A DNA stretch of 35,170 bases from Verrucomicrobiaceae bacterium (GTDB lineage Bacteria > Verrucomicrobiota > Verrucomicrobiia > Verrucomicrobiales > Akkermansiaceae). Shown here one piece after another: positions 1 through 35,170 of the stretch (position 1 is the stretch's first letter; each line of letters begins with the position of its first letter). The translations under genes and the position numbers were made by a program. The notes beneath the pieces are model-generated. The model had not been told where the DNA came from. It worked only from the letters and a program-made list of their open reading frames with translations, and searched no databases. The DNA is taken from assembly GCA_027487355.1 (NCBI GenBank), contig JAIYDT010000192.1:1-35170 (forward strand), in the 5' to 3' direction.

Positions 1-566
1 ATCCTAAAGAGGAAAATGGAAAGCTCGCCAGAGCGCGGCAAGTGAAGTGGTTTCAGGGTCATGGAATCTCCGGTGATCGTGATTTCCGCTAACCCTGCGG
101 GTGAGTCGAAAACCTCCCCCCAACACCCATCCGGAACCTGGCCGCTGGGAAGAGTTCCTGCGTGAGTGTCCGCTCCAATGCACCGGCAACCTTGGCAGCG
201 GCGCACTCAACGTCCATGGGCACCGCGCTGCTCAGCGTGCTTTCCGGCCACTGGCGCTCCGCCCGACGCCTCACCCCAAAGGTGGTCAGCGAAGGCGATC
301 ATATTCCTTCTTAGGTTCATCAGGTGAGTGCGAAGATCGCCGCCCATGCCACCAAGCACGCCAAGTCAAACCGATGAAAAATTGCGATGCGGGAAGTGAA
401 GCTGGTTTCAGAGGCAATCATTTGAAGTTTCCTGGGCGCTTGGTGGTTCAAATTCTTCCCATCTAGGTCGGCTTTGCCATGCGACGATTCCTAGCGGAGG
501 AGCCCTGTCTGATTGAGATGCAGCGCTGGATTGACACGACGGATGGGGGGATCAGTCTGGTAGGTC
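1..566. other. No supportable gene; possibly degenerate sequence
   Basis: Short open frames exist on both strands here, but none shows a recognisable domain, a convincing start or a composition like its neighbours. The stretch contains two similar words: one at about 40-58 (AGTGAAG, TGGTTTCAG) and one at about 394-412 (AGTGAAGC, TGGTTTCAG). They could be remnants of a repeat. It may be intergenic DNA or the decayed end of a gene lying left of the window. I see no RNA gene or terminator in it. Confidence 0.4.
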
Positions 567-1067
567 ATGAGCAGTTTTGGAATCCGGCCCCATTTCTCGG
601 AGACTCTTGACCTTGTTCCGGGGGAGGCCCAGCAGCGCCTTGTTCAGAAGGTGGAGACGGGGGCAGATCCTTGCGAAGTGAAGAATTTCGTGGGTTATAT
701 CTGTCTTCGTATCCCGGAGCAGGATCGTCATTTCTGGTCGCCCCGGCTGACCTTGACTCTGGAGTCCACCGAGGATGGAAGAACCCGGATCGAGGGGATT
801 TATGGTCCGAACGCGAATGTCTGGTCGCTGTTCCTCTACGGATACCTGCTCAGCGGCACGTTCGGGTTGTTCTCAGGCATCTACGGTTCGGTGCAGTGGA
901 GCTTGAAGCAGCATCCCTGGGCCTTGTGGATCTTCGGCGCGATGCTGGGGATCGCGCTGGGGCTTTACCTGCTCGCCCAAGCCGGGCAAAAACTTGGGGC
1001 GCAGCAGACCTTTCGCCTGCATCAGGTTTACGAGGCGGCGGTGGGCCGCAAGGTGGAGATCCACTGA
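567..1067 (+). CDS. Hypothetical two-TM membrane protein (166 aa)
   Basis: I do not recognise this family. The N-terminal two thirds is soluble and mixed alpha/beta in character. It is followed by two hydrophobic segments at about residues 92-115 and 120-142, separated by a short aromatic stretch around HPWALWIF. The C-terminal 25 residues are charged and probably cytoplasmic. The ATG at 567 has only a weak purine-rich leader, GGTAGG, but the frame is open and codon use is GC-rich like the neighbours. It converges on the NlpC/P60-like gene with 10 bp between the two stop codons. A small membrane-associated protein of unknown function is all the sequence supports. Confidence 0.6.
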   Translation: MSSFGIRPHFSETLDLVPGEAQQRLVQKVETGADPCEVKNFVGYICLRIPEQDRHFWSPRLTLTLESTEDGRTRIEGIYGPNANVWSLFLYGYLLSGTFGLFSGIYGSVQWSLKQHPWALWIFGAMLGIALGLYLLAQAGQKLGAQQTFRLHQVYEAAVGRKVEIH

Positions 1068-1077
1068 GGCAGGCCGT

Positions 1078-2337
1078 TCAGGACTGCTTGCGCCGGTAGT
1101 AGGCGATCTGGGGCTCCTCGGTGACCGTGAAGGCCTCGCGCATGTTCGGGATGCGCATCAGGATCCAGGGCTGGGCGAAGTTGATGCCGTTCTTGGTGAA
1201 TACCAGGTCGTCCGCGATATAGACTGCCGAGTGGATCACCTCGCCCTTGGTGTTGAGGAGGAAGACCAGATCACCGATCATGGAGGGCTTGCCGATCTGA
1301 TAGCAGTTCTGCTTGATGTAGTTGCTGGCGAAGGCGTTGTCCTGGAAACGGGGATCCGGGGTCTCGCTGAAGAAGTTCATCGCCGTCCAGTGGCAGTCCA
1401 TTTTCACATCTTCCGCCTGGGAGGGGAGGGGGAAGGTGTAGAGCCGCTCGCGGGCGAAGGGGGGCAGAAGGTAGAGCAGGCTGATGGTGCCGCCATCGAC
1501 GGTCTTGCGGATGGAGTCGAGCAAGGGCCGGAGGTCCTTGGAGCGCACGCCGGGCATGGCTCCCCAATAGCCGAGAAGTTTGTCCACATCGCTGTCCGGG
1601 CGAAGCCTGAGGCGGGCGAGGACGGCGGTTTGGTAGGTCAGCATCTTGAGAACTTGCAGGCGTCCCTTTTCGGAGGGGATCTGATGGAGTACGACTTCCA
1701 GGTCGCTGAACATCCTCTTGCCCGCCTGGAGATAGGTCAGTTTCTTCAGCAGATCGAGGGCAGCGGCAGGAACATCGTTGGCGTTCAGGAGAGCGGGGAG
1801 TTCCTCGGTTGGCAGATGATAGGGATTCGCCATGTAACGATTGGCGGGCCATTGGGAGAGGATGGCATAGAGCCTCGCGCGGACGTCGGCCGGCAATGCC
1901 GCCACCGCCTCGTCACCTGGCCTGACCAGGGTGGCCTGGGGTGTGTCCTCGACCTTGCCCGGTGCCAGCGTGGAATCGATCAGCCCGGGGGACATCCCGC
2001 ATTCTGTTAGAATCTCCCGCGTCTGCTTCAGGGTCTTGTCGGTGAAGGTCCAGACCGCGGTCCGGTCGGTGGTGGCCTCGAAGGAGACATACTCCTCAGG
2101 CTGCTCCAGATCGATTTCGAGGGTCATCAGCTCACCCCAGGCGGGAATGGAGGTGGTCGTGAGAGCGGAGGCTTCACCTGCTGGAGTGACCGGCACGGAG
2201 GAATCCTTGTGTGAGAGGCCAAGATAATGCGTGAGCAGCGATGAGGCCACGATCAGCGACGTACAGAGAGCGATCAAGCCGCCCTGGGAAAGCCGGATAC
2301 CCGGCTTGCTGGCCGTCAGGGAGACATTGGAGGTCAT
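1078..2337 (-). CDS. Membrane-anchored NlpC/P60-like protein (419 aa)
   Basis: The protein has a cytoplasmic tail, one membrane segment at about residues 19-40 and a long extracytoplasmic region. The C-terminal part contains DCHWTAMNFF around Cys315, then GDLVFLL at 355-361 and a histidine at 369 (VIHSAVYIADD) followed by a glycine-rich turn. That order of Cys, GDLVFF-like strand and H-x-A/G-V-Y-I matches NlpC/P60 cysteine peptidases, which usually cut peptidoglycan stem peptides. The spacing of 54 residues between Cys and His is within the family's range. Residues 60-300 are mostly helical and unrecognised. The ATG at 2337 has no Shine-Dalgarno. A cell-wall amidase or endopeptidase role is an inference from the motif. 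The central region could instead make this a conserved protein with only a structural resemblance. Confidence 0.6.
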   Translation of the reverse strand: MTSNVSLTASKPGIRLSQGGLIALCTSLIVASSLLTHYLGLSHKDSSVPVTPAGEASALTTTSIPAWGELMTLEIDLEQPEEYVSFEATTDRTAVWTFTDKTLKQTREILTECGMSPGLIDSTLAPGKVEDTPQATLVRPGDEAVAALPADVRARLYAILSQWPANRYMANPYHLPTEELPALLNANDVPAAALDLLKKLTYLQAGKRMFSDLEVVLHQIPSEKGRLQVLKMLTYQTAVLARLRLRPDSDVDKLLGYWGAMPGVRSKDLRPLLDSIRKTVDGGTISLLYLLPPFARERLYTFPLPSQAEDVKMDCHWTAMNFFSETPDPRFQDNAFASNYIKQNCYQIGKPSMIGDLVFLLNTKGEVIHSAVYIADDLVFTKNGINFAQPWILMRIPNMREAFTVTEEPQIAYYRRKQS

Positions 2338-2458
2338 GAAGGTGTGCGGGCGGGTGGATCCGGAACAAGGTCCGATTGCCGGGAGCCCTCTGGGTCATGA
2401 TGAGCGGCAAGACCTGAATCAAGCAGTAAAGTCAGGATGACGGGATTCCCGTATGTGG

Positions 2459-2534
2459 CTGTTAGAATTGTTGGTAGAACCTTGATTCAACATTGCATTT
2501 TGCCCGATGGGTCGATTGTGTAATGTTCTGTTAG
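2459..2534. repeat. Two copies of CTGTTAGAAT flanking a gene end
   Basis: CTGTTAGAAT occurs at 2459-2468 and again at 2528-2537. The second copy contains the stop codon of the minus-strand DUF2891 gene. A third copy lies at 2004-2013 inside the next gene and a fourth at 32683-32692 in recQ. The heptamer CTGTTAG/CTAACAG also occurs at 10624, 23549, 26277 and 26699. Function unknown; see the finding on this motif. Confidence 0.5.
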
Positions 2535-3616
2535 AATCCAGTGTCGTCAAGCAGATAAACCGCGAAGGAGGCGAGCCAGTGGTCGCCCTCGTAGTGGCCG
2601 CTGGACACCAGCAGAAGGCCTGCCGTGGTGTGCCTGGCGGCGGAATCCAGAAGCACCTTTTTCCGGGGATCTTCTTCTGCCAGGACAGAGGCGATGCCCC
2701 TCATGGTCCAGGCGCGGCTGAGGTTCAGTCCGGCGAGGTGAACGAGCTGGCCGTCGGCGGCATCACTGACGGTGACAGGAGTCAGGAGGTTGCCTGCATC
2801 ACCGGCTTTCAATCGCGGCAGGTAGTGGGTCAGCCAGGTGGAGAATTCATCGGCGGAAAGGACGCGGCGCATGAGGTCGGCGACGTTGAGCCCTGGGGAG
2901 AAGAAGTCGTTTCCGGAAGGCTCATAGGCGGCCGGATACTCGCGGTCCTTCAGGTAGAAGCTCCGGGCCCTTTCCTTCAGCAGAGACTCGAACTCGCGGT
3001 CACCGGTCGCACGGGCGTAGTCGAGCATCTGGGCGAGGGCGAAGGCGCTTTCCGGGTGAAAGCCGCAGCGAACCGGCCAGTCGAGCTTGGGCAGGTAGGC
3101 CTTGGCGAGGGCGGTGAGTTCCTGTTCCAGCGGAGTGAAGTTCGCGGCCCAGGTGCGGCCATCGGGATCGTCCCAGCCATGGAGTTCGGTGGCGAGCCGC
3201 AGCGCCCAGGCCCAGCCGTACATCCGCTCGAAGCCCCGATTCTCCTTCTGTTTGAAATAGTCGGTCTCCGCTTTCAGGCCCTGGGCGGTGAGGCGCTTTT
3301 TCAGCACGCCCCTGACCTCGGCGGCAAAGCTGGCCTGTGGGAAGCGTTTCAGGAGGCGCACCAGCATCCAGTGGCCGTGGACCGACGAGTGCCAGTCGAA
3401 GTGGCCATAGAAAACCGGATGCATGCCGCGCGGTGTCTTCGAGTCCTCCGGGCCGGTGGTCACATGGCCGGTCTTGTTGGGAAATTCACGGTCGATTCCC
3501 GCCAGCGCGAGTTTCACAAAGCCTTCCGCCTTTCCGAGGGTCATGGTGGTTTCCTGACCGAACGCGATGGGAACGACAAGCATGGCGAGAAGGCTGAGCA
3601 AACCGATCCGAATCAT
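2531..3616 (-). CDS. DUF2891 family secreted protein (361 aa)
   Basis: An N-terminal signal peptide is clear: a basic residue, a hydrophobic run, then a cut near AFG-QE at residues 19-22, so the protein is exported. The mature part carries the hallmarks of DUF2891: FYGHFDWHSSVHGHWML at about 69-85, CGFHPESAFA at 184-193, EPSGNDFFSPGL at 232-243 and GHYEGDHWLASFA at 342-354. Conserved His, Asp and Trp residues suggest an alpha/alpha-toroid enzyme fold, but no activity is established for the family as far as I know. Length is normal for the family. The stop codon sits inside a CTGTTAG heptamer. Neighbours give no pathway. The family call is firm; the function is unknown. Confidence 0.85.
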   Translation of the reverse strand: MIRIGLLSLLAMLVVPIAFGQETTMTLGKAEGFVKLALAGIDREFPNKTGHVTTGPEDSKTPRGMHPVFYGHFDWHSSVHGHWMLVRLLKRFPQASFAAEVRGVLKKRLTAQGLKAETDYFKQKENRGFERMYGWAWALRLATELHGWDDPDGRTWAANFTPLEQELTALAKAYLPKLDWPVRCGFHPESAFALAQMLDYARATGDREFESLLKERARSFYLKDREYPAAYEPSGNDFFSPGLNVADLMRRVLSADEFSTWLTHYLPRLKAGDAGNLLTPVTVSDAADGQLVHLAGLNLSRAWTMRGIASVLAEEDPRKKVLLDSAARHTTAGLLLVSSGHYEGDHWLASFAVYLLDDTGF

Positions 3617-3773
3617 GGACAGGAGGATGCGTTGCTCCTGCCTCCGGTAAAGCCGGATTCGCTTCCGGGTGAACCGGTCGGGTGGAAACGCGTTCCCCGT
3701 CGTGTTGGGGTGCTCACGGCGAGGCAGGGTTTGTTTGTCGTTTCTTCGGACTCTGGGGCTGAAGCGACCGGAG

Positions 3774-4214
3774 TCAGCGCAAAGGCTTCGGCACGTCCTT
3801 GGAGTAGAGGCCTGTGTCCTCCTCGCCTGGGCGGGTCTTCACTTCGCAGCGGGTGGGCTCGCCACAGTAGGGACAGCGGAAGCGGTTCAGGAGCAAGGTG
3901 CTCAGGGACACCCTCAGGCGATAGCTGCCGAGAAACGTCCGGGCCCTGGCATTCTTCTGGCAGGCTCTCGATCCGAGAGGAGGCATCCGGCAGAGCGGGC
4001 AATTCGCGCTGCCTGCGGACATCTGCTGGACGATGGCGAGAATCAGGGTGGCGCTGGCAAAGGTCAGACCTACCAGGGCGAGCAATCGGTCATAGGTCAG
4101 AAAGGCCGCCAGCAGAAGTCCGAAGGTGGTCACGGCGAGCAGCAACAACGCCAGCCAGGAAAAGGCGTTGAGGCGATGGACGATCAGTTGGCTGCGGCGA
4201 CGGAAACGATGCAT
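3774..4214 (-). CDS. Two-TM protein with CxxC zinc ribbon (146 aa)
   Basis: Two adjacent hydrophobic segments at about residues 14-38 and 42-66 are followed by a soluble tail with two CxxC pairs, CPLC near 72 and CPYC near 114. Four cysteines in this arrangement would form a zinc ribbon. The protein is rich in basic residues between the pairs. The gene lies 160 bp downstream of ftsZ on the same strand, but the AT-rich spacer suggests its own promoter. The leader contains AAGAAG a few bases before the ATG, one of the few purine-rich leaders in the window. Family and function are not recognised. Confidence 0.55.
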   Translation of the reverse strand: MHRFRRRSQLIVHRLNAFSWLALLLLAVTTFGLLLAAFLTYDRLLALVGLTFASATLILAIVQQMSAGSANCPLCRMPPLGSRACQKNARARTFLGSYRLRVSLSTLLLNRFRCPYCGEPTRCEVKTRPGEEDTGLYSKDVPKPLR

Positions 4215-4374
4215 TAAACTTCTTTATTAGTTCAAAACAATCGATCCCTGCAATTGATGTAAATACAAATAGGGTAACGGGCGCAGGTTTTTGCTCACGG
4301 GGCCATGAAAGGAGTGTGCGACTCTGGCCGCCTCCACCCTGGATGAAAATGACCGCGGTCAAGCCGTGGCGGCG
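4215..4374 (-). promoter_or_regulatory. AT-rich spacer after ftsZ, likely promoter
   Basis: This spacer is much more AT-rich than its surroundings at 4215-4290, just upstream of the zinc-ribbon gene. On the minus strand it offers TTTACA and, farther on, TAATAA close to the start codon, but no well-spaced -35/-10 pair is convincing. Nearer ftsZ there is a perfect 12-bp palindrome, TGACCGCGGTCA (4350-4361). No good rho-independent terminator for the division operon is visible. Confidence 0.35.
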
Positions 4375-6048
4375 TCAGCGCTTTTTCCGAAGGAAGGGAG
4401 GAATGTCGAGGTCATCGCCATCGACCAGGTTCGGGGATTCTCCGGCGAAGCGTCCGCGTGGTCCGGCGTCGAAGGAAAGCTCGGCCTGTCCGGCAGAGGG
4501 TTTCGATTGGGCCTTCGAGGGTGCCGGTTCCAGCCGGATCACCGGGATGGGCTCTTCGGCGATGGATTCCGGTTCGTCCGTGGAAATGAACTCGGGCTCG
4601 TCATCGAGCCACTCCGGCTCCACCACCTCGAGTTCTTCGGGTTCGTCGGAGTATTCGAATGGAGCGTCAACCGTCGCTGGGGGGGGCATTGGTTCGCTGA
4701 CTTCCTCCGCAATGACGATTTCCTCGACTGCCGGGACCTCCTCGGGTTCGACCACTTCTTCGATGATCGGTTCTGGCCCGGGCTCGACTGGCTTGGGTTC
4801 GACGATGATTTCCGGAATGGGTTCCACGCGAGGAGCCGTGGCGGGAGCGGGCTCCGCGAAGGGGCGATCATCGAAGAGCGAGGCGATGGCGGGAACGGCG
4901 GCCGGCTTGCTGCGGGGTTTCTCGGGCTCGGGCTTTGGCTCGGGCTTGGGAAGGGCTGGGGGAGCTGCGATGACGGGCTTCGGAGCCGGAGTTGGGACGG
5001 CGAAGCTTTCGGACGGGGAAAGAATGTCGTCCTCGGCCGCCGCGCGGCTGAGGGAATCACGCGAGGCCACGGCGAGCGAGTCCTCCGGAAGTGCGCTGAT
5101 CAGGGTGATGCTGAGGTTGTCACCCATGGTCGGATCGATGGCTGCCCCGAAGAGCACGTGGGCCTTTTCCGGCACATACTTCTGGAGGCTCTTCATCAGC
5201 AGCTCGACTTCGTAAAGCGTGAGGTCCTCGCCGCCGCTGAGGTGAACGAGAACGGTGCGGGCTTCCTTGAGCAGGGCTCCCTGATCGAGGAGCGGGCTGG
5301 CGAGGGCGTTGCGCAGGGCGCGGGCGGCGCGATCCTTGCCGCTGGCGAGACCGGAGCCGAAGAGGCAGCGCGAGCGGTTGGTCCGCAGGGCGCTCATCAG
5401 GTCATCGAGCCCGACGTTGATCAGGCCTGGACGGACGACGAGGCGGATGACGGCCTTGATCGACTCGCAGATCATCTTGTCCGCGGCGGAGAAGGCTTCG
5501 TGGATGCCCTGCTTGGCGAGGACCAGCTCGCCCATACGGTTGTTGTCGAAGGTGACGAGGGCGTTGGAAAGAACCGCGAGTTCGTTCAGGGCGGTCTCCG
5601 CCTGTTCACGGCGGCGCAGGCCTTCGAAGGCGAAGGGCATGGTGGCGAAGACCACTACGAAGGCGCCTTCCTCGCGGGCGATGCGGGTGAGGATCGGAGC
5701 GGCTCCGGAGCCGGTGCCGCCGCCGAGGCCTGTGCAGATGAAGACGATGGGACGGCCCTTCAGGGAGGCGCGGATCTCGCTTTCGGATTCCAGCATCGCC
5801 TGCTGACCGAGCTCGGGGTCGCCTCCAGCGCCGAGGCCTTTCGTCAGATTGCGGCCGAGCTGGATCTTCTCGCTGGCCACGCAGCCGGAAAGGGTGCGGA
5901 TGTCGGTGTTCAGCGCGAGCAGCTCGGCTCCGTCTAGCCCGTCGAGGGCGACGCGTTCGAGGATGTTCGCCCCCGCGCCGCCGAGGCCGATGATTTTCAC
6001 CGATGAGGTGGGGATGGTGTTCTGTTGTTCGCGATCGTAGGAAATCAT
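4375..6048 (-). CDS. ftsZ: Cell division protein FtsZ, divergent T7 loop
   Basis: FtsZ is the tubulin-like GTPase that forms the Z-ring. The GTP-binding core spans about residues 15-325. It has the N-terminal GLGGAGANI loop, NTD at 47-49 and the tubulin signature GGGTGSG at 109-115. The T7 loop, normally NVDFAD with two acidic residues, reads NVGLDD at 211-216, so the first aspartate is glycine. Residues 326-547 are a very long linker rich in proline and glutamate. The protein ends in DIPPFLRKKR, a good FtsZ C-terminal peptide for binding FtsA and other partners. Total length, 557 residues, is far above the usual 350-400 because of the linker. It is the last gene of the division operon, 33 bp after ftsA, with no Shine-Dalgarno. 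The linker contains an 8-base homopolymer (4679-4686). Confidence 0.96.
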   Translation of the reverse strand: MISYDREQQNTIPTSSVKIIGLGGAGANILERVALDGLDGAELLALNTDIRTLSGCVASEKIQLGRNLTKGLGAGGDPELGQQAMLESESEIRASLKGRPIVFICTGLGGGTGSGAAPILTRIAREEGAFVVVFATMPFAFEGLRRREQAETALNELAVLSNALVTFDNNRMGELVLAKQGIHEAFSAADKMICESIKAVIRLVVRPGLINVGLDDLMSALRTNRSRCLFGSGLASGKDRAARALRNALASPLLDQGALLKEARTVLVHLSGGEDLTLYEVELLMKSLQKYVPEKAHVLFGAAIDPTMGDNLSITLISALPEDSLAVASRDSLSRAAAEDDILSPSESFAVPTPAPKPVIAAPPALPKPEPKPEPEKPRSKPAAVPAIASLFDDRPFAEPAPATAPRVEPIPEIIVEPKPVEPGPEPIIEEVVEPEEVPAVEEIVIAEEVSEPMPPPATVDAPFEYSDEPEELEVVEPEWLDDEPEFISTDEPESIAEEPIPVIRLEPAPSKAQSKPSAGQAELSFDAGPRGRFAGESPNLVDGDDLDIPPFLRKKR

Positions 6049-6081
6049 GGTGGAAAGGAGGGTGAGGATGTGTGTGCGGGT

Positions 6082-7293
6082 TCAGCGGCCGAAGGGCCAG
6101 AGGGCACGGGCGATGCGGCCCAGGCAGCCGGGGGGCTTGACCCGCTCCGCATCGAGGATCTGGGCATAGCGGATCAGGCCGAGGGCGGTGGTGTATTGGG
6201 GGTCCTTGAAGCTCGACTGCACGCCGCTGAGTTCGGGCGGCTCGGGGCGGTAGATGTCGCGTCCGAAGACATCGAAGGCCAGTTCGCCGAAGCCGCGCAT
6301 CAGGCTGGTGCCTCCGGAGAGGAAAATGCCGGTGCCGATCTGCTCGACCGAGCCTTCCGGGAGCCGGCGTTTCACCAGGCGGAGCGTTTCCTCAAGTCGC
6401 TGACGGATCACCTCGTTGAGCAACTGGCGGCGGACTTCCGCCTCCGCGAAGCCCTTGTCGTCGATCACCTTCACCGATCCGACCGAACGGGCGGGATCAG
6501 ACGAGGCATCGCCTTCCTTGATCTTGAGGCTCTCGGCCTTGGTGAAAGGAAGACCGGTGACAAGGTGGATGTCATTGGTGACATGGTCGCCGCCGACCGG
6601 GATGCAGCCGGACGCGGCGATGGCTCCGTTCAGATAAAGGGCGTAGTCGGTGGTGCCGCCGCCGATGTCGATGACGAGTGCGCCGCGTTCGCGGTCGTCG
6701 CGGGAAAGCGCGACCTGAGCGACCGCGATCGGAGCGAACACGACATCATCGACGTCGAGCGGCATTTCGCGGACGCACTTGATGCTGTTCTGGATGCGGG
6801 TGCCGATGCCGTGGACCACGTGGAAATCCGCCTCAACCTTGCGGCCGAAGAGTCCGACCGGGCTGGACGCCTGCTCCAGTCCATCGAGTCGGAACTGGCG
6901 GATGATGCTGTGCACATTGAGGTGGTCCGGCGGAATGTGAATTTCCCGCGCGATGTCCTTGGCCTCCTGAACATGCTCGGGGGCGACCTGTTGCTCGCCT
7001 TCGGGCAGGCGGAAGGTGCCAACGTTGTTCTCGCCGACGATGTGGGAGCCGGTGATGGAGAGGAACACGCTGCCAATTTCGACATCGCTGGCGTCCTCGG
7101 CCTTGGCGAGCGCATCCTTCACGCAGGCCCGTGCCTGGGGGAAATCGTAAATCTCGCCCTTGCGGACGCCTGCGGATTTCGTCATGCCGACGCCGAGGAT
7201 CTTGACCGCGCCATCGGACTTCACTTCGCCAACGACCATGCAGGTCTTGCTGGTTCCGATTTCGAGTCCGACGTGGATTTTCGTGCGTGCCAT
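6082..7293 (-). CDS. ftsA: Cell division protein FtsA
   Basis: FtsA is the actin-like ATPase that tethers FtsZ to the membrane and recruits late division proteins. The protein starts with GLEIGTSKTC (phosphate 1 loop). It has the 1C subdomain region around residues 85-165, the phosphate 2 motif VIDIGGGTTDYAL near 205-217 and the adenosine motif LSGGTSLMRG near 335-344. The C-terminus, LGRIARALWPFGR, is a short amphipathic basic helix typical of the FtsA membrane-targeting sequence. Length of 403 residues is normal. It sits between ftsQ (20 bp upstream) and ftsZ (33 bp downstream), the standard order. The ATG at 7293 has a C-rich leader without Shine-Dalgarno. Confidence 0.95.
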   Translation of the reverse strand: MARTKIHVGLEIGTSKTCMVVGEVKSDGAVKILGVGMTKSAGVRKGEIYDFPQARACVKDALAKAEDASDVEIGSVFLSITGSHIVGENNVGTFRLPEGEQQVAPEHVQEAKDIAREIHIPPDHLNVHSIIRQFRLDGLEQASSPVGLFGRKVEADFHVVHGIGTRIQNSIKCVREMPLDVDDVVFAPIAVAQVALSRDDRERGALVIDIGGGTTDYALYLNGAIAASGCIPVGGDHVTNDIHLVTGLPFTKAESLKIKEGDASSDPARSVGSVKVIDDKGFAEAEVRRQLLNEVIRQRLEETLRLVKRRLPEGSVEQIGTGIFLSGGTSLMRGFGELAFDVFGRDIYRPEPPELSGVQSSFKDPQYTTALGLIRYAQILDAERVKPPGCLGRIARALWPFGR

Positions 7294-7313
7294 AGTGAAG
7301 GGGGAGGCGGGGA

Positions 7314-8300
7314 TCAGCCCCGGTTGAGAATCGCTTTCAAATCCTTGGAACGACGGTCCTCACGGATTTCCTGATCGGTGGGCTCCGGGACCGGGATGGC
7401 GCGTGGAGGCGGGGCCTCGTCGCGGGTGGTGATGGGGATGTTGCGTTCTGGGATCAGGTTGATGGTGGCGATGCCGTAGCCCTGGCGGATGGCGTGATCA
7501 AGCGCGGTGGCGAGGTCGCGGATCTGCCGGTCCTGGTCGCGGAAGCCGATGGTGGCGACCGTTCCATTTCGTGTGGTGAGCTGCATCGACCAGAGGTTTG
7601 TCTGCTCCAGGCGGTCGATCCAGCGGGGGGCCTCTGGATCGGATTCGATTGCCACGCTGAGCAGCCGGAAAGCACGCTGGAGTTCCGGGCGGCTGGCGAC
7701 CTGGCCAGCGGTCAGGGCCTTGCCGTCTCCTTGGGCGGGCACGAGGATCACCGGCAGATCACGGGCCGTCTGCCATTGGAGCGAAGGGCAGGGATAGACA
7801 AAACCGTTCGGATCGACGAGCAGGCCGCCGGGGTGTCGGACGGTCGAGGTGTCAGTGCCACTCAAGGCGATCCAGGCGCGTGGCGTGCGTGCCTTGATCT
7901 GCACGTCGAGGGTGGAGGGAAGCCGACGTTCCACGAAAACCTCGGAGACCTCCGGCCGGGCGGCGAGACGTTCATGGATGAGGTCGGTGTTCAGCTCGAA
8001 AAGGTTCGCCCGCAGGTCAATCGACGCGGTCTTGACGACGTCGGCCTCATCGAGAGCCTCGTTGGGATTGAGCTGCACGAGACGGAGCTGGAACTCCGGG
8101 TTGTGAAGAAACGCACGCTGGATGCCGAGCCATACGCCCCAGCCGGCGGCTCCGACCATCGCGAGGATGAGCGCGTATTTCACGCTGCGACCGCAGAGCT
8201 TGAGAAAGCCGAACCAGGCAATGCGCGGGGACATGACGCGCACCTCGAGGCGCTTCATGCGGGAGCGTTGGCGGGAGTTACTGGTGCGGCGTTTGAACAT
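7314..8300 (-). CDS. ftsQ: Cell division protein FtsQ (POTRA domain)
   Basis: This is a bitopic membrane protein with a basic cytoplasmic tail of about 40 residues, one TM segment at about 41-62 and a periplasmic part. The periplasmic part begins with a POTRA-like region, including LVQLNPNEALDEADVV, and is followed by a beta domain with VERRLPSTLDVQIKARTPRAW, the characteristic FtsQ sequence. FtsQ links early and late divisome proteins through FtsB and FtsL. The C-terminal 45 residues are charged and proline-rich. Position between ddl (11 bp) and ftsA (20 bp) supports the call. A second possible start, an ATG 14 codons in, cannot be excluded. Confidence 0.9.
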   Translation of the reverse strand: MFKRRTSNSRQRSRMKRLEVRVMSPRIAWFGFLKLCGRSVKYALILAMVGAAGWGVWLGIQRAFLHNPEFQLRLVQLNPNEALDEADVVKTASIDLRANLFELNTDLIHERLAARPEVSEVFVERRLPSTLDVQIKARTPRAWIALSGTDTSTVRHPGGLLVDPNGFVYPCPSLQWQTARDLPVILVPAQGDGKALTAGQVASRPELQRAFRLLSVAIESDPEAPRWIDRLEQTNLWSMQLTTRNGTVATIGFRDQDRQIRDLATALDHAIRQGYGIATINLIPERNIPITTRDEAPPPRAIPVPEPTDQEIREDRRSKDLKAILNRG

Positions 8301-8311
8301 GGCGGTCGGGG

Positions 8312-9238
8312 TCAGACGTTCGTGCGAAGGCTCAGCGAAATTTCAGCGATGCGGATGCAGAGGTCGGCGAAGGGAATCCCGTGCGCGGCGGCGGACTTCG
8401 GCAGCAGGCTGGTTTCGGTCATGCCGGGTATCGTGTTCGCCTCGAGGACAAAGGGGCGGTTCTGGGCGTCGAGCAGCACGTCGACGCGCGAGTAAACCTC
8501 GATGCCGAGCGAGCGGTGCGCGGCCAAGGCGGCGGCTTGCACGGCGGCGGTGGTTTCCTCATCAAGATCAGCCGGGCAGTAGTAATCGCTGCCGACACCA
8601 CCGCTGAGCCAGGGATACTTGTTCGACATGTCGTAGAACCCGGAGCGCGGCGCGATGTGGACGATCGGCATCGCGGTGTCGTCGAAGATGCCGACGGTGA
8701 GTTCTTTTCCTTCGATGAACTGCTCGACGAGGATGTCGTTTCCATAACGCGCGGCATCCTCCATCGCGGTCAGGGCATCGGCCTGATCACGGACGATGTG
8801 GACGCCGACGCTGGAGCCCTCGCGTGGCGGCTTCACCACGAAGGGCGCGGGCATTTCGGGGAGCTTCACGCCGGAGGAAACATCGACGATTTCCGCAAGC
8901 GGGGTCGGGACCTGGTGAGCGAGGAAGCGGGCCTTGGCGAGATTCTTGTCGAAGGCGAGACGGCTGCTGGCGGCTCCGGCACCGGTGTAGGGGATGCCTT
9001 TCGCCTCAAGAATGTCCTGGAGCTGGCCATCCTCGCCGAAGGTGCCGTGGATCACGTTGAAGGCGAGACCGGTGCCTTCGGGGAAATCGATTTCCTTGCC
9101 GGTCACATCGACGCCGACCGCGTTCAAGCCGCGTTCCTGGAGGGCCTTGAGCACAGCCTTTCCGGAGGCCAGGGAAACCTCGCGCTCGGAACCGGGGCCG
9201 CCCATGAGGACGGCGATGAGGAGGGTGGGGTCGATCAT
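8312..9238 (-). CDS. ddl: D-alanine--D-alanine ligase
   Basis: Ddl makes the D-Ala-D-Ala dipeptide for peptidoglycan stem peptides, using ATP. The ATP-grasp fold is clear: GGPGSEREVSL near residues 13-23, HGTFGEDGQLQ near 64-74, the phosphate loop REGSSVGV near 139-146, and the C-terminal EANTIPGMTETSLLP carrying the metal and substrate residues. Length of 308 residues is typical. It begins 3 bp after the murCB stop codon and is followed 11 bp later by ftsQ, consistent with translational coupling in a single transcript. No oddities seen. Confidence 0.97.
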   Translation of the reverse strand: MIDPTLLIAVLMGGPGSEREVSLASGKAVLKALQERGLNAVGVDVTGKEIDFPEGTGLAFNVIHGTFGEDGQLQDILEAKGIPYTGAGAASSRLAFDKNLAKARFLAHQVPTPLAEIVDVSSGVKLPEMPAPFVVKPPREGSSVGVHIVRDQADALTAMEDAARYGNDILVEQFIEGKELTVGIFDDTAMPIVHIAPRSGFYDMSNKYPWLSGGVGSDYYCPADLDEETTAAVQAAALAAHRSLGIEVYSRVDVLLDAQNRPFVLEANTIPGMTETSLLPKSAAAHGIPFADLCIRIAEISLSLRTNV

Positions 9239-9241
9239 GAG

Positions 9242-11539
9242 TCAGAAGGTGTAGTCGTCGTCGCCGAGGATCTTTACCTCGGGTTCGAGCTCGATGTTAC
9301 GCTGTTCGCGGGCGGTGGCGCGGATGGTTTCGATCAGGCCGAGCACGTCGCTTGCCGAGGCTCCGCCGGAGTTGACGATGAAGTTGCCGTGGATGTCGGA
9401 GACGGCGGCCTTGCCGTGCGACGAGCCTTTGAGGCCGAGCTCATCGACCAGCTTTCCGGCGGGTGTGGACTCGGGGTTCTTGAACATGCAGCCAGCGCTG
9501 GCGGCGATCGGCTGGGAGATGCGGCGCTTGGCGCGGGAGGCATCCCAGCGTTCCTTGATGTGCTCGGCGGAATCGGGCGTGCCCTTGAAGACTGCCTGCA
9601 AAGCGAAGTTTCTCCGCAGGTCCGGGACGTTGCGGTAGTGAGCCACGATCTCCTCGCGGCTGCGGGTGCGGATCTCGCCGTCCTCGTCGAGGAAGGTGAC
9701 GCTGACCACCTGGTCGAAGGTCTCGATGCCCATCGCCCCGGCATTCATGCGGAGGGCGCCGCCGACATTGCCGGGGATGCCTTCCATCCACTCGAAGCCG
9801 CCGATGCCCGCGTCGCCCGCCGTGCTGGCGAGTTTTTTCAGACGGACTCCGGCTCCGGCGACGAGCAGGCCATCCACGACCTTCACTTCGGAAAAAATTC
9901 CGCCGTTGGGATGGATCACCGCGCCGCGGATGCCGCCGTCGCGGACGAGGAGGTTCGAGCCGCGGCCGACGACGCGGACGGCGATGCTACGATCCCTACA
10001 GTAGTTCACCAGCGCGGCGAAGGCCTCGAAGGAGTGCGGCTCCAGCCAGAACTGTGCCGGGCCACCGACAAGCATGGTCGTGTGGCGGCGCATCGGTTCG
10101 TAAAGCTTGCCGTCGATGTCGCCTTTCGGAACGAGGGCCAGCATTTCATCCAGCGTCTTCAGGTCGCGCGCGATCTTCGTGCCGGCCTCGTGGACATTGC
10201 CCGCGCCGAGGGTGATGAGCAGGTCGCCTTCCTCCAGGGCGTTGCCGACGGTGTGGTGGGCGATGGAGAGATCTGGCACCGAAGTGACCTTGATGTCGCC
10301 GTGCTTTCGAACAGCCTCGACGATCGTCTCACCGCTGATGCCGGGGATGGGCAGCTCGCTGGCGGCGTAAACCGAGGTGATGAACACCCGGTCGGCGGCC
10401 TGCAGGGCCTTTCCGAAATCATCGGCCAGCGCCTGGGTGCGCGAGTAGCGGTGCGGCTGGAACAGCACGACCACGCGGCCCGGTTTCAGTGATCGCGCGG
10501 TCTGCAGCGTGGCGGCCAGCTCGGATGGATGGTGGCCGTAGTCGTCGATGATGCGGACGCGCGAAGAAAGATACTTCGTTTCGAAACGGCGCTTGGCTCC
10601 GGCGAAAGTGGAAAGCGCACGGGCTGTTAGAGCGAAGTCCGCGCCGCAGCCGTCGGCCAGGGCGATCGCGCCGAGGGCATTGAGGACGTTGTGGCGGCCG
10701 GGAATGCCGAGTTCGATGTCGCCAAGCACCTCGCCGCGACGAAGCACGGTGAAGGCGCTGGAACCACGCAGCTCGCGGAGATCGGTGGCCACGTAGTCGG
10801 CGTCCGACCAGCCATACGACACCGAGTTTTCACGCGGACCACAAAGCTCGGCGGCGACCGGGTCCTCCTTGCAATAGACGATGCGTCCCGTGGTCTGCGA
10901 CATCATCTGCGAGAACACCTCGCGGATGTGATCGAGATCGCGGTAGAAATCGAGATGCTCGGCCTCGATGTTCAGCACGATGGCATGCTCGGGTCGATAG
11001 AGGGCCAGCGTGCCGTCGCTTTCATCGCCTTCCGCGACCATGAACTCGCCCTCTTCGGACCACTTCGCATTCGCGCCGAGGATCGGGATTTCCGCCCCGA
11101 CGTAGTGGCTCGGGGAAAGCTGGGCCTCGCGCAGGATGTGGGCGGTCATCGACGAGGTGGTCGTCTTGCCGTGTGTGCCGGAAATGATGATGCCCTTCTT
11201 GGTGTGAAGGATGGCGGCAAGGCATTGGGCCCGCTTCAGCAATTGGATCCCGGCGGCCTGAGCGGCGGCGTAGGCTGGGTTCTCGGGACGGATCGCCGAC
11301 GAGAAAACGACCAGGTCCGCCCCGCGCACGGCCTCGGCGGTGTGTGGCGAGGAAAACTGCAGGCCGACCTTCTGCATGCGCTCGGTTTCCGCCGTGGTGA
11401 CGCGGTCCGACCCGCTGACCTTGTGGCCCATGCCCAGCAGCAGCAGGGCGAGCCCGCTCATGCCCGATCCGGCCACGCCGATGAGGTGGATGTGCAGCGG
11501 TTGGCTGCGGTCGGTCAGGCGCTGGCTGAGAACGTTCAT
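9242..11539 (-). CDS. murCB: MurC-MurB fusion: MurNAc-L-Ala ligase and UDP-MurNAc reductase
   Basis: One 765-residue protein carries two enzymes of consecutive steps. Residues 1-470 are MurC: GVAGSGMSGLALLLLG at 21-36, the ATP P-loop GTHGKTTT at 121-128, EAEHLDFY at 192-199 and DDYGHHPSE at 332-340. Residues 475-765 are MurB, the FAD enzyme: GRGSNLLVRDGG at 525-536, GIPGNVGGALRMNAG at 587-601, SAGCMFKNP at 681-689 and the C-terminal LEPEVKILG. MurB makes UDP-MurNAc and MurC adds L-Ala to it, so the fusion joins producer and consumer. The usual catalytic serine of MurB is Cys684 here. The ATG at 11539 begins one base after the murG stop. A longer frame overlapping murG by 57 bases adds no conserved sequence, so I reject that start. 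Confidence 0.95.
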   Translation of the reverse strand: MNVLSQRLTDRSQPLHIHLIGVAGSGMSGLALLLLGMGHKVSGSDRVTTAETERMQKVGLQFSSPHTAEAVRGADLVVFSSAIRPENPAYAAAQAAGIQLLKRAQCLAAILHTKKGIIISGTHGKTTTSSMTAHILREAQLSPSHYVGAEIPILGANAKWSEEGEFMVAEGDESDGTLALYRPEHAIVLNIEAEHLDFYRDLDHIREVFSQMMSQTTGRIVYCKEDPVAAELCGPRENSVSYGWSDADYVATDLRELRGSSAFTVLRRGEVLGDIELGIPGRHNVLNALGAIALADGCGADFALTARALSTFAGAKRRFETKYLSSRVRIIDDYGHHPSELAATLQTARSLKPGRVVVLFQPHRYSRTQALADDFGKALQAADRVFITSVYAASELPIPGISGETIVEAVRKHGDIKVTSVPDLSIAHHTVGNALEEGDLLITLGAGNVHEAGTKIARDLKTLDEMLALVPKGDIDGKLYEPMRRHTTMLVGGPAQFWLEPHSFEAFAALVNYCRDRSIAVRVVGRGSNLLVRDGGIRGAVIHPNGGIFSEVKVVDGLLVAGAGVRLKKLASTAGDAGIGGFEWMEGIPGNVGGALRMNAGAMGIETFDQVVSVTFLDEDGEIRTRSREEIVAHYRNVPDLRRNFALQAVFKGTPDSAEHIKERWDASRAKRRISQPIAASAGCMFKNPESTPAGKLVDELGLKGSSHGKAAVSDIHGNFIVNSGGASASDVLGLIETIRATAREQRNIELEPEVKILGDDDYTF

Positions 11540-11540
11540 G

Positions 11541-12632
11541 TCAGGAAAGGGTCGCTTCGATCGCGTCGCAGACCCGGACGGAAGCGTCCGGGACATCGAG
11601 CGCGCGCGCGGCTTGTGCCATGCGCCCGTGGGTTTGCAAGTCGTTCAAAATGCCGGAAGCGAGTTGGGCGAGTTTGGCCGCATCCAGGTCGCGTTCCTGA
11701 ATCAATTCGGCCGCGCCTGCCTCGCTGAAGACCAGGGCGTTCTTCGTCTGATGGTCGTCGGCGGCGTAGGGGAAGGGGACCAGGATCGAGGGCAGCCCGG
11801 CGTGGGCGATTTCCGTCAGGCTGGAGGCACCGGAGCGGGCGATGATCAGATCGGACGCGGCATAGGCCAGGGCCATCTTGTCGCAGAATCCGACGACGCG
11901 GTAGTTGTCGCGATTCCCCACGGTCTGTTGCACCCGTTCGAGATCGGCGGTGCCGGCGATGTGGAGGATCTGGATGTCAGCGGGAAAAAGGGCGGCGCTT
12001 TCGGCGGCGAGGTCGTTGAGGCGTTTCGCGCCCTGGCTGCCGCCCATCACCAGCAGAACCGGCTTTTTCGGATCGAGCCGGAATGCCTCGGCGCCCTCCG
12101 CTCGTGAGGGCAGGTGGACCATTTCATCGCGCACCGGAGTACCGGTGATGACGATCTCGCTTTGCTGGAAGAACGGCTGAGCCGCCTCCATGCCGAGGAA
12201 TACCCGGTTGCAGAAGCGGCTGGTCAGCACGTTCGCCCGGCCGGGTCGCGCGTTGGAATCATGCACGAAGGTCTTCAGTCCCATCCGGTGTCCGGCCAGC
12301 ACTGGCGGCAGGGAAGTGAAGCCGCCCATGCCAAGCACGGCATCGGCTCCGAACCGCTTCAACAGCCGTTTGCACTGGCGCGTGGTTTTCCAGAGCTTCC
12401 ACAGGAAAGGCAGCATCTTCGGTGAAAAGGTCTTTGGTTTCGCGACTGCCTCGATCGCCTCGAAGTTCAGCCCGCGGTACTTCGCCGAGGCCTCGCGATC
12501 GACCTTCTTCTGGGAAATCAGCAGCAGCGGCACATGTCCACGCGCCTGCAGGGTCTCGGCCACGGCGATTCCGGGAAACAGGTGGCCACCCGTGCCACCA
12601 CATGCGATCACGACCTTGAGGGATTTCGACAC
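11541..12632 (-). CDS. murG: UDP-GlcNAc:lipid I GlcNAc transferase MurG
   Basis: MurG is the membrane-associated GT28 glycosyltransferase that converts lipid I to lipid II on the inner face of the membrane. The N-terminal acceptor domain starts with the glycine-rich GGTGGHLFPGIAVAE at about 12-26. GMGGFTSLPP near 105-114 and HDSNARPGRAN near 127-137 follow. The donor domain has VMGGSQGAKRLND and the signature GASSLTEIAHAGLPSILVP. Length of 363 residues is normal. The start appears to be GTG (12630-12632). It is the first gene of the minus-strand division and wall operon visible here. The upstream dcw genes mraY and ftsW are not next to it; instead a divergent operon begins. Confidence 0.95.
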   Translation of the reverse strand: MSKSLKVVIACGGTGGHLFPGIAVAETLQARGHVPLLLISQKKVDREASAKYRGLNFEAIEAVAKPKTFSPKMLPFLWKLWKTTRQCKRLLKRFGADAVLGMGGFTSLPPVLAGHRMGLKTFVHDSNARPGRANVLTSRFCNRVFLGMEAAQPFFQQSEIVITGTPVRDEMVHLPSRAEGAEAFRLDPKKPVLLVMGGSQGAKRLNDLAAESAALFPADIQILHIAGTADLERVQQTVGNRDNYRVVGFCDKMALAYAASDLIIARSGASSLTEIAHAGLPSILVPFPYAADDHQTKNALVFSEAGAAELIQERDLDAAKLAQLASGILNDLQTHGRMAQAARALDVPDASVRVCDAIEATLS

Positions 12633-12847
12633 GACTCTTCGATGCTGGGAAAATATTCCGCGGACACGGCCGGGAATGCTCCTGATGGAAAATGCCGCCG
12701 CGCCTAGGCGAAATGTGCAACACTTCCTGATTATCAGGCAATGCCTAAAACCCGAAGCTGTTCGAAAAAGTGGGTTTTATCCGGGTCGGGGTGCGGGTGT
12801 CGGCAGGGAACCTCCTAAGATGCTCCGACGTCCTGCGTTCACACTTC
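12633..12847. promoter_or_regulatory. Divergent control region, murG versus PA14-anchor operon
   Basis: This 215-bp region lies between two divergent operons and must hold both promoters. Two inverted repeats stand out: CCTGATTATCAGG at 12726-12738 (6-bp arms around one T), and TAAAACCC (12746-12753) pairing with GGGTTTTA (12772-12779) across an 18-base loop. Either could be a regulator site, and the second could also form a leader hairpin in the plus-strand transcript. I cannot name a regulator, and no consensus sigma-70 promoter is obvious. Confidence 0.45.
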
Positions 12848-14200
12848 ATGGATACCGCAGAAGAACAGTTCCAGCAGATCGGCCATCAAGGAACCGAATC
12901 AAAACCCAGGCGGCGGAAGATTGGCTTTTGGTCGAGGATCGGCGGTGGATCGCTGACCATCGCGATTCTCGTTCATGTCATCCTGCTCATCGCCGGGGCC
13001 TTCATCATTTTTCAATACATCCAGCCGACGGAGAAGACCGTTGATTTCATGCCTCCCGGCGGAGGGGGTGGCGGCGGTGGCAGCGAGCGAGGCCTTGAGC
13101 ACGAGGTGAAGAAAAAGCAGCGCGCGCAGATCATTCCGAGCAGCAACGTGAAGCGGGTTTTCGCCGAAGGAGCGGTCTCGAATTTCTCGATTCCGGACCC
13201 GGGCGACAGCTTCGGGGAAATGTCGTCCCTCAGCTCCATCAGCGGCGGTGGCCTTTCCGGCGGCTTCGGTGGTGCCGGCACTGGCGATGGTCTCGGAAAC
13301 GGCACTGGTGGCGGGAAAGGCGACGGCAAGGGCCTAGGCTTCGGCGGCGGCGGGAAGGGCAATCCCTTCGGCCTGATCGATTCCACAGTCGATGCGCTGG
13401 TTGGCACCTTCTACGACTTCAAGCAGACCGACGACCGCAAGCCCACCGGCCTCTCCAACGAGCAGGTCAAGGAGGTCATCCGCGATTTCACCAACCGTGG
13501 GTGGAAGGAGCGCTCTCTTTCCAAGTTCTACAAGGCCCCTCAAACGCTCCGCCAGAACCGGATCTACATTCCCAAGATGGGGGCTGATGCCGCGCCGGCG
13601 GCTTTCGGATGCGAGAAGGAGGTGCAGCCCAGTCGTTGGATGGTCGTCTATCGCGGCGTGGTCAGCCCTCCGGCGACCGGGCGCTACCGCTTCGTGGGCG
13701 CGGGCGACGACGTGCTCGTGGTTCGTTTCAACCACCGCCATGTCTTCGACTACGGCTACACTTCCGGCACCACGGGCATCCAACTCAGCGGCATCCTGCC
13801 GGTCCTGCGCGGTGACACCGACAACCGGGATCTTGCGAAAAAGCTGAAGGATTTCCCTATGAAGCTGCCGCTCACGCTGCTCCAGTACGACACCACCCGA
13901 AACTGGAACGGCGACATCGGTGGCCTGGCGGTGGGACCCGAGTTCGAGGCGGTCGCTGGGAGATCCTATCCGATCGAGATTCTCATCAGCGAAATCCCCG
14001 GCGGGCTGTTCTGTGCCTCATTGCTGATCGAGGAGGTGGGAAAGAGCGGTGAAAAAAAACCGGACGGACTTCCGGTTCTGCCATTGTTTCGGCTCGACGG
14101 CAGCCAGCCGGAGCCTTCAAAGTCCGACAACGCTCCACCCTACGACGCCGAAGGACCGATTTGGAAATTCGTAAGCGGAGGGAGAGACCTCGATTTCTAA
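12848..14200 (+). CDS. TonB-like membrane anchor fused to PA14-like domain (450 aa)
   Basis: Residues 1-32 are a basic cytoplasmic tail. Residues 33-57 form one membrane segment containing a histidine (ILVHVILL), a hallmark of TonB-type transducers. Then comes TVDFMPP and a polyglycine run, a conserved stretch PSSNVKRVFAEGA at 98-110, and a Gly-rich linker at 132-175. The C-terminal part, about 235-400, contains VVYRGVVSPPATGRYRFVGA and GDDVLVVRFN, which resemble PA14/GLEYA-type carbohydrate-binding beta domains. The first 170 residues closely match the N-terminus of the toroid protein at 20423, so the two are paralogous anchors. The ATG at 12848 is chosen because upstream codons are not conserved in the paralogue. 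It is the first gene of the plus-strand ExbB/ExbD block. The TonB-like role is inferred. Confidence 0.65.
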   Translation: MDTAEEQFQQIGHQGTESKPRRRKIGFWSRIGGGSLTIAILVHVILLIAGAFIIFQYIQPTEKTVDFMPPGGGGGGGGSERGLEHEVKKKQRAQIIPSSNVKRVFAEGAVSNFSIPDPGDSFGEMSSLSSISGGGLSGGFGGAGTGDGLGNGTGGGKGDGKGLGFGGGGKGNPFGLIDSTVDALVGTFYDFKQTDDRKPTGLSNEQVKEVIRDFTNRGWKERSLSKFYKAPQTLRQNRIYIPKMGADAAPAAFGCEKEVQPSRWMVVYRGVVSPPATGRYRFVGAGDDVLVVRFNHRHVFDYGYTSGTTGIQLSGILPVLRGDTDNRDLAKKLKDFPMKLPLTLLQYDTTRNWNGDIGGLAVGPEFEAVAGRSYPIEILISEIPGGLFCASLLIEEVGKSGEKKPDGLPVLPLFRLDGSQPEPSKSDNAPPYDAEGPIWKFVSGGRDLDF

Positions 14201-14269
14201 ACCCAAATCTCCGCGCAAAAGCGTCCTCGACCTCTACCCATCTTGGAGTAAATTTCCTTGGCGTCTCTT

Positions 14270-14284
14270 CAGCTTGACAAGCTG
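14270..14284. promoter_or_regulatory. Palindrome CAGCTTG-A-CAAGCTG before TPR gene
   Basis: A perfect inverted repeat with 7-bp arms around one base lies 33 bp upstream of the TPR gene start. It overlaps a TTGACA (14274-14279), but no matching -10 box follows at proper spacing. It could be an operator or chance, since a few such palindromes are expected in a window this long. Confidence 0.3.
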
Positions 14285-14317
14285 CGCTGTCATGAAACAA
14301 CCATCACGTCTTTCTGT

Positions 14318-17272
14318 ATGGCCTCTCTAAATTCCAAGCAATACGCGCACCTCCTGTGTGCTTCCCTCGTCGTGGCATCGGCTGGCATCGCTGGAGCGCA
14401 GGCCCCACCACCCATCAAGCCCAACAAGCCGCCGGGTGCTCCTGCGGCACCTGCCGCCCCTGCCGTTTCAGTCGTGTCCCCGGCCACGCTGAACCGCCTG
14501 TTCAAAGAGGCTGAGGATGCTTTCACAGCCAAGGAATACACCAAGGTCGTCGAGAAGCTGAACGAACTCATCAAGGCCCTTGGCAACCGCCAGGGAGCTC
14601 CGTTCGAGATGCTCTACTTCAACATCGGTCTCGCCCACTTGCTCGGTGGAAACAACGCCCAGGCTGAAGAGGCCTTCACCGACTGCCTGAAGAAATTTCC
14701 CAAAGGCGAGTACGCCAGCCGCTGCTACCTCGGCGTGGGACGCGCCTGCATGCAGCAGGATGGCGATGACAAGAAGCAGCGGGCCATCGACGCACTCACC
14801 AAGGCTTCGGTCGATCCGAGATACCGCTCGGAAGCCGGACTCTACCTCGGCCAGGTTTACATCGATACCGACAAGCCTGAGGAGGCCCTCAAGGTTTTCC
14901 GCAGCCTGATGGGCTCGGATGTCAAGTCGCCCACCCAGACCGGAGCCGCCGTGCAGGTCATCGGACTTCTGGCTGACACTGGAAAACTTGAAGACCTTGT
15001 GGCCTACCTGGATCGCCTTCTCAATCAGGAAGGGGTCCGTGACTCGATGGCCTGGTATGCCAACCAGGTGATTGTCCGCGCCGACGAACTGGTCGGAGCC
15101 CAGCAGTATGATGCCGCCCTGGCCATCTATCGCTCGATTCCTCCTCGTCAGGAAATTCTTTCGATCCAGCAGGCTTCCCTGGAGGCCATGCGCAAGGATT
15201 CCGCCAACCTCAAGGCCCGGGTGGCGGCCGAGGCCAGCAGAGGCATCGAACAACGCTCCAACGTCGGAGAGCTTCTCTCGATGATCGATGCTGCCATCGG
15301 TCAGGCCGAAACCGCCCTCGCTGCGATCGAAGGCAAGGCGGATCTCGATGCCGCCATTCTGATGCGCCGTGGTCGTTGTCTCTACTACCTTGATCGTCAT
15401 GAAGAGGCCCTCGCCGTGTTCCGCACGATGCGGCTCAAGTATGAGAACGCCCCCGACGCCAAGGCCGCAGCCTTTGCTGAAGTGGTGCTGTTCAACACGC
15501 TCAAGAACACCGAGCAGCTCCTCACCCTGGGCACCCGCTACCTCCGGAAGTACCCCGATGCGGAGAATGCGGAGCAGGTCGCCCTCCTCGTTGGCGAAAT
15601 CCTCGTCCAGAAAGGCGATTGGGCCAAGGTTGCCGATTGGTATGCCGATCTGATCAAGCGCTTCCCGAAGTCCTCCACGCTCGACCGCTACAATTTCTAC
15701 CTCGGTGTGGCCAAGTTCCAGACCGGCGACCACGCCGGCTCGGCGGCCCTCCTGAATGGGTTCATCAAGAGCTTCCCGAACAGCGAGATGGTCGAGACCG
15801 CCACCTACTACGTGGCGATGGCCTATTTCCTCACCAACAACTACAAGGAGGCGCTCACGGGCTGCAAGGCCTACCTCAGCCGCTTCCCGAACGGTCGCTA
15901 CGCCGGGGACATGGTGTATCGACTCGCCTTCATCGACTCCAATGACAAAACCGTGAAGCCGGAAAAGATCGTGCGCGATCTCGATGCCTACCTTCAGGTC
16001 CATCCCGATGACCTCGCCGCCGGGTCGATGCTCACCCTCCTCGCGGACACGGCCAAAAAGATGACCGCCGATCCCGCCAAGGGCGTGGACCCGGAAGCCA
16101 TCGCGTTTGATGCCTTCAAGAAGGCCATCTACACCGAAAGCCCGGAGGACGTGATCCAATACGCCCTCGACTCCGCCACCACCATCCTTCAGGGCCGCAA
16201 GGATTGGGCGGGGATCGCCGAACTCCACGGCGACTTCGTCAAGAAGTTCCCCAAGAGCAACCTCGTGATGACCAGCATCGGCTGGATCAGCAAGGCGATG
16301 GCCCGCATGGGCAAGGTCAATGAGGCCACGCAGCTTATCGCGGACACCCTCAAGGCCGAGATCGGCAACCCGGCCTCCGAGTTGGTCGAGCAATTGATCG
16401 ACGAACTGGTGAAAAGCTTCGTTCCCCGCAACATCAAGCCGGCGAACATCGACGTGGACGCCATCGACAAGCAGCTTGTCGAACTCCTCAACAAGGTCGT
16501 CGAGGGCAAGCAGAACGCCACCACCAACGCCCGTGTCTATTATGCCCGTGCCCGACTGGCCCAGGCGCTGAAGCGGAATGACAAGTCCGAGCTCTACCTC
16601 AAGGGCATCGCCACCAATGCCACTGATCCCGCTGCCCTGAGCCCGATGCTGCTGACCGTTGTCGGCGACATCCTGCTCAAGAACGGCAAGCTCGATGAGG
16701 CCCAGGCCATGTTCCAGCGACTGAAGGATCGCTACTCGGACTCCTCCTTCTCCGACTCCGGTCCGGTCGGGCTCGGTCAGGTCGCTCTTGCCCGCAAAAA
16801 GCCGGACGAGGCGCTGAAGATCTTCAACAACGCCATCGAAACCATTCCCGGCATGTCCCGCTTCAAGGAGGCGAATCTCGGCAAGCTCGAAGCCATGGTC
16901 GAGCTCGGGGAGTTTGAGAATGCCGAGAAGCTGGCCGACAACATGATCGGAGACAAGTCCTTCAGAGGCGAGGGTGCCGGCAAGGCCTACCTCCTCAAGG
17001 CTCTCAGCCTCCGTCGCCAGGCTGCCAAGGCCCAAGGAATCGACGCCAGCCGTGACCTCCTCAAGCAGGCCCGTGCGGTCTATCAGCGGGTCCAGGGTGC
17101 CTACAAGGCGGCACCCGAAGTCTATGCGGAGGCCCTGTGGCAGGAACACAAGACGGCCCTCGATCTTCGCGACGACGAGAATGCGAAGAAGATCCTCGAA
17201 TTCCTCCTGAACGAACCCAAACTCAAAAACACCGCTCGGCGCAAGGATGCCGAGAAGGAACTCAACAAGTGA
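14318..17272 (+). CDS. Large exported TPR-repeat protein (984 aa)
   Basis: A signal peptide at residues 1-29 ends near AGIAGAQA, followed by a proline-rich spacer (APPPIKPNKPPGAPAAP) and then about 900 residues of helical repeats. Repeat units show the TPR/YbgF-like pattern, for example YFNIGLAHLLGGNNAQAEEA, FYLGVAKFQTGDHAGSAALL and YYVAMAYFLTNNYKEAL, with FPNSE/FPNGR turns. Such proteins act as periplasmic scaffolds. The ATG at 14318 places the signal peptide at the N-terminus; an upstream in-frame start would bury it. It is followed after 11 bp by another exported helical protein and then exbB, so it likely belongs to the same machine. No catalytic motif seen. Confidence 0.8.
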   Translation: MASLNSKQYAHLLCASLVVASAGIAGAQAPPPIKPNKPPGAPAAPAAPAVSVVSPATLNRLFKEAEDAFTAKEYTKVVEKLNELIKALGNRQGAPFEMLYFNIGLAHLLGGNNAQAEEAFTDCLKKFPKGEYASRCYLGVGRACMQQDGDDKKQRAIDALTKASVDPRYRSEAGLYLGQVYIDTDKPEEALKVFRSLMGSDVKSPTQTGAAVQVIGLLADTGKLEDLVAYLDRLLNQEGVRDSMAWYANQVIVRADELVGAQQYDAALAIYRSIPPRQEILSIQQASLEAMRKDSANLKARVAAEASRGIEQRSNVGELLSMIDAAIGQAETALAAIEGKADLDAAILMRRGRCLYYLDRHEEALAVFRTMRLKYENAPDAKAAAFAEVVLFNTLKNTEQLLTLGTRYLRKYPDAENAEQVALLVGEILVQKGDWAKVADWYADLIKRFPKSSTLDRYNFYLGVAKFQTGDHAGSAALLNGFIKSFPNSEMVETATYYVAMAYFLTNNYKEALTGCKAYLSRFPNGRYAGDMVYRLAFIDSNDKTVKPEKIVRDLDAYLQVHPDDLAAGSMLTLLADTAKKMTADPAKGVDPEAIAFDAFKKAIYTESPEDVIQYALDSATTILQGRKDWAGIAELHGDFVKKFPKSNLVMTSIGWISKAMARMGKVNEATQLIADTLKAEIGNPASELVEQLIDELVKSFVPRNIKPANIDVDAIDKQLVELLNKVVEGKQNATTNARVYYARARLAQALKRNDKSELYLKGIATNATDPAALSPMLLTVVGDILLKNGKLDEAQAMFQRLKDRYSDSSFSDSGPVGLGQVALARKKPDEALKIFNNAIETIPGMSRFKEANLGKLEAMVELGEFENAEKLADNMIGDKSFRGEGAGKAYLLKALSLRRQAAKAQGIDASRDLLKQARAVYQRVQGAYKAAPEVYAEALWQEHKTALDLRDDENAKKILEFLLNEPKLKNTARRKDAEKELNK

Positions 17273-17283
17273 CCTCCGGCCCC

Positions 17284-18126
17284 ATGAAGCCATTTTCTTT
17301 TCCCATGCGCTCGATTCTCCTCACCGGTCTGGTCTGTGCCCTTTCCCTGCCCGCGATGGCGGATGGCCCTCAGGTTGTGTTCCGGAATGGCCAGATGGTG
17401 CCACTCGCCGCGATCACCATCCAGGGCGACAACCTCGTGATTTCCGGAGAGGCCGAGGGCTTTACGGCCGGACAGGCGTTTCCAATGGCATCCGCCGATC
17501 ATATCTACGGTGAACGTCCGGCAGCCGTCAGCCAGGGCATCGCCCTGATGCTGAGTGGAAAACCGGACGAAGCCATCAAGCTGATCGAACCGGTCCTCGC
17601 CTTGCACCGCCCTTCCGCCAAGATCCCTGGAAACTTCTGGGTCGAGGCCGCCAGGGCCGCCCTGATCGCATACGCTCTCGATGGCAAGGACCCGAAGGCG
17701 GAGGCCATTGGACGCGACATCACCGAGGCGACTCCGGCCCAGGGGGTTGATCCCTTTGTGCTGCTGGGCAAGACCTTGAGCCTGCCTCCCTCCACCAAGC
17801 CGGATGAGAAGATCGCCGCCCTCAAGGATCTCACGAACGACGACCAGCCGGCTGCGGTCGCGGCCTATGCGACCTTTTTCATCGCAAAGGCCCACAAGGA
17901 CTCGAACCGCAACGCGGAAGCACTTGAAACCTTCCTCACGGTCACTGGCGTTTACCCGACTGGAGGCATTGTTCTCAATGCCGCCGCCGAATTGAATGCG
18001 GCCGACATCCTCAGTGGCTTGACCCGGCGCGAAGAAGCGCTTGCACTCGTGAATTCCGCCAGCCGCAATGCCCCGGGCACGGTTTTGGCCGATGAGGCGA
18101 AACGCCGTCTCGACAGCCTCAAGTAA
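17284..18126 (+). CDS. Exported TPR-like protein (280 aa)
   Basis: The protein starts with MKPFSFPMRSILL and has a clear signal peptide ending near LPAMA-DG at residues 22-24. The mature N-terminus is beta-rich (VVFRNGQMVPLAAITIQGDN), perhaps a small barrel. From residue 75 on, helical pairs of TPR type follow: QGIALMLSGKPDEAIKLIEP and a final EEALALVNSASRNAPGTVLA. It starts 11 bp after the large TPR protein and precedes exbB by 40 bp. The ATG at 17284 is selected because upstream codons overlap the previous gene in another frame and would hide the signal peptide. Probably a periplasmic partner of the larger protein; family not recognised. Confidence 0.7.
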   Translation: MKPFSFPMRSILLTGLVCALSLPAMADGPQVVFRNGQMVPLAAITIQGDNLVISGEAEGFTAGQAFPMASADHIYGERPAAVSQGIALMLSGKPDEAIKLIEPVLALHRPSAKIPGNFWVEAARAALIAYALDGKDPKAEAIGRDITEATPAQGVDPFVLLGKTLSLPPSTKPDEKIAALKDLTNDDQPAAVAAYATFFIAKAHKDSNRNAEALETFLTVTGVYPTGGIVLNAAAELNAADILSGLTRREEALALVNSASRNAPGTVLADEAKRRLDSLK

Positions 18127-18166
18127 TTCCTCCACATCGTTCTCCAACTTCTCAATAACCTACGAA

Positions 18167-18949
18167 ATGAAAAAGACCATCCAAGCGGCCATCTACGCCG
18201 CACTCATGCTGCCGATGACCGCCTTTGCCGAAGGAGCTGCCAATGGTGGCACCGTGAAGACGAAGAACCTCCTTTCCGTTTACTCTGAAGGCGGCTGGGT
18301 CATGCACATCCTCCTCCTTTGTTCGATCGCCATGGTCTGGCTGATCATCGACATCTCTCTGCGCACCGGTGCGAAGCGCATGACGCCCGAGCAGGACGTC
18401 CTCGTCGCTCAGACCTCGTTCCGCTCCGGTGACTATGTCAGCGCGTATCAGGCGATGAAGGCCGGGATCAGCCCCTTCTGCGAAGTGGTCCGCTCCGCCC
18501 TCGGTTCCATCGGCTACGGCAAGGACGCCACTGAGGAAGCCCTGTATTCGACCGTTGATAAGATCAACAGCACCCTTCAAACCCGCATCAACTACCTTTC
18601 GGTTATCGGGGTCTGCGCCCCGATGGTCGGACTGCTCGGAACCGTCGGCGGCATGAAGGGGGCCTTCGCCTCCCTCGGTCAGGCAGGTCTCTCCGGCGGT
18701 GTCGGCGAATTGGCCGGTCACATCGGTGAGGTGCTTGTCGCCACGGCCACCGGATTGCTCGTCGCCATTCCTGCCTTCGGAGCGTTCTACTTCCTGCGCA
18801 ACAAGCTTCAGGGAGCCATCCATCACCTTCAGGAGGAGTCGGAGCGCTTGTTCCGCAATGCCCCTTACGAGTATCTTCAGAACGCGGACGTCGGTCAGGA
18901 AGAGACCTACGCCGCCCTTCCGAACTGGATCGAAGCCCCACAGGGCTGA
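18167..18949 (+). CDS. exbB: ExbB/TolQ/MotA-type proton channel subunit
   Basis: ExbB-type proteins form a pentameric inner-membrane channel that, with ExbD, turns proton flow into mechanical work on a partner such as TonB. This 260-residue protein has a cleavable-looking signal sequence (MKKTIQAAIYAALMLPMTAF), a first TM at about 44-62, a cytoplasmic helical domain, and two further TMs around APMVGLLGTVGGMKGAF and GEVLVATATGLLVAIPAF. These two stretches are the family signature. The N-terminal signal is seen in some but not all ExbB proteins. It is followed by three exbD genes at 44, 6 and 29 bp spacing. ExbB is used as a family name; the partner and cargo are unknown. Confidence 0.92.
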   Translation: MKKTIQAAIYAALMLPMTAFAEGAANGGTVKTKNLLSVYSEGGWVMHILLLCSIAMVWLIIDISLRTGAKRMTPEQDVLVAQTSFRSGDYVSAYQAMKAGISPFCEVVRSALGSIGYGKDATEEALYSTVDKINSTLQTRINYLSVIGVCAPMVGLLGTVGGMKGAFASLGQAGLSGGVGELAGHIGEVLVATATGLLVAIPAFGAFYFLRNKLQGAIHHLQEESERLFRNAPYEYLQNADVGQEETYAALPNWIEAPQG

Positions 18950-18993
18950 GATAGTGGCCTGAGATCCGCATTCAAACCCAATCAACGACCACC

Positions 18994-19428
18994 ATGGCCG
19001 GAGGAGGAGGAGGAGGAGACGGGGAACCTGAATTCCAGATCGCGCCGATGATCGACGTGCTTCTGGTGCTGCTGGTGTTCTTCGTGATGATTACATCCGC
19101 CGAGGTGTTGAAAGTGGACAAGAAGCTCACGCTGCCGGTCTCGCCCAACGCCAAGGAGCGGGACAAGGACATGGCCAAGCACGAGTTCGCCGTGAACCTG
19201 CGCTGGGACAAGGACACCAACAAGGGCGTGCTGGTCATCGACGATGACATCAAGCAGAACTGGGACGACGTTCTTCCTTTCCTTCAGGAGAAGAAGAAGG
19301 CGGACAAAAAGCTCCGGGTGGTGGTTCGCGCGGACGGAAATGTTCCGGCCGGCGAGATCCAGCGCATCATGAACTTCATCGGCATGGCGGGCATCGACGA
19401 CATCTCCTTCGCGGCTTCCAACAAGTAA
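18994..19428 (+). CDS. exbD: ExbD/TolR-type protein 1
   Basis: This 144-residue protein has one N-terminal TM segment with FQIAPMIDVLLVLLVFFVM. The aspartate at residue 21 is the proton-carrying residue of the ExbD/TolR family. The periplasmic part has the compact alpha/beta fold pattern, ending in VVVRADGNVPAGEIQRIMN. The N-terminus is unusually glycine-rich (MAGGGGGGDGEPE). It differs clearly from the two following paralogues, which share longer stretches with each other. The ATG is preceded by ACCACC and no Shine-Dalgarno. Confidence 0.92.
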   Translation: MAGGGGGGDGEPEFQIAPMIDVLLVLLVFFVMITSAEVLKVDKKLTLPVSPNAKERDKDMAKHEFAVNLRWDKDTNKGVLVIDDDIKQNWDDVLPFLQEKKKADKKLRVVVRADGNVPAGEIQRIMNFIGMAGIDDISFAASNK

Positions 19429-19434
19429 CCGACC

Positions 19435-19893
19435 ATGAAGAAACGCAGCCACAAACGGAAGCAGTCTTCCGAAGTCAATCTGGGATTCCAGATCGCGCCG
19501 ATGATCGACGTGGTCTTCGTCATCCTGCTCTATTTCATGGTCATGGCCGGTGACATCCAGATCGAGAATGCCCACAACACCAAGTTGCCGGGCACGACCG
19601 AATCGACCGATCAGCCGGTGAATCTCCCGGATGAGATCGCGATCCGGATCGAGGACGACGGTCAGGTCTATCTGAATGATGATCCGCTCGATTCGCCGGA
19701 GAACGCGAAGCTTCCAGAATTGGCGGGAAGCCTCAACCAGCTCCGCGAAAGCAGCGATGCCAGCAAGTCCACCGTCCTGGTGACCATCTACGCCAACGAA
19801 CTCGCCAAGTATCAGCGTGTCATTGAGGTGCTGGATGCGCTCACCCGCGCCAAGATCTCCAACGTCACCTTCCAGGCTGGTTCGCCCGATTGA
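19435..19893 (+). CDS. exbD: ExbD/TolR-type protein 2
   Basis: A 152-residue protein with a basic N-terminus, then VNLGFQIAPMIDVVFVILLY and the conserved TM aspartate. The periplasmic domain has IRIEDDGQVYLNDDPLDSPE and ends with YQRVIEVLDALTRAKISNVT. It is closely related to the next gene: they share the N-terminal VNLGFQIAPMIDVVFVILLY and the pattern LPELAG-L-QL. The gene starts 6 bp after exbD1, and the pair most likely arose by tandem duplication. Confidence 0.92.
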   Translation: MKKRSHKRKQSSEVNLGFQIAPMIDVVFVILLYFMVMAGDIQIENAHNTKLPGTTESTDQPVNLPDEIAIRIEDDGQVYLNDDPLDSPENAKLPELAGSLNQLRESSDASKSTVLVTIYANELAKYQRVIEVLDALTRAKISNVTFQAGSPD

Positions 19894-19922
19894 GTTTTCC
19901 TCCACCTCCACATCCCGCCACC

Positions 19923-20378
19923 ATGAAAAAGCACAGCTCCCGCAAAGTCCGCTCGGCCGAGGTCAATCTGGGGTTCCAGATTGCTCCGATGATCGATGTC
20001 GTGTTCGTGATCCTGCTTTATTTCATGGTCATGGCAGGGGATGCGCAGGTGGAGAAATTCAATTACGCCCAGCTCCCCGGAGGACCTCCTGAACCCGGTA
20101 TCATCAAGGGCTTTCAGGATGAGGTTGTCATCCGCATCGAAGACGACGGCCAGGTCCTTCTGAACGGTGATCTTCTCGATTCACCCGAAAGCCGCAGCCT
20201 TCCAGAATTGGCCGGCAATCTTGAGCAGCTCAAGCAGAGCAACCTCGCCACCAGCAAGCCGCTGATGGTGACCATCGATGCCAGCGAGCTAGGCAAGTAT
20301 CAGCGCGTCATGGACGTGCTGGACACCCTGAGCCTGGCAAACATCACCAACATCACTTTTCAGGCAAACGACTTCTAA
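19923..20378 (+). CDS. exbD: ExbD/TolR-type protein 3
   Basis: A 151-residue paralogue of exbD2 with the same TM, proton-carrying aspartate and C-terminal YQRVMDVLDTLSLANITNIT. It differs mainly just after the TM, where AQVEKFNYAQLPGGPPEP replaces the exbD2 sequence. That is the region expected to meet the anchor protein or peptidoglycan. The ATG at 19923 (leader CGCCACC) matches the start of exbD2; an upstream in-frame ATG adds only proline-rich residues and overlaps the previous gene. Confidence 0.92.
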   Translation: MKKHSSRKVRSAEVNLGFQIAPMIDVVFVILLYFMVMAGDAQVEKFNYAQLPGGPPEPGIIKGFQDEVVIRIEDDGQVLLNGDLLDSPESRSLPELAGNLEQLKQSNLATSKPLMVTIDASELGKYQRVMDVLDTLSLANITNITFQANDF

Positions 20379-20422
20379 GAAGTTTCCGCCCTTCCACGTT
20401 TCAAGTCCAACACCAGTCAATC

Positions 20423-22042
20423 ATGGACCCGAATCTAGAACCACAATACGAATACCAGGAGGTGCACGTTCAGCCTCTCCAGAAGAAGAAAGTCGGCTTC
20501 TGGGCCAAGATCGGGGGCGGTTCGCTCACGATCGCGATCCTGATCCACGTGATCCTCCTCATCGCCGGTGTATTCATCATCTTCAAATACATTCAGCCGG
20601 AAGAGAAAACCGTCGATTTCATGCCCCCGGGCGGTGGTGGCGGCGGCGGCGGAGAGCGCGGCATGGAGTATGATGTCAAGAAGAAGAAGGCCGCCCAGGT
20701 CACTCCCAGCAGCAACGTGAAGCGCGTTTTCGCGGAAGGGGCTACTTCGAACTTCGCCATTCCGGATCCTGGTGACAGCTTCGGGGAAATGTCCACCCTC
20801 AGCTCCATCACCGGCGGCGGCATGTCCGGCGGTCTCGGTGGCGCTGGCAACGGCAGCGGCTTCGGCAACGGCAGCGGTGGTGGCAAAGGCAACGGCAAGG
20901 GCTTCGGCTTCGGCGGCGGTGGTGCCGGCAAGATGTTCGGTCTCATCCCGGAGGGGATGCGGAAGCGCTGCTCCAAGGAAGACCGCCTTCAGCGTCTCAA
21001 GGACAACGGAGGTACTCCTGAGTGCGAGGAAGCCGTGGCGAAGGGCCTGCGCTGGCTGAAGGCAAACCAGAATTCAGACGGCTCCTGGGGCGGTAACAAA
21101 AAGGTCGCCATGACCGGCCTCGCCCTGCTGGCCTACTTCGGCCACTGCGAAACTCCCGTCTCCGAGGAGTTCGGTGATTCCTGCACCAAAGGCATTGTCT
21201 ATCTGGTCAATGTCGCCCTCCAGAATGACGGGCGTCTGGCCAACAACTACACCGAGAAATCCTGGTGCTACGAGCACGCCATCGCCACCTACGCTCTTGG
21301 TGAGGCTGCCACCTTCTGCAAGGACCTCAAGGTTGACATCCCATCGCTGATGGACATGACCCAGAGGGCTGGTCAGTACATCATCGACAACCAGAATTCC
21401 AATGGCGGCTGGGCTTACTCCTATGATCGTTCGGATGGCCACGTCGATGTCTCGGTCACCGGTTGGCAGGTCCAGGCATTGAAAGCCTGCGAGCATTCAG
21501 GTCTGAAATTCAACGGCATGAGGGGCACGATCGACCAGGCCCTGAGCTACATCAACAAGTGCCAGAACGACAACGGCGGCTACGGCTACACCGGCCCGAA
21601 TCCGGCGGGCGAGGTTGACTATTTCACGCTCACCGGCGTTGGCATGCTGTGCAACCAGATGTGGGGCAAGGGAGCCCGGTCCGAGGTTCGCAAGGCCGCG
21701 AAGTACATCGTGGGCAACAGCAAGTTCAACTACAACAGCGAGCATGCCGACCTCTACGGCCACTACTACGAATCCCAGGCGATGATGCAGAGCGGCGGAG
21801 GCGACTGGACCTTCTACAACGCCATGTATCGCGACCAGCTTCTCAAGAACCAGAATGGAGATGGTTCGTGGAAGAGCCCCGGTGGCGGCAAGAAAATCGT
21901 GGCCGTCGGTGCCTCCTACGTGGGAGAAAGTGCGGATGCCAAGGTTTACCGGACTTCCCTCTGCTCGCTGATGCTTGAGGTTTACTATCGTTTCCTCAGC
22001 ACCGGCGGTGGCGGCGGCATCCGCAACCGTCCTGGTATCTGA
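20423..22042 (+). CDS. TonB-like anchor fused to terpene-cyclase-like toroid (539 aa)
   Basis: The N-terminal half repeats the module of the 12848 protein: basic tail, KKKVGFWAKIGGGS, a TM at about 34-56 with histidine 42, TVDFMPP, polyglycine, PSSNVKRVFAEGA and a Gly-rich linker to residue 170. From about 195 the C-terminal half is a helical toroid of the prenyltransferase/squalene-cyclase type. Repeats are marked by QNSDGSWG, QNSNGGWAY, QNDNGGYGY and QNGDGSW, the QW-like motifs of that fold. The acidic DxDD cyclase motif is not seen, so enzymatic cyclisation is unlikely. The toroid probably faces the periplasm because the only TM lies before it. It is the last gene of the ExbB/ExbD block. 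Binding rather than catalysis is inferred. Confidence 0.75.
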   Translation: MDPNLEPQYEYQEVHVQPLQKKKVGFWAKIGGGSLTIAILIHVILLIAGVFIIFKYIQPEEKTVDFMPPGGGGGGGGERGMEYDVKKKKAAQVTPSSNVKRVFAEGATSNFAIPDPGDSFGEMSTLSSITGGGMSGGLGGAGNGSGFGNGSGGGKGNGKGFGFGGGGAGKMFGLIPEGMRKRCSKEDRLQRLKDNGGTPECEEAVAKGLRWLKANQNSDGSWGGNKKVAMTGLALLAYFGHCETPVSEEFGDSCTKGIVYLVNVALQNDGRLANNYTEKSWCYEHAIATYALGEAATFCKDLKVDIPSLMDMTQRAGQYIIDNQNSNGGWAYSYDRSDGHVDVSVTGWQVQALKACEHSGLKFNGMRGTIDQALSYINKCQNDNGGYGYTGPNPAGEVDYFTLTGVGMLCNQMWGKGARSEVRKAAKYIVGNSKFNYNSEHADLYGHYYESQAMMQSGGGDWTFYNAMYRDQLLKNQNGDGSWKSPGGGKKIVAVGASYVGESADAKVYRTSLCSLMLEVYYRFLSTGGGGGIRNRPGI

Positions 22043-22058
22043 GTCTGAGTTGTTTTCG

Positions 22059-22102
22059 AAATGGCCCGGAGGTGTGCGTGAAGCCCCTTCGGGCCATTTT
22101 TG
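22059..22102 (+). terminator. Rho-independent terminator of the ExbB/ExbD operon
   Basis: AAATGGCCCG (22059-22068) pairs perfectly with CGGGCCATTT (22090-22099), followed by T residues. It starts 17 bp after the toroid protein's stop codon. The loop is long, about 21 bases, but the GC-rich stem and T tail make this a credible end of the plus-strand transcript. Confidence 0.8.
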
Positions 22103-22194
22103 TGTCACCTCGTCGGGTTTGCTGGAGATCCAAGTGAACAGGCCACCTGTCCATCTGCGGTTCTGTTCTCCTCGTCAGGCTTTTTCTACGAGCC

Positions 22195-22794
22195 TCAGTT
22201 CCTTTTCCTTGGTGGCTTGATCTCCTCGCGAAGGAACTCGAACTGCGGGGAATAGATTTTGCTCACCATCGACCGGTCCTCCCGCATGAACTGCATTTCG
22301 ATCTCCTGCTCTTCCACCACCTTTGGGTGCCCGAGGAATGGCCACTTGAAGTCCCAGCCTTCGGTTTCTCCTTGGGGATTGATGGAGCGCATGAAGAAGA
22401 GATGCCCCACCTGAAGGCCCGGCTCCTTCTTCTCGATTTCTCCCTCCTTCGCGGAAAACATGAACGTGGAAACACTTCCGTCGGGAGCAATTTCATAGCG
22501 GCCAACCCACTGACCCGGAGGATGATCTTCGAAATACATCACCATGTTTCCCTCTTCCATCCGCAGATAGATCCGCCCACCGCACATGCATTGACCCCCA
22601 CGATAGATCCCTTCCACCTTTCCGGGAAGACAGGCCACGCCCCCCAAAAGCAGAGCCGTCACCAGCATGATCCAGAAAGGGCGTATAACCCATTTTCGGA
22701 AGAACGCCTTTCTGCCCGATCGCAATTGAATCTCACCCGCGTCGGCATGCGGCTGGGGCCCAGCAGGGTACATGGTTTTGTCCGGAATCTCCAT
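22195..22794 (-). CDS. Hypothetical single-TM protein (199 aa)
   Basis: A cytoplasmic tail of about 34 residues is followed by one TM at 37-55 (WIMLVTALLLGGVA). An extracytoplasmic region then contains GGQCMCGGRIYL, a Cys-x-Cys near 68-70, and beta-rich sequence with EGNMVMYFEDHPPGQWVGRY. It ends in a strongly basic tail (EEIKPPRKRN). The cysteine next to the TM is in a poor lipobox context, so I do not call a lipoprotein. No family is recognised. It diverges from panC, with 67 bp between start codons, and may share a control region with it. Confidence 0.55.
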   Translation of the reverse strand: MEIPDKTMYPAGPQPHADAGEIQLRSGRKAFFRKWVIRPFWIMLVTALLLGGVACLPGKVEGIYRGGQCMCGGRIYLRMEEGNMVMYFEDHPPGQWVGRYEIAPDGSVSTFMFSAKEGEIEKKEPGLQVGHLFFMRSINPQGETEGWDFKWPFLGHPKVVEEQEIEMQFMREDRSMVSKIYSPQFEFLREEIKPPRKRN

Positions 22795-22861
22795 TTGTTT
22801 CCCTCCCTCTCATTTCGGAATTTTTCTCGCGAAGCGTCAATGGGAATGGCATCCGACAGCC

Positions 22862-23704
22862 ATGCAAGTGATCGAAGATCCCGCCGAGTTCCAGCAGACC
22901 TGCCGCTCGGCAGGGAGGGTGGTTCTGGTGCCGACAATGGGAGCGCTCCATGAGGGCCACCTCGCGCTGATCCGCCGCGCCCGGGAGGTCGCGGGAGGGG
23001 AGGGCACGGTGGCGGTGTCGATTTTCGTGAACCCGATCCAGTTTGACCGACCGGGCGACCTCGCCGCCTATCCGAAGCCTCTGAAGACCGACCTCGCGGC
23101 TTGTGAAAAGGAAGGCGCGGATCTGGTCCTGGTCCCGAAGGATGGCGCGATGTATGCCGCCGATCGATCAATCACGATCACCGAGTCGCTGCTTTCCAAG
23201 CATCTCTGCGGAGCCACGCGGCCCGGACATTTTGACGGGGTCTGCACGGTGGTGCTGAAACTTTTCCTGCTATCCCACGCGGCGGCGGCGGTGTTCGGGG
23301 AAAAGGACTTCCAGCAACTCGCGATCATCCGTCGGATGGTGCGCGACCTCAACGTGCCGATCGACATCATCGGTCACCCGACGATCCGCGAATCCGATGG
23401 CCTGGCGATGTCGTCGCGAAATGTCCGGCTGCTTCCTGAGCACCGCATCGATGCCCCGCGGCTGCGCCAAGCGCTGATGGCCGCTCGTGACCTGCTGCCT
23501 TATGGCGAGCGCTCTGCGGCGACCTTCGTTGAAACCGCACGCCGCCATCTAACAGCCTCGCCGTTTTTCAGGGTCGATTACCTCGAAGTGGTCGATGCCG
23601 AAACGCTGCAGCCGGTTGCCACGATCCAGCGTCCCGCTGTGCTGGCGCTGGCCGGATTCTATGGCGAGGTGCGCCTCATCGACCACATCGGCCTGCATCC
23701 CTGA
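22862..23704 (+). CDS. panC: Pantoate--beta-alanine ligase
   Basis: PanC condenses pantoate and beta-alanine with ATP to make pantothenate, the coenzyme A precursor. The sequence shows PTMGALHEGHLALIRRAR near residues 21-38 (with the HxGH nucleotide motif), SIFVNPIQF near 55-63, RPGHFDGVCTVVLKLF near 120-135, FGEKDFQQLAIIRRM and SDGLAMSSRN, the KMSKS-like loop. Length of 280 is typical. The ATG at 22862 is chosen because upstream residues are not family-like. Its stop TGA abuts the stop of the convergent cdaR-like gene in the palindrome TGATCA. Confidence 0.96.
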   Translation: MQVIEDPAEFQQTCRSAGRVVLVPTMGALHEGHLALIRRAREVAGGEGTVAVSIFVNPIQFDRPGDLAAYPKPLKTDLAACEKEGADLVLVPKDGAMYAADRSITITESLLSKHLCGATRPGHFDGVCTVVLKLFLLSHAAAAVFGEKDFQQLAIIRRMVRDLNVPIDIIGHPTIRESDGLAMSSRNVRLLPEHRIDAPRLRQALMAARDLLPYGERSAATFVETARRHLTASPFFRVDYLEVVDAETLQPVATIQRPAVLALAGFYGEVRLIDHIGLHP

Positions 23705-23863
23705 TCACCTGTCCTCCTTCACGGGAACCGCCTTCGGGATGTAGTCGGGATCGTTCGGATCCATTGGGTCCTTGAGGTAGCCCTTAATCAGAAACCAGAT
23801 CGCGGTCGCGAGCAGGAGCGACAGGATCTTCGCGACCCAGTTTTTCGTCAGTTTCAGTCTCAT
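23705..23863 (-). CDS. Minimal CdaR/YbbR-like membrane peptide (52 aa)
   Basis: A 52-residue protein, MRLKLTKNWVAKILSLL followed by ATAIWFLIKGYLKDP, matching the N-terminal TM segment of CdaR/YbbR proteins. In other bacteria CdaR follows cdaA and regulates diadenylate cyclase through its TM and several extracytoplasmic YbbR repeats. Here the repeats are absent and the protein ends soon after the TM. The start lies inside the 3' end of cdaA, overlapping it by 80 bp in another frame, which favours translational coupling. The ATG at 23863 is chosen because upstream codons in this frame translate cdaA DNA into a low-complexity Ser/Pro sequence. Whether it regulates CdaA is an inference. Confidence 0.65.
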   Translation of the reverse strand: MRLKLTKNWVAKILSLLLATAIWFLIKGYLKDPMDPNDPDYIPKAVPVKEDR

Positions 23864-24626
23864 CGGAAGGCGCGGTGGTGGGGATGAAGATCTTGGCAAG
23901 GGTTTCGCGGAACTGCTTTTCGCTGAGGTTCCGCTGGAGGGCACCGTCGATGCAGATCGAGATGCTGCCGGTCTCCTCGCTGACCACGACGACGACGGCA
24001 TCGGACTCCTCGGTCAGGCCGATGGCGGCGCGATGGCGGAGACCCAGCGACCGGTCACGGAGCTCGCGTTGGCTGACGGGGAAGACGCAGCCGGCACCGG
24101 CCACCCGGTCATCGGCGATGATCATGCCGCCGTCATGCAGTGGGCTTTTCGGCCAGAACACGCTCATGGAAAGTTCGGGCGTGAACTGGGCATCGAGCAC
24201 CACACCGGTTTCGAGGTGTGGCTTGAGGCTGATCCCCCGCTGGATGGCGAAAAGCGCTCCGATGCGCTTCTTGGAAAGCACGATCACGGTATCCGCGAAG
24301 CGCTCAAGAAAGGCGAGCTTGCGGGTGCTGGAAAAGGAGAACAGCCGGCTGCCTCCGAGGCGCGCGAGGGCGTTTCTCAACTCGGGCTGGAAAATCACAA
24401 CCAACGCGAAGGCCAGCAGGGCGGCGGCGCGGGTGATGATCCATCCGATGACCTCGAACTTGAAGAGCTGCGAAAGCAGGGTGAACGCCACGAGGATCAC
24501 GCCAAGGCCCACCAGAATCTGTGCACCACGGGTGGCGCGAAAGGCCCGGTAGATCTGGTACACACCGATCGCCAGGATCAGGATTTCGATCCCGTCAGGC
24601 CAGTGGTCTCGGACGAATGTCAGCAT
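23784..24626 (-). CDS. cdaA: Diadenylate cyclase CdaA (c-di-AMP synthase)
   Basis: CdaA makes cyclic di-AMP from two ATP at the membrane. From the ATG at 24626 the protein is 280 residues, close to the usual 270-280. Three TM segments span about residues 11-80 (ILILAIGVYQIYRAF, ILVGLGVILVAFTLL and WIITRAAALLAFALVVIF), ending in FQPELRNAL. The DAC domain follows, with PLHDGGMII at 162-170 and LGLRHRAAIGLTEESDA at 194-210, the RHR motif. The usual DGA motif reads DGG here. A TTG farther upstream, at 24770, would add 48 unconserved residues. The C-terminal 30 residues are acidic, and the end overlaps the cdaR-like gene. Confidence 0.93.
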   Translation of the reverse strand: MLTFVRDHWPDGIEILILAIGVYQIYRAFRATRGAQILVGLGVILVAFTLLSQLFKFEVIGWIITRAAALLAFALVVIFQPELRNALARLGGSRLFSFSSTRKLAFLERFADTVIVLSKKRIGALFAIQRGISLKPHLETGVVLDAQFTPELSMSVFWPKSPLHDGGMIIADDRVAGAGCVFPVSQRELRDRSLGLRHRAAIGLTEESDAVVVVVSEETGSISICIDGALQRNLSEKQFRETLAKIFIPTTAPSDETETDEKLGREDPVAPARDRDLVSD

Positions 24627-24781
24627 TGATTCGAAAATCAACGTAGCCCGCAGGCCAAGGTCTGTCACCCGCAATCCCGGTGGCGGTGGGATTTCGGGGA
24701 TTTCATGATTTTGTTTTCCGAAAAGGTGATCCAATCCGGACCCGTTCGACGGATTGTTCAGGAAGCCCAATCAAAGCACCC

Positions 24782-25333
24782 ATGAAATTCTCATCCAAAC
24801 TTGCCATTTCCGGTGTCGTCGCCGGCTTGAGCGCGGCTCAGGTCTTGATCGCTTGTCCCCCCCCTCAGATCGAGATCGCCGACGCGCCTGCTCCTGAAAT
24901 CTGCATTTTCCTTGGCCCCCCCGTGATCGAGCACAACTCCGAGGAAGTCATCGTCGAGCCAGCAGTCGAGGATGAAGTGGAAGTCATCGACGAAACGGTG
25001 ATCGATGAAAATGGCACCGGGGAGAAAGTCACCGACGAGGAAGTCGTGGTGGAAGACGGTGGCGAAGTGCCGATCGATTGGGTGAAGCGCGACCTTGAGG
25101 ATGGCGAGGGTGTTGACCCGGATGTCATTAATGTCATTTTCTACAACATGTCCGGTGGCGGGCCGCAGCCAACGGGCCCTGCCGACAGCCCGATCGCCAA
25201 GGGCGACGCAGGCAAGGATGACACTGCCACGGCCGCCGAAGCCAAGACTGTTGCTCCAGTGGCTCCGATTGTGCGTGAGAAAAAGGGTCCGGTCGCTTTG
25301 GTGAAGGGTGCCCGCGTTTTCCTGCGCCATTGA
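24782..25333 (+). CDS. Acidic exported protein, probable lipoprotein (183 aa)
   Basis: The N-terminus is a signal sequence ending in VLIAC, with Cys25 in an acceptable lipobox, so it may be lipid-anchored. Residues 40-110 are strongly acidic, with repeated E/D-V-V-E patterns (EEVIVEPAVEDEVEVIDE). The C-terminus turns basic (VREKKGPVALVKGARVFLRH). I recognise no family. Two homopolymer C tracts, C8 at 24857-24864 and C7 at 24916-24922, lie just after the lipobox codon. It is followed by a strong terminator, so it is a single-gene transcript. Its start is 155 bp from the divergent cdaA start. Confidence 0.6.
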   Translation: MKFSSKLAISGVVAGLSAAQVLIACPPPQIEIADAPAPEICIFLGPPVIEHNSEEVIVEPAVEDEVEVIDETVIDENGTGEKVTDEEVVVEDGGEVPIDWVKRDLEDGEGVDPDVINVIFYNMSGGGPQPTGPADSPIAKGDAGKDDTATAAEAKTVAPVAPIVREKKGPVALVKGARVFLRH

Positions 25334-25357
25334 TTCCAACTAAAAGTTCAGCCAACG

Positions 25358-25389
25358 AAGGCCGCCGGATCGACTCCGGCGGCCTTTTT
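25358..25389 (+). terminator. Rho-independent terminator
   Basis: AAGGCCGCCGG (25358-25368) pairs perfectly with CCGGCGGCCTT (25376-25386) across a 7-base loop and runs into a T5 tract. This is the best terminator in the window. It separates the acidic lipoprotein gene from the barrel gene, which must therefore have its own promoter in the short remaining gap or rely on read-through. Confidence 0.92.
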
Positions 25390-25405
25390 GCATCCCACCG
25401 CCATC

Positions 25406-27085
25406 ATGAGAACCCTGCCAGTCTTCGGCACATTGGCCCTGCTCTCCACTCTCTCCGCGTCGGGGACCGGAGCCGATGAAGCCAATCAGGCAGCCCCGCC
25501 TGAAGCTCGACCGAGTGAGAAGCCAACGCCTGCCGAGCGATCCACCGATGGGGCCGTGAAGGCCACGGAGGACCAGGTTCTGCTCGCCAAACTGAGCGGA
25601 CTCGTGATCGCCGCAGACGGAAATGCGGCCCTCAAGCTCCAGAGTCAGGGACAAGTCGGCATCAAGATCGATGGCTTTTCAGACGATGAGTCGAAGGCCC
25701 TGCGCGAAGCGGTGGGTGACTCCATCGGACAGGCGGTTTCCCTCCGCTCGCTGGGGGCCTTGGGCACCAGGCTGGAAGCCGCCATGAAGTCATGCGGCCG
25801 ACCTTTCATGCATGCCACGTTTCCGGATCAGGAAATCACCTCCGGCATCGTGGCGGTGCGGCTTTGCGAGGCGCATGCGGGACAGATCCTGCTTTCCGGC
25901 CGACCCGCCTTCGGTCTCAAGTTTGCGGTGAACGCCTTCAGGACCCAACCCGGCCAGGCCCTCAACGAAGGAACCATCCTCGACGACCTGGAATGGCTGA
26001 ATGAGAACCCGCTGCGAAGGGCCTCGATTTCCTATGCCGATGGCAACACGCCGGACGCCCTCGATCTCACCCTCAGGCTGCGTTCGCCAAAAGCCTGGCG
26101 CTTCTATGCCGGGATCGACAACCAGCTCAGCGACCGCCTCGGCGATGAGCGCTTGTTCGCAGGATTTCAATATGGCAATGTCTTCGGACTGGATCACCGC
26201 CTGACCACCCAGATCACCTCCGCGCTCGACGTGGAAAGGCTCCAGGGGATCAGTGGCAGCTACGAGATGCCACTGCCTAACAGGACGCTGCTCCAGTTTT
26301 CCGCAGGCTACTCGGAAGTCGATTCGCAGACAGCGGGACTCATCGACCAAAGCGGTCAGTTCTCGCGCTTCGCCCTCGACTACCGGGTGCCGCTTCCCCG
26401 CTGGAACGGCATTTCCCACGAGTGGCGGACGGGCATGGAGCTTCGCGACCAACACTACGAGTTTCCCTCCGGAGCCGGGCAAGGAGTCCGCTTTTTCCAA
26501 GTCTCAAGCGGCTGGAAAGGTCGCTCGACCGATCGCTTCGGCAGCACCCGGCTCGATGCTTCCCTGCACTTCAGTCCTGGCAACGGAATCTTTGGTTCCG
26601 AGGATCAGGATTTCATCGCCCTCGGTGGCACAGGCGCTGAATCGCTGGTCGCCCAGTTGGAGGCGGAACGAACGTGGAAGCTCGGCGATGCGGGCCTTCT
26701 GTTAGGCAAAATGAAAGCCCAGTGGAGTGATTCCGGCCTGCTCCCGTCCGACCAGTTCGCCTCGTCCGGAGCGACCCGGGTCCGCGGCTTCGATGAAACG
26801 AAGGGCTTTGCCGACAACGGGCTGATCATAACTCTCGAGTGGCAATCGCCGACCTGGCGTTCCCGCATCGCCGGCGATCTCCAGGCGGTTTCCTTCCTTG
26901 ATGCGGGATTTCTCGACAGCCATCAGGGCAACGAAGGCAGCCAGCTCGCAGCGGTCGGCGTCGGATTCCGCTGGCGACTCGATGATCATCTCACGGCGAA
27001 GGCGGACCTCGGCATTCCGATCGACAACCCGGACGCCGACGAGGCGAATCCCCGGCTTCACTTCTCGATCAACACCACCTGGTGA
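25406..27085 (+). CDS. TpsB/ShlB-type outer-membrane transporter (559 aa)
   Basis: A signal peptide is followed by a low-complexity spacer, then a POTRA-like region at about 70-200. That region has AAMKSCGRPFMHATFPDQEI and LLSGRP, then LNEGTILDDLEWLNENPLRR and a DALDLTLRL strand. The rest is a beta barrel of alternating strands ending in HFSINTTW, with a terminal aromatic typical of Omp85-family barrels. TRVRGFDE at about residue 455 is the loop-6 VRGY/F motif that defines TpsB/BamA proteins. These export large TpsA proteins by two-partner secretion, but no TpsA gene is nearby. The ATG at 25406 places the signal peptide first and lies after the terminator. The substrate is unknown. Confidence 0.8.
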   Translation: MRTLPVFGTLALLSTLSASGTGADEANQAAPPEARPSEKPTPAERSTDGAVKATEDQVLLAKLSGLVIAADGNAALKLQSQGQVGIKIDGFSDDESKALREAVGDSIGQAVSLRSLGALGTRLEAAMKSCGRPFMHATFPDQEITSGIVAVRLCEAHAGQILLSGRPAFGLKFAVNAFRTQPGQALNEGTILDDLEWLNENPLRRASISYADGNTPDALDLTLRLRSPKAWRFYAGIDNQLSDRLGDERLFAGFQYGNVFGLDHRLTTQITSALDVERLQGISGSYEMPLPNRTLLQFSAGYSEVDSQTAGLIDQSGQFSRFALDYRVPLPRWNGISHEWRTGMELRDQHYEFPSGAGQGVRFFQVSSGWKGRSTDRFGSTRLDASLHFSPGNGIFGSEDQDFIALGGTGAESLVAQLEAERTWKLGDAGLLLGKMKAQWSDSGLLPSDQFASSGATRVRGFDETKGFADNGLIITLEWQSPTWRSRIAGDLQAVSFLDAGFLDSHQGNEGSQLAAVGVGFRWRLDDHLTAKADLGIPIDNPDADEANPRLHFSINTTW

Positions 27086-27088
27086 GGC

Positions 27089-28186
27089 TCAGGGGCCCTG
27101 AAGGATCGTATTGCTGGTCCCCGGAGCCACCGGGGCGCTGTCGGCATCCCGGGTGAGCAGGAAACCGGATGGCACGATCCCCGTGGATCCGAGACTGAAA
27201 TCGAGCGCATCCGCCCCGTCGGCCACGGTCTGGGGAAGACGGCCAACGTAGATGGGATTGGCCGCATCGCTGGTCCGCACCCAGAGATTGTAGGACTCGT
27301 TCACTTCGAGCTGCGGCAGATTTCCCACCACCAAGGTCCCGGCATCGCGGGCGGAATCATAGATGGGAATGGCTGTGGGAGTGGGTGTGGGAGCGGGGGC
27401 TGGAGCGAAAGGCTCGGGCGGGGCGATGACAGGGGAGTCCTGGGTCTCGGTTGGCTCGCCGACATTGCTCATGAGCCGACCGCTGGCGAGAGGCTCGCGT
27501 CCAGCCAGGGCATCCCCCAGCACGGTGTTGAGCGAATTGGCCGCCAGATCCCCTTCCACGGGGAACCCGGGAGGACGCATGGTCATCACGATCGGCCAGG
27601 CGACTCCAGGCACCGGTGAGAACCGCTCGCGATCCCGTTTCTGGATTCTGGCAAGCTGCCCGCGCAGCACCTCGATTTCCTGAATCAGTCGCTTGGTCTC
27701 GATCCGACCCGGCGCGGCGTTTTCAAGGACAGCGGTGGCATTCAGGTCGACTGCGTGACCGCTGTTTGCATGAGGCTCGCCCGTTTCGACTTTTGGGACT
27801 CCTGGCGAAACGACCTGGACTCGCGGTTCTGAAGGAATCCGGGGAGGCCCGACCACCGGCCCGCCTGGATCCTTTTTTGAAAACTTCGGCAGGGTGAGTG
27901 CCAGGGCAAGGACCGCCGCAGCCGCCCAGCCGGACCAGGCAAACCAATGGGAACGTTGACGGACGGGAAATCCAAGCCGCGCCCGAAGTCGGTCGAGTTC
28001 CCCCGCACGAGGCTTCACCGGCACCGAAGAAACAAGGGCCAGAGCCGTGGTGAGCTCATGGATTTCATCGACCGCCTTCCTGAGTTCAGGATCCTGGCGC
28101 GCAGCCTCGTCGAATGCTGCCGCCTCATCGGCATCGAGCATTCCAAAGGCCCGCCAGGCGGCGTTTTCGTGGGGATCAGAATTCAT
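27089..28186 (-). CDS. RskA-like anti-sigma factor (365 aa)
   Basis: The N-terminal region MNSDPHENAAWRAFGMLDAD and EAAAFDEAARQDPELRKAVDE has the pattern of the RskA anti-sigma domain. It lacks the zinc HxxxCxxC motif. A single TM lies at about 81-100 (WFAWSGWAAAAVLALALTL), followed by a long periplasmic part. A proline-rich segment leads to the C-terminal RskA-type domain (LPQLEVNESYNLWVRTSD, IYVGRLP). The gene begins 11 bp inside the 3' end of the sigma factor gene, so translation is likely coupled and the pair is a cognate sigma/anti-sigma module. Regulated proteolysis of such proteins releases the sigma factor. The stop is 3 bp from the convergent barrel gene. Confidence 0.82.
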   Translation of the reverse strand: MNSDPHENAAWRAFGMLDADEAAAFDEAARQDPELRKAVDEIHELTTALALVSSVPVKPRAGELDRLRARLGFPVRQRSHWFAWSGWAAAAVLALALTLPKFSKKDPGGPVVGPPRIPSEPRVQVVSPGVPKVETGEPHANSGHAVDLNATAVLENAAPGRIETKRLIQEIEVLRGQLARIQKRDRERFSPVPGVAWPIVMTMRPPGFPVEGDLAANSLNTVLGDALAGREPLASGRLMSNVGEPTETQDSPVIAPPEPFAPAPAPTPTPTAIPIYDSARDAGTLVVGNLPQLEVNESYNLWVRTSDAANPIYVGRLPQTVADGADALDFSLGSTGIVPSGFLLTRDADSAPVAPGTSNTILQGP

Positions 28187-28787
28187 GACGGGACAAATGG
28201 TTGCGCACCTTTTCCAAGGCGCGTCTGAGGCGGTTCTTCACCGTGCCCAGCGGCGTGCCGAGCCGCTCGGAGATTTCCGAATGCGTGTACTCCAGGAAAA
28301 CTGCCAGCTCCAGGCAACTGCGCTCATCGGGGTCGAGCTTCTTCAGCGCGGAGCGGACCTGCTGCCAGTCATCGACGGCCATGATCCGGGGGGCCTCCGA
28401 CCGCTCCGGTGGCGCGTGCAGATGGATCGGCACCACCCGCGACGAGTCACGCTTTTCCCGATGACGGTAGCGCAAGCGGTCGATGCACAGCCCGCGCAAC
28501 ACGGCGAAGGCCCAGACGAAAGGGGGAGATTGAGCCGGGTCGTAGTCGGCGGATCGATGCCAGATCCGCACGAAGGCATCCTGCAGGACTTCTTCCGCCT
28601 CATGCCGGTCTCCCAGCATCCGGCAGGCCACTCCCAACAGGGTGGGACCCCAGAGCCCGTGAAGCTCGTTGAGGGCCGAGTCATCGCTCTTTGCCATCCG
28701 GACAATCAGGCGCACCGCGTCTCCCTCCCGATCGCCAACCAGCCCCGGGGGAGACGCCTGAACAGAATTCAGGGAGGTGGTTGACAT
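28176..28787 (-). CDS. ECF sigma factor, SigK-like
   Basis: An extracytoplasmic-function sigma-70 factor of 203 residues. Region 2 includes LLGVACRMLGDRHEAEEVLQ and DAFVRIWHRSADY, and region 4 includes LDPDERSCLELAVFLEYTHS and SEISERLGTPLGTVKNRLRR, the DNA-reading helix-turn-helix. There is no region 3. It directs RNA polymerase to stress or envelope promoters and is presumably held by the RskA-like protein encoded next. An ATG at 28787 is preferred to a GTG 24 bases upstream, which would add only eight residues. It diverges from sufT. Confidence 0.92.
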   Translation of the reverse strand: MSTTSLNSVQASPPGLVGDREGDAVRLIVRMAKSDDSALNELHGLWGPTLLGVACRMLGDRHEAEEVLQDAFVRIWHRSADYDPAQSPPFVWAFAVLRGLCIDRLRYRHREKRDSSRVVPIHLHAPPERSEAPRIMAVDDWQQVRSALKKLDPDERSCLELAVFLEYTHSEISERLGTPLGTVKNRLRRALEKVRNHLSRHEF

Positions 28788-28931
28788 GGATCGAAAGAGA
28801 GACACGGGCACGGTTATCCGGTTTTAGCCAATGCTGATCCGACATGTGCGCTCAATTGGATCACAAAATCTGAAAATTTCTGAAAAAACTCATCCCTTGC
28901 CCGCAGGCCCATGCTGCTTTCTACTCCGTCC
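28788..28931. promoter_or_regulatory. Divergent region between sigma factor gene and sufT
   Basis: This 144-bp AT-richer region must carry both promoters. TCTGAAAA occurs twice as a direct repeat at 28869-28876 and 28879-28886, one DNA helical turn apart, on the sufT side. It could be a regulator site. An ECF-type promoter for autoregulation of the sigma factor is likely here, but I see no match I would stand behind. Confidence 0.35.
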
Positions 28932-29477
28932 ATGCACGACAAGATCATTCTCGAGCGCGAAGTCCACGCCGTCCAGATCCCCAGCGGCGATGCCATCACG
29001 CTGCCCGCCGGGACCGAGGTCTTCATCACCCAGCGCCTCGGCGGCACTTTCACGGTCGCCACCACCCAGGGACTCGCCCGCATTTCCGCCAAGGACTCCG
29101 CCGCCCTCGGGGTGGACCCGGAGGAGGAGGAAAAGAAGCAGGCGGAAGTCACGCGGCTCAAGGACGCCCCGCTCGAGGAGCAGGTCTGGGCCCAGTTGAA
29201 AGCTGTTTACGATCCGGAAATCCCGGTCGATATCGTCAACCTCGGACTCGTCTATGACTGCGCGATCGAGGAGGCCGACGGCAAGAAAACCGTCGCCGTG
29301 AAAATGACCCTTACCGCCCCCGGTTGCGGCATGGGACCCGTCATCGCGGCCGATGCCCAGTCGAAGATCATGACCATCGAGGGCGTGGACGACGCACGGG
29401 TCGATCTGGTCTGGGATCCCGCCTGGAATCAGGAAATGATTTCCGAAGAGGGCAAGATGAAGCTCGGGATGATCTAA
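28932..29477 (+). CDS. sufT: Fe-S cluster assembly protein SufT
   Basis: SufT belongs to the MIP18/DUF59 family, which helps mature iron-sulfur proteins. The 181-residue protein has the N-terminal SufT extension (HAVQIPSGDAITLPAGTEVF). The MIP18 domain starts at about residue 80 with LKAVYDPEIPVDIVNLGLVY, and the family signature APGCGMGP carries the conserved cysteine. The C-terminus VWDPAWNQEMISEEGKMKLG is also typical. No other suf genes are nearby. The ATG at 28932 is preferred to the upstream ATG, which adds seven unconserved residues. Its stop TAA overlaps the stop of the convergent phosphatase gene in CTAA. Confidence 0.93.
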   Translation: MHDKIILEREVHAVQIPSGDAITLPAGTEVFITQRLGGTFTVATTQGLARISAKDSAALGVDPEEEEKKQAEVTRLKDAPLEEQVWAQLKAVYDPEIPVDIVNLGLVYDCAIEEADGKKTVAVKMTLTAPGCGMGPVIAADAQSKIMTIEGVDDARVDLVWDPAWNQEMISEEGKMKLGMI

Positions 29478-29956
29478 GCGTTTTTCGACGTGCTGTCGAT
29501 GTAGGCGATGATCTTCGGGATTGCGAGATCCAGCACCTCCGCAACCTCCTCGTAGGCCCGGCTGCCCATGCCGATGGGGTCGGGCACATCGGCCCCGATG
29601 CCCTCGCCCGGGAGATCCACGAACTCGCAGGCCAAGTAAAACTTGTCGCTGTACTCCGGAAACATTGACTCCAGGACCTGGAGATGTCCCCGGGTCATGG
29701 CGAAGACGTGGGTGGCCTTTTTCAGAAGCTCCTTCGCCACACGGCGGCTGCCGAATCCCGTCAGGGCCGCTCCGCGTTTTTTCAAAACCGTCAAGGTCTC
29801 GCGGCTGGCCGCAGTGCCGCGACTCGCCGCGACTCCGGCTGAACTCACCTCGAAGTCGGAACGATCCGCCACCGCCTGACGGAAAAGCGCCTCGGCCATC
29901 GGACTCCGGCAGGTGTTTCCCGTGCAGACAAAAAGCACGTGTTTGTCAGTCGCCAT
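29474..29956 (-). CDS. Low-molecular-weight phosphatase, YwlE-like
   Basis: The P-loop CTGNTCRS at residues 11-18 carries the nucleophile Cys11 and Arg17. The general acid Asp126 lies in VPDPIG, and the protein is 160 residues, all standard for LMW phosphatases. The residue two before the second Cys-Arg pair's arginine is Thr15. In Bacillus YwlE the same threonine selects phosphoarginine, whereas tyrosine phosphatases usually have isoleucine there (CxGNICRS). So protein-arginine phosphatase activity is a reasonable hypothesis. No arginine kinase gene (mcsB) is in the window. It converges on sufT with overlapping stop codons and diverges from the RodZ-like gene with 102 bp between starts. Confidence 0.9.
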   Translation of the reverse strand: MATDKHVLFVCTGNTCRSPMAEALFRQAVADRSDFEVSSAGVAASRGTAASRETLTVLKKRGAALTGFGSRRVAKELLKKATHVFAMTRGHLQVLESMFPEYSDKFYLACEFVDLPGEGIGADVPDPIGMGSRAYEEVAEVLDLAIPKIIAYIDSTSKNA

Positions 29957-30058
29957 CGCGGGGACTATCGGCGCGGCGAGGGGGCGGAGTCAAACCGCAA
30001 ACAAGGGCCGCGAGCTTGCGCCGACGATGCCGATCCCTTAAACTCGTATCGCGAATCG

Positions 30059-30682
30059 ATGGAGATTTCAAATCAGCCCGGCATCAGCCTGCGTGCGGCG
30101 CGTGATCGCGCCGGATGGAGTGTGACCGATGTGGTGCAGCGCACGAAGTTTCCCCGCAGCATCGTCGAGGCGCTCGAAAAGGACGACTACACCGTCTTCT
30201 CCAGCCCGACCTATGCGAAGAGCTACCTCTCTCAGTATGCGGAGTTTCTCGGGGTCGATCCCACGCCCTGGCTGGATTTTTTCGAGCCCGCCAGCTTCAT
30301 CGCCCCTCAGGATGTGCTTTCGATGATCGAGTCTCCGCTCGAACGGGTGTCCTCTCATGCCTCAGCAGGAAAGGGGAGGGGAAGCTCCAGCAACATGGTT
30401 CCGACCATTCTATGCCTTCTTCTCACCGTCGGGCTCATCTACGCAGCGTTCACCGGCTATGCCTATTTGGAAAAGCGGCTTGGCGGGTCGATGTCCAACA
30501 AGCTGCCGTCTCCACCTGCGGCTACCACGCCTGAGTCCGGAGGTGCGATCCCCACCGCGACATCCCAGCCAGCCCAAGCCCGAGATGAGGCCGCCACTGC
30601 AACTCCCGCCTCCGCCCAGCCCGCAGCAAAAGCGGAGGAATCCGCCACCGCACCGCGCCCCAGCATCGTCGTCGAAGAGTGA
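30059..30682 (+). CDS. RodZ-like HTH membrane protein (207 aa)
   Basis: Residues 9-70 form a RodZ-type helix-turn-helix: LRAARDRAGWSVTDVVQRTK, IVEALEKDDY and YAKSYLSQYAEFLGVDP. A charged linker leads to one TM at about 114-136 (PTILCLLLTVGLIYAAF), then a 65-residue tail rich in Ala, Pro, Thr and Glu. RodZ links MreB to the wall-elongation complex. Canonical RodZ also has a periplasmic beta domain, absent here. The upstream frame opens inside the divergent phosphatase start region and is not HTH-like, so I take the ATG at 30059. Its stop abuts that of recQ in TGATCA. RodZ function is inferred from the N-terminal half only. Confidence 0.75.
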   Translation: MEISNQPGISLRAARDRAGWSVTDVVQRTKFPRSIVEALEKDDYTVFSSPTYAKSYLSQYAEFLGVDPTPWLDFFEPASFIAPQDVLSMIESPLERVSSHASAGKGRGSSSNMVPTILCLLLTVGLIYAAFTGYAYLEKRLGGSMSNKLPSPPAATTPESGGAIPTATSQPAQARDEAATATPASAQPAAKAEESATAPRPSIVVEE

Positions 30683-32800
<2,118 letters not shown>

Positions 32801-32924
32801 GTTGCTGCGCAAATGAACAACAACCCGCCAAACCGGTCAAGCCCACGAGGCCCGATTGTAAAGAGTCTGCGAAGCCATCAATTCGGGATTCCCACAGGCC
32901 TACAAACCCTCCACGTTTCATCCA

Positions 32925-33974
32925 ATGCCGACCATCCATGATTATGTCCGCAGCGCCTTCACCGAAGGCGCGACCGATCTGATCCTCTCCGAAGGCCACC
33001 CACCACGGGTCCGCATCAACGGCGAGATCATCCCTTTCGAAAACCATCCGCTCGATCATGAGGAAATGGTCTCGTTCTGGCAGGACGTCGGCGCGGACCC
33101 CGCCACCGATCTCGAAAAAGACATCGGCTGGAGCTCGGGCGATGGCTCACGGCTTCGCGTCAACCTCTTCAAGTCCCTCGGCGGCCTCTGCGCGGTGCTG
33201 CGCCCGATCAAGCGCTCGATCCCCGATTTCCAGGAGCTCGGCCTGCCTTCTCCCCTGCTGATGTCCTGGCTCGCCCGGCGCAGCGGACTCATCATCGTCA
33301 GCGGACCCACCGGTTGCGGAAAGTCCACCTCGGTCGCCAGTTGCCTCGATTGGGTCAACCACCACTACCGCCGTCATGTCGTGACCATCGAGGATCCGGT
33401 GGAATATCTCTTCGAGGACGACCTCAGCCACTTCTCGCAGCGCGAGGTGGGCCAGGATACACCCTCCTTCTCGATCGCCCTCCGCGCCGCCCTGCGCCAG
33501 AGCCCGGACGTGATCTTCCTCGGTGAAATCCGCGATGAGGACAGCGCCCTGATCGCTCTCCGCGCGGCGGAAACCGGTCACCTCGTCCTTGCCACCCTCC
33601 ACAGCCCCGGCGTCGCCGAGTCCCTCGAACGGCTCGGCAACCTTTACTCGCCGAACCATCGCGACGCCTCCCTCCAGCTCCTTTCGAACCACCTCATCGG
33701 CATCCTTTCCCAACGCCTCCTGCCCTCCGCCGAAGGAGGCCTGCACCTCGTGGTCGAACACCTCGAAAACGAAGCCGCCGTCCGAGGCTGGATCCGCGAG
33801 CGCCAGCAGGCCGAAATCCGCGACATGCTCCACCGCTCCGATTCCCCCGGCAACCTCTCCTTCCTCAAGTCCCTCTGCGACGCCGTCTTCGCCGGAAAGA
33901 TCCACCCCGCCACCGCCCGAGCCGCCGCGCCGAATCCGCTCGATCTCGATCGCGCTCTGCGTGGCATCGCTTAA
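32925..33974 (+). CDS. PilT-type secretion/twitching ATPase 1
   Basis: A hexameric ATPase of the PilT/VirB11 superfamily that powers pilus retraction. The N-terminal PAS-like domain begins with ATDLILSEGHPPRVRINGEI, and the ATPase domain has the Walker A GPTGCGKST at 127-135. Also present are the Asp box TIEDPVEYLF at 154-163, the Walker B PDVIFLGEIRDEDS at 194-207 and the His box AAETGHLVLATLHS at 214-227. The family normally has RDLETI after Walker B; this protein has RDEDSA. Length of 349 is typical. A second pilT-type gene follows after an unusual repeat-filled spacer. It is a PilT-like paralogue; assignment to PilT or PilU is not possible from sequence alone. Confidence 0.88.
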   Translation: MPTIHDYVRSAFTEGATDLILSEGHPPRVRINGEIIPFENHPLDHEEMVSFWQDVGADPATDLEKDIGWSSGDGSRLRVNLFKSLGGLCAVLRPIKRSIPDFQELGLPSPLLMSWLARRSGLIIVSGPTGCGKSTSVASCLDWVNHHYRRHVVTIEDPVEYLFEDDLSHFSQREVGQDTPSFSIALRAALRQSPDVIFLGEIRDEDSALIALRAAETGHLVLATLHSPGVAESLERLGNLYSPNHRDASLQLLSNHLIGILSQRLLPSAEGGLHLVVEHLENEAAVRGWIRERQQAEIRDMLHRSDSPGNLSFLKSLCDAVFAGKIHPATARAAAPNPLDLDRALRGIA

Positions 33975-34191
33975 GTTCCAAGGGCCAGGTTCCAAGTGCC
34001 AAAGAAGAGAAAGCACGAAGCACTAAATTCGAAATTCGAAATTCGAAATGAAGAATCGGCCTCGCCATATCACTTCGACGTTCAATGTTGGACGTTCGAT
34101 GTTCGATGTTCTCCTACCTGAAAACTGAACACTGAAACCTAGCAAACTTTCTTCCACTTCTCACTCTCCACTAATCACTTCTCACTTTCTA
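33975..34191. repeat. Mosaic of different 7-bp tandem repeats
   Basis: The spacer between the two pilT-type genes is built mostly from short tandem runs with 7-bp period but different units. These are GTTCCAAGGGCCAG/GTTCCAAGTGCCAA (14-bp unit, 33975-34002), AAGCACG/AAGCACT (34011-34024), AAATTCG x3 (34025-34045), TTCGACG/TTCAATG/TTGGACG/TTCGATG/TTCGATG (34074-34108), CTGAAAA/CTGAACA/CTGAAAC (34118-34138), and a CTTCCAC/TTCTCAC family x6 (34151-34192). Its length, 217 bp, equals 31 x 7. It is not coding, is far less GC-rich than its flanks, and has no spacer-repeat order like CRISPR. See the finding. Confidence 0.9.
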
Positions 34192-34193
34192 CC

Positions 34194-35170
34194 ATGTCCC
34201 AACTCCGCGACATCGACGACTACCTCCGCATGGCCGTGGAAAACGGCGGCTCCGACCTGCACCTCAGCGTCGATGCCCCGCCCGCTGCCCGCATCAATGG
34301 CACCCTCATCCCATTGGAGGATTTCACCCTCACGCCGGATGCCACCCGGACATTGATCTTCTCGACCCTGTCAGAAACCCAGCGCTCGCGACTTGAGACC
34401 GAATGGGAGCTCGACTACGCGCTTGAGATCAGCGGGCTCGGCCGCTTCCGTGCCAATGTCCACTACGCCCGCAACCACCTCGAAGCCGCCTTCCGCCACA
34501 TCCCGCCGGAGGTCCCGGAGCTTTCCCAACTCGGCCACTCGCCCACCATCGAGCAGTTCTGCCAGCACCGTCGCGGCCTGGTCCTCGTCACCGGGATCAC
34601 CGGTTCCGGGAAAACCACCACCCTCGCTGCCATGGTGAAACGCATCGCCGAGACCCGCTCCGGCGTCGTCATCACCATCGAGGACCCCGTCGAGTTCGTC
34701 CTCCCGCATCGCTCCTGCCTCATCAAGCAGCGCGAGATCGGCAAGGACACCAAGTCCTTCTCCATGGCCCTCCGCCAGGCCCTGCGACAGGACCCGGACG
34801 TCATTGTCGTCTCGGAGCTGCGCGACCTGGAAACCATCCGCATCGCCCTCACAGCCGCCGAAACGGGTCATCTCGTGCTCGCCACGCTCCACACCGTCGA
34901 TGCCCCGCAGACCATCGACCGTCTCGTCGATGTCTTCCCGCCCGACCAGCAGCAGCAGATCCTCGCCCAGCTTTCCAATGTCCTCGAAGGCATCGTCTGC
35001 CAGCGCCTGCTGCCAAAGGCGGATGGCAGCGGTCGCATCCTCGCCACCGAGGTCATGAGCGTCAACTATGGGCTCCGTACCTGCATCCGCGATCGCAAGG
35101 TCGAGCAACTCGTCGGCCTCATGGAGATCGGCAGCAAGGAAGGCATGCACACCATCGACGACTCCCTCGA
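34194..35170 (+). CDS. PilT-type ATPase 2 (truncated by window end)
   Basis: The first 325 residues of a second PilT-type ATPase; the frame is open to the last base. The N-terminal domain has GGSDLHLSVDAPPAARING, like PilT. The Walker A is GITGSGKTT at 134-142, the Asp box TIEDPVEFV at 161-169, the Walker B PDVIVVSELRDLETI at 201-215 and the His box AAETGHLVLATLHTVDA at 221-237. Before the Walker B glutamate, Ser replaces the usual Gly, but the catalytic Glu is kept. It is closer to classical PilT than the first copy because it keeps RDLETI. The ATG at 34194 follows the heptad repeats directly, with no Shine-Dalgarno. Confidence 0.93.
   Translation, partial: MSQLRDIDDYLRMAVENGGSDLHLSVDAPPAARINGTLIPLEDFTLTPDATRTLIFSTLSETQRSRLETEWELDYALEISGLGRFRANVHYARNHLEAAFRHIPPEVPELSQLGHSPTIEQFCQHRRGLVLVTGITGSGKTTTLAAMVKRIAETRSGVVITIEDPVEFVLPHRSCLIKQREIGKDTKSFSMALRQALRQDPDVIVVSELRDLETIRIALTAAETGHLVLATLHTVDAPQTIDRLVDVFPPDQQQQILAQLSNVLEGIVCQRLLPKADGSGRILATEVMSVNYGLRTCIRDRKVEQLVGLMEIGSKEGMHTIDDSL

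Follow-up and report, generated by a model that had tools for sequence, protein, structure and literature searches.

The question raised by this locus is how a short intergenic spacer can keep a period of 7 bp while the repeated word changes from block to block. The window, i.e. the whole stretch of DNA analysed here, comprises 35,170 bp and is contig C559 of the genome referred to as G000 (4.97 Mb in 617 contigs, 89% complete, 0.4% contamination). Near its end two PilT/PilU-family ATPase genes follow one another, and between the stop codon of the first, which ends at 33974, and the ATG of the second at 34194 lies a heptad-array spacer of 219 bp (33975-34193). Its G+C content was 43.6%, compared with 61.8% for the whole window. 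Lag-7 identity over 33975-34194 was 0.531, while 5000 dinucleotide-preserving shuffles gave 0.257 ± 0.031 (z = 8.9) and none of them reached the observed value. Identity was also raised at lag 14 (0.461, z = 6.5) and lag 21 (0.427, z = 5.3) and was near background at lag 28 (0.286, z = 0.9), thus the shared heptad register in the spacer is genuine and is lost gradually within about three to four units. Among all 200-bp stretches of the window, the top lag-7 scores all fell at this spacer.

An earlier note on this DNA had described the spacer as many words in one period, and TRF recovered the same words: AAATTCG (block 2 of the table), TTCGATG-like (block 3), CTGAAAA-like (34118-34137) and CTTCTCA-like units (34151-34187) were all present. 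The excess over shuffled sequence bore out the periodicity as such. The statement that almost the whole gap is 7-periodic needs one correction, as about 20 bp of the centre (34050-34073) and the linkers lacked the period.

Table. Features of the spacer and of its two flanking genes (positions in the window).
Feature	Position	Strand	Remarks
Upstream PilT/PilU-family ATPase gene	32925..33974	+	TIGR01420, E 2.2e-94, 316.5 bits, slightly below the curated cut-off of 319.1
Block 1, GTTCCAAG/GGCCAAG-like, i.e. TTCCAAG/GGCCAAG-like units	33975..34003 (periodic 33975-34001)	+	In G196, missing from G217
Purine-rich linker GAAGAGAAAG and half-block GCACGAAGCACT	34004..34024	+	Recurring at other loci
Block 2, AAATTCG x3.6	34025..34049	+	
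Non-periodic centre GAAGAATCGGCCTCGCCATATCAC	34050..34073	.	Conserved in G196 and G217
Block 3, TTCGATG-like, i.e. AACRTYS family on the - strand	34074..34111	-	Variants GTCG, ATTG, GTCC, ATCG, ATCG
Block 4, CTGAAAA/CTGAACA/CTGAAAC units, then conserved tag CTAGCAAAC	34118..34147	+	16+7n bp cassette, recurs in several congeners
Block 5, CACTTCT-like units reaching the ATG	34155..34193	+	G196: GAATCTT-like units instead, register kept
Downstream PilT/PilU-family ATPase gene, truncated by contig end	34194..35168	+	TIGR01420, E 2.7e-121, above cut-off

Predicted folding of the spacer did not differ from that of shuffles (z = 0.05 as RNA, -0.04 as DNA) and an Rfam search of 33800-34400 matched no family up to E 1, and a structured RNA or hairpin at this site was therefore ruled out. 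A search of plasmids and cultured phages with the spacer gave no match.

The components of the spacer were found dispersed through the genome, in agreement with the repeat family suggested in the earlier note. BLAST of the spacer against G000 gave 53 matches; AATTCGAAATTCGAAATTCG, allowing at most 2 mismatches, matched 36 times and its reversed control 0 times. The linker of 34004-34024 was found again at L004 and, on the opposite strand, at L002. In 393 kb of G000, consisting largely of contigs picked for holding a match, 29 tracts with period 7 were detected, compared with 0-6 at other periods that are not multiples of 7; lags 3, 6, 12 and 18 gave 5-6 tracts each, as coding sequence would lead one to expect, and the remaining non-multiples gave 0-2. 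Perfect arrays in the sample showed the same preference (26 at period 7, 0-7 at other non-multiple periods). In contigs drawn irrespective of matches (142 kb) tracts occurred in L224 only, so the density in the whole genome is below that of the chosen contigs. The sample contained 28 heptad words, e.g. AACTTGG, AATGACT, ACCGATC, AACATCG, AAATTCG, AATCTCC, ACCCCTG, ATCCCCG and AACAACC. Selection of words as stop-free was rejected, as 24 of the 28 are stop-free on at least one strand, without enrichment over the 87% of all heptamers.

Two very close congeners, G196 (PilT proteins 99.7% identical to those of G000) and G217, were compared at the same site. The three genomes have a common gap backbone, and the gap is 219 bp long in G000, 224 bp in G196 and 193 bp in G217, so that the variation among strains anticipated from the sequence does exist. 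Block 2 has 3 consecutive whole AAATTCG units in G000, 2 (one mutated) in G196 and 4 in G217, and a TTCGATG pair of G000 reads TTCAATG in both congeners. The last block consists of CACTTCT units in G000 and G217 and of GAATCTT units in G196, with the register kept and conserved sequence alongside. In G262, the next closest congener examined, the gap is 45 bp without heptads, and in more than 10 other congeners it is 5-12 bp, again without heptads. A conserved spacer between the two pilT genes was rejected on these lengths, which likewise give no support to a spacer that the genes need.

Other orthologous loci, with flanks about 89-99% identical, changed in the same ways. Copy number differed between near-identical genomes at L063:14519, L074:11030, L076:9343 and L078:9527. 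Concerted substitutions were seen at L062:9776 (TTCGAGGx3 vs TTCGATGx3), L061:4515 (CTTCAAT vs CCTCAAT) and L069:14154 (TGACTAA vs TGACGAA). Besides the last pilT block, whole words were replaced at L061:2806, L072:7917, L066:11740 and L075:19638, where an AACATCG-type array of G000 corresponds to an AAGTTCC-type array in G196, both flanked by conserved GGAGGA and GGGAGAA. Two arrays, that of polA and one at L064:2970, were nearly unchanged between close genomes. Abundance varied strongly among congeners, with arrays dense in G000 and G196, 0-1 per 400 kb in G262 and 1-2 per 400 kb in G198. In G173, from another family, arrays were dense again (15 lag-7 tracts in 340 kb), with mostly different words such as AGTTAGA, AATTAGG and CTCAGCT. 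As a separate observation, an AAGTTCC/AAGGTTC array (L062:10979-11114) lies soon after a serine-tRNA-like 3' end, and past the tRNA G196 and G217 carry unrelated sequence, which resembles an insertion site.

The earlier note had held that slippage would extend one unit and could not change the word while keeping the period. The way in which words change along arrays does not support this. Among 22 block pairs in total, directly adjacent different words (12 pairs) differed on average at 1.75 of 7 positions in register, compared with 5.3 in the other six phases. Random block pairs, used as the null, differed at 5.19 of 7 and blocks across linkers of at least 22 bp at 5.0, i.e. linker-separated blocks are unrelated in word. 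A 230-bp array at L166:1394 of a Verrucomicrobiaceae genome carries AAATTCG, AGATCCG, AAATCCG and GATCCCC in a single register. In AACRTYS-like arrays of the lineage of G000, identical neighbouring units numbered 79, compared with 69 in within-array shuffles (p 0.008). These small in-register steps, together with the surplus of identical neighbours, indicate that the letters drift within a period that slippage passes on, and orthologous arrays with the identical substitution across units are what mutation plus slippage is expected to produce. An array of G196 (L307, G196:C219, about 1790-1900) runs through AAATCCG, AAGTCCA, AGGTCCA, AGGTCCG, ATGTCCG and back, with mainly three columns varying.

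It is on balance probable that the spacer is a fast-turnover composite of heptanucleotide satellites, shaped by slippage and mutation within blocks and spread by block copying, with period 7 by descent and most likely no function here. Inside each block, point mutation would combine with replication slippage, which copies whole units, and a substituted unit could take over the block while the 7-bp register is inherited, as the adjacent words and concerted substitutions support. Blocks bounded by purine-rich linkers would be gained, lost and replaced as units, as was seen at orthologous sites; they were probably copied from other heptad blocks of the genome, by template switching or ectopic gene conversion between arrays and linkers. 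This copying is inferred from the replacements. Blocks do land and persist in tolerant DNA, both in the spacers of gene strings and in those loops of conserved proteins that are flexible and in which 21 bp, being 7 codons, keep the frame. New arrays would be copied from old ones, which would make period 7 common by descent, perhaps aided by a slippage optimum near 7 of the kind put forward for heptameric repeats of bacteria. The pilT-site array is then most likely a tolerated insertion in an operon spacer, without a role.

Period 7 had been thought to exclude a conserved reading frame; it is compatible with one because 3x7 = 21, and arrays are indeed read in frame in uvrA, nspC (carboxynorspermidine decarboxylase) and polA (DNA polymerase I) of G000. 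A double-length UvrA of 1911 aa (L072:6827-12562, - strand, G000:C590) carries heptad-encoded peptides at six loop sites. The array-encoded peptides of this genome are the expected 7-residue repeats, e.g. SSFDVGRSMFNVQ and KSPISNPQSPI. Across 30 aligned UvrA sequences, the peptides of congeners differ at shared loop sites (e.g. SDQSSVISERG, NPQSSIVNPSS and NLKSQISN), and the loops are mostly shorter in order-level outgroups.

Block 3 of the spacer belongs to a word family, AACRTYS, which is shared with other phyla. The 19-mer TTCGATGTTCAATGTTSGA, with one mismatch allowed, was present in 20 of the 195 genomes of the phylum, taken to be Verrucomicrobiota, and its reversed pattern in 0. In named genomes it was found, among the matches listed, in Desulfobacterota, Verrucomicrobiota, Lentisphaerae, Kiritimatiellales, Planctomycetes and Nitrospinota, a few of these matches resembling chance matches in coding DNA. 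AACRTYS three times running occurred 10-245 times per genome in each of eight genomes across phyla, and 0 times in controls. The variable columns were in every group mainly 4 (A/G), 6 (C/T) and 7 (G/C), and arrays mostly had about 5 units. Loci from the named-genome scan are biased by the query. With the query sites set aside, the loci of five phylum groups held 57 lag-7 tracts; lag 8 followed with 12, and no other lag that is not a multiple of 7 exceeded 9. The 12 lag-8 tracts all came from Desulfobacterota. The whole word vocabulary did not appear common to the phyla, AACATCG alone spanning most groups at the sampled loci.

In Desulfobacterota, AACRTYS arrays form convergent pairs around a centre of tens of bases, with predicted hairpins of about -30 to -64 kcal/mol at most loci with both arms. 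Identical neighbours were depleted there (24 vs 34, p 0.003, in a test omitting arrays that contain the query) and the unit order was fixed. Convergent pairs, hairpins and fixed order together make AACRTYS in this phylum look like a defined element. Desulfobacteraceae Eth-SRB1 (G274, L106) holds about 245 AACRTYS pattern matches in 3.3 Mb, e.g. C1:206777-206899; match starts in its convergent pairs are often 79, 86 or 93 bp apart, in steps of 7, and a recurring centre contains GAGCGAAGCGA. These pairs look like a defined element family.

Bacterial heptanucleotide repeats are an already known kind of sequence. The heptameric SSR GGGNATC of Xanthomonas and Nostoc uses a single degenerate unit in each genome (Rehm et al. 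2015, PMC4692102). It resembles the arrays of G000 in its period of 7, in being dispersed, mostly intergenic and variable between close relatives and in its common convergent pairs, and the array L061:2801-2915 even carries a GGGNATC-type word (GGGGATC = GATCCCC). G000 differs in having about 28 words that form composite arrays and replace one another between orthologous sites, and in carrying arrays in frame within several housekeeping genes. An earlier survey cited in that paper found heptamers over-represented in many bacteria; the paper also remarks that the size of the polymerase contact could make slippage at 7 more likely (PMC4692102). The TAACTGA direct repeats of marine Beggiatoaceae, whose single-base variants are hardly repeated and for which a translation-leader role was suggested (MacGregor 2015, PMC4679880), are likewise intergenic heptamers, often just before starts and patchy over phyla, whereas G000 has abundant variants and quite different words. 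In Geobacter metallireducens, GGGACCG elements have one unit and four copies per element (PMC2700814). As in G000, the heptanucleotides stand in tandem and occupy tens of sites, some between genes and others within them.

Cyanobacterial STRR heptanucleotides comprise several families in one genome, and so do the arrays of G000. For Calothrix, PMC4692102 reports three tandem heptanucleotides. The arrays of G000 agree with heptameric SSRs and STRRs in having 7-bp tandem units without enrichment of other periods and many dispersed copies of variable length between relatives, and depart from them in lacking one unit per array and genome, a typical though not defining trait. Rickettsia palindromic elements are short repeats, though longer palindromes, found in frame in conserved protein genes. 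The arrays share with them the in-frame insertion in conserved genes (uvrA, nspC, polA), but are generally non-palindromic and variable in word and length. REP/BIME elements with RAYT transposases are dispersed extragenic repeats, sometimes in inverted pairs; in the spacer there was no conserved palindrome, and folding was at shuffle level. Nor did the window site resemble a MITE, with no matching inverted arms and no duplication in G000, G196 and G217, whereas such arms are seen in AACRTYS pairs at other loci.

The literature searched, mostly open-access papers, contained no description of heptad arrays composed of several words. New features here are that arrays are composites of many words, that one word can take the place of another between near-identical genomes, that arrays have invaded housekeeping genes in frame and that the AACRTYS family extends across phyla. 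The over-representation of heptamers in many bacteria, which is without an accepted reason, becomes a testable problem through these genomes. In G000 and its relatives the period is inherited and the word is not, and they offer a natural experiment on the origin of 7, with polymerase slippage, descent from one element and an unknown enzyme as the candidates.

Slippage alone does not explain the exclusivity of period 7, the recurrence of AACRTYS with identical variable columns in several phyla, or the neighbour depletion and fixed unit order in Desulfobacterota. A cassette consisting of CTGAAMA(n) and CTAGCAAAC, of 23 or 30 bp, recurs beyond block 4 at L382, L388, L404 and L409 (G198), and suggests that defined elements bounded by ends are involved, not free satellites. 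A bolder reading, which we consider rather unlikely, invokes an undescribed genome process that works in steps of 7 nucleotides. In certain lineages of several phyla it would create arrays with any word, and overwrite them again, both in spacers and in the loops of proteins; it would be a private source of in-frame insertions into proteins, and AACRTYS blocks would be its most conserved and perhaps original element.

As the explanation of the spacer itself, a dedicated generator (a templating polymerase, a reverse transcriptase or similar, or lineage-specific repair), in which the machine fixes the period and leaves the word free, is unlikely. It would account for the sporadic blooms in unrelated lineages with the same period and different words (G173 and the five phylum groups), for the near absence of arrays from the near relatives G262 and G198 and for the replacement of entire blocks between close genomes. 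But no candidate enzyme was found, and the small word changes between adjacent blocks are likewise expected of ordinary slippage. Y1/RAYT transposases are unlikely drivers: Y1 genes were present in 22 of the 22 genomes searched and their number was unrelated to arrays.

A transposase-moved MITE-like or REP-like element, with paired AACRTYS blocks as its inverted ends and the other words as derived or captured sequence, is distinctly unlikely. The convergent pairs with strong hairpins and fixed unit order in Desulfobacterota, and the matches in each of the eight genomes, are consistent with such a family. At the window site, though, the left arm is AAATTCG/TTCCAAG rather than AACRTYS and no hairpin beyond shuffles is predicted; most words of G000 are unpaired, no target duplication was seen in G000, G196 and G217 and no partner transposase was identified, the Y1 counts being no guide to the arrays.

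Start-adjacent blocks could also serve as unstructured, G-poor translation leaders, e.g. bound by ribosomal protein S1, although this is quite improbable as the general explanation. Arrays often reach the start codon, and start-proximal arrays had 39% purine on the coding strand compared with 51.5% near stops (p 0.001, the loci not being independent). At several G198 and G211 loci an ATG follows the end of the CTGAAMA..CTAGCAAAC cassette at a distance of a few to about 20 bases. Given the pyrimidine-rich start-proximal arrays and the cassette before starts, a leader role is possible for some arrays. However, words at the same site differ between near-identical genomes, most congeners do without them and many arrays are distant from starts or within genes. 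At first, in a small set, arrays seemed to avoid divergent gene pairs (0/19), an impression that a larger set of loci did not bear out, 10 of 67 arrays lying in divergent gaps compared with 51 of 225 gaps (p 0.23); gap types are approximate here, being based on gene calls from a simple hexamer-based caller.

The protein-binding array suggested in the earlier note, i.e. sites for a sequence-specific protein at 7-bp spacing, is highly improbable: every phylum shows the same constraint on the AACRTYS columns and arrays mostly have about 5 units, but one genome has about 28 words, these are replaced at orthologous sites even between near-identical genomes, and only one word family is widely shared.

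AACRTYS arrays were further seen in IMG/VR, in 37 stretches (L420-L456) of uncultivated, putatively viral contigs, and several arrays can lie within one such contig, e.g. IMGVR_UViG_3300012347_000612.
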